Shown in pieces: positions 1-64,000 of a stretch of DNA of 64,000 bases. A program made the translations under genes and the position numbers. The first letter of the stretch is position 1, and each line of letters starts with the position of its first letter. Under the pieces are notes generated by a model that was given only the letters and a program-made list of their open reading frames with translations, made no database searches and was not told the origin of the DNA. The stretch spans positions 1 to 64,000 of the forward strand of contig JASJBE010000001.1 in NCBI GenBank assembly GCA_030066655.1, written 5' to 3'. This DNA comes from Woeseiaceae bacterium. Its GTDB lineage: Bacteria > Pseudomonadota > Gammaproteobacteria > Steroidobacterales > Woeseiaceae.

Positions 1-466
1 CAACTGGGACGGCTACTGGGCGCTGGTCTGCAAGGTCGCATTGCAGATCGACAATATTCACTTCTTCGGCAAGCACTCGCTGTTCTGGTTCCCGCTGGGC
101 AATATCCTGAGAGCGATGGGCGGCATACCGCTGGATCGCGGCAAGGCCGGCTCGGCGGTGGAGCAGGCGGTGGAACTCCTGCAGGGTGACAAGGATGTGT
201 TGTTCGGACTCGCACCCGAAGGTACGAGGAAGCGCCGCGATCACTGGAAGACCGGTTTCTACCGTATTGCCCGCGAGGCGAATGTCCCGGTCGTGCTGGC
301 GTTTCTCGATTTCGGCCGGCGGCGCATCGGGCTCGGGCCGACGCTGTATCTCACCGGCAACGTGGATATGGACATGGACATCATCCGGGGCCACTACTCG
401 CAGATCGAGGGCCACCACCCGGAAAACGCCAGCGACATCCGGTTCCCGGAGAACTCGGGACTGTGA
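1..466 (+). CDS. 1-acyl-glycerol-3-phosphate acyltransferase-like protein (5' end outside window)
   Basis: Reading frame open to window start; FPLGNILRAMGGIPLDRGK and APEGTRKRRDHWKTGFYRIA are PlsC-type acyltransferase motifs. Confidence 0.85.
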   Translation, partial: NWDGYWALVCKVALQIDNIHFFGKHSLFWFPLGNILRAMGGIPLDRGKAGSAVEQAVELLQGDKDVLFGLAPEGTRKRRDHWKTGFYRIAREANVPVVLAFLDFGRRRIGLGPTLYLTGNVDMDMDIIRGHYSQIEGHHPENASDIRFPENSGL

Positions 467-1158
467 CGAACGACGAGCGGGGGTTCAAACGCACGGTCCG
501 GAGCTTCGTCCGGCGCGCCGGGCGAATCACCGAGTCACAGCAACGCGCCCTCGACGAGCTGTGGCCGCTCTGGGGCGTTGAAGTCTCCGACGCGCCGCTC
601 GACGTCGTTGAGCTGTTCGGCCGGGAGGCTCCGCTGACCGTCGAGATCGGCTTCGGCAACGGCGACTCCCTGGTGCAGCTGGCCGCCGAACACCCCGACC
701 ACAACTATCTCGGCATCGAGGTTCACGTTCCGGGTATCGGTCACTGCCTGATCGCGGCCCGCCAGGCCAGCATCGACAACCTGCGCATCATCTCGCACGA
801 CGCGGTCGACGTGCTGTCGCAACAAGTCGCGGCCGGTTCCGTGAGCCGCCTGAACCTGTACTTTCCCGACCCGTGGCCGAAGAAGCGCCATCATAAACGG
901 CGCATCCTCAACCCTGACTTTCTCGCCGCGGTACATGCCTGCCTGGCGCCGGGCGGCACGTTCCATATCGCGACGGACTGGCGCAACTACGCGGAGCACA
1001 TCGACGAACTTTTCAGCGTTAGCCCTCTGTTCCGGCTCGATGAGCGCCGCGAACACGATGGCGATCAGCCTCTCGACCGGACGGTGACGAAGTTCGAAAA
1101 ACGGGGCGTGAAGCGGGGCCACAGGATCTGGGACTGGCGCTACCAAAAGATCGGCTGA
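463..1158 (+). CDS. trmB: tRNA (guanine-N7-)-methyltransferase
   Basis: VEIGFGNGDSLVQLA, NLYFPDPWPKKRHHKRRI motifs typical of TrmB; overlaps upstream gene by 4 nt. Confidence 0.95.
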   Translation: MTNDERGFKRTVRSFVRRAGRITESQQRALDELWPLWGVEVSDAPLDVVELFGREAPLTVEIGFGNGDSLVQLAAEHPDHNYLGIEVHVPGIGHCLIAARQASIDNLRIISHDAVDVLSQQVAAGSVSRLNLYFPDPWPKKRHHKRRILNPDFLAAVHACLAPGGTFHIATDWRNYAEHIDELFSVSPLFRLDERREHDGDQPLDRTVTKFEKRGVKRGHRIWDWRYQKIG

Positions 1159-1222
1159 TCGCCTTGCGATTTCCCCATCCTGTTCTACATTTAGAGAGGA
1201 AGTAGAACGAAAATGGGGATCT

Positions 1223-1519
1223 GTGATGAACCTTGTATACCCGGTAATCGGACAGTGGTTTCGACGTCTGAACGGGACGCTGTTTGAAGTTGTTGCAGTC
1301 GATGAAGACGCACGCACCATCGAGGTCCAGCAGTTCGACGGCACGATCGACGAGATCGACCTGGAGAACTGGGCAGACCTGATGCTGGTGGAGGTCGCCG
1401 CACCGGAGGACTGGTCGGGATCCGTCGATATGGACCCGCTCGACTATGCCGCGAAGCGCGTACCGCCGCCGATTGGCTTCCAGGACGCGATGGCCTACAT
1501 CGACCAGCTGGCTGATTGA
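1223..1519 (+). CDS. Small conserved hypothetical protein (DUF6763-like)
   Basis: 98-aa ORF, GTG/ATG tandem start, WFRRLNGTLFEVVAVDED... IEVQQFDGTIDEIDLE. Confidence 0.7.
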   Translation: MMNLVYPVIGQWFRRLNGTLFEVVAVDEDARTIEVQQFDGTIDEIDLENWADLMLVEVAAPEDWSGSVDMDPLDYAAKRVPPPIGFQDAMAYIDQLAD

Positions 1520-1629
1520 CGATCGCTACAACTCAAGCGGTGACGTAAGACTGCGTCACCGTCGGTTGCCGTCATCCCGGTGACAGGCACGCTATACCCC
1601 AGACCCCGGGCAGACGTTCTCAAGGCGCC

Positions 1630-1977
1630 TCAGGCGCTTTCCGGCCCGGTGACGAAGATCTCACCCTCTTCGACCCTGACATCGACCGAACGCAGCGCCT
1701 TGCCGACGCACGGTCCTGCAAAACACTCCCCCGAATCAATAGCAAACGTCGCGCCGTGAGAGGCACAGATGATGGCCGTCTTGTCCTTCGTCAGGAAGCT
1801 GTCCGGCTGCCAGTTCAGCGGATGACCTGCGTGGACGCAGTAGTTCTGGTAGGCGAATACGTCATCCCCCTGACGCACAACAAATCCCCTGAACGGCCAG
1901 TCCCCCTCCCCGATGGAAAACTCCCTGCAGCCGGGGTCCGGGATTTCGTCGAGACGCCCAAGGGTGACCGTCTTCAT
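1630..1977 (-). CDS. Rieske (2Fe-2S) domain protein
   Basis: CVHAGHPLNW ... CASHGATFAIDSGECFAGPC, Rieske CxH/CxxH ligands. Confidence 0.88.
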   Translation of the reverse strand: MKTVTLGRLDEIPDPGCREFSIGEGDWPFRGFVVRQGDDVFAYQNYCVHAGHPLNWQPDSFLTKDKTAIICASHGATFAIDSGECFAGPCVGKALRSVDVRVEEGEIFVTGPESA

Positions 1978-3281
1978 CGCTTTTCCTTCGGGGTGTAGAG
2001 CACGACGATGATCGCGAGGATGATGGACGGAATCCCGGTCGCCGCGGCGTAGATGAAGAAGCCGGTATAGCCCAACAGCTCCTGGACCTGGCCCGAGAAG
2101 CCCGCGACCAGTTTGCCGACGAACACGGAGAGCGAGCTGAACAGCGCGTACTGCGTGGCCGTGAACGACACATTGGTCAGGCTGGACAGGTAGGCGATGA
2201 ATACCGTGCCCGAGAAGCCCTGCGCGAAGTTGTCGAAACTGATCGTGATGACCAGCGCCCAGATTTCAGGTCCGGTGTACGCGAGGTAAACGAAGAACAG
2301 GTTCGTCGCAGCGATCAGGGTTGCCGACAGGATCAGGGATTTTGCCGCGCCGATCCACGCAATGGATACGCCACCGGCGGCGATGCCGAACAGCGCGACC
2401 CAGAGGCCGTAGAGTTTCGCGACGCTGGCGATTTCCGATTTCGTAAAGCCTATATCGTCGTAGAAAGGATTCGCGAGAATCCCGAGCACGTAGTCACTGA
2501 TTCGATACAGCGCGATGAACGCCAGCATCGTCAGCGCGAACGTGCCGTAGCGCTGGAAGAAGTCGACGAACGGGCCGACAACGGCCTTGACGAACCAGCT
2601 TAAGAAACCCGCGTCGAAGATTCGGTCGCGCTCGCCGGCAGTCTCCGGGACGTCGGGCTCCCGGGCCATTAGCGTCGTGACGATGCCGATGGCCATGCAG
2701 GCGGCCATGGCCTGGTAGGCGATCGTCCAGCTAAGAAAATCGGCGACGTAGAGCGCCCCGGCGCCACCGACGATCATCGCGATCCGGTATCCGTACTGGT
2801 AGGCGGCGGCGAGCAGCCCCTGCATCTCCACTTCCGCACATTCGATGCGATACGCATCGATGGCCATGTCCTGCGTCGCCGACGACACGGCCACGGCCAG
2901 CGCAACGCCTGCAAACAGCAGGATGGTCGCCGGCGACGGGCTGATCAGCGACAGACTGACAAGGCTCAGCGCGATGAGGATCTGCGACAGTATGAGCCAG
3001 GCTCTGCGACGACCCAGCGCGTTCGTCAACAGCGGCAGGTGCAGTCGATCGACCAGCGGCGACCAGAGGAACTTCAGCGCATACGCGAATCCGATCCACG
3101 CGAACGCACTGATCGTGCTCTTCTCGAGCCCGGCATTGTTCAGCCACAGCGTCAGTGTCGAGTAGACCAGCGGAAACGGCAGGCCACCGGAGAAGCCGAG
3201 GAAGAAGATGACGACGATCTTCTCCTGCAGATACCAGGTCCACGGGCGCTTGGGCGCCGGGGCGGCAACCGCCTCACTCAC
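1974..3281 (-). CDS. AmpG-like MFS transporter
   Basis: 12-TM protein; GFSGGLPFPLVYSTLTLWL N-terminus typical of AmpG family. Confidence 0.85.
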   Translation of the reverse strand: MSEAVAAPAPKRPWTWYLQEKIVVIFFLGFSGGLPFPLVYSTLTLWLNNAGLEKSTISAFAWIGFAYALKFLWSPLVDRLHLPLLTNALGRRRAWLILSQILIALSLVSLSLISPSPATILLFAGVALAVAVSSATQDMAIDAYRIECAEVEMQGLLAAAYQYGYRIAMIVGGAGALYVADFLSWTIAYQAMAACMAIGIVTTLMAREPDVPETAGERDRIFDAGFLSWFVKAVVGPFVDFFQRYGTFALTMLAFIALYRISDYVLGILANPFYDDIGFTKSEIASVAKLYGLWVALFGIAAGGVSIAWIGAAKSLILSATLIAATNLFFVYLAYTGPEIWALVITISFDNFAQGFSGTVFIAYLSSLTNVSFTATQYALFSSLSVFVGKLVAGFSGQVQELLGYTGFFIYAAATGIPSIILAIIVVLYTPKEKR

Positions 3282-3320
3282 GTTCTAAGCCTCGGCCGTG
3301 GCGCCAGGGGTGACCGCGAT

Positions 3321-4100
3321 TCATCCATGCTGCCAATCGTAGTCCATGATCAGCGGCGCGTGGTCGGAAAATCGCTCCTCACGATAAACCTCCGCGCTCA
3401 GCACGCGGCGCTTGAGTCCGGGCGTCACCACCTGGTAGTCAATCCGCCATCCAACATCGTTGTCCCAGGCACGGCCGCGATTCGACCACCACGTATACAC
3501 ATGATCGTCCGGGCGGACGACGCGAAACGCGTCGACCAGCCTGATCTCATCGAAGACGAGATCCATCCAGGCACGCTCTTCCGGCGTGAACCCGGAGTTC
3601 TTGCGGTTCTGGCGCCAGTTCTTCAGGTCGATCTCCCGGTGAGCGATGTTCCAGTCACCGCAGATGATCGTCTGCGAGCGACGGCGCTTCACTTTCTTCA
3701 GGTGTTCCTCGAACGTCGCGAGGCAGCGAAACTTGGCCGCCTGCCGTTCGTCGCTGGACGATCCCGACGGCAGGTACAGCGACACGATGTTGATGCCGCC
3801 CAGCTGGACCTCCAGGTACCGGCCTTCGTTGTCGAATTCGGCGTCACCGTAGCCCCGGATCACCTTCCTGGGTTCGTGACGCGAATAGATTGCCACGCCG
3901 CTGTAGCCTTTCTTCTCGGCATCCTCATAGAACGAGTGATAACCGGCCGGCATGAATATCGGGTCGGTGAGCTGATGCGCCTGGGCCTTGGTCTCCTGTA
4001 TGCAGACCACGTCAGCGTCCTGCTTACCTAACCAGTCGAACAGACCTTTTCTCGCGGCGGCGCGAATGCCGTTGGCATTCAAAGAAATAACGCGGAACAC
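3321..4100 (-). CDS. xthA: Exodeoxyribonuclease III
   Basis: FRVISLNANGIRAAARKGLFDWL, DVVCIQETKAQ, GDWNIAH, SDHAPLIMDY; probable GTG start inside longer ORF. Confidence 0.92.
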   Translation of the reverse strand: MFRVISLNANGIRAAARKGLFDWLGKQDADVVCIQETKAQAHQLTDPIFMPAGYHSFYEDAEKKGYSGVAIYSRHEPRKVIRGYGDAEFDNEGRYLEVQLGGINIVSLYLPSGSSSDERQAAKFRCLATFEEHLKKVKRRRSQTIICGDWNIAHREIDLKNWRQNRKNSGFTPEERAWMDLVFDEIRLVDAFRVVRPDDHVYTWWSNRGRAWDNDVGWRIDYQVVTPGLKRRVLSAEVYREERFSDHAPLIMDYDWQHG

Positions 4101-4214
4101 GATTCTCCTTCTACTTGGACGATTGACGGCTGTGCGATACTGCTGCACGCGATGCCGGGCAGGAATCCTCTCGGCGACGGAATGTTACGAACTCAACCCG
4201 AGAGACGCTAGCGC

Positions 4215-4862
4215 ATGCACGCTTACAAGAATGAATTCATAGACTTGGCTCTAAAGCTCGGTGTTTTGAGGTTTGGCGAGTTCACGTTGAAGTCCGGGAG
4301 GCAGAGCCCTTACTTCTTCAATGCCGGACTGTTTAACACCGGCTACGCCGCGGCGCGGCTGGGCCAGTTCTATGCGGCGACCATCGCACAATCAGACATT
4401 GAATACGACCTGTTGTTCGGCCCCGCCTACAAGGGCATCCCGCTCGCCGCGCTGACGGCTGCCTCGCTGGCCGAGCACCACGATACAAACGTGCCCTATG
4501 CCTATAACCGCAAGGAGGCCAAGTCGCATGGAGAGGGCGGATCGACAGTCGGCGCCGACGTCACGGGTCGCGTCCTGATCGTCGACGACGTCATCACCGC
4601 GGGCACGGCGGTGCGAGAGGCTTACGACATTATTTCAAACCTGGGCGCCGAGGTTGCAGGCCTCGTCATCTCGCTGGACCGACAGGAGCGTGGGCAGTCC
4701 GAAAAATCGGCCGTGCAGGAACTCGAAAGCTCGCTGGGCATTCCCGTGGTCAGTATTGTCCGACTGGACGATTTGGTGAGGCGCCTCGAGAGCCTTCCGG
4801 ACTACTCAGAATACCTGCCGAAGCTCAAAGCGTACCGCGAACAATACGGCGTGGACTACTGA
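4215..4862 (+). CDS. pyrE: Orotate phosphoribosyltransferase
   Basis: [25 protein letters not shown] motif [13 protein letters not shown]. Confidence 0.96.
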
Positions 4863-4962
4863 CATAATGTCTCCTCGAGCGTATAGTTTTATCCACGGCA
4901 GGAAAATTTAATAACGTTAACTGCGTCGCGAATTGACGACAGCTTCATGGCATAGTCCGGGC

Positions 4963-5583
4963 ATGCGTAAATTAGCAACGATCACTGTTTTGGCGCTATT
5001 TCTCGCGCCAGCCACGTGGGCTGACAAAGCCCGGTACTACAAGTACGTGGATGAAAACGGCAACCTCGTCATCGGCGACAAGATCCCGGTCGAAGACTCC
5101 GAACGCAAGAAATACGTCGTAAACGAGTACGGCATCGAAGTCGCCCGGATCGAAGGCAGGAAGACCGAAGAAGAACTGGCCGCTGAGCGAGCCGCCGCCG
5201 AGCAGCAGGAGGCGCTGGAACTCCGACTTCGTGCCGATCGCGCGCTGCTGAATACCTACCTGACCATCGAAGAAATCATGATGCACCGGGATCGACGCGT
5301 GGAGCTGTGGCAGGCACAGGCGCGTGTCACGGAGCTCTACCTGAGGAACCTCGAGCGGCGCCTCAACATGCTGCAGAAGCGTTCACGCAACTTCTCGCCC
5401 TACAGCGAAGACATGGACGCGCCGATGATCGACTCGGACTTGCTGGCTGATCTGCAGGAAACCGAGGCGACGATCATCAAGCACAACGCTAACCTCGAGA
5501 ACTACAAGCACGAAGAAGAACAGATTCGCGCTCGTTTCGAGGGTGACATCGAGCGCTTCAAGCACCTGAAAGGTCTCGAATAG
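4963..5583 (+). CDS. DUF4124 domain-containing protein
   Basis: Signal peptide then YYKYVDENGNLVIGDKIP, coiled-coil C-terminal half. Confidence 0.75.
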   Translation: MRKLATITVLALFLAPATWADKARYYKYVDENGNLVIGDKIPVEDSERKKYVVNEYGIEVARIEGRKTEEELAAERAAAEQQEALELRLRADRALLNTYLTIEEIMMHRDRRVELWQAQARVTELYLRNLERRLNMLQKRSRNFSPYSEDMDAPMIDSDLLADLQETEATIIKHNANLENYKHEEEQIRARFEGDIERFKHLKGLE

Positions 5584-5601
5584 GGCCTTTAAGACCCTGG
5601 G

Positions 5602-6099
5602 TCAGCCCGTCCCGGAACTACCGAATCCGCCCTCGCCGCGGTCGCTGGAATCGAATTCGTCGACGACGTCGAATGCGACCTGCTCCACCGGGATAAACAC
5701 CATCTGCGCGATGCGCTCGCCCGGCTGAACGTCGTAGGCAGTCTGCCCGCGGTTCCAGCATGAAATGAACACCTGCCCCTGGTAGTCGGAGTCGATCAGG
5801 CCGGTCAGGTTACCGAGCACGAGCCCGTGTTTGTGGCCGAGGCCGGATCGCGGCAGCAGCACGGCGGCGAGCCCGGGGTCACCGATATGGATGGCGAGTC
5901 CCGTCGGAACGAGCACCGTCTCGCCGGGTGACACGGTGATCGACTCGTCAATACACGCACGCATGTCGAGTCCGGCGGAACCGTCGGTTGCGTAGTGTGG
6001 CATCGGGATGCTGTCGCCGATGCGCGAGTCGAGAATTTTCAATTCTATGCGTCGCACGTCATGTTCTCCAGGCGATGCCCGCTTCAGGCAATGCCGCAA
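5602..6099 (-). CDS. dut: dUTP diphosphatase
   Basis: [53 protein letters not shown] motifs. Confidence 0.96.
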
Positions 6100-6154
6100 A
6101 CCCGGATCACCAGCGTGACCCGCGATGCATGGTACGAACTTGGAATGCCGGAGA

Positions 6155-7384
6155 CTAGTCCTGCGTGGAGATCACGGTCAGGCGGGGCTCGGTACCGGTG
6201 CCGCGGACCTGTTCATATCGATCGGCAATCGTTGTGATAAGGCGGTGCGCAAGATCGGCTTTTCGTTGCCGCTCGAAAGAACGCTCGCCATCAGGCCAGT
6301 AAACGTCGACGCAGTTGTCGTCACAGTCGAAGGCCAGTCCGTCTCCAACCTGATTGGCGACGATCATGTCGAGCTGCTTGGCGACCAGCTTCTTCTTCGC
6401 GTATTCGCGCAGGTTTTCAGTCTCGGCGGCGAAGCCAACCGTGAATGGCGCCTCCGGTAACTTGGCGACGGAGGCGAGGATGTCTTCGGTGCGGACAAGA
6501 CTGATGCTCGTTTCCGATGCGGTCTTCTTGATCTTTGTCGATGACGCGTCTGCAGGACGATAGTCCGCAACGGCGGCGGCGCCGATGAAGATGTCGACCT
6601 CGCCGATCGTGTCGTGTGTTGCCGCGTGCATTTCCTCGGCCGTCATCACATCGACCCTTTTGACCCCGGCTGGCACCGCGAGGTTGACGGGTCCACTGAC
6701 GAGTATGACCTGCGCGCCCTGCGCACGAGCGGCCTCGGCCAGGGCATACCCCATCTTGCCGGAGCTGCGGTTCGACAGGTAACGGACGGGGTCGATGGCT
6801 TCGCGGGTCGGGCCGGCCGTAATGAGAACCGTTTTGCCGGACAGCTGCCCTGACGCCTGCACGCGAGCCATGACCGCTGCCGCGATAACGTCGGGCTCGG
6901 ACATGCGGCCGCTGCCGGTCTCGCCGCAGGCCTGGTCGCCGTGGTCGGGGCCGACGATGTGAACACCGCGCTCGGCGAGCAGGTCGCGGTTCGCCTGAAC
7001 GGCGGGGTTCTTCCACATGACGTGGTTCATTGCCGGCGCGATGACGATCGGCGCCTCGGTAGCCAGGCACAGGGTCGCCAGCAGATCGGGTGCAGAACCG
7101 CCGGCGAGTCGCGCGATGATCTCGGCCGTCGCAGGCGCTATAAGCACCAGGTCCGCCCAACGTGCGAGCTCGATATGACTCATGGAGGCCTCGGCTTCCT
7201 TGTCCCACAGGTTGTTGCGAATGGGACGGCCGGATACGGCCTGCAGCGTCGTCTCGGTGACGAACTCTTCAGCGGACGCCGTTAGAACGATCTGCACGTC
7301 GGCGCCGCGTTCCTTGAGCCGACGGACGAGCTCGGGCGTCTTGTAGGCGGCGATACCGCCGCTAATGCCTAGAACGATGTTCAT
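6155..7384 (-). CDS. coaBC: Bifunctional phosphopantothenoylcysteine decarboxylase/phosphopantothenate-cysteine ligase
   Basis: [64 protein letters not shown]. Confidence 0.95.
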
Positions 7385-7610
7385 ATTCCGCCCATATAAA
7401 CCTTCGATACAGCGTATCGCTGAGTGCTGTTTATTTTCCAGCCTTCGCCGCCCAGCGGCCAGATTGTTTCGTTTTATCGATATAGCGACGCGGCTTCGAC
7501 GGTTGGCGTTGCCGTGCCTTCCGCCGTGAATCGCCCCGATCGGCCGGAATTCGTCGCTTGGCGGGATTCGACTCGAGCTTGAAGATGCTTTCTCCAGGGG
7601 GTCGAAAGCA

Positions 7611-8222
7611 ATGCATGACAAGGATGCCAGGGTGCTGGCGACGATTCTCGGCTACGGCAGGAACAGGGAGGCTGCGTTGGAGCTGAGTAGCGGGCTGCTT
7701 GTCCGGTTCGGGGGATTGCGGCAATTGCTGACTGCGCCGCGTGAATCCGTGGCCGCGGCACACGGCGTCGGTCCGGCCACGGCCGACCTGTTGCAGGCGC
7801 TGCCCGTCGTCGGCAAACGATTCTTCGAGGCCGCCGTGGATCCGGGTCAGACGATCCGAAGCCCCGCGGATACCGAGGCCTTTCTGCTGGCGCGGCTCGG
7901 GCACCTGGGGCATGAACGCTTCTGCTGCCTGTACCTGGACAATCGCCACCGGGTGCTGAAGTTCGATGAGTTGTTCCGGGGGACCATTGATGGCACCAGC
8001 GTCTACCCCAGGGAGGTCGTCAAGGAAGCGCTGCAGGTGAACGCGGCCGCGCTGATCATCGCGCACAACCACCCGTCCGGCGTGGCCGAGCCCAGCAGCG
8101 CCGACGAGCGGATCACACAGCGGCTGAAAGCCGCTCTGGATCTCGTCGACATTCGCTTGCTGGACCACCTGATTATCGGTGCCGGCCATAGTGTCTCGTT
8201 GGCAGGGAGGGGGCTGCTCTGA
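7611..8222 (+). CDS. radC: RadC/JAB domain DNA repair protein
   Basis: JAB motif AALIIAHNHPSGVAEPSSADERIT; HhH region upstream; start uncertain (short N-terminus). Confidence 0.88.
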   Translation: MHDKDARVLATILGYGRNREAALELSSGLLVRFGGLRQLLTAPRESVAAAHGVGPATADLLQALPVVGKRFFEAAVDPGQTIRSPADTEAFLLARLGHLGHERFCCLYLDNRHRVLKFDELFRGTIDGTSVYPREVVKEALQVNAAALIIAHNHPSGVAEPSSADERITQRLKAALDLVDIRLLDHLIIGAGHSVSLAGRGLL

Positions 8223-8266
8223 CAGACATTCCCGACAGGCAAAGCGCCAGTTTGTGCTATTTGCAC

Positions 8267-8288
8267 ATTTTGTGTATATTTTGTGCAT
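8267..8288. promoter_or_regulatory. Tandem 11-bp direct repeats ATTTTGTG(T/C)AT upstream of the toxin-antitoxin pair (candidate operator)
   Basis: ATTTTGTGTAT 8267-8277 directly abutting ATTTTGTGCAT 8278-8288, 20 nt before ATG at 8309. Confidence 0.55.
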
Positions 8289-8308
8289 ATGTAACAAAGG
8301 TGCAACCA

Positions 8309-8680
8309 ATGCCTGCCGTACGACAGTTAAAAGCGAAACCGGACGCCGTGCTTGCCAAGGCCGCCCTGAACGCCGCTGCAGAGCTTGGCCTGAAGCAGGC
8401 TGATCTCGCGGCCGTGCTGGGCCTGCACCGCACCGCGGTCAGCAGGCTCAAGCGCAGCCCGTCGCTCGACCCCGAATCGAAACAGGGCGAACTGGCGCTA
8501 ATGCTGGTCCGTCTCGCGCGCGCGCTCTTCGCGCTGACGGGCGGAGACGAGGGCTGGATCCGGCATTTCATGCAGACGCCGAACAAGATCACCGGCGGCG
8601 TGCCGGCCGAGCAGATCAAGTCCGTCCAGGGCCTGGTTACGGTACTGCAGTTCGTCGACGCGATCCGCGGCAAGGTCTGA
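8309..8680 (+). CDS. Xre/MbcA/ParS-like antitoxin (DUF2384 family)
   Basis: HTH LGLKQADLAAVLGLHRTAVSRLKR; C-terminal region like MbcA/ParS toxin-binding domain; followed by RES gene. Confidence 0.85.
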   Translation: MPAVRQLKAKPDAVLAKAALNAAAELGLKQADLAAVLGLHRTAVSRLKRSPSLDPESKQGELALMLVRLARALFALTGGDEGWIRHFMQTPNKITGGVPAEQIKSVQGLVTVLQFVDAIRGKV

Positions 8681-8684
8681 CCCG

Positions 8685-9431
8685 GTGATCTGGGATGAGT
8701 GCGACGGGCCGGGCCAGGTCCGGCCCATCGCCGGCACGCTGTATAGGCTTGTCGAGAGCCAGGAACAGGTCGCAACGCTTGGCTACGTGGACACGCTCGA
8801 GGAGCAGGCGTTACTCGAGGCCATGCTCGAGGAGGTCAAGCCACCGTACCCCGACGGAACCGGCAAGCTGCACTACCTTTTGAAGACCCCGTTCCGCTAC
8901 CCGCCGCTGAAGTGGGGATCGCGCTTCGGCAGGCGCCATGAACCGAGCCTGTTTTACGCGGGCAAAGCCGTGGAGCCGACGCTCGCGGAAGCCGCCTACT
9001 ACCGCTTCGTGTTCTGGTACTCGATGGCCGGCGAACCCGTTTCGGACCGGATTCGGACCGAGCACACGCTGTTCTCCGCGCGCTACTCAAGCGACACAGG
9101 TATCCGGCTGCAGGCACCGCCGTTCGGCCAGTTTGAGAAGAAGCTCAGACATCCGTCGTCGTACACCGACTGCCAAGCACTGGGCACGGCGATGCGCGAC
9201 GCGGGCATCGAGGCTTTCGAGTACCGCTCGGCCAGGGATCCGGCTGCCGGTATCTGCGTGGCCTTGTTCTTGCCGAGCGGGCTTGTGTCGAAACGCCCTC
9301 TTCGGAGCAACCAATGGCTCTGCGAGCTGGGTGCGTCCGAGGTATCGTTCAAGAAGCTGGGCACGCACACAGTGACCTCGTTTACGGTATCGACGTTTCA
9401 TCATGAAAATCGGCTGCCGCTGCCCGCGTAA
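8685..9431 (+). CDS. RES domain toxin
   Basis: GTLYRLVESQ, FYAGKAVEPTLAEAAYYRF; GTG start 4 nt after Xre antitoxin stop. Confidence 0.87.
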   Translation: MIWDECDGPGQVRPIAGTLYRLVESQEQVATLGYVDTLEEQALLEAMLEEVKPPYPDGTGKLHYLLKTPFRYPPLKWGSRFGRRHEPSLFYAGKAVEPTLAEAAYYRFVFWYSMAGEPVSDRIRTEHTLFSARYSSDTGIRLQAPPFGQFEKKLRHPSSYTDCQALGTAMRDAGIEAFEYRSARDPAAGICVALFLPSGLVSKRPLRSNQWLCELGASEVSFKKLGTHTVTSFTVSTFHHENRLPLPA

Positions 9432-9572
9432 ATTCGGCTGTTTGACACATTCTGAGCAAATTGGCCGCAATGATGCGGGAAGCCTTGTAATACAGGCCCT
9501 ATGCTGGTTAAATATCGCGCTCTTTGCCCGCCGCCGGCGGGTAACTCTATTGAAAATCAGAGACTTAAGAAG

Positions 9573-9809
9573 ATGTCCAAGGTTTGCCAGGTGACCGGGA
9601 AGCGTCCGCAGAGCGGAAATAACGTCTCCCACGCCCACAACAAAACCCGCCGCCGTTTCCTGCCTAACTTGCAGACGAAGCGGTTCTGGCTCGAATCCGA
9701 GAAGCGCTACGTGCGCCTCCGCGTGTCGCACAAGGGCATGCGTATCATCGACAAGCACGGCATCGACAAGGTCGTTGCCGACCTGCGTGAGCAGGGGCAG
9801 CGCGTATAA
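9573..9809 (+). CDS. rpmB: 50S ribosomal protein L28
   Basis: [29 protein letters not shown]. Confidence 0.97.
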
Positions 9810-9829
9810 AGCGCCGGAGGAATTAGGCC

Positions 9830-9997
9830 ATGGCTAAGACTAACCGCGAGAAGATCCGACTCGTTTCCAGCGCCGGAACCGGTCATTTCTACACGACGAC
9901 GAAGAACAAGAAGCTTCATCCTGAAAAGATGGAGACGAAGAAGTACGATCCGACGATTCGTAAGCACGTCGCGTACAAGGAAGCGAAGATCAAGTAA
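9830..9997 (+). CDS. rpmG: 50S ribosomal protein L33
   Basis: 55-aa ORF (below ORF-track cutoff): [55 protein letters not shown]. Confidence 0.97.
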
Positions 9998-10018
9998 GAC
10001 TCGCTTCGAACGATTCCG

Positions 10019-10048
10019 AAAAAGCCCGCGACGTATGCGGGCTTTTTT
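10019..10048 (+). terminator. Rho-independent terminator after rpmG
   Basis: aaaaAGCCCGC-gacgtat-GCGGGCTttttt. Confidence 0.9.
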
Positions 10049-10077
10049 GTTTGTAGACTGACAAGTAAGCCAAGTGA

Positions 10078-10890
10078 ATGCCCGAGTTACCGGAAGTAGA
10101 AACCAGCCGACGCGGTATTGAGCCCTTCCTTGTCGGCAAGACCGTGACGAACGTCATCGTCCGGGAGCGACGGCTGCGATGGCCGGTTCCGAGAACGCTG
10201 GACAGGGAGCTCCCGGGCCAGCGTATTGAGGCCGTCGAGCGTCGCGCGAAATACATCCTGATCAACACGGACGTTGCCACCGCCATTCTGCACCTCGGCA
10301 TGTCCGGCCATGTCAGCATCATCGATACCGGCACACCGGCCGGTGTTCACGACCACGTCGACATCGAGCTCGATTCGGGCGTGGCGCTTAGGCTTCGGGA
10401 TCCACGACGCTTCGGCTCATTGCACTGGAGCAGGCGACCGTTGCAGCACAAGCTGATCAAACACCTTGGGCCGGAGCCGCTCGGGCCGGAATTCTCCGGC
10501 GACTATCTTTACGAACGGTCGCGCGGTCGAAAGCTCGCGGTGAAGCAGTTCATCATGGATGCCGCTGTCGTGGTTGGCGTCGGCAATATCTACGCCAGCG
10601 AGTCACTGTTCCTCGCCGGCATCCACCCGACGCGCCCGGCCGGCCGAGTATCGCTCGAGCGGTACCGGCTGCTTGCACGAGCCATCGTCAACGTGCTCGA
10701 GCGCGCGATCGACGCCGGCGGCACGACGCTCAGGGATTTCTACGGTGGCGACGGCCAGTCAGGCTATTTCCAGCAGCAGCTCGATGTGTACGGGCGGGCG
10801 GACGAGGACTGCAATCGTTGTGGCGCGCCGATACGCTCCAAGGTCATCGGCCAGCGGAACACGTTTTACTGCATCCAGTGCCAACGCTAG
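10078..10890 (+). CDS. mutM: Formamidopyrimidine-DNA glycosylase
   Basis: [21 protein letters not shown]-terminal zinc finger CNRCGAPI...[12 protein letters not shown]. Confidence 0.96.
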
Positions 10891-10897
10891 CCGGGCA

Positions 10898-11278
10898 CTA
10901 CTCGCTCAGCCACTCGATCGCCTTGTCTCTGTCGCGGAACACGCGGACGAGTTCGGGAGACGACTCTGACCAGACCTGGTAGATCCGGCCCAGGCCGAAC
11001 GGCATGTCGTCGGGAGTGTAAACGGCGGTCTTGAGGGATTCGATGCCGAGACTTGTGAAGTCTTCTTCAATCATCGCTGCGAGGCCGGCGAGTCCTGTCG
11101 CGCTCACTCGAGTCACGTCGGCTTCCGAGATATCGGCGAATTCCGCCTTCACGGGCTGAAGCTCAGGTCGCGTGTACACCTGACGGTAGTATTCGAACAA
11201 CTGGCTGTCATCGACCTCGCCAATGAATCGAGTGACAAAGTACGGCTTGTCCGGTTCTGGAAGGAATTGCAGCGTCAT
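10898..11278 (-). CDS. Hypothetical protein, STAS/SpoIIAA-like
   Basis: 126-aa ORF with SpoIIAA-like architecture (DKPYFVTRFIGEVDDSQL...). Confidence 0.55.
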   Translation of the reverse strand: MTLQFLPEPDKPYFVTRFIGEVDDSQLFEYYRQVYTRPELQPVKAEFADISEADVTRVSATGLAGLAAMIEEDFTSLGIESLKTAVYTPDDMPFGLGRIYQVWSESSPELVRVFRDRDKAIEWLSE

Positions 11279-11365
11279 CCGCGAACTATACAGGAGCCGA
11301 GAAGCTCAGCGACGCGTTGCGACAATCTGAGATGAATACTGTTGATTGCGCCCTTTCTATCTAAT

Positions 11366-11379
11366 AGGGGTCGAACCGA
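11366..11379 (+). repeat. Solo half-site AGGGGTCGAACCGA
   Basis: Identical 14-mer to 11406-11419. Confidence 0.85.
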
Positions 11380-11405
11380 TTTTCTCTTGCTGGGAGTCAA
11401 TTTAT

Positions 11406-11490
11406 AGGGGTCGAACCGATTTTCCCTGTCGAATATTTCGAGACTACCCACAGTCGACGATCTGACATCGATTAATTCGGTTCGACCCCT
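11406..11490. repeat. 85-bp inverted-repeat element, copy 1
   Basis: AGGGGTCGAACCGA ... TCGGTTCGACCCCT perfect 14-bp terminal inverted repeats. Confidence 0.85.
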
Positions 11491-11557
11491 TTATGCAGAC
11501 CCCTTTATGCATGCCTTCCCGCTGGCACCCAGTAGTGCGGTTGGGCCAGGAGTCGCT

Positions 11558-12214
11558 TTACCAGAACTTCCAGAAAGGCTGTTTAAGAAGACGTCGTTTG
11601 CGACGGAACCTCATGAGTGGGACGTCCTCAGGTTCGAGCAGATCGGGATCGATGAATCCCTCCAGCTGGTAGCCGAAGAAGTATTTCAGCGCTTCCTCGC
11701 CGAGCTCCAGCGGATGAAACGGCAACGGGTACTCGAAGTCCTCGTCTTCTTCTTCGATAGCATGCGCGCCCGACCAGTAAGGCACCTCGAACGCCATGCG
11801 CTCGCCAATGTCCTCAACGACGCCACTGTCCGGCGCAACGCTCAGAGATCGAACCAGCGAACCGTTTTGCCAGTGGGCGTACGCGAACCAGTCCACGACG
11901 CTGTGCATTGCATGAACGGTCACCAGCCGATTACCCGCGGCTTCGAGGAATCGTTCGGGAATCCTTGACGGATTATCGATACCGAATTCCCTGGCGGCAA
12001 TGACGGTAACGTCAGGGAAACAGCCGATGCATAACTCCTTGTCCGTCGGATTCGTCCAGCATAGATTGCCATCGTCCAGCGGTTCGAGCTCTTCCCCCGG
12101 AAACAGGGCGTGAGCTGTCTCTGTCGTCGCCTGCCGATCTAGTTCGATCGATGCCGTAAACGCATCGCGAGCACTGCCGTTCGACATGACCAGCATCCAG
12201 GTTTTGGCGCCCAC
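11558..12214 (-). CDS. DUF6928-like family protein
   Basis: MGAKTWMLVMSNGSA N-terminus; single 218-aa ORF between two 85-bp repeat copies. Confidence 0.7.
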   Translation of the reverse strand: MGAKTWMLVMSNGSARDAFTASIELDRQATTETAHALFPGEELEPLDDGNLCWTNPTDKELCIGCFPDVTVIAAREFGIDNPSRIPERFLEAAGNRLVTVHAMHSVVDWFAYAHWQNGSLVRSLSVAPDSGVVEDIGERMAFEVPYWSGAHAIEEEDEDFEYPLPFHPLELGEEALKYFFGYQLEGFIDPDLLEPEDVPLMRFRRKRRLLKQPFWKFW

Positions 12215-12248
12215 ACGTTCTCCCGTCTACTGTGAGTTGTTCGTAAAT

Positions 12249-12333
12249 AGGGGTCGAAACGATCTTTCTTGTCGAGAATTTCGGAAATGCCCGCTTTGTC
12301 AAATCTGGCGTCGATCAATTCGGTCCGACCCCT
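12249..12333. repeat. 85-bp inverted-repeat element, copy 2
   Basis: Same length as copy 1, no indels, 63/85 identical by hand alignment; AGGGGTCGAAACGA ... TCGGTCCGACCCCT. Confidence 0.85.
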
Positions 12334-12446
12334 TTTTGGATTAATTCGGTTCGACCCCTATTATTGCTAATTCGGTCCGACCCCTTTTTGGATTCTTTTT
12401 GGATTAATTCGGTTCGACACCTATTATTCGGTTCGACCCCTTTTTG
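12320..12446 (+). repeat. Cluster of five TTCGGT(T/C)CGAC(C/A)CCT half-sites
   Basis: Copies beginning near 12319, 12345, 12371, 12409 and 12428, separated by ttttttgga/attatt spacers. Confidence 0.85.
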
Positions 12447-12475
12447 TTTTTGTGGGCCCCTTTTTGGGTTGCCGC

Positions 12476-12500
12476 GATCGCGGCTGGAAGCCGCTCCTAC
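12476..12500 (+). repeat. REP-like palindromic 25-mer GATCGCGGCTGGAAGCCGCTCCTAC
   Basis: Identical 25 bp recurs at 58238-58262; GCGGCT-GGA-AGCCGC stem. Confidence 0.9.
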
Positions 12501-12526
12501 GGCGCGGACGGTCCGCTGGGGGGGGT

Positions 12527-13018
12527 TCAGCTCCGCTGCTTCAGTCTTTCCATCAGCCTGTCGTGCACTTCCGGCGACAGGAACTCCGAGATGTCACCAC
12601 CGAGACTGGCGACCTCCCGGACGAGGCTCGACGAGATGAAGTTATAGGTTTCTGTTGGCGTCAGGAACAGGGTCTCGACCTCTTCGGTCAGGCGGCGGTT
12701 CATGTTCGCGAGCTGAAATTCGTACTCGAAGTCGGACACGGCGCGCAGGCCACGGACGATGACCTTGAGGTCGTTCTTACGCGCGTACTCGATCGTCAGT
12801 CCCCGGTACGCAACGACATCGACACGGTCGTATTCCTTGAGCGCTATCTCAGCCAGCTCGACGCGTTCTTCCTGGCTGAACATCGGCGCCTTGCCGCTCG
12901 AGTCGCCGGCAACCGCGACGACGACCCGATCGAAGACCGCCAGTGCACGCCGCACGAGGTCCTCGTGACCTAAAGTGATCGGGTCGAACGTACCCGGATA
13001 CATCGCCTTGACCGCCAT
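12527..13018 (-). CDS. coaD: Phosphopantetheine adenylyltransferase
   Basis: KAMYPGTFDPITLGHEDLVRRA; FISSSLVREVASLGGD. Confidence 0.96.
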   Translation of the reverse strand: MAVKAMYPGTFDPITLGHEDLVRRALAVFDRVVVAVAGDSSGKAPMFSQEERVELAEIALKEYDRVDVVAYRGLTIEYARKNDLKVIVRGLRAVSDFEYEFQLANMNRRLTEEVETLFLTPTETYNFISSSLVREVASLGGDISEFLSPEVHDRLMERLKQRS

Positions 13019-13045
13019 TCCCCCTCCTTAAACGCCGGTGGTCGT

Positions 13046-13615
13046 TCAGACCGTGATCAACGAATAGCGCACGTTGCCGGCCGTCTTGGATCGTGTGACC
13101 TGCCACCCCTCCGGCAGGTCGGGTAAGGACGACTGCCGATCCTGCTCGATGTAGACACTGCCCTCAGGCCGCAGCAACCGTTGCTGTGCGATGAGTCTAC
13201 ACAAATCGTCCGTCAAATCATCAGAGAATGGCGGGTCCAGGAAAACAATGTCGAAACTCGCGGGCTCACAGCGCCGCAGGTACTCGAAGGCGTCGGCCTG
13301 AACGACCTCGGCACTGCCGGCCTCCAGTGTCTGAATGCTGGTTCGAAGCGCCTTCACCGCTTTGCTCGATGACTCAACGAACACCACCTGCGCCGCCTCC
13401 CTCGACAGTGCTTCGAGTCCGAGCGCGCCGGTGCCGGCATAAAGATCCAGGCATCGCGTGCCATACACGCGGGGCCCGATCCAGTTGAACAGCGTCTCCC
13501 TGATTCTCTCGCTGGTTGGACGCAGCCCCTCGACGTCCGGGATCGGCAGCAGGCGACTCCGCCATTTTCCGGCTACAATACGCAACCGCCCGGGCTTTTT
13601 TGCAGCAGGGCCCAT
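13046..13615 (-). CDS. rsmD: 16S rRNA (guanine(966)-N(2))-methyltransferase
   Basis: LRIVAGKWRSRLLPIPDVEGLRPTSERIRETLFNWI; VFLDPPF. Confidence 0.95.
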   Translation of the reverse strand: MGPAAKKPGRLRIVAGKWRSRLLPIPDVEGLRPTSERIRETLFNWIGPRVYGTRCLDLYAGTGALGLEALSREAAQVVFVESSSKAVKALRTSIQTLEAGSAEVVQADAFEYLRRCEPASFDIVFLDPPFSDDLTDDLCRLIAQQRLLRPEGSVYIEQDRQSSLPDLPEGWQVTRSKTAGNVRYSLITV

Positions 13616-13688
13616 CAGATCAGGATCAATGGAATCATCGCTTGGGATTATTTCACGACCGGCGTTCGTGGAATAGAGAGCTGCCCGA

Positions 13689-14651
13689 ATGAACACTGAG
13701 AGCAAAGACAAGTCCCCCGGGTTCTTCACCCGTCTGCGCGCGCGCCTGAACAAGGGCGACAGCTGGCTGACCTACGATCTGGCCAACCTTGCGCCCGGCG
13801 GCAAGATCGACGAAGACACGCTCGAAGAGCTCGAGACGCTGCTCGTCATGGCGGACGTCGGCATCTCGACGACCGAGCGCATCATCGAAGACTTAAGGAA
13901 GCAGCTTGCCCGAAAAGAACTGAAGGACATCGATGCCCTGAAGGCGGGTCTCGAGCGCGTCCTGACCGGCATCCTGGAACCGGTCGAGCAGCCGCTGTCG
14001 GTAGACCAGACACGCCGGCCCTTCGTCATACTGATGGTGGGCGTCAACGGCGCCGGCAAGACCACGACGATCGGCAAGCTGGCGCGGCGCCTCAAAGACA
14101 GCGGCCTGTCCGTCATGCTCGCAGCCGGCGACACCTTCCGTGCGGCCGCGGTCGAACAGTTGCAGGCCTGGGGAGAGCGCAACGATGTACCGGTCGTCGC
14201 GCAGCCGTCCGGTGCAGACCCGGCAGCCGTGCTCTTCGACGCCTGGCAGGCCGCCAGCGCCCGCGGCATCGATGTCCTGCTGGCGGACACGGCGGGACGA
14301 CTGCAGAACCAGCAGGGGCTCATGGATGAACTGGCGAAAATCAAGCGCGTCCTTGCACGTCACGATGAGTCGGCGCCGCATGAGACCATGCTCGTGCTCG
14401 ATGCGAGCCAGGGGCAGAACGCGCTGACCCAGGCCGAGAAATTTCACGAGGCGCTGGGCCTGACCGGCATCTCGGTCACCAAGCTGGACGGCAGCGCGAA
14501 GGGCGGCATATTGCTGTCGGTTGCCGATCGACTCAAGGTCCCGGTTCGGTTTATCGGCATCGGCGAGGCGGCCGAAGACATGCAGCCATTTGTCGCGAAG
14601 GACTATGCGCGTGCGTTACTGTCCGGAGGAGCTCACTCGGAATCGGCATGA
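13689..14651 (+). CDS. ftsY: Signal recognition particle receptor FtsY
   Basis: [55 protein letters not shown]. Confidence 0.96.
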
Positions 14652-15355
14652 TCAAGTTTGAGAACGTCACCAAGCGCTTCCCCGGCGGACAGGAAGCGCT
14701 ATCCGGACTGTCGCTCAACGTCGAGCGCGGCGAAATGGCGTTCGTCACCGGCCACTCCGGCGCCGGCAAAAGCACGCTCTTGCGGCTGATCGCGCTGATC
14801 GAACGGCCCACGAGCGGGCAGGTTATCGTCGACAACCAGAACACGCGCCGCGTCCGTCGTCGGAAGATTCCGAAGTACCGTCGCGAAATCGGCATGGTCT
14901 TCCAGGACCACAAGCTGCTGTACGACCGACCGGTTGCCGACAACGTCGCGCTGCCGCTGGTCATCGCCGGCGTCGGACACCGCGAGGTGGGACGACGAGT
15001 CCGCGCCGCACTCGACCAGGTCGGCCTGTTGAAGAAAGAAAAGCAGAGCCCGGAGACGCTGTCAGCAGGCGAACAGCAGCGCGTCGGCATCGCTCGCGCA
15101 ATCGTGACGCGCCCAAAACTGCTGATAGCCGACGAACCGACCGGCAACCTCGATCCGGACCTGTCGCTCGAGGTCATGCGCATCTTCAGACGCTTTAATG
15201 AGGTGGGCGTAACGCTGCTGATCGCCAGTCATGACATCGCACTGATCGACAAGCTCGGTTGCCGTCGCATAGCGCTCGCGGACGGTCGACTCGATGAGGG
15301 CGAAGACGACGGTGAAGGTTCACCGCTGATCGTCGAGGAGGCGCCGTGGCAGTAA
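14648..15355 (+). CDS. ftsE: Cell division ATP-binding protein FtsE
   Basis: [18 protein letters not shown], Walker A GHSGAGKST, LSAGEQQRVGIARAI, LLIADEPTGNLD. Confidence 0.95.
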   Translation: MIKFENVTKRFPGGQEALSGLSLNVERGEMAFVTGHSGAGKSTLLRLIALIERPTSGQVIVDNQNTRRVRRRKIPKYRREIGMVFQDHKLLYDRPVADNVALPLVIAGVGHREVGRRVRAALDQVGLLKKEKQSPETLSAGEQQRVGIARAIVTRPKLLIADEPTGNLDPDLSLEVMRIFRRFNEVGVTLLIASHDIALIDKLGCRRIALADGRLDEGEDDGEGSPLIVEEAPWQ

Positions 15356-16311
15356 CGAAAAACACGGACGCCGTCCAGCCGGTCCGCTCGTCCGGACCGG
15401 TGACGATCTGGCTGCTGCGGCACGCAAGCTGCTGTGTCGGCGCGCTGGGCAAGATGGCGCGCCAGCCCGTCGCCAGCTTCATGATCATCCTCGTCATCGC
15501 GATCACGCTGGCGCTGCCGGCCGCGCTGCACCTGCTCGTCAAGAATGTGTCCGTCATCAGTGGCGGATGGGAACAGGCGCTGGACTTCTCGGTGTTCCTC
15601 GAGGACGGGCAAACCGCCAGCGAAGCCGAGGGCCTCGCTCGTCTCATCGAGCAAAGAGCCGACGTCGAATCGGTCGAGCTCGTGACGTCCGACCAGGCCC
15701 TGGAGGAGTTCAAAGAGCTGTCCGGGTTCGGCGACGCGCTGGACCAGCTCAGCCGAAACCCGCTGCCCCACACGCTGATCGTCCGCCCGAGCACCGCGAA
15801 CACCAGCCAGTCGATGGTATTGCTCCGGGAGGAGCTTCAGAATCTGCCTGAGACCGCATTGGTACAAATCGATACGGAATGGGTGCAGCGGTTCCATGCC
15901 ATCCTTGCTATCGTCGAACGGTCGATTCTGATCGGCGCGGTGCTGCTGGCGGCTGCCATCATCACGATTATCGGCAACACGATTCGGCTGGATATCCAGA
16001 ACCGGCGTGACGAGATCGAAGTCACCAAGCTGATCGGCGCGAGCAACGGGTTTGTGCGACGACCGTTTCTCTGGAGCGGCTTCTGGTACGGCGCTTTCGG
16101 CGCCCTGCTCGCGATAGGGCTGGTGCAGTACGGGTTTGCGTTGTTGCGGCCCCAGGTGACGCAGCTGGCGAGCCTCTACCAGAGCAACCTCGCGGTGATG
16201 AGCCTCGACATGGCCCAGGCAGGCTCGATCGTCCTTGGCGGCGTGCTCCTGGGACTGCTCGGATCGTGGTTTGCGGCAGCCCGGCACATGCGAGCGATCG
16301 AACCGAGATAG
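15346..16311 (+). CDS. ftsX: Cell division permease FtsX
   Basis: Overlaps ftsE; FtsX-like membrane topology, IGNTIRLDIQNRRDEIEVTKLIGASNGFVRRPFLWSG. Confidence 0.95.
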   Translation: MAVTKNTDAVQPVRSSGPVTIWLLRHASCCVGALGKMARQPVASFMIILVIAITLALPAALHLLVKNVSVISGGWEQALDFSVFLEDGQTASEAEGLARLIEQRADVESVELVTSDQALEEFKELSGFGDALDQLSRNPLPHTLIVRPSTANTSQSMVLLREELQNLPETALVQIDTEWVQRFHAILAIVERSILIGAVLLAAAIITIIGNTIRLDIQNRRDEIEVTKLIGASNGFVRRPFLWSGFWYGAFGALLAIGLVQYGFALLRPQVTQLASLYQSNLAVMSLDMAQAGSIVLGGVLLGLLGSWFAAARHMRAIEPR

Positions 16312-16403
16312 GTTTATTTTACATAACTCCTCTCTCGTATTTTTCTAACTAATTGTTTTCATTGACTAATAACCTTGAGTTTTAAGGGAACTGAAACTCG
16401 TTG

Positions 16404-16430
16404 TTAGCACTCTAAGTACCCGAGTGCTAA
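16404..16430. promoter_or_regulatory. CIRCE operator (HrcA binding site) upstream of rpoH
   Basis: TTAGCACTC-TAAGTACCC-GAGTGCTAA, perfect 9-bp inverted repeat with 9-nt spacer matching the canonical CIRCE sequence. Confidence 0.93.
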
Positions 16431-16459
16431 AATTTGGCTCCAAGTTAGGAGATTTGTAG

Positions 16460-17323
<864 letters not shown>

Positions 17324-17352
17324 CAGCCATCTCTCTCTTAGAGCTTGACCTG

Positions 17353-17381
17353 AAAACCGCGGCGCATGCCGCGGTTTTTTT
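17353..17381 (+). terminator. Rho-independent terminator after rpoH
   Basis: aaaACCGCGGC-gcat-GCCGCGGTttttttt. Confidence 0.9.
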
Positions 17382-17697
17382 ATTTATAGACGCGGCGGCG
17401 AAAACGAACGTAGCCGCCGTCTTCCTGGCCGGTCGGATCATGGTGCGTCCAGTGCACGAGGCCACCGAGCTCGTTCCACTCGAAGACGCCTCGGAAATAG
17501 ATCCTGTCGCCGATTCCGGCCGGTACGCGCTCCGCAAGATCGAGGTTGTGTGCGACTAGCAGGGTGTTGCCCCCGGGCACCTGTATGACGATTCTCTGAT
17601 GACGCTCGCCTTCGTCGTCATCGCTCAACAGTCGCCGGATAAAGCCGTTACCTTCGATCCAGCGCCCGGAGTCGGACTTCGCGAGACGCATTTCCAT
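17380..17697 (-). CDS. DUF3465-like protein
   Basis: HQRIVIQVPGGNTLLVAHNLDLAERVPAGIGDRIYFRGVFEWNELGGLVHWTHHDP. Confidence 0.8.
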   Translation of the reverse strand: MEMRLAKSDSGRWIEGNGFIRRLLSDDDEGERHQRIVIQVPGGNTLLVAHNLDLAERVPAGIGDRIYFRGVFEWNELGGLVHWTHHDPTGQEDGGYVRFRRRVYK

Positions 17698-17770
17698 TGA
17701 AGGCCCTCTGTTTTTTCGAGTTGTTTTTGCAGGGCGTCAGCTGCGATGAGTAGATTAGCAGCAATAAATA

Positions 17771-17797
17771 AGGGGCGGGCCCTGTCGGCCCGCCCCG
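17771..17797 (-). terminator. Hairpin terminator downstream of OmpA-family gene
   Basis: GGGGCGGGCC-ctgtc-GGCCCGCCCC 10-bp perfect stem at 3' end of minus-strand gene. Confidence 0.65.
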
Positions 17798-17805
17798 TTT
17801 GAAGC

Positions 17806-18477
17806 TTACCTTGCCGCGATCGGCACCATCGTGATCTCGACGCGACGGTTGGCCTGGCGGCCGGGAGCCGTCGAGTTGTCAGCCACGGGGCGCTGTTCGC
17901 CCATGCCGACCGTGATGATCCGGTCGCTGCGGACATTCTGTGACCGCAGGTAGCTGGCAACCGACGCAGCGCGACGCTCCGAGAGCTGCTGGTTGTAGGC
18001 GTCCGACCCGGTGCTGTCGGTATGGCCGGCCACTTCAACGACGGTGCTCTCGTACTCAGCCAGGACTTTGCCCACCGACGTCAGTACGTCGAAGAAGGCC
18101 GGACTGAGATCGGAACTGTCCGTCGCAAACGTCACGTTGCCCGGCATGTTCAGCGTGATGTTGTCGCCGATGCGCGTGACGCTAACGCCTGTGCCCTCGA
18201 GCTCGGCCCGCAGCTCGGCTTCCTGCCGATCCTGGTAAGCGCCGATAGAACCGCCGGCGATGGCACCGACACCGGCGCCAATCAGCGCGCGCTGCCGACG
18301 TTCGACGGCGTCGTCACCGGTAATCAGTCCGACGACGGCACCCGCCGCCGCGCCGATGAGCGCACCCTTTGTGGCGCTGCTCGTCTTCTCTTCCCGCGTA
18401 TACGCGTCAAGCGTTTTGCAGCCACTCACGACGAGCGCGGCGAGAAGAACGATAGAAACTTTCCTGGATACGTACAT
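17806..18477 (-). CDS. OmpA family lipoprotein with glycine-zipper domain (YiaD-like)
   Basis: Lipobox VVSGC; glycine zipper GALIGAAAGAVVGLITGDDA; OmpA motif VEVAGHTDSTGSDAYNQQLSERRAASVASYL. Confidence 0.9.
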   Translation of the reverse strand: MYVSRKVSIVLLAALVVSGCKTLDAYTREEKTSSATKGALIGAAAGAVVGLITGDDAVERRQRALIGAGVGAIAGGSIGAYQDRQEAELRAELEGTGVSVTRIGDNITLNMPGNVTFATDSSDLSPAFFDVLTSVGKVLAEYESTVVEVAGHTDSTGSDAYNQQLSERRAASVASYLRSQNVRSDRIITVGMGEQRPVADNSTAPGRQANRRVEITMVPIAAR

Positions 18478-18632
18478 GTCATTACTCCCTCGTACGACCT
18501 TCTGTGATCGTCAGTGTGAAGTTTGTCGGTGTCTGCCTGAACGGATCCTTAATGGTCGTTCAGTTATGTAGTGTGGGCGTCATTTTACACCCACGAGCGC
18601 TTGGCAATGTGATTTCGGTCTAGAATGCAGCA

Positions 18633-19109
18633 ATGACCAAAGAGGCCGACAACGATGGCTGGCTGGAGCGCTACGCGGAAAGCCACCGCAACCTGACCTA
18701 CCCGTGGCTCTACCGGGTCGCCGTACTGATGGTCGTGCTCGGCGTCGTCGGCATCCTGTGGGCGCTGCCGGTGCCGCTGCAATTTTACGAAATATCGCCG
18801 CTTTTGAACTGGGGCAGCGCCTTCCTGATGGCGACGGCCATCTACTACTTCATTATTTCGCTGTCGATCGCGATCGGCATGCTGCCGTTTCTGATCGGCG
18901 TTGCCGCCTCGCAGCTTTGGCTGGAGCAGTCAGCCTACTCTCCGACGCGGGTATCCATAGGCTTCCTGGTCGCGGGAACGATCGCGCTGTGGCTCGGCCA
19001 TCGCAGCAAGCCCGGCCTGAAACCGCTGTTCGAGGATCTGATGCTGACGATGATCGGGCCTGCCTGGATGCTGTCGATCATCTACCGCCGACTGGGTATT
19101 CCGTACTGA
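18633..19109 (+). CDS. DUF962/Mpo1-like membrane protein
   Basis: WLERYAESHRNLTYPWLYRVAV and multiple TM segments. Confidence 0.65.
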   Translation: MTKEADNDGWLERYAESHRNLTYPWLYRVAVLMVVLGVVGILWALPVPLQFYEISPLLNWGSAFLMATAIYYFIISLSIAIGMLPFLIGVAASQLWLEQSAYSPTRVSIGFLVAGTIALWLGHRSKPGLKPLFEDLMLTMIGPAWMLSIIYRRLGIPY

Positions 19110-19198
19110 TTACGGCGCTTTATGTTCGCAGACTGCTGACATCCCGACGGCCCCGTTGATAGACTGCCGCTCCCTGCTAATGACGTTGAGGTCCTGAC

Positions 19199-20377
19199 GT
19201 GGCGACGACGCTTTCCAATCTCGATGCACTCGATCTGTATGACGTTCGCTCGGAGCTTTCCGAAGACGAGGTCATGGTCCAGGAGTCGGTTGCCCGGTTT
19301 GTCGACGACCAGGCCATCCCGCTCATGCGCGACGCCTTCGAGAAGCACTACTTCCCGATGGAGCTCGTCAAGCCGGTCGCGGAACTCGGCCTGTTCGGCA
19401 GCACGCTTCAGGGCTATGACTGCGCCGGCCTCAACAGCATCTGCTACGGGCTGATCTGCCAGGAACTCGAGCGCGGCGACAGCGGCCTCAGAAGCTTCGT
19501 CTCGGTGCAGTCGAGCCTCGTCATGTACCCGATCTACACGTACGGATCCGACGAGCAGAAGGACCGCTGGCTCCCGGCGCTGGCCAAGGGCGAGGCGATC
19601 GGCTGTTTCGGCCTGACCGAGCCGCACGGCGGGTCGGACCCGGCCAACATGAAGACCCACGCAAAACGAGACGGCAGCGACTGGGTACTAAACGGCGCCA
19701 AGATGTGGATCACGAATGCGCCGATCGCCGACGTCGCCGTCGTCTGGGCGATGACTGACGAAGGCATTCGCGGCTTCATTGTCGAAAAGGGCACACCGGG
19801 ATTCGCGACGCAGGAGATCGAGAACAAGTTCTCGCTGCGCGCGTCGGTCACGGGCGCGATATTCCTCGACAATGTCCACGTGCCCGAGGAGAACGTCCTG
19901 CCGGGCGTTGTCGGTCTCAAAGGGCCACTGAGTTGCCTGACGCAGGCGCGCTACGGCATCACCTGGGGCGTCATCGGCGCCGCGCAGGCCTGCCTCGAAT
20001 CGACACTGAGTTTCGCCGCCGACCGCGTGCTGTTCGACAAGCCGCTGACGCACACACAGACGATCCAGATCCGACTCGCCGACATGAGCCGCCGCATCAC
20101 GACGGCGCAGCTGTTGTCGCTAAGGCTCGGCAAGCTGAAAGACGCCGGCAACATGAAACCGTCGCAGGTCTCGCTCGCAAAATGGAACAACTGCCGGGCT
20201 GCCATCGATATCGCTCGCGACGCCAGGGACATCCTCGGCGGCAGCGGCATCAGCGCGGAGTACGTGCCAATACGCCATATGCTAAACCTCGAGAGCGTCA
20301 TCACCTACGAAGGCACCGAGACGGTTCACCAGCTGTCGGTCGGTCGCGAACTGACCGGCGTCAACGCGTTCGGCTGA
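19199..20377 (+). CDS. gcdH: Glutaryl-CoA dehydrogenase-like acyl-CoA dehydrogenase
   Basis: GCFGLTEPHGGSDPANMKT; LTQARYGITWGVIGAAQACLESTLSFAADRVLFDKPL; GVNAFG C-terminus. Confidence 0.87.
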   Translation: MATTLSNLDALDLYDVRSELSEDEVMVQESVARFVDDQAIPLMRDAFEKHYFPMELVKPVAELGLFGSTLQGYDCAGLNSICYGLICQELERGDSGLRSFVSVQSSLVMYPIYTYGSDEQKDRWLPALAKGEAIGCFGLTEPHGGSDPANMKTHAKRDGSDWVLNGAKMWITNAPIADVAVVWAMTDEGIRGFIVEKGTPGFATQEIENKFSLRASVTGAIFLDNVHVPEENVLPGVVGLKGPLSCLTQARYGITWGVIGAAQACLESTLSFAADRVLFDKPLTHTQTIQIRLADMSRRITTAQLLSLRLGKLKDAGNMKPSQVSLAKWNNCRAAIDIARDARDILGGSGISAEYVPIRHMLNLESVITYEGTETVHQLSVGRELTGVNAFG

Positions 20378-20433
20378 CGACGATCGATTCAGTCTTCTCC
20401 GGAGCACCGCATCCAAGCCCGAAGGCTATGTAG

Positions 20434-21756
20434 TTGAGCCAGCGGGCCGACAGGCTGCCGGAAGACCGGGACATCTGGCGCATCGCGCTGCCGATGATCC
20501 TGTCCAATATCACCGTGCCGTTGCTCGGCATGGTCGACACCGGCGTCGTGGGTCATCTCGACAGCGCCGCCTACCTGGGCGCCGTCGCGATCGCGACGAC
20601 GATCTTCGGCTTCATCTACATCGGCATGAACTTCCTGCGCATGGGGACGACGGGCATCAGCGCCCAGCGCTTCGGTGCGCGCGACACCGACGGCATTCGC
20701 ACGGCGCTGGGGCAGGCATTGCTCACTGCGCTGTTCATCGCTGTGGCACTGATCGCGCTGCAGTCGCCAATCGCCCAGATCTCGATGCCGCTGCTCGGCG
20801 CCACCGGCGACATTGAGGTCTATGCACGCGAATATTTTGCGATCCGCATCTGGAGTGCGCCGGCGACGCTCGCAGGCTACGTGCTGGTCGGCTGGTTCAT
20901 CGGCATGCAGAACGCGCGCATTCCGCTCTTGATCGTCGTGACCGTTAATCTCGTCAACATCGTCCTCGACCTGCTGTTCGTGCTCGTCTTCGACATGAAG
21001 GTTGCCGGGGTCGCGCTGGCCTCGGTCATTGCCGAGTACACGGGCGCCGCGCTCGGCCTGTTCTTCGCGGCGAGACTGCTGACCCGGCACCCGGGTCAGT
21101 GGGTCGCCCACAAACTGCTGCGGCTACGGGAATACGCCGCGTTCTTTTCCGTCAACGTGAACCTGCTGATCCGCACGCTGGCGCTCGTGTTCACGATTTC
21201 TTTCGTCACGGCGCAGGGCGCGCGAATGGGCGGGCTCGTGCTGGCGGCCAACGCGATCCTGATGCAGTTCCAGAACCTGATGGCCTTCGGTCTCGACGGC
21301 GTCGCCCATGCCGCCGAGGCTCTGGTCGGCAAAGCGGTTGGGCAGGAGCGTCGCGACGCGCTGGAGCGCGCCGTGTCCCTGTCGCTGAAGTGGTCACTGG
21401 TGTTCGCCGGCGGGTTTTCTTTCCTGTATCTCGTCGGCGGACCGCTGCTGATCAACATCCTGACCGACCTGCCGGACGTCAGGCAGACAACGCTCGTCTA
21501 TCTGCCGTGGATGATTGCGTCGCCGCTGATTTCGGTCTGGTCGTTCCTGTACGACGGCGTGTTCGTCGGCGCGACGCGGGCGAAGGAAATGCGAAATATC
21601 ATGCTCGTCTCTGCGTTTGTCGTGTTCCTGCCGGCCTGGTATCTGTTTCAGCCCTTTGGAAACCACGGGCTGTGGGCGGCATTTATGCTGTTCCTGCTGG
21701 CACGAGGCGTCGGCATGCATGTGGGCTATCGCCGAGTCGTGCTTCCCGCAGCCTGA
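20434..21756 (+). CDS. MATE family efflux transporter (DinF-like)
   Basis: 12-TM, IWRIALPMILSNITVPLLGMVDTGVVGHL. Confidence 0.88.
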   Translation: MSQRADRLPEDRDIWRIALPMILSNITVPLLGMVDTGVVGHLDSAAYLGAVAIATTIFGFIYIGMNFLRMGTTGISAQRFGARDTDGIRTALGQALLTALFIAVALIALQSPIAQISMPLLGATGDIEVYAREYFAIRIWSAPATLAGYVLVGWFIGMQNARIPLLIVVTVNLVNIVLDLLFVLVFDMKVAGVALASVIAEYTGAALGLFFAARLLTRHPGQWVAHKLLRLREYAAFFSVNVNLLIRTLALVFTISFVTAQGARMGGLVLAANAILMQFQNLMAFGLDGVAHAAEALVGKAVGQERRDALERAVSLSLKWSLVFAGGFSFLYLVGGPLLINILTDLPDVRQTTLVYLPWMIASPLISVWSFLYDGVFVGATRAKEMRNIMLVSAFVVFLPAWYLFQPFGNHGLWAAFMLFLLARGVGMHVGYRRVVLPAA

Positions 21757-21857
21757 GATTTGGCGGCATACTGTCTCCCTTCAGGCTGCGGCTAAAGATG
21801 AAACAAAGGCGTGCCGATACAGGTCCTGATAATCAGCCATTCGCTCTTGGAGATCCG

Positions 21858-23510
21858 ATGAAAGCATCCGACCTGCTCGTTAAGTGCCTGGAAGAAGAAG
21901 GCATCGAATACATCTTCGGCGTGCCGGGGGAAGAAAACGCCGACTTCATGATGTCGCTGGAGAAATCGGACAAGATCCAGTTCATCCTGACCCGTCACGA
22001 ACAGGGCGCGGCGTTCATGGCGGAAATCTACGGACGCCTGACCGGCAACCCGGCCGGTGCACTGGCCACGCTCGGGCCGGGGGCTACCAACCTGATCACC
22101 GGCGTCGCGGACTCGAATATGGACCGCGCGCCGATGCTGGTGCTGACCGGCCAGGGCGCAACCGACCGCCTGCACAAGGAGTCACACCAGATCATGGACG
22201 TCGTTGGCATGTTCAAGCCGGTCACCAAGTGGGCGACGACGATCCTGAACGCCGAGACCATTCCGGAGATCGTCCGCAAGGCCGTCCGGCTGGCGCGCAC
22301 GGAGAAGCCGGGCGCCGTGCACATCGAGCTGCCGGAGGACATCGCCAAGCACGACACGACCGTCAAGCCACTCGTGCCGAAACGCTTCCGGCGGGCGGTT
22401 CCCGACGACAAGATCGTCGATCGGGCCTTCGAGATGCTGAAGGAGGCAAAGCGCCCCGTCATCATCGCCGGCAACGGCTGTATCCGTCGCCGCGCCAGCA
22501 AGCAGCTGCGACAGCTGTGCGAGAAGACCGGCATCGGCGTCATCTCGACCTTCATGGCCAAGGGCTGCGTCGACATGGACGAAGACCACTGCCTGTACAC
22601 GATCGGGCTCGGCTCGAAGGATCGTGTGTCACTGGCCGTTGACGACGCCGATCTCGTTATCACGCTGGGCTTCGACATGGTCGAGTACCACCCACACCTG
22701 TGGAACCCGAAAGGCGACAAGAAGGTCCTGCACGCGGACTTCCTGCCCGCGGAGATCGACCAGTACTACCACCCGGAAACGGAACTCGTCGGCGACCTCG
22801 CGCACACGCTGTGGATGCTGAACGAACGCTTCGATGCGCAAGGCGTGCCGGAGTACGACTTCGGCTTCCAGAAGAAGGTACGAGCCGACATGACCGCCGA
22901 CTTCGAGGAATACAAGGACGACGACACCGACGGCGCGATCCGGCCGCAGAAAGCCCTATGGGACGCGCGCCAGGTCATGGGGCCGGACGACATCCTGCTG
23001 TCCGACGTCGGCGCGCACAAGATGTGGATCGCGAGGCACTACCAGTGCCACGAGCCGAATACCTGCCTGATCCCGAACGGTTTCTGTTCGATGGGCTTCG
23101 CGCTGCCCGGCGCCGTCGCGGCCAGCCTCGTGGACCCGGACAAGAACATCCTCGCGATCTGCGGCGATGCCGGCGTGCTGATGAACGTCCAGGAGATGGA
23201 GACGGCGAAGCGCCTGAACGTCAAGATCACCGTCATGGTCTGGGAGGACAAGGAGTACGGCCTGATCGCATGGAAGCAGGAGAATGAGTTTGGCCGCCAT
23301 ACACCGCTGGCCTTCGACAACCCGGACTGGAACCAACTCGCCGAGGCCTTCGGCTGGAATGGCCACGTCGTTTCGAAGTCGGCGGACCTCGAAGGGGTGT
23401 TGCGAACGGCGCTCGATGAAGACGGACCCAGCCTCGTCGTGATCCCGATCGACTATCGAGAAAACAACCTGCTGACGAAGAAACTCGGAGAAGTCACGTG
23501 CACGATCTGA
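21858..23510 (+). CDS. Acetolactate synthase large subunit-like ThDP enzyme
   Basis: MKASDLLVKCLEEEGIEYIFGVPGEENADFM; LATLGPGATNLITGVADSNMDRAPMLVLTGQ; GDAGVLMN ThDP motif; true start inside longer ORF. Confidence 0.88.
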   Translation: MKASDLLVKCLEEEGIEYIFGVPGEENADFMMSLEKSDKIQFILTRHEQGAAFMAEIYGRLTGNPAGALATLGPGATNLITGVADSNMDRAPMLVLTGQGATDRLHKESHQIMDVVGMFKPVTKWATTILNAETIPEIVRKAVRLARTEKPGAVHIELPEDIAKHDTTVKPLVPKRFRRAVPDDKIVDRAFEMLKEAKRPVIIAGNGCIRRRASKQLRQLCEKTGIGVISTFMAKGCVDMDEDHCLYTIGLGSKDRVSLAVDDADLVITLGFDMVEYHPHLWNPKGDKKVLHADFLPAEIDQYYHPETELVGDLAHTLWMLNERFDAQGVPEYDFGFQKKVRADMTADFEEYKDDDTDGAIRPQKALWDARQVMGPDDILLSDVGAHKMWIARHYQCHEPNTCLIPNGFCSMGFALPGAVAASLVDPDKNILAICGDAGVLMNVQEMETAKRLNVKITVMVWEDKEYGLIAWKQENEFGRHTPLAFDNPDWNQLAEAFGWNGHVVSKSADLEGVLRTALDEDGPSLVVIPIDYRENNLLTKKLGEVTCTI

Positions 23511-23517
23511 TGCTGGA
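23493..23517 (+). repeat. 25-bp direct repeat, upstream copy (ALS stop region)
   Basis: GTCACGTGCACGATCTGATGCTGGA; 23/25 identical to 23609-23633. Confidence 0.9.
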
Positions 23518-23600
23518 TAATGGGGACATTCTGCTTTTCGCCTGTAGCCGGTCAAGCGCTACTGTTCCTACGTCGCGCGAAAAGCAGAATGTCCCCATTA
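23518..23600. repeat. 83-bp palindromic insertion element (MITE/REP-like)
   Basis: TAATGGGGACATTCTGCTTTTCGC (23518-23541) and exact reverse complement GCGAAAAGCAGAATGTCCCCATTA (23577-23600), 35-nt interior. Confidence 0.92.
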
Positions 23601-23608
23601 GCGAGGAG

Positions 23609-23633
23609 GTCACGTGCACGATTTGATGTTGGA
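23609..23633 (+). repeat. 25-bp direct repeat, downstream copy (ALDH start region)
   Basis: GTCACGTGCACGATTTGATGTTGGA. Confidence 0.9.
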
Positions 23634-25044
23634 AAGTAATCGCGAGCCTGTTGGTTCACTGACGGTTACGTCACCCTACGACGGTCGCGATCTCGACACG
23701 ATTGCGACCGCGGGCGCCGAGCATGTCGAAGATGCGCTGACGGCGGCCTACGGCCTGTACCGTGATCGGGGCAGCTGGCTGTCGATACCTGAGCGCGTCG
23801 CGATCCTCGAAAAGACCGCTGAGATCATGAGCGGCCAGGTCGAGGAGCTGACGTTGACCGCTGCCAGCGAAGGCGGCAAGCCCTACGCTGACTCCAAGGT
23901 CGAAGTGCTGCGCGCGATCGACGGGGTCAAACTCTGCATCGAGACGTTACGCGGCCATGCAGGCTCAGTGATCCCGATCGGCACGACGCCGGCGACGATG
24001 GGACGCGTTGCATTCACACAGAAGGAACCGATTGGCGTTGTCGCCGCGGTCAGCGCGTTTAATCACCCGCTGAATCTGATCGTGCACCAGGTTGGTCCAG
24101 CCGTCGCAGCGGGCTGCCCGGTCATCGTCAAGCCCGCCGGCGACACGCCGCTGTCCTGCCTCGCTTTCGTACGCATCCTCCGCGAGGCGGGCCTGCCTGA
24201 CGCCTGGTGCCAGGTGCTTATTTCGGACAGCAATGAGACTGCTTCGAAGTTGGTCACCGACTCACGTATTGGCTTTTTCTCTTTTATTGGAAGCTCAAGG
24301 GTGGGCTGGATGCTGCGCTCGAAGCTCGCACCCGGCGCGCGCTGCGCCCTCGAACACGGCGGCGTCGCACCGCTGATCATCGCCGAACCGTTTGACCGTG
24401 ATGCTGCACTGGCCGCTATCGCCAAGGGCGGCTTCTACCACGCGGGCCAGGTCTGTGTGTCGGTGCAACGCGTCTATGCACCTGCCGCGATTGCAGATGA
24501 CCTTGCGAAGGATCTCGCTGCCGCCGCCGACAAGCTGGTTGTCGGCGCACCGGAAGATCCTGACACGGAAGTGGGTCCGCTGATTCGCACTGCGGAAGTC
24601 GACCGAATCGCCGAGTGGGTCGACGAGGCCGTGGCCAGTGGGGCCACGCTGTTGTCCGGCGGCAAGAAGCTCTCCGATACCTGTTACGCGCCGACGGTAC
24701 TGCTGAATCCGCCCGAGGATTCGAAGGTCAGCCAGCTGGAGATCTTCGGCCCGGTTGTTTGTGTTTACAGTTACGACCAACTCGACGACGCGGTGACCGC
24801 ATCGAATTCGCTACCGGTCTCCTTCCAGTCCGCCGTCTTCTGCGACGACATCGACACAGCGATGGCACTGTACAAGCGACTCGATGCATCGGCCGTCATG
24901 ATCAACGACCACACGGCGTTTCGCGACGACGTCATGCCGTTCGCAGGTTTACGGGAGTCAGGCCACGGTGTCGGTGGCATTCCCTACACGATTGAGGACA
25001 TGCAGATCGACAAGATGGCTGTGATCAAGTCGCGGGGGCTGTAG
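23614..25044 (+). CDS. Aldehyde dehydrogenase family protein
   Basis: GVVAAVSAFNHPLNLIVHQVGPAVAAGCPVIVKPAGDTPLSC; GGFYHAGQVCVSVQRV; EIFGPVVCVY. Confidence 0.9.
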   Translation: MHDLMLESNREPVGSLTVTSPYDGRDLDTIATAGAEHVEDALTAAYGLYRDRGSWLSIPERVAILEKTAEIMSGQVEELTLTAASEGGKPYADSKVEVLRAIDGVKLCIETLRGHAGSVIPIGTTPATMGRVAFTQKEPIGVVAAVSAFNHPLNLIVHQVGPAVAAGCPVIVKPAGDTPLSCLAFVRILREAGLPDAWCQVLISDSNETASKLVTDSRIGFFSFIGSSRVGWMLRSKLAPGARCALEHGGVAPLIIAEPFDRDAALAAIAKGGFYHAGQVCVSVQRVYAPAAIADDLAKDLAAAADKLVVGAPEDPDTEVGPLIRTAEVDRIAEWVDEAVASGATLLSGGKKLSDTCYAPTVLLNPPEDSKVSQLEIFGPVVCVYSYDQLDDAVTASNSLPVSFQSAVFCDDIDTAMALYKRLDASAVMINDHTAFRDDVMPFAGLRESGHGVGGIPYTIEDMQIDKMAVIKSRGL

Positions 25045-25078
25045 CAGGCTTATCTATACCCAAGTAACCAGGATAACT

Positions 25079-25858
25079 CTAGTGGAAATCGGAGGAGTAC
25101 GATGATGGGGTCTGCTGTTGCGAAAGACGACTTGGCGCACTTTCGGTGAGTCTTCCTACGGATAAGTCAACGTATTGCCAGCCGCCGTCGAAATCGTTGA
25201 TTCGAAACTGTATGTCGCGACCTCCGCTTGCTGCACCACCGTAGACGCCCGCGACTTTGCGAGACTCGAAGCTGCTGTTTTGCGCTCTGAGGGAAACAAC
25301 AGTGCGTCTACCTTTGTAAGGTTCAACCACAAACACGTTCGCTTTGAAGTCCCAGAACATAAAGTCACCTACACTCGCGTAGTCTGGGTCGATCGACCGT
25401 CTGCATCTTATATCGATATCGAGAGACTCTCCCGGGCGAAGCGTCTTCCCTTCAGTAGCGCCATTGCAGTTGATATCCTTTTCGAAATCAAAGAGGCGGT
25501 CGCTCACCTGCTTTTTCGTGTCGCTGGTCCATCGAGTATTAAGTCGCACCGCCCCAACAACTAGCGGTTTCTCCCCCGTATTCACAAGGGAGCCCTTTAA
25601 ATGTCCGGAGATGGAAGTACCGCCAGACTCGATAGGGTCGGGAGACGTTGAGTACCAATACTCTACGTGCATGTAGAGTTCTTGGTCTGGCAGTGAAGCG
25701 TGCTCTTCGTAAAATGCCAACCAACTGAGTATTAGAGCAAGAAGCGCGATCATCAAGCTCAACGTGGATTTCACGTCTGAGGCCGTCTTCGGTTCCTTTT
25801 TCTCTGTTCGCCTTCTACCGGCTCTTTGGGATCTGTTGAACCTAACCATAGGAAACAT
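25079..25858 (-). CDS. Hypothetical membrane-anchored protein
   Basis: 259-aa ORF with one TM segment (LSLMIALLALILSWLAFYEEH). Confidence 0.6.
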   Translation of the reverse strand: MFPMVRFNRSQRAGRRRTEKKEPKTASDVKSTLSLMIALLALILSWLAFYEEHASLPDQELYMHVEYWYSTSPDPIESGGTSISGHLKGSLVNTGEKPLVVGAVRLNTRWTSDTKKQVSDRLFDFEKDINCNGATEGKTLRPGESLDIDIRCRRSIDPDYASVGDFMFWDFKANVFVVEPYKGRRTVVSLRAQNSSFESRKVAGVYGGAASGGRDIQFRINDFDGGWQYVDLSVGRLTESAPSRLSQQQTPSSYSSDFH

Positions 25859-25903
25859 CTAGTCGGGACGGGCGCAATTTGCCCTGAAACTCAAGGAGAT
25901 AGT

Positions 25904-26107
25904 ATGGTCATATCGCCCGATCTCAACGACTTCGCTTCCGCATCCTATGGCCAGCGCATCGACGACCGCATTGCCGTGCCAAGAAATCATTTCAGATGGC
26001 GCCAGCAAATTGAAAGGCTAATGGGATTCCCGAGACTTAGAGTCCTCTCTGACTTCTTGGCAGAGATCACGTCGAGCGTTATCGACAAACTAGAAGGGAT
26101 TTTGTAA
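25904..26107 (+). CDS. Small hypothetical protein (67 aa)
   Basis: Strong Shine-Dalgarno AAGGAG 8 nt before ATG at 25904; no recognised family. Confidence 0.4.
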   Translation: MVISPDLNDFASASYGQRIDDRIAVPRNHFRWRQQIERLMGFPRLRVLSDFLAEITSSVIDKLEGIL

Positions 26108-26291
26108 GGACGCGGGTCCGCGATGGCGATGCGGCCTCCTCGAGTTTGGTATTTCGGCAGGCGCGCCAATCGCAGGATGTCGTAGGTGCACCGTTGGGCT
26201 CAAGATAATCCACTACAGGAAGTAGCGGTCGACCCGCACGCTCTCCTTACAGTGATCGTTGCAGGTTGACCCCTTCCCCAGTTAGGCAGCA

Positions 26292-26678
26292 CTACTCAAC
26301 CATGCAGAATGCGTTCAGCTTGTTACCATCCAGGTCGCGAAAATAGCCTGCGTAAAACCCCTTGTCGTTCTCAGCAGGACGAAACCCCGGGTCGCCTTCG
26401 TTGGTGCCTCCCAGCTCCAGCGCCTTCTTGTGGAAAGCATCGACTTTGTCCGGGGAGTCCATGAACAGGGCCACCATGACCCCGTTGCCGACGGTCGCCT
26501 TCTCCTTGTTAAACGGAACGGTCACCGCAACGGAGGGTGCATCGGGGGCCGGCGCCCACGCTATGAACACGTTGTCTTCCTCCATGAACCGGCCGATGCC
26601 GATCGAGCCAAAGAGCTCGTCGTAGTAAGCGGCCGCTTTCTGAATGTCGTTGGTTCCCAAAGTCACATATCCGATCAT
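26292..26678 (-). CDS. VOC (glyoxalase/bleomycin resistance) family protein
   Basis: MIGYVTLGTNDIQKAAAYYDELFGSIG; GYFRDLDGNKLNAFCM. Confidence 0.88.
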   Translation of the reverse strand: MIGYVTLGTNDIQKAAAYYDELFGSIGIGRFMEEDNVFIAWAPAPDAPSVAVTVPFNKEKATVGNGVMVALFMDSPDKVDAFHKKALELGGTNEGDPGFRPAENDKGFYAGYFRDLDGNKLNAFCMVE

Positions 26679-26769
26679 CTTTCTTCCTCACTGTCTTCCG
26701 GGCTACTGGACCCGCCACTGGCTTGATGCCAGGTGCGGGCTACGTGTTGTGCACAGTACCGGCACCCTG

Positions 26770-26787
26770 CTGACAGCATGGTGTCAG
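26770..26787. promoter_or_regulatory. Palindrome CTGACA-N6-TGTCAG between divergent VOC and WYL-regulator genes
   Basis: Perfect 6-bp inverted repeat in the divergent intergenic region. Confidence 0.55.
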
Positions 26788-26847
26788 TAGAGTTTCAGTA
26801 GCCTATAGTTTCGAAATCGAACACACGGAAACCTTGCCGGAAGCGCT

Positions 26848-27534
26848 ATGAGACGAGCGGATAGACTGATCAAGATCGTTCACTACCTGCGCAGAATGCG
26901 TCGGGCGGTGACGGCACGCCAGATCGCCGAACACTTCGACATCTGCCAACGCACAGTGTATCGGGACATTCAGGACCTGGCGAACTCAGGTGTGCCGATT
27001 TACGGGGAAGCGGGTGTTGGCTACGTCATCGACAAGAAGTACCACATGCCTCCGGTCATGTTCGACTTCGACGAGCTGGAGGCCGTCGCACTGGGTATCA
27101 ACATGGTGCGTACGTGGACCGATGAGGCGTTTTCCAATGCGGCGGATAGTGCCCTGGAGAAGATTCAGGCCGTGCTGTCCGACTCACGCCTGGAAGATAT
27201 GCAGCAACTGACGACCTACTCGCTGGAAAGCCGCGGCAAGGTTCCGTGGAGTGTGAGTTTCTCAGACATCCGGGAATGCATCCGCTCTCGACACAAGATC
27301 GAGTTTCACTACACCGACCTCAACGATAGAGAAAGCCACCGAACCATCCGGCCCCTGTCGCTGCTATTTTTCGGGCCAGTGTGGCTCGTGCTGGGATGGT
27401 GCGAGATGAGAAACGACTTCCGGAACTTCCGACTGGACCGGATGGCCGAGCTCACGATTCCGGGAACGACGTTCAAAGACGAGAACGACAAGACACTAAA
27501 GGCTTATCTGGCACAGTGCGACATGAATGAGTAA
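26848..27534 (+). CDS. YafY-family HTH/WYL domain transcriptional regulator
   Basis: RRADRLIKIVHYLRRMRRAVTARQIAEHFDICQRTVYRDIQDLANSGVPI; WYL region. Confidence 0.9.
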   Translation: MRRADRLIKIVHYLRRMRRAVTARQIAEHFDICQRTVYRDIQDLANSGVPIYGEAGVGYVIDKKYHMPPVMFDFDELEAVALGINMVRTWTDEAFSNAADSALEKIQAVLSDSRLEDMQQLTTYSLESRGKVPWSVSFSDIRECIRSRHKIEFHYTDLNDRESHRTIRPLSLLFFGPVWLVLGWCEMRNDFRNFRLDRMAELTIPGTTFKDENDKTLKAYLAQCDMNE

Positions 27535-27660
27535 CCGCCGGGATTTTGTCCTCGAAAGCGCCTGACCGGACGAGAGCAGGCCCTGCCGGGGCGCGCCAAT
27601 TCGTGATGTTTGCTCTTCGCGGCTGAGAGCAACAAACAATGCAAAAGGGAGTACCGCCTA

Positions 27661-29133
27661 TCATTCACCGTCTCGAGCCCGCCCCCCCAGCCACCGTATC
27701 GCCTCATCAAACCGCTCTGTCCACGGATGCCCATAACTCAGCCGGATAAAGTTTCGATAACGCCGCGACGGCGAGAAGATCTGCCCGGGCGCGATACTGA
27801 TACCGGCCTCAATAGCGTCGTCAAACAGCGCGACCGCATCCACGCCTTTTGGGAGCTCGAGCCACAACACGCTGCCGCCTGCAGGCTGTGATACGCGTGT
27901 GTCGCTCGGAAAGTGCTGGGCGATGGAAGCGCCCATGCGTTCGGCGTTGGCTTGCAGGGCGGGCCGCAGCATCTTGATGTGTCGCTGGTAGTCGCCGCTG
28001 GCCAGGAAATCGGCGAGCGTCAGTTGCGCCAGCAAGCTTGACGAGCAAGAGAATGCGCGCTTCAAGCGCACGATCTCGTCGAGATAGTGTTCTGCGACGA
28101 CCCAACCCACGCGATAGCCCGGCGCCACGGTCTTTGAGAACGAACCGCAAGTCAGAATCTTCGCGCCAGATCCCAAAAACTGCGCCGGGGTGGGGCGCAC
28201 GCCATCAAAACGCAGGTCACCGTACACATCGTCTTCGATCAATACGACATCGAAGTCCGTGAGCAGCTTCACAAGCCTGCGTCGGTCGTCGTCCGGCATG
28301 CCGACGCCCAGCGGGTTCGACAGTGTCGTCGAGAACATGCAGGCCTTGACCGGGTGCTTCTCGAACGTGCGCCGGAGTTCCGCGATGGCGACGCCCTCTT
28401 CCGGGCAGGTTTCCACTTCGACGGCCAGCATGCCTAGGCCGTCGATCAGCTCCAGCAAACCGTGGTAGGTCGGTGTCTCGACCGCAATCACGTCGCCCGG
28501 TTCCGCCACGGCCTTAAGCGCCAAGAGCAGCGCTTCCTGTCCGCCGTTGGTGATGACGATGGATTCCGGATCGACTTGCGTGCCGATCGTGTCGAAGTAG
28601 TGGTAGGCGATCTGCCGTCTGAGCGCCGTTTCGCCGACGGTGGAGGCATAGCCGAGGCTGCTGTCTTCGGCGCGCGCCATGACGCGCTTCATGGCGCGAT
28701 GCAGGCCCTTGGCCGCCGTGCGGCACATCGTCGGGTTGGCTATGCCGAAGGGCACCAGCTCGGGATTGTTGATGCCGTCGTAAACACGCTCCATGAGCGA
28801 CCGGCAGCACAGCGACACGGGCTGTCCCGAGGACGACGGCGCAGGCCGCACCAATTCGTTCTGCGCGACGTGGCGAACATAGAAACCGGACTGCGGCCGC
28901 GACTCGATGCGGCGCTGGCTTTCGAGTTCGATGTAGGCCTGCCGCACCGTGGGTACGCTGACTCCCGCGGACTTGCTCATCTTGCGCAACGACGGCAGGC
29001 GGTCGCCCGGGGCGAGCGTCCCGGACTCGATGTTCTGAAGAACCAGGTCGATGACCTGCCGGTAGAGGTAGGCGTCTTCGTTTCGGTCCACGGCCAGCAT
29101 AACTGTGCATGTCTCATTTTCCGGAAATTGCAT
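27661..29133 (-). CDS. MocR-type GntR/aminotransferase-domain transcriptional regulator
   Basis: GntR wHTH GTLAPGDRLPSLRKMSKSAGVSVPTVRQAYIELESQ fused to class I aminotransferase fold (GSFSKTVAPGYRVGWV). Confidence 0.92.
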   Translation of the reverse strand: MQFPENETCTVMLAVDRNEDAYLYRQVIDLVLQNIESGTLAPGDRLPSLRKMSKSAGVSVPTVRQAYIELESQRRIESRPQSGFYVRHVAQNELVRPAPSSSGQPVSLCCRSLMERVYDGINNPELVPFGIANPTMCRTAAKGLHRAMKRVMARAEDSSLGYASTVGETALRRQIAYHYFDTIGTQVDPESIVITNGGQEALLLALKAVAEPGDVIAVETPTYHGLLELIDGLGMLAVEVETCPEEGVAIAELRRTFEKHPVKACMFSTTLSNPLGVGMPDDDRRRLVKLLTDFDVVLIEDDVYGDLRFDGVRPTPAQFLGSGAKILTCGSFSKTVAPGYRVGWVVAEHYLDEIVRLKRAFSCSSSLLAQLTLADFLASGDYQRHIKMLRPALQANAERMGASIAQHFPSDTRVSQPAGGSVLWLELPKGVDAVALFDDAIEAGISIAPGQIFSPSRRYRNFIRLSYGHPWTERFDEAIRWLGGRARDGE

Positions 29134-29195
29134 CTGTTATAGCCCTAGAAAGTCCGTAGAGTCAATCTTCAACTTCCGGTGGATGGGAGAAGACA

Positions 29196-29420
29196 ATGCA
29201 CGACGTATGCCTTGACCGAGCGGACTGTCCTGCCGACCGCGGCACACCGCGGCTCGCGATGTCGACGTCTACCGAAGCGGGATCGCAGGGTGCGATGGAC
29301 TGGCGCAGGGTCTTGCGGCTGATCGTGGCGCCCGCCGTGCGGCTGCACCGATACCGCCAACGGACGCTTCAGCTAGTCGAAAAACTCATCGATCGTCACG
29401 ACTGCGGAGGATCGCGATGA
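29196..29420 (+). CDS. Small hypothetical protein preceding DMT transporter
   Basis: 74-aa basic protein overlapping the EamA gene start by 4 nt; divergent from MocR regulator. Confidence 0.5.
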   Translation: MHDVCLDRADCPADRGTPRLAMSTSTEAGSQGAMDWRRVLRLIVAPAVRLHRYRQRTLQLVEKLIDRHDCGGSR

Positions 29421-30337
29421 ACAACATCACCCTGTACGTCATTACCGTGTTGATCTGGGGATCGACCTGGTTCGCCATCGAGTTTCAGCTGGGCACCGTG
29501 GCGCCCGTGGTTTCTGTCGCCTACCGATACTCACTCGCCGCAGCGTTGCTGTTCGCGTGGTGTTTAGTCCGTGGCCTGAAGCTTAAGTATCGGGCAGTCG
29601 ACCACGCCTGGTTCATGCTGCTCGGCGTTCTGCTGTTCGGCTTGAACTACGCATTGGCCTACACGGCACAGGTCTACATCACGTCCGCCTTGACGGCGAT
29701 CGCGTTCTCGACCGTAGTCTGGATGAACATCGTCAATGCGCGCCTCATGTTTGGCGTGCGCTCCGGGCGAAAGGTGTTGTTCGGTGCGGTTTTTGGCTGC
29801 GTCGGTATCTTTATCCTGTTTTCGCCGCAGGTCCGCGAAGCGTCGCTGTCCGATTCTGTGTTCCTCGGACTCGCGCTGGCGCTGTCGGGTGCACTGGTTG
29901 CGTCGTTCGGCAACATGGCCTCGCAGGCGGCTCAACGTCGCAAGCTGCCCATCGTGCAGTCCAATGCCTGGGGCATGGTCTACGGCGCGTTGTTCAGCGG
30001 ACTGTTTGCCGTCGTGTCGGGAGTACCGTTTAACTTCGACTGGTCGACAGGCTATATCGTGTCGCTGTTGTACCTCGCCGTATTCGGCTCCGTCATAGCG
30101 TTCGGCGCCTACCTGAAACTGCTCGGTCGGGTCGGTGCACACCGTGCCGGCTACGCGATGATTCTGTTCCCGGTCGTGGCGTTGGTGCTGTCAGGCCTGT
30201 TCGAGGGACTCGAGATGGACGTGTCGGTCGTCTACGGCACATTGCTGGTGCTGCTTGGGAACCTGTTTGTGCTGGACACACGTAAGGCGTCCGACAAGGT
30301 GCTGGAAAAGAACGTTGTTCGAGTCGGATCGAGGTGA
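29417..30337 (+). CDS. EamA family (DMT) transporter
   Basis: 10-TM, ITVLIWGSTWFAIEFQLG..PVVSVAYRYSLAA; typical partner of MocR regulators. Confidence 0.9.
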   Translation: MNNITLYVITVLIWGSTWFAIEFQLGTVAPVVSVAYRYSLAAALLFAWCLVRGLKLKYRAVDHAWFMLLGVLLFGLNYALAYTAQVYITSALTAIAFSTVVWMNIVNARLMFGVRSGRKVLFGAVFGCVGIFILFSPQVREASLSDSVFLGLALALSGALVASFGNMASQAAQRRKLPIVQSNAWGMVYGALFSGLFAVVSGVPFNFDWSTGYIVSLLYLAVFGSVIAFGAYLKLLGRVGAHRAGYAMILFPVVALVLSGLFEGLEMDVSVVYGTLLVLLGNLFVLDTRKASDKVLEKNVVRVGSR

Positions 30338-30374
30338 CTGGTTGGAGAGGTGTCAGACCCCGGCCTCTATGATG

Positions 30375-31103
30375 TGTGCCTGTCCAACTTAGTCGGGCTA
30401 CAAATAAACTTGCACATTTGTGCCTGTCCAAGTGATGATGTTGCAAGCCGCCTCGGACTTAAGCGATGCATCGAATCCCGGCAAATTCCCGTCAACAGTG
30501 CCTCAACCGTAGAAGGTATCTCTGCGTCGAAGTTGGTTATCGCCCCTTCGATGTGCGCCTGTCCAACTTATTGTTTTTCTACTCACTTTGCCCCCGACCG
30601 AATCGCAAACCGCTATCGAACGCTTCGAGTGCACATTCGAACGGCTGACCGATCCTGCCGATTAACTCGATGCTGTCAGAATCGATTCTCCAGTTCGACA
30701 GAATCGGTTCTCGGAGGGATGAGCATTCCAACACATCGAGCCTACCTTTCCTTGCTTTTTTTGTAGATTCTATAATCCTTAGAATAGACTGCCAGTGCGC
30801 CTTCTTAGTTTCTGAATCAGAATCGGCCGAGTCATCGAGAAGCCGTCGAATATCGGTAGCGACCTGGCCATCGATCGGCAAAAGAACGTAGATTCGTAGG
30901 TTCTTCGCTTGATCGCAACTTAGAAGTGATGCGAGATACCATGAGCGCGGATCTTGAGTCAATGCAAGCGACAAGACATCACCGTCATACCAATCAATCA
31001 TAACAACTTCGAGAAAATCCATGTCAACGGGGTTGAAAAATTGTATTAAACATGGCGGCTGCCTCGGGAGTCACGGGATCTCGATGTGTGCCTGTCCAAG
31101 TGA
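30375..31103 (+). repeat. Four dispersed copies of TGTG(CG)CCTGTCCAA(C/G)T(T/G)A
   Basis: 30375-30391, 30419-30435, 30552-30570 and 31087-31103, all in the same orientation. Confidence 0.85.
30579..31022 (-). CDS. Hypothetical protein flanked by repeat copies
   Basis: 147-aa ORF, AT-richer than surroundings; no recognised family. Confidence 0.5.
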   Translation of the reverse strand: MDFLEVVMIDWYDGDVLSLALTQDPRSWYLASLLSCDQAKNLRIYVLLPIDGQVATDIRRLLDDSADSDSETKKAHWQSILRIIESTKKARKGRLDVLECSSLREPILSNWRIDSDSIELIGRIGQPFECALEAFDSGLRFGRGQSE

Positions 31104-31256
31104 CCACTCCCGAAAGGCCTTTCGAGAGTCAAGTAACTCCACAATACCAGTGTAAAGCCCAAACGCTGCCACAGCGGACAGAAATATGATTGTGAGCGTA
31201 ACGAATGAGAACATTAAACCTATCTCTCCTATTCGAGTTAGCCCTGTGCAACTTGG

Positions 31257-32216
31257 CTATTCTTGAGGTACCCAACGAATCATGGTGTGCCAACGATACG
31301 TCGACTCGATCTCACAAATGCCGTCAGAAAAGCCATATTCTGCCCCACTGCAGTTCGGCACCTCTGCTACGTCGTCTAGGATGTACCAAAGCTTAAAAAC
31401 GGTATTTTCGCGACGGTAGATTCTCTGTGAATAGAGAATAATGGACCCCTCGTAATACGTTACAAGATCTACTTCCGCGGCGGCCATGAGTCTTGGGAAG
31501 ACGGAGTCATCAGCGTACGAAATTCTCTCTACAGAGTCCTCACCTTGCGGCTCGCGAATCAGAACGCTTTCGGCGTCTATGCTACCGACAAAAGTGTATT
31601 CGGAGTCTTGGAAAGCACTGAAGAGGGCTTCTATACTCTTTGAAGAACGAGCTAATTGAACGTCCACCTCATTCAGCAGACTAGGTATGTCCGCGTGGTA
31701 AGTCTCCACTGCCGACTGAACCGTTTCTTGCGGTTGCGACGCGTCGTTAGCCGGTACAGGACCACTCTCGATCTCACGCTCATCTTTTTCGAGAATTACC
31801 CTGGACTGCACACATCTCAACGATATTTCCAGCAGGTTGTAAAAGGCCTCATCTGACAGCTCAACGATTGGCCTACCAGTTTTCTGATCCAGAGTGTCCA
31901 ACTCGGGAACGAGAGCCAATACGTGGGACCAACAATATTCAAACGAGTTCTCAACGTTTGATTTGCACTGAGATTGTTCGAGACCAGAGATATCGAGGAT
32001 TTTCTTGTCGGTACACACAATAGGCTTGATCGCCGCCCGCACGATCCTCTTGTTTATCTGAAGATCACTTACGCTGTCGTTATGATTGGTCGCGTGCGAC
32101 GATAAACAGCCAGTCATCAGGATCGCGAGGGCCGTCGCTCGGACCGCTGCGTGTAACTGATATCGTTCCAATCGCCGTATGGTTTTGGGTCTGCTCGACA
32201 AGATGCCCATTATCAA
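31257..32216 (-). CDS. Hypothetical lipoprotein
   Basis: 319-aa ORF; lipobox-like ALAILMTGCLSS near N-terminus. Confidence 0.6.
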   Translation of the reverse strand: MIMGILSSRPKTIRRLERYQLHAAVRATALAILMTGCLSSHATNHNDSVSDLQINKRIVRAAIKPIVCTDKKILDISGLEQSQCKSNVENSFEYCWSHVLALVPELDTLDQKTGRPIVELSDEAFYNLLEISLRCVQSRVILEKDEREIESGPVPANDASQPQETVQSAVETYHADIPSLLNEVDVQLARSSKSIEALFSAFQDSEYTFVGSIDAESVLIREPQGEDSVERISYADDSVFPRLMAAAEVDLVTYYEGSIILYSQRIYRRENTVFKLWYILDDVAEVPNCSGAEYGFSDGICEIESTYRWHTMIRWVPQE

Positions 32217-33589
32217 GTAGCCGGCGCCGCAGCCATCTCCTTCCTACAAGCCTCGCGCGCGACGCGAATCGCCCACACGTAAGCAACGATGCCGGCGACG
32301 ATGTTCGCCAGCGTGTAGGCGCCGAAGATGCCGGGGATGCCATACAGCTCGCCGCCGACCCACGCGAGCGGCACGTAGAGCAGCAGGATGCGGCCGGTGC
32401 TGACCCAGACGCCGGGCATCGGGTGGCCGAGGCCGTTAAAGGCCGCGTTCATGACCATGACCATGCCGTAGCTCGCGTAGCTGATCGGCACGATCCACAG
32501 GAACAGCTTCGTGACCTCCATGACGCTTTCCGAGTCCGTGAACCAGCCCGGGATCGTCCAGGACAGCGCGGCGAGCAGCACGGTGATCGCCGCGCCGATG
32601 CCGATGCTGGCCAGCGTGCACAGCTTCAGTGATTCGATGATGCGGTCTTCCTTGACGGCCGACAGGTTCTGGCCGACGAAGGGTCCGATGATCGATGACA
32701 GCGCGTAGAACACGACGAGCACCATCGACTCGATACGGCCCGCGACGGCGAAACCGGCCACCGCGTCCGGGCCGAAGCGCGCGAGCATCGCGGTCACGAG
32801 CGTCGCACCCAGCGGCACGATGACGTTCGTGCCGGCCGCCGGTATGCCGACGTGCATGATGTCGCGCGACGAGCGGGAAAACTCCTTCGAATGCGGCCGC
32901 TCAAACGTCAGCAGGTCGGCCTTCTTCAGGTAGTAGACCGTCAACAGGAAAATGATGATGCGTGCAATGAGCGCCGCATAGGCGGCACCGTTCAGCCCGA
33001 GGGCCGGTATCGGGCCGACGCCGAAGATCAGGATCGGGTCCAGCACGACGTTCAACACCGCACCGCCGACCATCAGCTTGCCGGGCAGCACCGTGTCGCC
33101 GGTGGCACGCATGCTGGCCATGCCGACCATGCCGACGACGATGAACGGGATGCCGAGGTACATGATCGTCATGAACTCGCTGATCATCGGCAGCATGTCG
33201 TCGGGGGCGCCCAGTGCGCGGAACAACGGGTCGATGGTCGCTACGCCGAGCACGGCGATAAGCAACGTTAGCGCAAAAGACAGGATCAGGCTGTCCGTCG
33301 ACAGCCGGCGGGCGCGGATATGATCGTCGCGACCGATAGCCCTGGCGACGACCGATGACGTTCCGGCACCGAGCCCGATCGCGACACTGATGACCATCAT
33401 GATGATCGGGAAGCCGAAGCCGAAGGCGGCCAGCTCTTCCGTACCGATCTGGCCAATGAACCAGGTATCGATCAGGCTCTGCGCCATCAGCGTCGAGATA
33501 CCGAACAGCACGGGAATCGTCATGTCGACGAGATGTCGACCGACAGGTCCCTCGGTCAGTCGTGGCCGCTTGCTGTTCACTCGGCGCAC
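32213..33589 (-). CDS. MATE family efflux transporter
   Basis: 12-TM, LVDMTIPVLFGISTLMAQSLIDTWFIGQIGTEELAAFGFGFPI. Confidence 0.9.
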   Translation of the reverse strand: MRRVNSKRPRLTEGPVGRHLVDMTIPVLFGISTLMAQSLIDTWFIGQIGTEELAAFGFGFPIIMMVISVAIGLGAGTSSVVARAIGRDDHIRARRLSTDSLILSFALTLLIAVLGVATIDPLFRALGAPDDMLPMISEFMTIMYLGIPFIVVGMVGMASMRATGDTVLPGKLMVGGAVLNVVLDPILIFGVGPIPALGLNGAAYAALIARIIIFLLTVYYLKKADLLTFERPHSKEFSRSSRDIMHVGIPAAGTNVIVPLGATLVTAMLARFGPDAVAGFAVAGRIESMVLVVFYALSSIIGPFVGQNLSAVKEDRIIESLKLCTLASIGIGAAITVLLAALSWTIPGWFTDSESVMEVTKLFLWIVPISYASYGMVMVMNAAFNGLGHPMPGVWVSTGRILLLYVPLAWVGGELYGIPGIFGAYTLANIVAGIVAYVWAIRVAREACRKEMAAAPAT

Positions 33590-33615
33590 TATGGACTAGC
33601 TTTGAGGCCGCCGCA

Positions 33616-33990
33616 ATGCGCTATGATCACTTCGCAACTGCCAGGGACCGGGACGTGAAGACACAGCACGAGATCATTATCGACGCGCCGCGCGATGCCG
33701 TCTGGCAGGCCTTCGCGACGGGCGCAGACGTCGCTGTGATCGACGAGATAACCGAACAACGCAAACCGGACTTCCTCGCAGGCACCGCCGTGATCCGCGG
33801 CGGCCGTGCCATCGTCGTCGGACACTTCGCCGACCACGGCGACTCGGCGACCCGCGTGACGGTTTATGCCAACCGCTTCTTCAAGGGCGTCGCGAAACTG
33901 ACGTCGGTCGTCAGGGGAGACGCCCTGAAAAAAGACATCGACCAGAAGCTCGACCGGCTGAAGCTCGCCATCGAGACGGAGCGCTCATGA
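33616..33990 (+). CDS. SRPBCC-like protein
   Basis: HEIIIDAPRDAVWQAFATGADVAVIDEI; start uncertain (33616 or GTG 33655). Confidence 0.5.
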   Translation: MRYDHFATARDRDVKTQHEIIIDAPRDAVWQAFATGADVAVIDEITEQRKPDFLAGTAVIRGGRAIVVGHFADHGDSATRVTVYANRFFKGVAKLTSVVRGDALKKDIDQKLDRLKLAIETERS

Positions 33991-34529
33991 GCTGGAAGAA
34001 ACTGTCGTCGAAAGTCGTCTTCGATAACCCGTGGATGACGGTGCTCGAGGATCACGTCATCAACCCCGGCGGCGGCGAGAACCAGTATGGCCACGTGCAC
34101 TTCAAGAACCGGGCAATTGCGATCCTGCCATTAGACGACGCCGACAACACGTGGCTGGTCGGACAACAACGCTACACACTGGATGACTACTCGTGGGAGT
34201 TGCCGATGGGCGGCGGCCCGCTCGATGAAGACCCGCTCATGGCAGCGAAGCGCGAGCTCAAAGAAGAGACCGGGCTGACAGCCAACGAGTGGCGCCAGGT
34301 CATGACACTGCACCTGAGCAACTCGATCACCGATGAAGTCGGCTACGTGTTTATTGCGAAAGACCTCAGGCAGGGCAACACAGACTTCGAGGAGACCGAG
34401 GACCTGCTCGTGAAAAAACTGCCGCTCGAGGATGCCATCGCGATGGCGATGGATGGCCGCATCACCGATGCCATGAGCGTCGCCGCGCTGCTTCACGTCA
34501 ATGCGATCAGAGCAGCTTCCTCAAGGTGA
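33987..34529 (+). CDS. NUDIX hydrolase
   Basis: Nudix box: GGGPLDEDPLMAAKRELKEETGLTANEW. Confidence 0.9.
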   Translation: MSWKKLSSKVVFDNPWMTVLEDHVINPGGGENQYGHVHFKNRAIAILPLDDADNTWLVGQQRYTLDDYSWELPMGGGPLDEDPLMAAKRELKEETGLTANEWRQVMTLHLSNSITDEVGYVFIAKDLRQGNTDFEETEDLLVKKLPLEDAIAMAMDGRITDAMSVAALLHVNAIRAASSR

Positions 34530-35082
34530 CGACGTAGCGCATCGGCCCGCCCGGATCGATCGCATCAAACGGATAACAGGTAACAAGACTTAAGAAAGCG
34601 TCGTCCGTGTCCAGCGTCAGGGCGCCGCGACGCGAGTCGACGACGTGACCGCCGATGACCTCGTAGAGGTACTGTGATCCGCTCGGCCGCTCGACAATCA
34701 TCGTGTCCCCAACCTCGACATCTCGTAAGAACTGGAAGTGCGTGTCTCGGTGGCCGGCGATGACAGCATTGCCAACATCGCCGGGCAGCGCGCTCGCGCT
34801 CAGGTGACCCGGGCCAAAGGCGAGCGTCCGCCCGGAGCCGCCAGAGAGCACGATCAGGTCAACCCGGCCGGAGTCCGCCATCAGTCTCGCTACCGGATGG
34901 GTGTCGGCCCACGGCCACGGCCGGGCATCCAGGTCGCCGTCGCCCGCCCGATCCCAGGCGCGCTGCATCAGATCCTGCGCCAGCCACGCCTTCGCCGGAA
35001 TGTAGGCGCTCTGGCCGAGCTGCCAGAACCCGAGACATAGGAGGCAGCTCACGAGCCCGTACCGCTTAAGCCAGCTGCGCAC
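34507..35082 (-). CDS. Class GN sortase
   Basis: GNAVIAGHRDTHFQFLRDVEVGDTM; catalytic LSLVTCYPFDAIDPGGPMRYVV; GTG start within longer ORF; overlaps target-gene stop. Confidence 0.9.
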   Translation of the reverse strand: MRSWLKRYGLVSCLLCLGFWQLGQSAYIPAKAWLAQDLMQRAWDRAGDGDLDARPWPWADTHPVARLMADSGRVDLIVLSGGSGRTLAFGPGHLSASALPGDVGNAVIAGHRDTHFQFLRDVEVGDTMIVERPSGSQYLYEVIGGHVVDSRRGALTLDTDDAFLSLVTCYPFDAIDPGGPMRYVVTLRKLL

Positions 35083-37162
35083 GACGACGCCTCTGATACA
35101 TGAAAGTGAGTGCGGCCAGCAGCAGGAACACCGCCGCCTGCAGCCTGAGCGCCGCAGCCGGCGTGGCCGTCGCGGGGAAGCCAAAGATCGCGTTAGCGCT
35201 CTGGCCGTGCGGCATCAGGTTGGGCACCTGGTCTTTCAGCAAAGGAGAACCGGTCGGACGAACCGGCGTCTTGTCGACAGCCACGAGGCTCGTGTGTTGG
35301 CTGACGATGTGATGCGTCATCGCCGTCTCCACAATGCTCGCGCGTATCTCATCGGGGTTCGCTCCGCGACGTGCTGCATCCGACAACTCCGCAATACGCG
35401 CGCGTGCCCACAGCGCGCCAACGCCGAGCGCGCTGTGATCGTCGGTGACCGGGAGCTCGGTCGTCCAGGTTTCTCCTGAAATGTTGCCGGTAATGCTGAT
35501 CGACTCACCCATCGGGAAGGGCTTGTCGGTGCGAACGCGCACTGACACCGGCTCGCCCTGATAGAGATCGGGCACGCGAGAGGGATAGGCATCGACGCCG
35601 GCCGGCCAGTCAATCTGTATGTCGGTCATCTGCGGCGCTTCGAGCTTGCTAAACAGCCGGTCCATCTTCTCGCCGACCTCGTGCATGGCCGAGATGATCG
35701 TGAACGTCCCGCGACCGAGCTCGGCCGACTTGCGCATGAACCAGCTGTTGGGTGCGGAGCCTATGCCGACCGTGAACAGCCTTGACGCACCCAGCCGCTG
35801 CTCGATGACTCGGTACAGCGCGTCCTCATTGCCAACGCTGCCGTCGGTGATGAAGATCACCTGTTTGAGATGAGTCTCCGTCGCGGGTGAGTTCAAAGCG
35901 AACTGCAACGCCGGCATCATCTCGGTTCCGCCGTTGGCATTGAGTCTCGCTACGAAGGTCTGTGCCCGGGTCAGGTTAGACGTGCTCGCATCGACACTGG
36001 CGTTGAACAATGTGCGCATCGACGAGTTGAACTCGATGACGTTGAAGCGATCGCCCGGCAGCAAACGCGTGAGCGCGCGGCCGAGTGCATCTTTCGCCTG
36101 GTTGATCGACGTTCCGTGCATCGAGCCCGACGTGTCGATAATGAAGACGGTTTCGCGCGGCATGCGCAGCGGCGCGACTCGTCCCTCGACGGGCGGCATC
36201 AGCATCAACAGGTAGTAGCTCTTCCCTGCGATGATCTCCGAAAAACTCATCGCCCTCGGCTTAGCATCGGCGAGCGGGCACCAGACCAGTTCGAAGTCAT
36301 GGTCCAGCTGCGTGTCCGGATCATCCAGCGAGACGGCGTATCGGCCGGCCTCCTCAGTGATGCTGACCGGGTGATAGCGGCTCGCGATGAGGTCCAGCGG
36401 GACGCCGGCATTGACGAAAACATCGAGAGAGACCCGGTGTTCAGTGGAGCGCTGGACCATAGGCGGCGAGATCAGCGACGCGTCGATCACCTCGGTCGTG
36501 TCGGCCGACCAGCCGCTGCCCTTCCGGTCAGCCAGTGGCGTACCGGGCATGTAGCGCGGCGTCAGCGTCATCGGGAATCGCAGACTGAATGTCCCGGCGT
36601 CATAACGGGCCTCTTCGAGGTATTCGATCTCGACGGTGACCGCCTCGCCGGGTGCGATGTTCGCAACCGCCGTCGTGAACAGGTTGGCGCGCTGCTGCTC
36701 GACAAGCGTGGTCTTCTTGCCTTCCGCTTTCGCCTTCTCGTAGGCCTTGCGGGCTTTCTGCTTCTCCTGGATCTCACCCTCGATAAGCCGTTCGCCGACC
36801 CTGAGACGCATGTGGTCGACGGCGGCGTCCTCGGGCAGCGGAAAGACGTAGATGCCCTCGGCCCAGTCAGTCCCCGTGTTCCGGAACTGCTGCTGAACCT
36901 TGACCCGCATGACCAGCCCATTGACGGTGATGTCAACGTCCGTGTTCAGCGTCGTTGCCGCGTGGTAGCCATCGCGCATCTTCAAGAGCAGGCCGCCGGA
37001 TTTCATCTCGTTCGGGTTGACCGTCTCGGCGTCCGCGTGGAATGACATCAGGATCAGAACCCACAGCGCCGCCACCATAGTCCACGGTGAGTGCTTTTTT
37101 CTTAAGGGCTTCGCAGTGTCCAGGCGACCGACCGGCGGATGCCATGACTTGTTGTTGTGCAT
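35066..37162 (-). CDS. Marine proteobacterial sortase target protein (VIT + vWA domains)
   Basis: VIT-like N-half; vWA MIDAS ETVFIIDTSGSMHGTS; C-terminal PATATP motif, hydrophobic helix, RRRR tail. Confidence 0.93.
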   Translation of the reverse strand: MHNNKSWHPPVGRLDTAKPLRKKHSPWTMVAALWVLILMSFHADAETVNPNEMKSGGLLLKMRDGYHAATTLNTDVDITVNGLVMRVKVQQQFRNTGTDWAEGIYVFPLPEDAAVDHMRLRVGERLIEGEIQEKQKARKAYEKAKAEGKKTTLVEQQRANLFTTAVANIAPGEAVTVEIEYLEEARYDAGTFSLRFPMTLTPRYMPGTPLADRKGSGWSADTTEVIDASLISPPMVQRSTEHRVSLDVFVNAGVPLDLIASRYHPVSITEEAGRYAVSLDDPDTQLDHDFELVWCPLADAKPRAMSFSEIIAGKSYYLLMLMPPVEGRVAPLRMPRETVFIIDTSGSMHGTSINQAKDALGRALTRLLPGDRFNVIEFNSSMRTLFNASVDASTSNLTRAQTFVARLNANGGTEMMPALQFALNSPATETHLKQVIFITDGSVGNEDALYRVIEQRLGASRLFTVGIGSAPNSWFMRKSAELGRGTFTIISAMHEVGEKMDRLFSKLEAPQMTDIQIDWPAGVDAYPSRVPDLYQGEPVSVRVRTDKPFPMGESISITGNISGETWTTELPVTDDHSALGVGALWARARIAELSDAARRGANPDEIRASIVETAMTHHIVSQHTSLVAVDKTPVRPTGSPLLKDQVPNLMPHGQSANAIFGFPATATPAAALRLQAAVFLLLAALTFMYQRRRRAQLA

Positions 37163-37199
37163 TGTTGTCCTCCCGTTTGCTTATGGCTTATTGCAACGG

Positions 37200-37262
37200 G
37201 GCAATGCGCTTCCGGCGGGGTCGCTGCATGGCAATGCGCTGGCACAATGTGGCAAATTGTGC
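37200..37262. promoter_or_regulatory. Candidate operator region of the dedicated sortase system
   Basis: Direct repeats GGCAATGCGCT at 37200-37210 and 37230-37240; palindrome GCACAAT-N7-ATTGTGC at 37242-37262. Confidence 0.55.
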
Positions 37263-37344
37263 GGGTTTGAGACATACGGCCGAATGACAGGTATGTTGCC
37301 GCTGTAGACGAGGGCCTGTTAGCCCTAACTAGCGGACACGGGAC

Positions 37345-38037
37345 ATGGCAAAACGAATAGCGATCATCGAAGACGAGGCGGCGATCCGCGCAAACTACTC
37401 GGCGGCGTTCTCGCGTGAGGGTTACGAGGTCATAGGCTTTGATGCGAGGGAGCCGGCGCTGAATGCCTTTGCGTCGCGCCTCCCCGATCTCGTCGTCATC
37501 GACGTCAACCTGAAGAACGACATCGAAGGCGGCTTCGAACTGTGCCGGGAGCTGCGCGCGCGCTCGGCGGACCTGCCGATCATCTTCCTGACGGCCCGCG
37601 ACAGCGAGTTTGACGCCGTTTCAGGGCTGAGGCTCGGTGCGGACGACTATTTGACGAAAGACATCAGCCTGCCGCACCTGATGGCGCGCGTGGCCGCTCT
37701 TTTCCGACGGCTGGACGCGATGCAACAGCCGCAGGGACAGGAATCGACGATACGGCGCGGCGAACTGGAGATCGACACCGACCGGATGATCGTCTCGTGG
37801 AAGAGTGAGCCGGTAGGCCTGACCCTGACCGAGTTCTGGCTCGTGCACGCGATGGCCCGCTACCCCGGGCACGTCAAGAACCGGCAGCAGCTCATGGACG
37901 CGGCGCAGGCGGTCCTCGACGACAACACGATCACGTCCCACATCAAGCGCATACGTCGCAAGTTCGCCGCGGTCGACGACAGCTTCGACGCGATCGAGAC
38001 CGTGTACGGCATGGGATATCGCTGGCTCGGCGAATAA
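37345..38037 (+). CDS. pdsR: Proteobacterial dedicated sortase system response regulator
   Basis: OmpR-type receiver IAIIEDEAAIRANYSAAFSREGYEV + winged helix; divergent from sortase target. Confidence 0.88.
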   Translation: MAKRIAIIEDEAAIRANYSAAFSREGYEVIGFDAREPALNAFASRLPDLVVIDVNLKNDIEGGFELCRELRARSADLPIIFLTARDSEFDAVSGLRLGADDYLTKDISLPHLMARVAALFRRLDAMQQPQGQESTIRRGELEIDTDRMIVSWKSEPVGLTLTEFWLVHAMARYPGHVKNRQQLMDAAQAVLDDNTITSHIKRIRRKFAAVDDSFDAIETVYGMGYRWLGE

Positions 38038-38043
38038 CGCACG

Positions 38044-40137
38044 ATGAACCTCAAACGGCAGCTACTCCTCGTCAGCCTGTTGACGCTCGTGCTGCCGTGG
38101 GCCGGCTGCGAATTCATCTCGGAAACGGAGTCCGCGCTCCGGGCGGGACAACAGCAGATGCTGTCCGGCACGGCGCGTGCCATCGCGGAGTCGCTACAGC
38201 AATACGGCGAGGACTTCCCGCGGCCGAGCAGCGCGCCGGAGCATATCCTCGGCGCCCGCCTGTATGCCCATGCGCTGACCCGGGAGCCGACGCTCGACGG
38301 CTATTTCGACGACTGGGCGCTGTCGGAATCGAGCCTCGAGTCCATGCGCGGCATTGGCGGGTCGATCGTCTATGCGGCCGGCACGCGGGACGAGCAACTT
38401 TACGTATACATAAGCGTTACCGACACGAGCGTGGTCTACGCCGAGCGCGCAGGCGCGGCGCTGGACGACGGCCCGCCGTACTCGGATCGCGTCAGCATCA
38501 TCAGCAGCAGCCCGCCTTATTTGAATGAACGCATCGAGTTCGCGCCCGAAGCGCCCGGCAACGTCGTCGCGTACCGGGAAACGGCGTTTGGCATCGCCGC
38601 CGAGCCAACGATCCAGGCCACCTGGCAGGACGTGCCCCGTGGCTACCAATTGGAAGCTCGCATACCGTTGAGCATCCTCGGCACGCATGTCGGCCTCATC
38701 ATCGGCGATACCCCGGAACCCGCTTCACCGCCGGTCAGGAGTTCGAATTTCGCGTCGCAGCTGCCGGGCAGGCTGGCAACCATCCAGCCGGACCTTCAGT
38801 CCGTCGTCGGTGATCTGATTCAGCCCGGCATGCGGCTTCTGCTGACGGATGCCGAAGGCTGGCGTATTGCTAACGTTGGCGAGCTCCAGACGCGAGCCCG
38901 GCCGACCGGCGATGCCGTGTCCGCGTGGCTTCGCTTTACCTATGACGCGCTCGTTGAGAAGGGAACCGACGCTCGCCTGTCCGAACCCGCCGCGTCGGGC
39001 CGTGAGCAGCAACCCTATATTCAAAGCGCGCTCGCGGGCGAGACGGCCGCGGGCTGGTACCGAAGCGCGGGTAGCGGGTCGGCGGTCGTCGCCGTCGCTG
39101 TCCCCGTTGACTTGGGCGACGCCGTCGTCGGCGCCGTCGTGCTCCAGCAGGGCACGGAAGAGATCTTGAGCCTGACGAACCAGGGACTGGCTCGCCTGCT
39201 GAACATTACGCTTCTGACAACCGTCGTCGTCGCAGCGGTACTGCTCGGCTACGCCACCTGGCTGTCGCGGCGTATTCGTCGCCTGAGCTTTGCGGCCGAC
39301 GACGCTCTCGACAGCCAGACGCATGACGGCGAGTTTCGGCTGCCGAGCCACGATGCGAGTGACGAACTCGGCGACCTGTCGCGACGCTTCTCGTTTGTGC
39401 TTCAACAGATCAGCGAATACAACGAGTACCTTCGAACGCTGGCCTCGAAGCTCTCGCACGAGTTGCGGACACCGCTCGCGATTGTGACGTCGTCGCTCGA
39501 GAACCTCGAGCACGAGCAGCTCAACGAGGCGTCCGCCCGCTACACGGCAAGAGCAAAAGACGGTGCGGATCGGCTGCGGAAGATATTGGGCGCGATGAGC
39601 GAGGCGAATCGCGTCGAGGAGCTGGTCCGCAATGCCGATGCCGAGGTCTTCGATTTAAAGAAGGTCGTCGGCCAGGCTGTCAGCGCCTATGCCGGTGTAT
39701 TCCCGGAGCGGCGCTTCCTGTTCAAACCCGGCCCCGTTGACATACACGTACTGGCAGCGCCCGAACTGATCGTGCAGATGCTCGACAAGCTGGTCGACAA
39801 CGCCGTCGACTTCAGTCAGCCCGACGACGAGATTGTTGTCCGGCTGTCGACGAGCGACGACGAGGTCGACCTGTCCGTCACGAATCCCGGGCCGCCGCTG
39901 CCGGAGACGATGCGCACGCAGCTATTCGATTCGCTGGTCTCGGTTCGAAGCGAACAGGATGACCATCACCTGGGACTGGGCCTGTTCATCGCCCGGCTGA
40001 TCGCCGAGGGACACGACGGTCGGATCCGCGCCGACAATGTCGACGACGGCGTCTGCTTTACGGTGACGCTGCCGACACGGCAGGACGCGCCAGGCGGGAG
40101 TGGTGAATCAGCCGGTAGCCCGCCACGCCAGGGATAG
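38044..40137 (+). CDS. pdsS: Proteobacterial dedicated sortase system histidine kinase
   Basis: Periplasmic sensor, TM, HAMP-like, H-box KLSHELRTPLAIVTSSLENL, HATPase; adjacent to response regulator. Confidence 0.88.
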   Translation: MNLKRQLLLVSLLTLVLPWAGCEFISETESALRAGQQQMLSGTARAIAESLQQYGEDFPRPSSAPEHILGARLYAHALTREPTLDGYFDDWALSESSLESMRGIGGSIVYAAGTRDEQLYVYISVTDTSVVYAERAGAALDDGPPYSDRVSIISSSPPYLNERIEFAPEAPGNVVAYRETAFGIAAEPTIQATWQDVPRGYQLEARIPLSILGTHVGLIIGDTPEPASPPVRSSNFASQLPGRLATIQPDLQSVVGDLIQPGMRLLLTDAEGWRIANVGELQTRARPTGDAVSAWLRFTYDALVEKGTDARLSEPAASGREQQPYIQSALAGETAAGWYRSAGSGSAVVAVAVPVDLGDAVVGAVVLQQGTEEILSLTNQGLARLLNITLLTTVVVAAVLLGYATWLSRRIRRLSFAADDALDSQTHDGEFRLPSHDASDELGDLSRRFSFVLQQISEYNEYLRTLASKLSHELRTPLAIVTSSLENLEHEQLNEASARYTARAKDGADRLRKILGAMSEANRVEELVRNADAEVFDLKKVVGQAVSAYAGVFPERRFLFKPGPVDIHVLAAPELIVQMLDKLVDNAVDFSQPDDEIVVRLSTSDDEVDLSVTNPGPPLPETMRTQLFDSLVSVRSEQDDHHLGLGLFIARLIAEGHDGRIRADNVDDGVCFTVTLPTRQDAPGGSGESAGSPPRQG

Positions 40138-40166
40138 GACCGGCAGGCGAACCGGCCGGCCATGAA

Positions 40167-46054
<5,888 letters not shown>

Positions 46055-46341
46055 GTCCGTTGTGGTTATCGTTATCGGGGGCGTCTTGTCGAACCGGGTT
46101 CATCGCGAAGGCCTCAAGTTGGCCGCTCGGCGATGGTCGTGTCCCCAGGCCGGGAGTTGTCCGCAGTCGCTCATGGCTCGCACAGACGCTTAACGTCAGT
46201 ATATGCCACGATGTTCAGGCCCTGACAAGCGCGGGGTGCGTGGCCGCCATTTTCGCGAAAATAGGCGCTTTTTGATGGCTTATTAAAGGCTTTTCAGCGC
46301 TAATCGGCGCAAGCCGGTTTGGTTGCGCGCGTAACCTTTCG

Positions 46342-46872
46342 CTAGGGGGCGTAGTTGAAGGCCTGCAGCTGAATATTGCCCTGCTTCGAGAACGGTACCC
46401 GCGGGCTCAACGGGATATCCAGGTCCATGCGACCCTCGAGCTGGTAGGGAATCTCACGCCGGCTCGCGTCCCGGACGACGAAAAGCAGTTTCGGCGCGGT
46501 CTGCAGCAAATTCAGGTCGACGCTGATCTCAACGACACCATCGCTGCCGGCCGGTACGACGATCTCGCAAATGGCTTCACCGCTCGCAAAGCGATGGCCG
46601 TCCAGCTCCACGCCGTAGCTGATCCGATTAATCGGCAGCGGGAAGGGATTCGGATTGCTGACGTCGAAATTCAGCCGGAATGTCTGCTTGTCCATGTCGA
46701 GGGACTCGATGGACAGGTTGCGAAGGCTGACGGTGGGTTCGCTGACCGGTGATTCGATGGTCGCGCAGGCGCTGAGCGCCAATAGGGACACTGCAACAGC
46801 CCCGGCCCTGAGCAGCCGTTCGGCGCCCGATCCGGTGTGAGTCGTTCTGTCTTCACAGCGTGCTGTAAACAT
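46342..46872 (-). CDS. LEA type 2 family protein
   Basis: Lipobox LLALSACATIE; FRLNFDVSNPNPFPLPINRISYGVELDG. Confidence 0.85.
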   Translation of the reverse strand: MFTARCEDRTTHTGSGAERLLRAGAVAVSLLALSACATIESPVSEPTVSLRNLSIESLDMDKQTFRLNFDVSNPNPFPLPINRISYGVELDGHRFASGEAICEIVVPAGSDGVVEISVDLNLLQTAPKLLFVVRDASRREIPYQLEGRMDLDIPLSPRVPFSKQGNIQLQAFNYAP

Positions 46873-46883
46873 AGTCGAACCCC

Positions 46884-47327
46884 CTATATGTCGTCCCCGA
46901 GACGGCCCCAACGAGCGGAGATCAGCTGCCACTCGTCATCGATCAACTCCAGCTCCAGCGCGAAGCGATAAGCATCGGCGCTGAAGCCCAGCGGCGCATC
47001 GTTACTGCCGGCCATGCCGACCGTCATCTGCACCTCGGCGGCCGTGTCATCAAAGACCTCGAGCGAGTCCACTTTCGTTAGCAGAGCGACCGAGCTCTGG
47101 CGCAGGAAGTAGAAACGCAGGATGCCCTCGATCGCCCTCCTGTCGTTGCCGCGCGAGTCGGAATAACCGGGAGCCACCATCTTCATCAGGGCGCGGCGAT
47201 CCTTCTCCTCGGCCGCCTGCTCACCCGCTTTAAGCCAGGACCGAATCTCGGCCTCGGCGTCCTGCGGCGGGTCGCCGCAGCCTGCGAGGCAAAGCACCGC
47301 CAGCCATCCCAATACTCGTCTGCCCAT
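46884..47327 (-). CDS. Hypothetical lipoprotein (NTF2/Cif-like)
   Basis: Lipobox AVLCLAGCGDP; 148-aa from internal ATG. Confidence 0.65.
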   Translation of the reverse strand: MGRRVLGWLAVLCLAGCGDPPQDAEAEIRSWLKAGEQAAEEKDRRALMKMVAPGYSDSRGNDRRAIEGILRFYFLRQSSVALLTKVDSLEVFDDTAAEVQMTVGMAGSNDAPLGFSADAYRFALELELIDDEWQLISARWGRLGDDI

Positions 47328-47526
47328 TCGCTCCCCCGGTTCCTCGGGGCGACAAACCCGTTTAAACAAGGCGATCAGTCTAGCGAGCACAGTCTGTCAG
47401 TTTCGTGAACGGCAGTAAAAATGTGAACCAGTTCCCACTTTGGTTTAAGGTCATCCTACTTCCGAGCGAGGGCGTGGCTGCGCCCTATCGACCTATTGCG
47501 CACAGAGCGGGACTATTGAGCGACTG

Positions 47527-48186
47527 ATGAGCGACCATGATCATGAAGATCCGATGGCATCGACGTTTGCCGACGAGGATCAGCTTCGAATCGAATCCAT
47601 ACTGACGTTCTGGTTCCAGGAGCACTCGCTCAGTGCACCGCAGATCGATCGACGCATGGACGTCTGGTTCGGTGAAGACGAGACCTTCGACCGTGAAATC
47701 AGCGAGCAGTTTGCCGATGACGTCGAAAAGGCATCCAACGGACTGCTGGATCACTGGGCGGCACAGCCGCGCGGACGGCTCGCGCTGATCCTGTTGCTCG
47801 ACCAGTTCCGCAGAAACATCCATCGCAACACGGCTGACGCTTTCGCCAAGGATAAACTCGCACTGAAACTCTGCGTCGAGGGCGCGATGCAAAAAAAGGA
47901 CGAGGGCCTGACGCCGATACAGCGCGTGTTCTTTTACATGCCCTTACAGCACGCCGAGTCGAGAAAGGTGCAGGCGAAGTCCATCGCATTGTTCAACCGG
48001 CTCGCCGAGGCCGTGTCACCCACCTACCGCGAGACCTTTCTGACGATCGCGCAGTTCGCCGAACTGCATCACGACATCATCGACCAGTTCGGCCGCTTCC
48101 CGCACAGGAATCGCTTGCTCGGCCGGCAGAACACGGACGCCGAGAACGAATACCTGGGCGACGCCGTCGACTTCGGTCAGGGCTGA
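47527..48186 (+). CDS. DUF924 family protein
   Basis: ILTFWFQEHSLSAPQIDRRMDVWFG; LILLLDQFRRNIHRNTADAFAKD; FFYMPLQHAES. Confidence 0.92.
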   Translation: MSDHDHEDPMASTFADEDQLRIESILTFWFQEHSLSAPQIDRRMDVWFGEDETFDREISEQFADDVEKASNGLLDHWAAQPRGRLALILLLDQFRRNIHRNTADAFAKDKLALKLCVEGAMQKKDEGLTPIQRVFFYMPLQHAESRKVQAKSIALFNRLAEAVSPTYRETFLTIAQFAELHHDIIDQFGRFPHRNRLLGRQNTDAENEYLGDAVDFGQG

Positions 48187-49538
48187 ACGGCTAAGGCCTG
48201 CGGCGGGCGTGAAATAAGGTAAAAGCGGAAGCTCAGCAAGACAGCGGCCACACTCAGCCCGGCGACGAAACCTGCCCACGTGTAACGGGGCTCGAGCTGA
48301 TAGGTCACGGCCGCGAGGTAGGCGAGCGGGAACGCAATCACCCAGTAGGCAATCGTCGTCATGATCATCGGCCAGCGCGTGTCCTTGTAACCGCGCAAGC
48401 CCCCGGCCGCGCCGACCTGTATACCGTCCGCCACCTGGAAGATCGCCGCCATCAGCAGCAGCGATATCGCGATACTCGTCACCTCGGGGTCGTTCGTGTA
48501 CATGCTGACGATCAGGTCGCGTGCAACCAGCAGGATGCTCGCCGATATCAGCATAATCAGCGTGCAGGCCGTGATGCCGATGAGTCCCGTCGTTCGCGCA
48601 TTGTGCGGCTCTCCGAGCCCGATCCTGTAGCTGACTCGCACGGTCGTCGCGGCGCTTAAGGCCAGCGGAATCATGAACGCCGTCGACGCGAAGTTGATCG
48701 CAATCTGGTGGCCCGCCGCGATGTTGGGGCCTAAGGTTCCCATCAGGATCGAGACCGCGTTGAATAGGCCGGCCTCCGCCGTGACGGTGACGGCGATCGG
48801 GACGCCGAGCACGATGATTTCCTTGAGCGCTTCCGGTCGAAGCGGCGCAACGCGCGAGAATATCTTCAGCGGCTCGTAGCGCTTGTTAAATAGTATGTAG
48901 ACGCCGAGCACGATCATGATCAGCCACATCGTTATCGCGCTGGCGACGCCGCAACCGACGGCGCCGAGCGCGGGCGCGCCCAGCTTGCCGTAGATGAAGA
49001 CCCAGTTCAGGAACACGTTAACGACGAGAGCGAGGACCGACGTGTACATGATCGGCTTGGTGTGACCGATGCCTTCCGTCGTGAATCGCAAGGCGAGAAA
49101 CACGAACATGCCCGGCGCTCCCCAGGAGATCGCCTCGACGTAGTGCACCGTCATCTCTCGAAACGACAAGTCGATCTTGATCAGCGTCAGGAAAGGTTCA
49201 ACGGCGACATGAGCGAGCAGTATGACCGGTATCGCAAGCCCGATGCCAAGATAGATGCCCTGTCGCGTGTAGCGGCCGATGAGCGCCTCGGTGCCCTCGC
49301 CGAGATGACGCGCCGCGATGGGCGAGATCGCCATCATCAACCCCAGCGCCAGCATGAAACCGAGAAACCAGACACTGCTGCCCACGGCAATCGCCGCCAG
49401 CGCCTCGGCGCCGAGACGGCCGGCCATGACCGCATCGGCAAACTGCATGCCCGCGATCGCTAGGTTGTTGACGACCAGGGGGCCTGCCAGCCGGAGCAGG
49501 GAGCGGGTTTCATCGATGGCGAAATTGGCTGTAGTCAT
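48177..49538 (-). CDS. MATE family efflux transporter (NorM-like)
   Basis: 12-TM, LAGPLVVNNLAIAGMQFADAVMAGRLGAEALAAIAVG. Confidence 0.9.
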   Translation of the reverse strand: MTTANFAIDETRSLLRLAGPLVVNNLAIAGMQFADAVMAGRLGAEALAAIAVGSSVWFLGFMLALGLMMAISPIAARHLGEGTEALIGRYTRQGIYLGIGLAIPVILLAHVAVEPFLTLIKIDLSFREMTVHYVEAISWGAPGMFVFLALRFTTEGIGHTKPIMYTSVLALVVNVFLNWVFIYGKLGAPALGAVGCGVASAITMWLIMIVLGVYILFNKRYEPLKIFSRVAPLRPEALKEIIVLGVPIAVTVTAEAGLFNAVSILMGTLGPNIAAGHQIAINFASTAFMIPLALSAATTVRVSYRIGLGEPHNARTTGLIGITACTLIMLISASILLVARDLIVSMYTNDPEVTSIAISLLLMAAIFQVADGIQVGAAGGLRGYKDTRWPMIMTTIAYWVIAFPLAYLAAVTYQLEPRYTWAGFVAGLSVAAVLLSFRFYLISRPPQALAVQP

Positions 49539-49683
49539 TGGGCTTACACGCGGTTAGCGGATGATGATGTCACGATGCCGGTCAGCGTGCAGCGAATCCT
49601 TCCAGTGTTAACTGCGACTTCGACACGCTGCGCCTTTCGTGTAAAGTGCTTCGCGTTCTCGCACAGCCTGTAACGAGGTCGAT

Positions 49684-50982
49684 ATGCTGCACGATGGAAG
49701 GTCCATTCGCGTCGCCGTAGTCGGTGGCTCCCGCATCCCGTTCTGCCGCTCGCATTCGGTGTACAAGAACGCCACCAACCAGCAGATGATGACGGCGGCG
49801 CTGCAGGGCGTCGTGGATCGTTTCGACCTGAAGGGCCAGACGCTCGGCGATGTGGCGCTGGGGGCGGTCATCAAGCATTCACGGGACTGGAACCTCGCGA
49901 GGGAGTGCGTCATCGACTCCGGCCTGTCATTGCGTACACCGGGTGTCGACCTGCAACGCGCCTGCGGCACCAGCATCGAGGCTGCCGTCATGGTTGCGAA
50001 TAAGGTTGCGCTCGGGCAGATCGATTCGGGCATTGCCGGCGGCACAGACACCGTCAGCGACGCGCCGATCGTGTTCAAGGACCGTATGCGGCGCATCATG
50101 CTCGACTCGTACTCGGCGCGCTCGTTCGGCGGCAGAATCCTGCCCTGGTTCAGGCTGCGGCCAAGCCTGCTGGCACCGGACTTCCCAAGCGTGCTCGAAC
50201 CGCGCACGAGCAAGTCCATGGGCCAGAGCACCGAGGACACGGCCAAGGAATGGGACATCGAACGCAAGCACCAGGACCACCTGGCGTATACAAGTCACCA
50301 GAAAGCGGCTGCGGCCTATGACGAGGGTTTCTTCGACGATCTCGTCGTGCCGTTTATGGATTGCGAAGAAGACAACAACATCCGCCGCGACACGACGCTC
50401 GAGAAACTCGCGAGGCTGAAGCCGGCCTTCGACAAGAGCGGGGAAGGGACGCTGACCGCCGGCAACAGCACGTCACTGACCGACGGCGCCGCCGCCGTAC
50501 TGCTCGCGAACGAAGACTGGGCTCGCAAGAAGAACCTGCCGATCCTCGCCTACCTGACCTTCGCCAAGGTCGCTGCCGTCGACTTCATCAACGCAGAGGG
50601 CCTGTTGATGGCGCCCGCCTATGCCGTCTCGGACATGCTTAACCAGGCTGAACTCAGCCTGCAGGACTTCGACTTTTACGAGATTCACGAGGCCTTTGCC
50701 GCACAGACGATCGCTACGCTGAAGGCGTGGCAATCGGAACAATTCTGCAGGACGCGCCTGGGTCGATCCGAGGCGATGGGGTCGATCGATCTCGAACGCA
50801 TGAACGTCAAGGGCGGCAGCATCGCTATCGGGCATCCGTTTGCCGCAACGGGCGCACGCATTATTGCGACGATGGCCAAGCTGTTGAACCAGAAGGGTGA
50901 GGGCCGCGGCCTGATCTCTGTCTGCACCGCAGGCGGCATGGGCGTTTCAGCCATCATGGAAGCGGCTCCGACGGTCGAATAG
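49684..50982 (+). CDS. Acetyl-CoA C-acyltransferase (thiolase)
   Basis: LQRACGTSIEAAVM active Cys; NSTSLTDGAAAVLLA; GGSIAIGHPFAATGAR; CTAGGMGV. Confidence 0.92.
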   Translation: MLHDGRSIRVAVVGGSRIPFCRSHSVYKNATNQQMMTAALQGVVDRFDLKGQTLGDVALGAVIKHSRDWNLARECVIDSGLSLRTPGVDLQRACGTSIEAAVMVANKVALGQIDSGIAGGTDTVSDAPIVFKDRMRRIMLDSYSARSFGGRILPWFRLRPSLLAPDFPSVLEPRTSKSMGQSTEDTAKEWDIERKHQDHLAYTSHQKAAAAYDEGFFDDLVVPFMDCEEDNNIRRDTTLEKLARLKPAFDKSGEGTLTAGNSTSLTDGAAAVLLANEDWARKKNLPILAYLTFAKVAAVDFINAEGLLMAPAYAVSDMLNQAELSLQDFDFYEIHEAFAAQTIATLKAWQSEQFCRTRLGRSEAMGSIDLERMNVKGGSIAIGHPFAATGARIIATMAKLLNQKGEGRGLISVCTAGGMGVSAIMEAAPTVE

Positions 50983-51089
50983 CCGCCGCCCGACGGTCCC
51001 GCGAGCTTGCACCGGCAGTCTGCAAGCTGGATGATGGCTAGCTCAACAACAATACCCGGCAATGAACCGGGATCGAGCGGGGAGACTGC

Positions 51090-52793
51090 ATGGCAGAAGT
51101 TAGCGCCTTTCTGGCGACGTTAAACGGCATCCTGTGGCACGAGACGGTGCTGTACGCGATCGTCGCCACCGGTTTGCTGTTTACGGTCTGGAGTGGCTTC
51201 AGCCAGTACAGGGCGTTGACGCACGGCCCCGCGGTTATCCGCGGTGTTTACGATGACCCGAACGATCCCGGCGCGATTAACCACTTCCAGGCGCTGTCCG
51301 CCGCGCTGTCAGCAACCGTCGGCCTCGGCAACATCGGCGGCGTCGCGCTGGCCATCGCGCTCGGCGGTCCGGGCGCCGTGTTCTGGATCTGGATCATCGG
51401 CTTGCTGGGTATGTCCATCAAGCTCACGGAAGTAACGCTGTCGATGCTGTATCGCAACACCGACGATCCCGACAACCCGCACGGCGGTCCGATGTGGGTG
51501 GTGTCCAAGGCGATGGAGCGGAAGGGCTTCCCTCGCCTCGGCAAAACGATCGGCGTCATCTTCTGCCTGACGTTGCTCGTCTCGACGATGACGGGCGGCA
51601 ACATGTTCCAGGCGTGGAATGTCGGCGAACTGACCGAGGAGTACTTCGGCGTACCGTCGTGGATCAGCGGCATCATCCTCGTCGCCGTTGTCGGTGGCGT
51701 CATCATCGGCGGAATCAAGCGAATCGGCCTCGTTGCCGGCACGCTGGTGCCATTCATGGTCGCGCTGTACCTGATCGCCGGGCTGTACGTCCTCGTCGTA
51801 AACGTCGGGGAGCTGCCCGCGATGTTTGCGCTGATCATCAAGTCAGCCTTCGCACCCACTGAAGCCACGGGCGCCTTCGTCGGCGGGACCGCCGCTTCGG
51901 CCTTCCTGTTCGGCATGAAGCGCGCCGTGTTCTCGAACGAGGCCGGACAGGGCTCATCGCCGATCGCTCACTCCGCAGCGAAGACGGATGAGCCGGTTCG
52001 CGAAGGCGTCGTCGCGGGCCTCGAACCTTTCATCGACACGATCGTCGTCTGCACGTTTACCGCGCTGATCATCCTGTCGACCGGCATCTGGAACCGCGGC
52101 CCTGACATTCCGTTTGACCAGGCGCCAACCTTCTCGGCAACGGACAGCGGCTGGGAGCTCCCGGATTCGCCGGTCAAACCTGACGACTGGCTGATCGAGG
52201 AGACCGCCGTCCTCGTCGTGACCGGCGACACCTGGGAAAAGAACTTCAATCGTTACAAGCTGGAAGGCACCGTCGTCGACACCGGCAACGGCCTGGTCGT
52301 TGACTGGGACACCTTCCAGAGCAGCGTCGAACCGGCGATCGTTGGCGACGGCATGTACAAGACCTACGTCGGGGCCACGCTGACCGCGAAGGCGTTCGAC
52401 AGCGTGACACCGGGACTCGGCAAGTGGCTGGTATCCATCGCCGCGTGGCTGTTCGCGATCTCGACGATGATCTCCTGGTCCTACTACGGCGAGCAGGGTG
52501 TCGTGTTTCTCGCCGGTGAGCGCGCCGTGCTGGGCTACAAGGTCCTGTTCCTGGTCGCCGCTCTCGTAGCGACACTGGGCTTTTTGAAGACGGACACCGA
52601 CCTCGACAACATGACCGGTGTGGGCACAGGCGTCATGCTGTTCGCCAACCTGCCAATCATGTGGATCTTTGGCCACCAGGCGATGGCGGCATACAAGGAA
52701 TACATCCAGCGACTTAAAGAAGGCCGCATGGGACCGGATCACCCGCCGCCGTCGCTGGAAGACCTGCTGTCCGGTCGGGACGTCGAGAAGTAA
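51090..52793 (+). CDS. Alanine/glycine:cation symporter (AGCS family)
   Basis: ALSATVGLGNIGGVALAIALGGPGAVFWIWIIG; AVFSNEAGQGSSPIAHSAAKT. Confidence 0.93.
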   Translation: MAEVSAFLATLNGILWHETVLYAIVATGLLFTVWSGFSQYRALTHGPAVIRGVYDDPNDPGAINHFQALSAALSATVGLGNIGGVALAIALGGPGAVFWIWIIGLLGMSIKLTEVTLSMLYRNTDDPDNPHGGPMWVVSKAMERKGFPRLGKTIGVIFCLTLLVSTMTGGNMFQAWNVGELTEEYFGVPSWISGIILVAVVGGVIIGGIKRIGLVAGTLVPFMVALYLIAGLYVLVVNVGELPAMFALIIKSAFAPTEATGAFVGGTAASAFLFGMKRAVFSNEAGQGSSPIAHSAAKTDEPVREGVVAGLEPFIDTIVVCTFTALIILSTGIWNRGPDIPFDQAPTFSATDSGWELPDSPVKPDDWLIEETAVLVVTGDTWEKNFNRYKLEGTVVDTGNGLVVDWDTFQSSVEPAIVGDGMYKTYVGATLTAKAFDSVTPGLGKWLVSIAAWLFAISTMISWSYYGEQGVVFLAGERAVLGYKVLFLVAALVATLGFLKTDTDLDNMTGVGTGVMLFANLPIMWIFGHQAMAAYKEYIQRLKEGRMGPDHPPPSLEDLLSGRDVEK

Positions 52794-52797
52794 TAGC

Positions 52798-52827
52798 AAA
52801 AGGTCGTCCCGAGGGACGGCTTTCTTC
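52798..52827 (+). terminator. Terminator-like hairpin after the symporter gene
   Basis: aaaaggtCGTCCcgagGGACGgcttt imperfect 11-bp stem. Confidence 0.6.
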
Positions 52828-52875
52828 TTACCAGTGCGTGAGCGGCGCTCCAGCCGGAGTGATAACCGCTACCGT

Positions 52876-53823
52876 CTACTCAGGCACAGCAAAGTCGACG
52901 ACCGTCGTTTCACGCTCAACGATCGTAATGTTGTTGACGACAGCCGCGAAGTCGAACGGGTCAACCGCGTCATCGGCGTTGTCGTCCTCTGCAGGATCGT
53001 CATTTGACGCCGTGCAAGTAAAGGCTGCCGTGTATTCACCGACCTCGAGATAGCTGATCGAGTAGACGTAGTTGCCGTCCTGATCCTGTGTGACGTTGGC
53101 AGTCACGACCGGGTCAGTATCCGTGTCGTTAATGTCATTCACGTTCGAAGTCGCACCGTCGAACAGGTACACCGCATTGCCGGTGTCGGCTGCGAGGTCA
53201 TTAGCGCAGCCCGTGGCAGTCGCATCCAGCAGCGCGGTATCGACTGTGCCCGTCAATGTCCCGGAGCGGGTCTGATCGGTGATGCGTAAAGAGGGTCGGA
53301 GCAACAACACGCCTGGCTGGCCGACCGGGTCCACCAGCGCCTGTCGCAGGTCCCAGTCAACGACGAAACTCGACGACTGGTTTGCCGTAACGGTGAGCCC
53401 GCCGGACAACTGCAGGCCACGCTCAGAGCCGCTCGGGATACGCAGCTCAAGCTCCATCCCATTCTGTACAGCGTAGGAATCGCGGACCCCGGGCTCGGCA
53501 TTAACGCCGAGCCTGACCCAGTTGTATGGGCCGGCCGGAACCGTCGTTGACTCCTGCAGCACGGCAGTGACGCCATTCTGCAGAGTCAGCAGATCGAAGC
53601 TCTTCGGCGACGAGAATGCGATCTCGATCTCATCACCGCCCTGCGGCTTCAGCGTCACGCCAGAGAACTCGACCCAGACTTCGGTGACGTTGTCGACCGG
53701 CGCATCGGTGATGGCGATTGACAGACTGCCTGTCGAAGTATCTTCGAAGACCTCATTAAAGCTGCTGCCGCCACAACCCGCCAATACCATTGCTACGCTG
53801 CCAGCTATCAGTGATCTCTTCAT
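52876..53823 (-). CDS. DUF4382 domain lipoprotein
   Basis: Lipobox MVLAGCGGSS; TGSLSIAITDAPVDNVTEVWVEFSGVTLKPQGG. Confidence 0.9.
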   Translation of the reverse strand: MKRSLIAGSVAMVLAGCGGSSFNEVFEDTSTGSLSIAITDAPVDNVTEVWVEFSGVTLKPQGGDEIEIAFSSPKSFDLLTLQNGVTAVLQESTTVPAGPYNWVRLGVNAEPGVRDSYAVQNGMELELRIPSGSERGLQLSGGLTVTANQSSSFVVDWDLRQALVDPVGQPGVLLLRPSLRITDQTRSGTLTGTVDTALLDATATGCANDLAADTGNAVYLFDGATSNVNDINDTDTDPVVTANVTQDQDGNYVYSISYLEVGEYTAAFTCTASNDDPAEDDNADDAVDPFDFAAVVNNITIVERETTVVDFAVPE

Positions 53824-53887
53824 CAGTATTTCCTGTTTCAGTTACTCGTCAGTCTAGCAAGCGGCGGTCGACACTCTGAAAGCCTTT

Positions 53888-54328
53888 TCACATAAAGCCG
53901 TCGTTGCCGGACTTTATGCTGCGCTGTAGTTCATCGAGCGCTTTGTCGATTTTCTCCTTGGCCTGTTTGGTGACGCCGCCCTTCTGGTACTCGTCGACGA
54001 CAAAAGTCTCCACCTTGCTCACCAGGTCATCCATCTGCATGGCCCTGATTTCGTACTCAGCTTTGACGTCGTCCGGCGCATTCTCATAGGCGCCGAACAG
54101 GTTGATCCACTGCTCCGTCTGTTTGCCCATGCAGACCAGGCGGTAGAAAGCCGAGCGCTCATAGGGACCCGGCGACAGCACGCTGATGATCCCGGCAATC
54201 AGGGAGGCCGGCACCAGCACCAGGTCGCGAAGGCCATCGACAATCAGCTTCACCTGCAGGAGGCCGATGTCTCGTATCAGCGCCCATCGATCGATGCTGA
54301 CGGTTGGTTCCGGTAGCTTGTCAGTCAT
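53888..54328 (-). CDS. Hypothetical protein
   Basis: 146-aa ORF, RDIGLLQVKLIVDGLRDLVLVPASLIAGIISVL. Confidence 0.7.
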   Translation of the reverse strand: MTDKLPEPTVSIDRWALIRDIGLLQVKLIVDGLRDLVLVPASLIAGIISVLSPGPYERSAFYRLVCMGKQTEQWINLFGAYENAPDDVKAEYEIRAMQMDDLVSKVETFVVDEYQKGGVTKQAKEKIDKALDELQRSIKSGNDGFM

Positions 54329-54426
54329 GGCTTGTTACAGATTGTTTCGACCGGACGAAGTATAGCCGCTGGCAAGCGCCGTATCTTTGCAGTAGGGTTT
54401 CGGGCTGACCGCACGGCCACCTGAAC

Positions 54427-55539
54427 ATGCCCACCTTCGAATCAAAACCTTTGTACAAGCACGGCGACGCTGACGCGCTCGGGGTGCTGGTCGTGAACCT
54501 CGGGACGCCCGACGCGCCGACCACGTCTGCCGTGCGCAGATACCTGGCGCAGTTCCTGTGGGACGGCAGGGTTATCGAACTGCCGCGGCCACTGTGGTGG
54601 TTGATACTGAATGGCTTCATCCTTCGCTTCCGTCCGTCGCGGTCTGCCGAAGCCTATGCGGAGATCTGGGGGGAAGACGGCTCGCCCCTGCTGCGATTCT
54701 GCGAAGCCATGCAGCACGGCATCGAGTCGCGACTGGAGGCGGCAATGCCGGGACCTGTTCATGTCGCCCTGGGCATGTCTTATGGCTCACCGTCGATCGA
54801 CAGCGCGCTGGCAGAACTCTACGAGCGTGGCGCCCGGCGCATCGTCCTGTTGCCGCTGTACCCGCAGTATTCGGGGACGACGACCGGTTCCGTTTTCGAT
54901 GCCGTGACGCAGGCGCTCTCCCGCAGGCGCTGGGTGCCCGAGTTCCGTTTCATCAATCACTACCATGACTACGACGGCTACATTGCTGCGCTCGCCGCCA
55001 GCATTCGTGAATACTGGGATGAGAACGGCAAGGGCGAGAAGCTGATGTTCTCCTTTCACGGTGTGCCGAGAGACACCCTGCTAAAGGGCGATCCGTATCA
55101 CTGCCACTGCCAGAAAACGGCGCGACTGGTTGCAGACAGGCTCGAACTGCCGCAGGATGAGTGGGTAATCTCGTTTCAGTCGCGTGTGGGCAGAGCGGAG
55201 TGGCTCCGGCCATACACGGATGAAACGATCGAGGAACTTGGCGCGCAGAAGCTCGGCAGCCTTGATGTTGTCTGCCCGGGCTTCTCTGCTGATTGCCTCG
55301 AAACGCTCGAGGAAATTGCGATGCAGAATGCAGAGCTCTTTGAAGAATCCGGCGGCGGAAAGCTCAACTACATTCCCTGCCTGAACGCGAGAGACGACCA
55401 TGTCGACTTCCTCTCGCAACTGGTGCTCGCGCATGCGCAGGGCTGGCCCGAAACCTCCATGGACTGGGACGAAGGCATCATCGCTGATGCGAGGCAACGG
55501 ACCCGGCAACGCGCTCTGGATTTGGGCGCCGACGAATGA
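54427..55539 (+). CDS. hemH: Ferrochelatase
   Basis: GVLVVNLGTPDAPTTSAVRRYLAQFL; LMFSFHGVPRDTLLKGDPYHCHC; CPGFSADCLETLEEI. Confidence 0.96.
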   Translation: MPTFESKPLYKHGDADALGVLVVNLGTPDAPTTSAVRRYLAQFLWDGRVIELPRPLWWLILNGFILRFRPSRSAEAYAEIWGEDGSPLLRFCEAMQHGIESRLEAAMPGPVHVALGMSYGSPSIDSALAELYERGARRIVLLPLYPQYSGTTTGSVFDAVTQALSRRRWVPEFRFINHYHDYDGYIAALAASIREYWDENGKGEKLMFSFHGVPRDTLLKGDPYHCHCQKTARLVADRLELPQDEWVISFQSRVGRAEWLRPYTDETIEELGAQKLGSLDVVCPGFSADCLETLEEIAMQNAELFEESGGGKLNYIPCLNARDDHVDFLSQLVLAHAQGWPETSMDWDEGIIADARQRTRQRALDLGADE

Positions 55540-56339
55540 GCGGCCTCGGGCGCTTCCTCGAGTTTAGCGTCCGATCCACGGATATCCTCGACTCCCTGAG
55601 CTTCTACAAGGCCCTTGGGTTTCGCGAGCTGACGAGCGGAGACATGTGGCCGCATCGTTACGCGGTCGTCAGTGACGGACTGCTCTGCATCGGCTTGCAC
55701 GAACGAGACTTCGATAGTCCGGCGGTCACGTTCGTCCAGCAGGACCTGGCAAAGCACGCGCGCGGGATGAGCGATCACGGTTTCCTGTTTACCGAGATGA
55801 AGCTCGACGAAGACGTCTTCAACGAGATCAGCCTGAAAGATCACGATGGCCACCTGGTCACGATGGTCGAGGCCAGGACGTTCAACTTCGATGAAGAAGA
55901 CGATGACGACTCGGCCTGCGGTACGTTCTTTGAGGTGACGCTGCCCGTTCGCAACGCGACACGCGCTGCCCGTTTCTGGGGATCCGTCACGCACGTTCTC
56001 GAGGAGCTCCGGGAAGACCCGACGATTCATATGCGATTCGATGCCGGCGGGATCTCGCTGGGGATTTCCGAGAGCATCGCGCTGCAACAGCCATCGCTCT
56101 GTTTTAAGGGACCGGACCTCGACGCGTTGGCGGCAATCATCGAACGGCACGGACTGAAGCATGACAAGTTTCCCGGGTTCGAGGGCGCACGCTGCGTCCT
56201 GACGGCGCCGGAAGGCACTCAGCTGTATGTGTTTGACGAAGACTTCCTCGGCGGTGCGATCGAGGTCGAGGAATCGGAGGACACCAGCTCCTTCCCGGCA
56301 TACGCCGTGCCGAATAAGGGCGACGATAAAGGCGACTAG
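55536..56339 (+). CDS. VOC family protein
   Basis: RFLEFSVRSTDILDSLSFYKALGFREL; overlaps hemH by 4 nt. Confidence 0.75.
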   Translation: MSGLGRFLEFSVRSTDILDSLSFYKALGFRELTSGDMWPHRYAVVSDGLLCIGLHERDFDSPAVTFVQQDLAKHARGMSDHGFLFTEMKLDEDVFNEISLKDHDGHLVTMVEARTFNFDEEDDDDSACGTFFEVTLPVRNATRAARFWGSVTHVLEELREDPTIHMRFDAGGISLGISESIALQQPSLCFKGPDLDALAAIIERHGLKHDKFPGFEGARCVLTAPEGTQLYVFDEDFLGGAIEVEESEDTSSFPAYAVPNKGDDKGD

Positions 56340-57202
56340 TCGAGCAGCGAACGCATCAGGGAGATCGATCGGCCGAGATAGCCACTGCCGAAGATGTTCA
56401 GGTGATTGAGCACGTGATAAAGCTGATACAGCGCGACGCGCTGCTGGTGTCCGTCGGCCAGTGACCAGGCCGATTCGTACGCCTCGTAGAATGAGCGGTG
56501 AAAGCCGCCAAACAGGCGACTCATCGCAAGATCCGTTTCGCGATCGCCGTAGTAGACGGCCGGGTCGAATATGATGGGCTCGCCGTCGCAAGCGGCCTTG
56601 TTCCCCGACCACAGGTCGCCGTGCAGCAGTGACGGTTCCGGTGCTCGCCCGGCGAAGAACTCGGGGACCGCATCAATGACCAGGCGACCCAGCGTTTGCA
56701 GTTCACCGCCAAAGCCATTGGCGCGCGCCGTTCTCAACTGAAACTCGAGACGCTCGAGCCGATAGAACTCGACCCAATCGCTTTTCTGTGCGTTGGGCTG
56801 CGGGGTCGATCCGATCATCGTGTCCCGGTAGAACCCGTACTGGTCTGCCGTGTATCGGTGGAGTGCTGCCAGCTGCTCGCCAAGCTTCGCGTCGACCGCG
56901 GGGGAAGACGACTGCATCTCCAGCCACTCGAGCGCGATCCACGCTTCATCGCCGCTGGTACCCTGCGAGACGACCGCCGGGACGCGGATGCAGTCAGCCT
57001 TGGCTAATTCCTGCAGGCCGGCCGCTTCGGCGGAGAAGATGGATTCGGACAAGACGGGCCCGGTCTTTGCGAACACGGTGCCTCGTTCGCACTCGACTCG
57101 CCACGCCGCACTGATATCGCCACCACCCACGGGCGTCAGGCTCACCAGTCCGCCGAGGTCCGCCGACGCCAGCAGGCTGTCGATGGCCGGCGATGTTCTC
57201 AC
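56336..57202 (-). CDS. Fructosamine kinase family protein
   Basis: SLTPVGGGDISAAWRVECERGTVFAKT; LLHGDLWSGNKAA; FDPAVYYGDRETDLAMSRLFGGF. Confidence 0.93.
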   Translation of the reverse strand: MRTSPAIDSLLASADLGGLVSLTPVGGGDISAAWRVECERGTVFAKTGPVLSESIFSAEAAGLQELAKADCIRVPAVVSQGTSGDEAWIALEWLEMQSSSPAVDAKLGEQLAALHRYTADQYGFYRDTMIGSTPQPNAQKSDWVEFYRLERLEFQLRTARANGFGGELQTLGRLVIDAVPEFFAGRAPEPSLLHGDLWSGNKAACDGEPIIFDPAVYYGDRETDLAMSRLFGGFHRSFYEAYESAWSLADGHQQRVALYQLYHVLNHLNIFGSGYLGRSISLMRSLLD

Positions 57203-58098
57203 AGCCCTCGGTCGACGATGACGTCGGCAACGCGCTCGGCCTGTCTCCTCAGCGCCGTACCAAAGTCCGCCTCGTCGAACAGCGCGTTGACGTCGCCAAG
57301 CTTCGGGTCGGCGGGCCGCAGCAGCGGCTCCGGGTCGTCCATCGGCGCGTCGCAGGCGATTCCGGTCAGTTTCCTTGCGATCATCGCGTCATCCGTGTGC
57401 CGCTCCAGCTTGCCGCCAAGCGTCTTCGCACCGCGCACGGTGACCTCGTGGACGCGGTCGAGGTTTGAATAGATGTTGTCGAGTGAACCGAAATGGTCCA
57501 GCAGTGCCGCAGCCGTCTTCTTGCCGACGCCCGGCACACCGGGGATGTTGTCGACGGCGTCACCGGCCAGCGCGAGGAAATCGGCAATCTGCTCAGGCCG
57601 AACGCCGAAGACCTCCGGCACCTGGTCGTAGTAGATCTTGCCGCGGCCTGAGAAATCCCAGAACACGTCGTGCCTTCCCATCAGCTGTGCGAGATCCTTG
57701 TCGCGGCTAACGATGGTCGACGGACGACCCTGCCGTCGTCCGTGTTCGACCAGCGTGCCGATCAGGTCATCGGCCTCGTAGACAGGGCTGGCGAGCTCCA
57801 TGATGCCCATCGATCGCGTGTATCGGCGACACTGGTGGAACTGTCGCTCCAGGTCTTCGGGGGCAGGCTCTCGATTAGCCTTGTATTGCGGGTAGATGTC
57901 ATTCCTGAATGACGTCGCCAGGCTCTCGTCGAAACAGACGGCAAGATGGTCCGGCTTGACGCGTTCGACGAAGTCGCCGAGGAAACGACAAAAACCGTAC
58001 AGCGCGTTGACCGGGTTCCCGTCACGGTCGACCATGTCGTCCGGCATCGAATAGTAGGCACGAAAAACGTACACACTGGCGTCAATCAGGTATTGCAT
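57199..58098 (-). CDS. 5'-3' exonuclease family protein (ExoIX/flap-type)
   Basis: MQYLIDASVYVFRAYYSMPDD; HhH GDAVDNIPGVPGVGKKTAAALL; start ATG inside longer ORF. Confidence 0.9.
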   Translation of the reverse strand: MQYLIDASVYVFRAYYSMPDDMVDRDGNPVNALYGFCRFLGDFVERVKPDHLAVCFDESLATSFRNDIYPQYKANREPAPEDLERQFHQCRRYTRSMGIMELASPVYEADDLIGTLVEHGRRQGRPSTIVSRDKDLAQLMGRHDVFWDFSGRGKIYYDQVPEVFGVRPEQIADFLALAGDAVDNIPGVPGVGKKTAAALLDHFGSLDNIYSNLDRVHEVTVRGAKTLGGKLERHTDDAMIARKLTGIACDAPMDDPEPLLRPADPKLGDVNALFDEADFGTALRRQAERVADVIVDRGL

Positions 58099-58237
58099 TG
58101 GGCAAGTATAGATCAGGCGGCGAGGTTTAAGCAGCGCGACCGGGGCAACCTGATTGACGGCTATAGGCAATGCCAGCGCTTCAGAGGATCAATGCGCGGG
58201 CAATCGATCACCAGAAAGCGGTTCGACCCCTTTTACT

Positions 58238-58262
58238 GATCGCGGCTGGAAGCCGCTCCTAC
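58238..58262 (+). repeat. REP-like 25-mer GATCGCGGCTGGAAGCCGCTCCTAC, second copy
   Basis: Identical to 12476-12500; preceded by CGGTTCGACCCCTTTT as at the first locus. Confidence 0.9.
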
Positions 58263-58468
58263 CTGTCCGGCGGCAGGAATGTGTGAACGTAACCGCAGCG
58301 CTCACAGACGACGCCCTGGCCTGTGCGATTCAGCCAGTCGAGTTTCAGGAAGGTCAGGCCGCGAGTATTGAGCTGGATCCTGCGGCGGTAGAAACGGTCG
58401 TGCTCGCAGATCAGGCAATGCAGCGGCTTGCCTTCGATCATGACCGGCTTGGGCGTGGTGTCGTTCAC
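58259..58468 (-). CDS. Small zinc-ribbon protein
   Basis: CLICEHDRFYRRR...CERCGYVHTFL; two CxxC pairs. Confidence 0.75.
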   Translation of the reverse strand: MNDTTPKPVMIEGKPLHCLICEHDRFYRRRIQLNTRGLTFLKLDWLNRTGQGVVCERCGYVHTFLPPDR

Positions 58469-58481
58469 TTGGATACTCCCC

Positions 58482-58940
58482 TCATGGTTGCCGCAAAGGT
58501 TTCCGGAAGCAGATTAGCCGTTCTACCTCTTCGAAACCCAGCGCGACGTGTGCACGCAGGCTGACGTCGTTGTCGATCTCCGTATCGCTGGCGAGCTCTT
58601 TAAATCCCGCCGCCTTCGCCCATTGCTCGACCGCCTGCAATAAGCGTGCACCGAGACCGCTTCGCCTGAGGTCGGAATCCACGTACCAGCCCTCGAGGTA
58701 CGCAACGGGCGTTGTCTCACAGCCCTCGGCATAGTCGCGTGACCCTATCTCCGCAAAGCCAGCCAATTGCCCATCGCCTCTGTCAACGACCAGAACGGCG
58801 ACGCCAACGCAGGTCGTCCCGCCACGCTCGGCCGCTTCGAACCAGTCGTCAACCTCCTTAGGGTCCGGGTTGGAGTACAACGCACACCGCATTCGACACC
58901 ATTCGCTGCGATCAGTTTCAACAACCGGCCTGATCTCCAT
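58482..58940 (-). CDS. GNAT acetyltransferase resembling aminoglycoside 6'-N-acetyltransferases
   Basis: WCRMRCALY; ETTPVAYLEGWYVDSDLRRSGLGARLLQAVEQWAKAAGFKELASDTEIDNDVSLRAHVALGFEEVERLICFRK. Confidence 0.82.
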   Translation of the reverse strand: MEIRPVVETDRSEWCRMRCALYSNPDPKEVDDWFEAAERGGTTCVGVAVLVVDRGDGQLAGFAEIGSRDYAEGCETTPVAYLEGWYVDSDLRRSGLGARLLQAVEQWAKAAGFKELASDTEIDNDVSLRAHVALGFEEVERLICFRKPLRQP

Positions 58941-58947
58941 GTTGACC

Positions 58948-59277
58948 TCAAAGATTGACGGTTTTTGAGAAGACGTTGATGACGACGACGCCCGCCACGA
59001 TCATCAACATACCGAGCACCGCCGGAAGGTCCGGCACCTGCTTGAACGTCACCGCAGCGACGATGGCGACGAGGACAATACCCAGCCCGGCCCAGATCGC
59101 GTAGGTGATCCCGACAGGGAGTTCTTTCAGCACCAGCGACAGCAGGTAGAAAGCAGCGCCGTAGCCGACCACGACGATGCCGCTCGGGATCAGCTTCGTG
59201 AAACCTTCCGATGCTTTCAGCGCGTTGGTGGCAATCACCTCTGCGACAATCGCGATGGCGAGGTAAGCATAGGTCAT
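58948..59277 (-). CDS. SMR family multidrug efflux transporter (EmrE-like)
   Basis: MTYAYLAIAIVAEVIATNALKASEGFTKLIPS; GITYAIWAGLGIVLVAIVA. Confidence 0.93.
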   Translation of the reverse strand: MTYAYLAIAIVAEVIATNALKASEGFTKLIPSGIVVVGYGAAFYLLSLVLKELPVGITYAIWAGLGIVLVAIVAAVTFKQVPDLPAVLGMLMIVAGVVVINVFSKTVNL

Positions 59278-59326
59278 AACAACCTCCAGCAAGGACGAGG
59301 AGACGACGGTAGCATGGCACCGTCTT

Positions 59327-59731
59327 CTAGGTGGGTGGATCTGCATCCCCGGCTTGGTGACGCCAAACTGCAAATACGTAACCGAGGTAGAACAACAGAC
59401 CCAGCGACGCGAAGAACATCAGGTACAGGAGATCGAAGTGTACCGGTGGTGAATGCATCACGGTCATCGCCAACAGCACAACCAGGCACGCGCTGAAGAC
59501 GAAGGAAACAAGCACCCCGACCAGCCTGAACAGTGGTCTCTTGAGGTTCATTGACCCGATCGCTACAAGACCGAATGCGATGAGCCAGACCGGGTACTGC
59601 CACGGGTAAGCTTGCGGATCGGCTTCTGCTCCCAATGTGGACAGATAAGCGTTTGGCGCGGTCGCTCGAGCGCCGATGAAGAGCACAGACCCGGCAAGCA
59701 CGACAAGCAGCAGCGCTGTTTGCCTGTTCAT
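59327..59731 (-). CDS. Hypothetical 4-TM membrane protein
   Basis: 134-aa hydrophobic ORF with N-terminal TM. Confidence 0.65.
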   Translation of the reverse strand: MNRQTALLLVVLAGSVLFIGARATAPNAYLSTLGAEADPQAYPWQYPVWLIAFGLVAIGSMNLKRPLFRLVGVLVSFVFSACLVVLLAMTVMHSPPVHFDLLYLMFFASLGLLFYLGYVFAVWRHQAGDADPPT

Positions 59732-59746
59732 TCCGGGTTACGAGTG

Positions 59747-60038
59747 GCTTGAGTCATTCAACAACGACTCATCGCGCCAGCTGGACCCCTGGAACGTTGA
59801 AGACGAGCCAGGTGGTGCGAGGCCAGGCATAAGGCGAGGAAGGCGCGCAGCGTACCCTTAGGTACGTGAGCAGCCTGAGTCGATTTATAACGACGCATCG
59901 CGCCAGCTGGACCCCTGAAACGTTGAAGACGAGCCAGGTGGTGCGAGGCTAGGCATAAAGCGGGGAAGGCGCGCAGCGTACCCTTAGGTACGTGAGCAGC
60001 CTGAGTCGGTTTATAACGACGCATCGCGCCAGCTGGAT
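59747..60038. repeat. 126-bp tandem repeat array (two full copies plus partial third)
   Basis: atcgcgccagctgga starts at 59771, 59897 and 60023; repeated GCGCAGCGTACCCTTAGGTACGTGAGCAGCCTGAGTCG block. Confidence 0.92.
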
Positions 60039-60042
60039 CTCT

Positions 60043-60705
60043 TCAACAATCGTGGAAGTGGACGTCGATGATCTCTTGGCCATTACTCAAGTGATCAGTG
60101 ACCCTTGCATGCAGCGGGCTCGAGCGCGGAATGTGTGCCAGCAGATATTGCATCTGGTCCGCCAGAACGCGGCGGCCCTTCAGGTAGATGTACTCGGCGT
60201 AGGTCGGCGTGAACGGCACCGCGATCAGCTGCATGGCCGCCTGCTCGGGCGTCCGGCCACCCTTGTAGTTGTTACAGCGACGACAGGCTGTGGCTACGTT
60301 CGCCCACCGGTCCAATCCGCCTTGCGATACCGGCGTGATGTGGTCTCGGGTCAGGTCGCGTGTAGGGAAACGATTGCCACAGTAGAGGCAAAGATTGGCA
60401 TCGCGCTTGAACAGCGTGCGATTGTTCAGCGGCGGAACATACTTATCGCGATTTCGCGAGAGACTCTGGCTGGTGCCATGCGTGGCGATGATGGAGTTGA
60501 CTTCGACCTGGCTGCGATCGCCGGTCAGGCTGCAATAGCCACCGAATACCGTGTAGAGCATCGTGCCGCAGTCGTAGGCGACCTGGTCTGAATGGTAGAG
60601 ACGCACCGCTTCGCGGTAGTCGATCCATTCGAGCGGCATTCCGGCGACATCCGTTCGCAACACCTGCTGCGAAATATCGGAGGCGATTCCAGCGAGCATA
60701 GACAC
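60043..60705 (-). CDS. HNH endonuclease
   Basis: NLCLYCGNRFPTRDLTRDHITPVSQGGLDRWANVATACRRCNNYKGGRTP. Confidence 0.92.
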   Translation of the reverse strand: MSMLAGIASDISQQVLRTDVAGMPLEWIDYREAVRLYHSDQVAYDCGTMLYTVFGGYCSLTGDRSQVEVNSIIATHGTSQSLSRNRDKYVPPLNNRTLFKRDANLCLYCGNRFPTRDLTRDHITPVSQGGLDRWANVATACRRCNNYKGGRTPEQAAMQLIAVPFTPTYAEYIYLKGRRVLADQMQYLLAHIPRSSPLHARVTDHLSNGQEIIDVHFHDC

Positions 60706-60884
60706 ACCTCATTGCATCCATTGCAGCCGGTCGCTACCGACCACGTGGTCGTAGTTTGCAGGACCGCGAAAAAAAATCAACAACCCGAATCCGATGCTAA
60801 CGATAATTCTTGGCAGAAAAATGACGGTCAGGCCCGTATCGAAGCCTGGATAACGAAAAAGGGCACCGCGCGCGCACTCGGCAA

Positions 60885-60912
60885 CAAAAAAGCGGCCCGA
60901 AGGCCGCTCTTT
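60885..60912 (-). terminator. Rho-independent terminator of pntAB
   Basis: Minus strand: AGCGGCC-TTCG-GGCCGCT-TTTTT, UUCG tetraloop. Confidence 0.88.
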
Positions 60913-60938
60913 CTTCTGCCGGCATTGGGCAAAAAGAA

Positions 60939-62345
60939 TCAGGTCAGGTCTTTCAGCACCTGGTCCAGCGTCTCTTTCGCATCGCCGAACAGCATGCGCG
61001 TATTCTCCTTGAAGAACAGCGGGTTCTGAACGCCGGCATAACCGGTCGCCATGCTGCGCTTCAGTACGATCGTCGTCTTGCCTTTCCAGCACTCGAGGAC
61101 CGGCATGCCCGCGATCGGGCTGTCCGGCTCCTCCTGGGCTGACGGGTTAACGATGTCGTTCGCGCCGATGACGACGGACACGTCGACGTCAGGGAAGTCC
61201 TCGTTAATCTCATCCATCTCGAAGACGATGTCGTAAGGCACCTTCGCCTCGGCAAGCAGGACGTTCATGTGACCCGGCATGCGACCGGCGACGGGATGGA
61301 TGCCGAAACGGACGTTGACCTTCTTGGCCCTGAGCGCCTTGGTGATCTCGTAAACCGTGTGCTGCGCCTGTGCGACAGCCATGCCGTAGCCCGGAATGAT
61401 CATGACTTCCTTGGCATCGGCCAGCATCGCGGCCGTCTCGTCGGCATTCACCGGGGAGATCTCACCCTCCTGTTCGCCGCCACCCGCCGCGGATGCGCCA
61501 CCACCGGTGCCAAAGCCGCCGGCGATGACGTTCAGGAACTTGCGGTTCATCGCACGGCACATGATGTAAGACAGGATCGCACCACTCGAACCCACGAGCG
61601 CGCCGGTCACGATCAGCAAATCATTCGACAGCATGAAACCGGTAGCCGATGCCGCCCATCCCGAGTAGCTGTTGAGCATCGAGACGACGACGGGCATGTC
61701 GGCACCGCCGATGGCCATGACCATGTGGATACCGAACAGCAGCGCGAGCACCGTCATGATAATCAGGGGCTGCATGCCGCCGCCGGCCGCCGCCTGCATG
61801 ACGAACTCGCGTCCGAACCAGATCGCCCCAAGGAGCAGAAGGAGATTCAGCCAGTGTCTCGCCGGCAACAGCATCGGCGATCCACCGATGCGTCCGGACA
61901 GCTTGCCGAACGCGATGACGGATCCCGAGAACGTGACGGCACCAATCAGGATGCCGACGTAAATCTCGATGTTATGGATTGTCTTCTCGACGCCGGTGTA
62001 CGACGTGTTCGGGTCCATGAAGCTCGCAAAACCGACGAAGACGGCGGCCGCGCCGACGAGGCTGTGCAGGATAGCGACGAGCTCGGGCATCTGCGTCATC
62101 TGCACGCGTCGCGCGAGCAGCAGGCCGATCGTGGCGCCGATCAGCAATGCGCCTACCAGGAGAGCGTAGTTGCCCGTGACTTTGCCAAAGATCGTCGCGA
62201 CCAGCGCGATTGCCATGCCGGTGATGCCGTACCAGTTACCGCGTCGCGCGGTCTCCTGGTTGGACAGCCCGCCAAGGGCAAGGATGAAGAGGATCGTCGC
62301 TGCGATGTACGCCGCGGTAATGGTTCCTTCGTTTAAGCTCAGCAT
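60939..62345 (-). CDS. pntB: NAD(P) transhydrogenase subunit beta
   Basis: [58 protein letters not shown]. Confidence 0.96.
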
Positions 62346-62352
62346 GTCGGCC

Positions 62353-63891
62353 TCACTTCCTGAACATGTCGAGCATGCGACGCGTGACCGCGAAGCCGCC
62401 TGTGATGTTGATACTCGTGATCAGCACGGTCCCGACGGCAATCCACTTGATCACCGGGTCCGCCGAACTGATCTGTAACAACGCCCCGATAATGATGATG
62501 CTCGAGATCGCGTTGGTTACGCTCATCAGCGGCGTATGCAGAGCGGCCGTTACGTTCCAGATCACCATGTAGCCGACAAAACACGCGAGCACGAACACGG
62601 TGAAGTGCGCCATGAACGACGGAGGTGCGACAGCTCCGAGGCCCAGCAACGCGATACCGCCTATGGCCATCGCGATAAGCGGACCCGCGAAGGAGCGCTT
62701 CTCTTCTTCTTTCTCGACCGGTGCAGGAGCCGGCGCTGCCTGCTGCGGCGCGGCTGACAGCTTCGGTGCCGGCGGCGGCCAGGTCGTCTCGCCTAAGTGG
62801 CAGATCGTCGCACCGCGGATGACCTCGTCTTCCATGTCAACGTTGATGTTGCCGTCCTTTTCGGGCGTCAGGTCGGTCAGCAGGTGCCGGAGGTTGGTCG
62901 CGTACAGCTGGCTGGACTGAGCCGCGAGTCGGCTCGGCAGGTCCGTGTAGCCGATGATCGTTACGCCGTGGCGCTTGACGACCTCGTTCTTCTCCGTCAG
63001 TTCGCAGTTGCCGCCCTGTTCGGCTGCCAGGTCGACGATGACGCTGCCGTCCTTCATCGACTCGACCATCTCGGCCGTGATCAGTTTGGGCGCCGGCTTG
63101 CCGGGGATCAGCGCCGTCGTGATGATGATGTCCACCTCTTCGGCCTGCTCGGCGAACAGCGCCATCTCGGCCTTGATGAACTCTTCGCTCATGACCTTGG
63201 CGTAGCCACCTTCACCGGCACCGCCTTCCTCGTCCTCGAAGTCGAGCATGAGGAACTCGGCGTCCATGCTCTCGACCTGCTCCTTGACCTCGGGGCGGGT
63301 ATCGAATGCGCGTACGATCGCGCCGAGGCTCTTCGCAGCACCGATCGCGGCGAGACCGGCGACGCCTGCGCCGATGACCATCACCTTGGCCGGCGGGATC
63401 TTGCCCGCGGCCGTGATCTGGCCCGTGAAGAAGCGTCCGAAGTGCTGCGCGGCCTCGACGACGGCGCGGTAGCCACCGATGTTCGCCATCGAACTCAGTG
63501 CGTCCATCTTCTGGGCGCGGGAAATGCGCGGGACGCTGTCCATCGCCATGACGGTGGCGCCGGTTGCCGTCAGCTGCTCGAGCAGCGGCGTGTTCTGGCC
63601 CGGCCAGACAAAGCTGATCAGCGTCTGGCTGGCTTTGAGTTTCGCGGCCTCGGCCTCTTCGGGTGCCCGCACTTTGAGGATGATGTCAGAGTCACTCCAG
63701 ATGCTGTCGGCCGTTGCGGCTATGTCGCATCCGGCGGCCTTAAAGGCCTCGTCGGAAAAGCTGGCCGAATCGCCGGCACCGCTCTCAACAGTGACAGTAA
63801 ATCCGAGTTTCATCAGTTGGGCGGCGACATCTGGTGTCGTGGCGACACGCTTTTCGTCTGCGTGTAGCTCTTTCGGCACGCCGATCTTCAT
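62353..63891 (-). CDS. pntA: NAD(P) transhydrogenase subunit alpha
   Basis: [55 protein letters not shown]-terminal TM domain. Confidence 0.96.
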
Positions 63892-64000
63892 GGGATTTCT
63901 CCGGTTCTTATGGCCGTCGCGTGGAGAGCGACGGCGCTTTTACTGCGCGAGACTGTAGCAGTATCTGCTCGTCTATCCCACAGCTTGGGGGCCCCGCCGG

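Follow-up and report, generated by a model that had tools for sequence, protein, structure and literature searches.

In the window (the whole 64,000-nt stretch of Woeseiaceae DNA analysed here), a palindromic element lies between a gene for an acetolactate synthase (ALS) large subunit and a gene for an aldehyde dehydrogenase (ALDH), which overlap in relatives that do not carry the element. Comparison with these relatives shows that a duplication provides complete gene ends on either side of the insertion. Judged by its arms, the element is a member of a transposase-linked hairpin family that resembles the TIRYT and REPIN systems. We consider it likely that a hairpin dimer, mobilised by a transposase, came to lie in the gene overlap, that a one-off duplication spared both genes and that the core of the element was flipped later on. 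The inversion of this core and the absence of cores shared between loci are the most interesting parts of the case.

Structure of the ALS-ALDH junction

The junction is made up of perfect 24-bp inverted arms around a 35-nt core, with 25-bp direct copies flanking them. The features in the window are the following:

21858 to 23510, plus strand: ALS large subunit gene, 550 aa, intact, ending in ...EVTCTI*, with a TGA stop that ends at 23510
23493 to 23517, plus strand: left junction copy, GTCACGTGCACGATCTGATGCTGGA, ALS 3' end plus orphaned former ALDH start (GTG at 23498)
23498 to 23626, plus strand: small open frame, 42 codons long, that begins at the orphaned ALDH start, crosses the element and ends in the duplicated ALS tail (TCTI*)
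23518 to 23541, plus strand: left arm, TAATGGGGACATTCTGCTTTTCGC, containing the 17-nt family arm GGGGACATTCTGCTTTT at 23522-23538
23542 to 23576, no strand: core, 35 nt, unique to the ALS-ALDH locus
23577 to 23600, minus strand: right arm, perfect reverse complement of the left arm (24/24)
23601 to 23608, plus strand: GCGAGGAG, Shine-Dalgarno of the separated ALDH gene
23609 to 23633, plus strand: right junction copy, GTCACGTGCACGATTTGATGTTGGA, present ALDH start (GTG at 23614)
23614 to 25044, plus strand: ALDH gene, 476 aa, intact

The ALS product matches profile NF006187 with 724.8 bits (cut-off 509), and the profile models closest to ALDH score below their cut-offs. A sequence-only reading of this DNA had described the perfect inverted repeat with its core and the flanking 25-bp repeat with two mismatches, and both descriptions hold, coordinates included. 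It had also stated that the upstream copy retains an ALDH-type start, which as a statement about the sequence is correct. The two substitutions that distinguish GTCACGTGCACGATTTGATGTTGGA from GTCACGTGCACGATCTGATGCTGGA are both in the ALDH-side copy of the window and both change CTG to TTG, which is synonymous in ALDH. The octamer GCGAGGAG, earlier read as supplying a Shine-Dalgarno, is indeed present, and this reading can be refined: the octamer probably goes back to the 5' portion of the ALS tail that was duplicated and has since diverged (GGAGAAG to GAGGAGG).

Neither arm occurs again within the 64,000-nt window, nor did an occurrence arise in 100 shuffles. As DNA, the 83-nt strand folds far better than its shuffled versions (z = -9.1), and the RNA fold of the junction transcript is strong as well (z = -6.2). 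A search of five genomes for the core, with up to three mismatches allowed, turned up no other site and hence no donor copy. The 42-codon frame overlaps the present ALDH start and might maintain translational coupling; it is not conserved in the sister species described below, where it ends earlier.

Empty sites in related genomes

More than 12 element-free relatives possess a single copy of the junction and no palindrome. In relatives from the genus that have both genes, the 3' end of ALS passes directly into ALDH, as in ATCACGTGCACGATCTGATGCTCGAGAGC of genome G021, and the named GTDB records L120, L122 and L127 have the same single-copy layout with a slightly variable overlap sequence. The GTGCACGATCTGA overlap without palindrome that had been predicted for relatives was found in this way, and the suggestion that ALS and ALDH ancestrally overlapped is borne out. 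Searching the 73 genus genomes for the junction yielded a match of some kind in 35. Two junction copies around an element were present in the source genome and its sister only, and two copies without an element in none of the genus genomes with a junction match. Because the element-free relatives have a single-copy ALS-ALDH overlap, the junction duplication is derived.

The same junction in a sister species

Among the relatives found, the closest is Woeseiaceae MAG MO_167.B29 (JASJCQ010000003.1, here G088), whose ALDH protein is 96% identical and which carries an element at the same ALS-ALDH junction. Once reverse-complemented, the core of this element is identical to that of the window. By BLAST, the 83-bp block is 100% identical between both species in opposite orientation, with both genes in the same orientation, and the flanking coding DNA shows about 3-20 differences per 100 bases. 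This comparison, a single one since the ALS-ALDH element is known in one sister genome, shows an inversion of the core between the sisters. G088 is a metagenome assembly and the source genome, with 167 contigs, looks like one, so in principle the orientation of a core between perfect repeats could be a choice made by the assembler. This is possible but less likely, because a typical read is longer than the 83 bp of the element. The inversion probably goes back to hairpin strand-switching or to recombination of one perfect inverted arm with the other. We liken it to the small hairpin-loop inversions of chloroplast DNA, reviewed in PMC12371153, in which non-coding segments of 4-50 bp flip and hairpins are credited. 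Here too a short segment flips in non-coding DNA; unlike the chloroplast cases, it belongs to a bacterial transposase-linked element with 24-bp arms, and it is seen in one comparison only. A second candidate for an inverted core (G034 compared to G092) was rejected, as it reflected contig orientation, with the flanks reversed too. Elsewhere, synteny between L053 (G000:C5) and L199 (G088:C12) breaks at or beside the elements C5:3820 and C5:6901, which points to either element-mediated rearrangement or misassembly at repeats.

The duplication is longer in G088. Its flanking direct repeat, TGACGAAGAAACTC...GATGCT-TAAACTAAT aligned with TGTCGACAAAACTC...GATGCTGGAAAGTAAT, covers 52 columns when aligned at its best. 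The upstream limit is uncertain owing to a 13-bp tandem repeat beside the element, and the block ends at the left edge of the element, an end that is itself uncertain in the left copy in that TAAT is also near the family's own terminal consensus. To account for window and sister alike, the duplication must have covered at least 37 bp (AAACTC to CTGGA). The 25 bp of the window plus GCGAGGAG are, on this alignment, a remnant left by small deletions and substitutions, and the length of 25 bp proposed earlier is not the original one.

A dispersed family of hairpins

About 17 loci in the source genome and, across the genus, at least 65 carry a hairpin of this family. The arm core GGGGACATTCTGCTTTT has 41 copies in the source genome at up to two mismatches, of which 36 are exact, mostly as inverted pairs, and the reversed pattern used as control has no match there. 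It is present in 14 of the 73 genus genomes. For further comparison we used 67 distinct paired elements, namely the ALS-ALDH locus in two species and 65 others. In the family unit a variable core lies between two copies of (A)AATGGGGACATTCTGCTTTT in inverted orientation, with an outer consensus (A)AAT beyond the arm. Elements are usually located within about 12 bases of a stop codon, often between convergent genes; gene positions were taken from a simple greedy ORF caller whose 'inside ORF' calls are unreliable. A literature search with the arm sequence gave no relevant match.

Between 4 and about 97 nt long, the inner segments of the 67 elements show no relation from one locus to the next. 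Leaving aside matches due to extra or nested arm copies, core similarity is confined to orthologous loci (ALS-ALDH in the sisters, the transposase-flanking dimer, C105:11269, and G034 with G092), and no core is shared by two non-orthologous loci. Orthologous cores are well conserved despite being unrelated between loci. That the core could be resident host DNA to which arms were added on both sides found no support, as the core is absent both from the empty ALS-ALDH sites of the relatives and from the sister's unoccupied site at C112. Several other orthologous sites in G088 are too diverged for exact insertion footprints.

In 12 of the 67 elements the stem extends inward by at least 5 locus-specific bp, far above the one-in-four expectation, some of these extensions stemming from nested arms. 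L219, L207, L227, L225, L201:10416 and others have such locus-specific extensions inside the fixed arms, up to 15 bp long, and some cores at stem-extended loci look like ordinary terminator hairpins. Local tandem duplication has generated extra arms in 9 of the 67 elements, two of them specific to one sister species, which makes hairpin-provoked re-copying plausible in this family. Tandem duplication of an arm with adjacent DNA was observed in L055 3269 (C105:11269), L199 13278 (G088:C12:17278) and L004 2683 (C142:24070), the first two each in one sister species only.

Flanking duplications across the family

In DDE insertion sequences and MITEs, target-site duplications are short, of fixed length and present at most copies. 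The ALS-ALDH element resembles these in having direct repeats around an inverted-repeat element, and differs in that the duplication is at least 37 bp long and found at this locus only. When the 80-bp flanks on either side of an element were compared and their best direct repeat was scored, the ALS-ALDH locus reached local scores of 30 (G088) and 22 (window), compared to a maximum of 14 for shuffled pairs. The other 65 elements scored at most 10, and 0 of 65 exceeded chance. The duplication is therefore no target-site signature. The sequence-only reading had itself named copies without flanking duplications as evidence against its view, and all 65 others are such copies. What stands of its proposal that insertion duplicated the overlap is that a derived duplication accompanies the insertion; what does not stand is that a short element made a long target duplication. 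The idea that the element regularly makes duplications of 25-52 bp on insertion draws on the derived nature of the ALS-ALDH duplication and on its close fit around the element, up to the left edge in the sister, but it has to face the lack of any such repeat in the other elements and the reports that known IS200/IS605-type Y1 transposases generate no larger target duplications (PMC2817692). We consider it highly improbable, and on the 67-element survey we reject it as a property of the family.

A linked Y1 transposase

A gene for a Y1 (HUH) tyrosine transposase of 219 aa (G000:C105:18016-18672) has the arm on both sides, upstream and downstream. Its product matches PF01797 with 48.6 bits (cut-off 23) and the REP-associated tyrosine transposase model NF047646 with 78.1 bits, just under the cut-off of 80, and its translation contains NHFH and YVERNP, corresponding to the HUH motif and a class 2-type catalytic tyrosine (Y---NP). 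At all seven loci of close homologues in the genus (L312-L318, from G000, G088, G029, G024, G027, G084 and G023), repeats of the GGGGACATTC type adjoin the gene. The 3' half of the repeat differs by homologue (TGCTTTT, TGGTTTT, TTAATTT, CTGATTT) and GGGGACATTC is constant, a pattern that suggests co-evolving recognition between arm 3' half and transposase. A close homologue is present in 6 of the 14 arm-bearing genomes compared to 1 of the 59 others (Fisher p = 1e-4). This demonstrates an association of transposase and arm, and the family is most likely mobilised in trans by the C105-type Y1 transposase. A second, more distant Y1 transposase is encoded at G000:C142:8397-8858 (33% identical).

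Comparison with TIRtrons and REPINs

The TIR elements of TIRYT transposases ('TIRtrons') were described by Di Nocera et al. (2013, PMC3733652), and TIRYT is probably the TnpA-Y1 subclass 2.1 of Quentin et al. (2018, PMC6006769). Like TIRtrons, the Woeseiaceae family has long inverted repeats without a GTAG head that flank a Y1 tyrosine transposase gene and is dispersed in the genome as dimers and clusters. Its GGGG-type motif GGGGACAT agrees with the TIRtron consensus GGGGWSAS at 7 of 8 positions and departs from it at one. No such family in Woeseiaceae was found in the literature consulted. With the REPINs of the RAYT system (Bertels and Rainey 2011, PMC3116915) it has in common inverted doublets, some 16-17 conserved bases, a variable spacer, an extragenic position and hairpin formation. 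REPINs are served by a transposase supplied in trans, and we infer a similar working principle here. In contrast to REPINs, however, the arm GGGGACATTCTGCTTTT bears no head of the GTAG, GGAG or GT(A/G)G type and does not form a palindrome by itself. The cores of different loci have no similarity at all, where those of REPINs are just less conserved, and copies number tens rather than hundreds.

Origin of the junction

In the account that we favour, one dimer would have come to sit where ALS and ALDH overlapped in the common ancestor of the source species and its sister, accompanied by a direct duplication no shorter than 37 bp. As comparison with element-free relatives shows, this duplication left the whole ALS 3' end in front of the element and, behind it, an entire ALDH ribosome-binding site, start and N-terminus. 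It would have been retained by selection, as insertion alone would presumably have damaged ALDH translation. Afterwards, as the two sisters show, the core was inverted relative to its flanks in one lineage, and the flanking remnants eroded. The duplication itself would be a one-off, due either to a prior tandem duplication of the overlap or to a strand-switch during insertion or repair.

These two courses carry equal weight for us. A tandem duplication of about 50 bp of the ALS-ALDH overlap may have come first and served as a dispensable spacer, the element inserting later between the copies. This quite possible course, which falls somewhat short of being probable, accounts for a duplication at one locus only with both genes intact throughout, and short local tandem duplications are common around the elements of the family, but it requires the element to land on or close to the point where the copies meet, one among a few dozen positions that would be tolerated, and no element-free two-copy genome was found among the genus genomes with a junction match. 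A single event is just as possible, in which, once the hairpin had been copied, a strand-switch during single-stranded DNA insertion or fork repair led to about 50 nt of upstream DNA being copied again. The duplicated block of the sister fits this course in that it abuts the element on the left and begins close to its right end, and hairpins of the family are associated with local re-duplication; the right boundary, however, is ambiguous due to the 13-bp tandem repeat, and the microhomology at the join is just one or two bases.

Other explanations dispense with the mobile dimer or give it another role. As an invertible regulatory switch, inversion of the core would turn a weak promoter toward or away from ALDH. 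The core is inverted at 83/83 identity against a flanking difference of roughly 10%, and a promoter-like pair (TTGACC-16-CAGAAT) on the minus strand spans core and arm and would face ALDH in the sister. Since this pair is weak (9/12), we give the switch little weight; moreover, its second hexamer is within the arm common to every element, no recombinase was identified, and orthologous cores are unflipped at the transposase-flanking dimer, C105:11269, C126:8978 and in the G034/G092 pair. It thus seems very unlikely. We hold it to be barely credible that the hairpin is a non-mobile intrinsic terminator or mRNA-stabilising structure that formed in place: the strong RNA fold and the position of most elements a few bases past stop codons, often between convergent genes, would suit this explanation, but a need for structure alone is insufficient to account for a 17-nt arm that stays constant across species and unrelated loci and agrees with the transposase-flanking repeats. 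A regulatory effect of the element may exist as a by-product.

How new copies arise bears on the transposase-mobilised dimer as well. Simple copy-and-paste of the whole unit would not predict the pattern of the cores, which no two non-orthologous loci share and of which the ALS-ALDH one is nowhere else in five genomes. It could be that arms spread without cores, each dimer being built on site by insertion and hairpin strand-switching, which can also duplicate neighbouring DNA, extend the stem by locus-specific bases and flip the core. This broader proposal we regard as rather unlikely. If true, the ALS-ALDH junction would be a recorded event of this kind, one that duplicated a gene overlap and separated two overlapping genes. 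With many empty sites and an occupied sister, the locus offers a before-and-after case of a short mobile hairpin being accommodated in a gene overlap with both genes unbroken, and as such a test bed for repeats linked to Y1 transposases, both for how new copies gain unrelated cores and for whether hairpin strand-switching causes nearby duplications and inversions.
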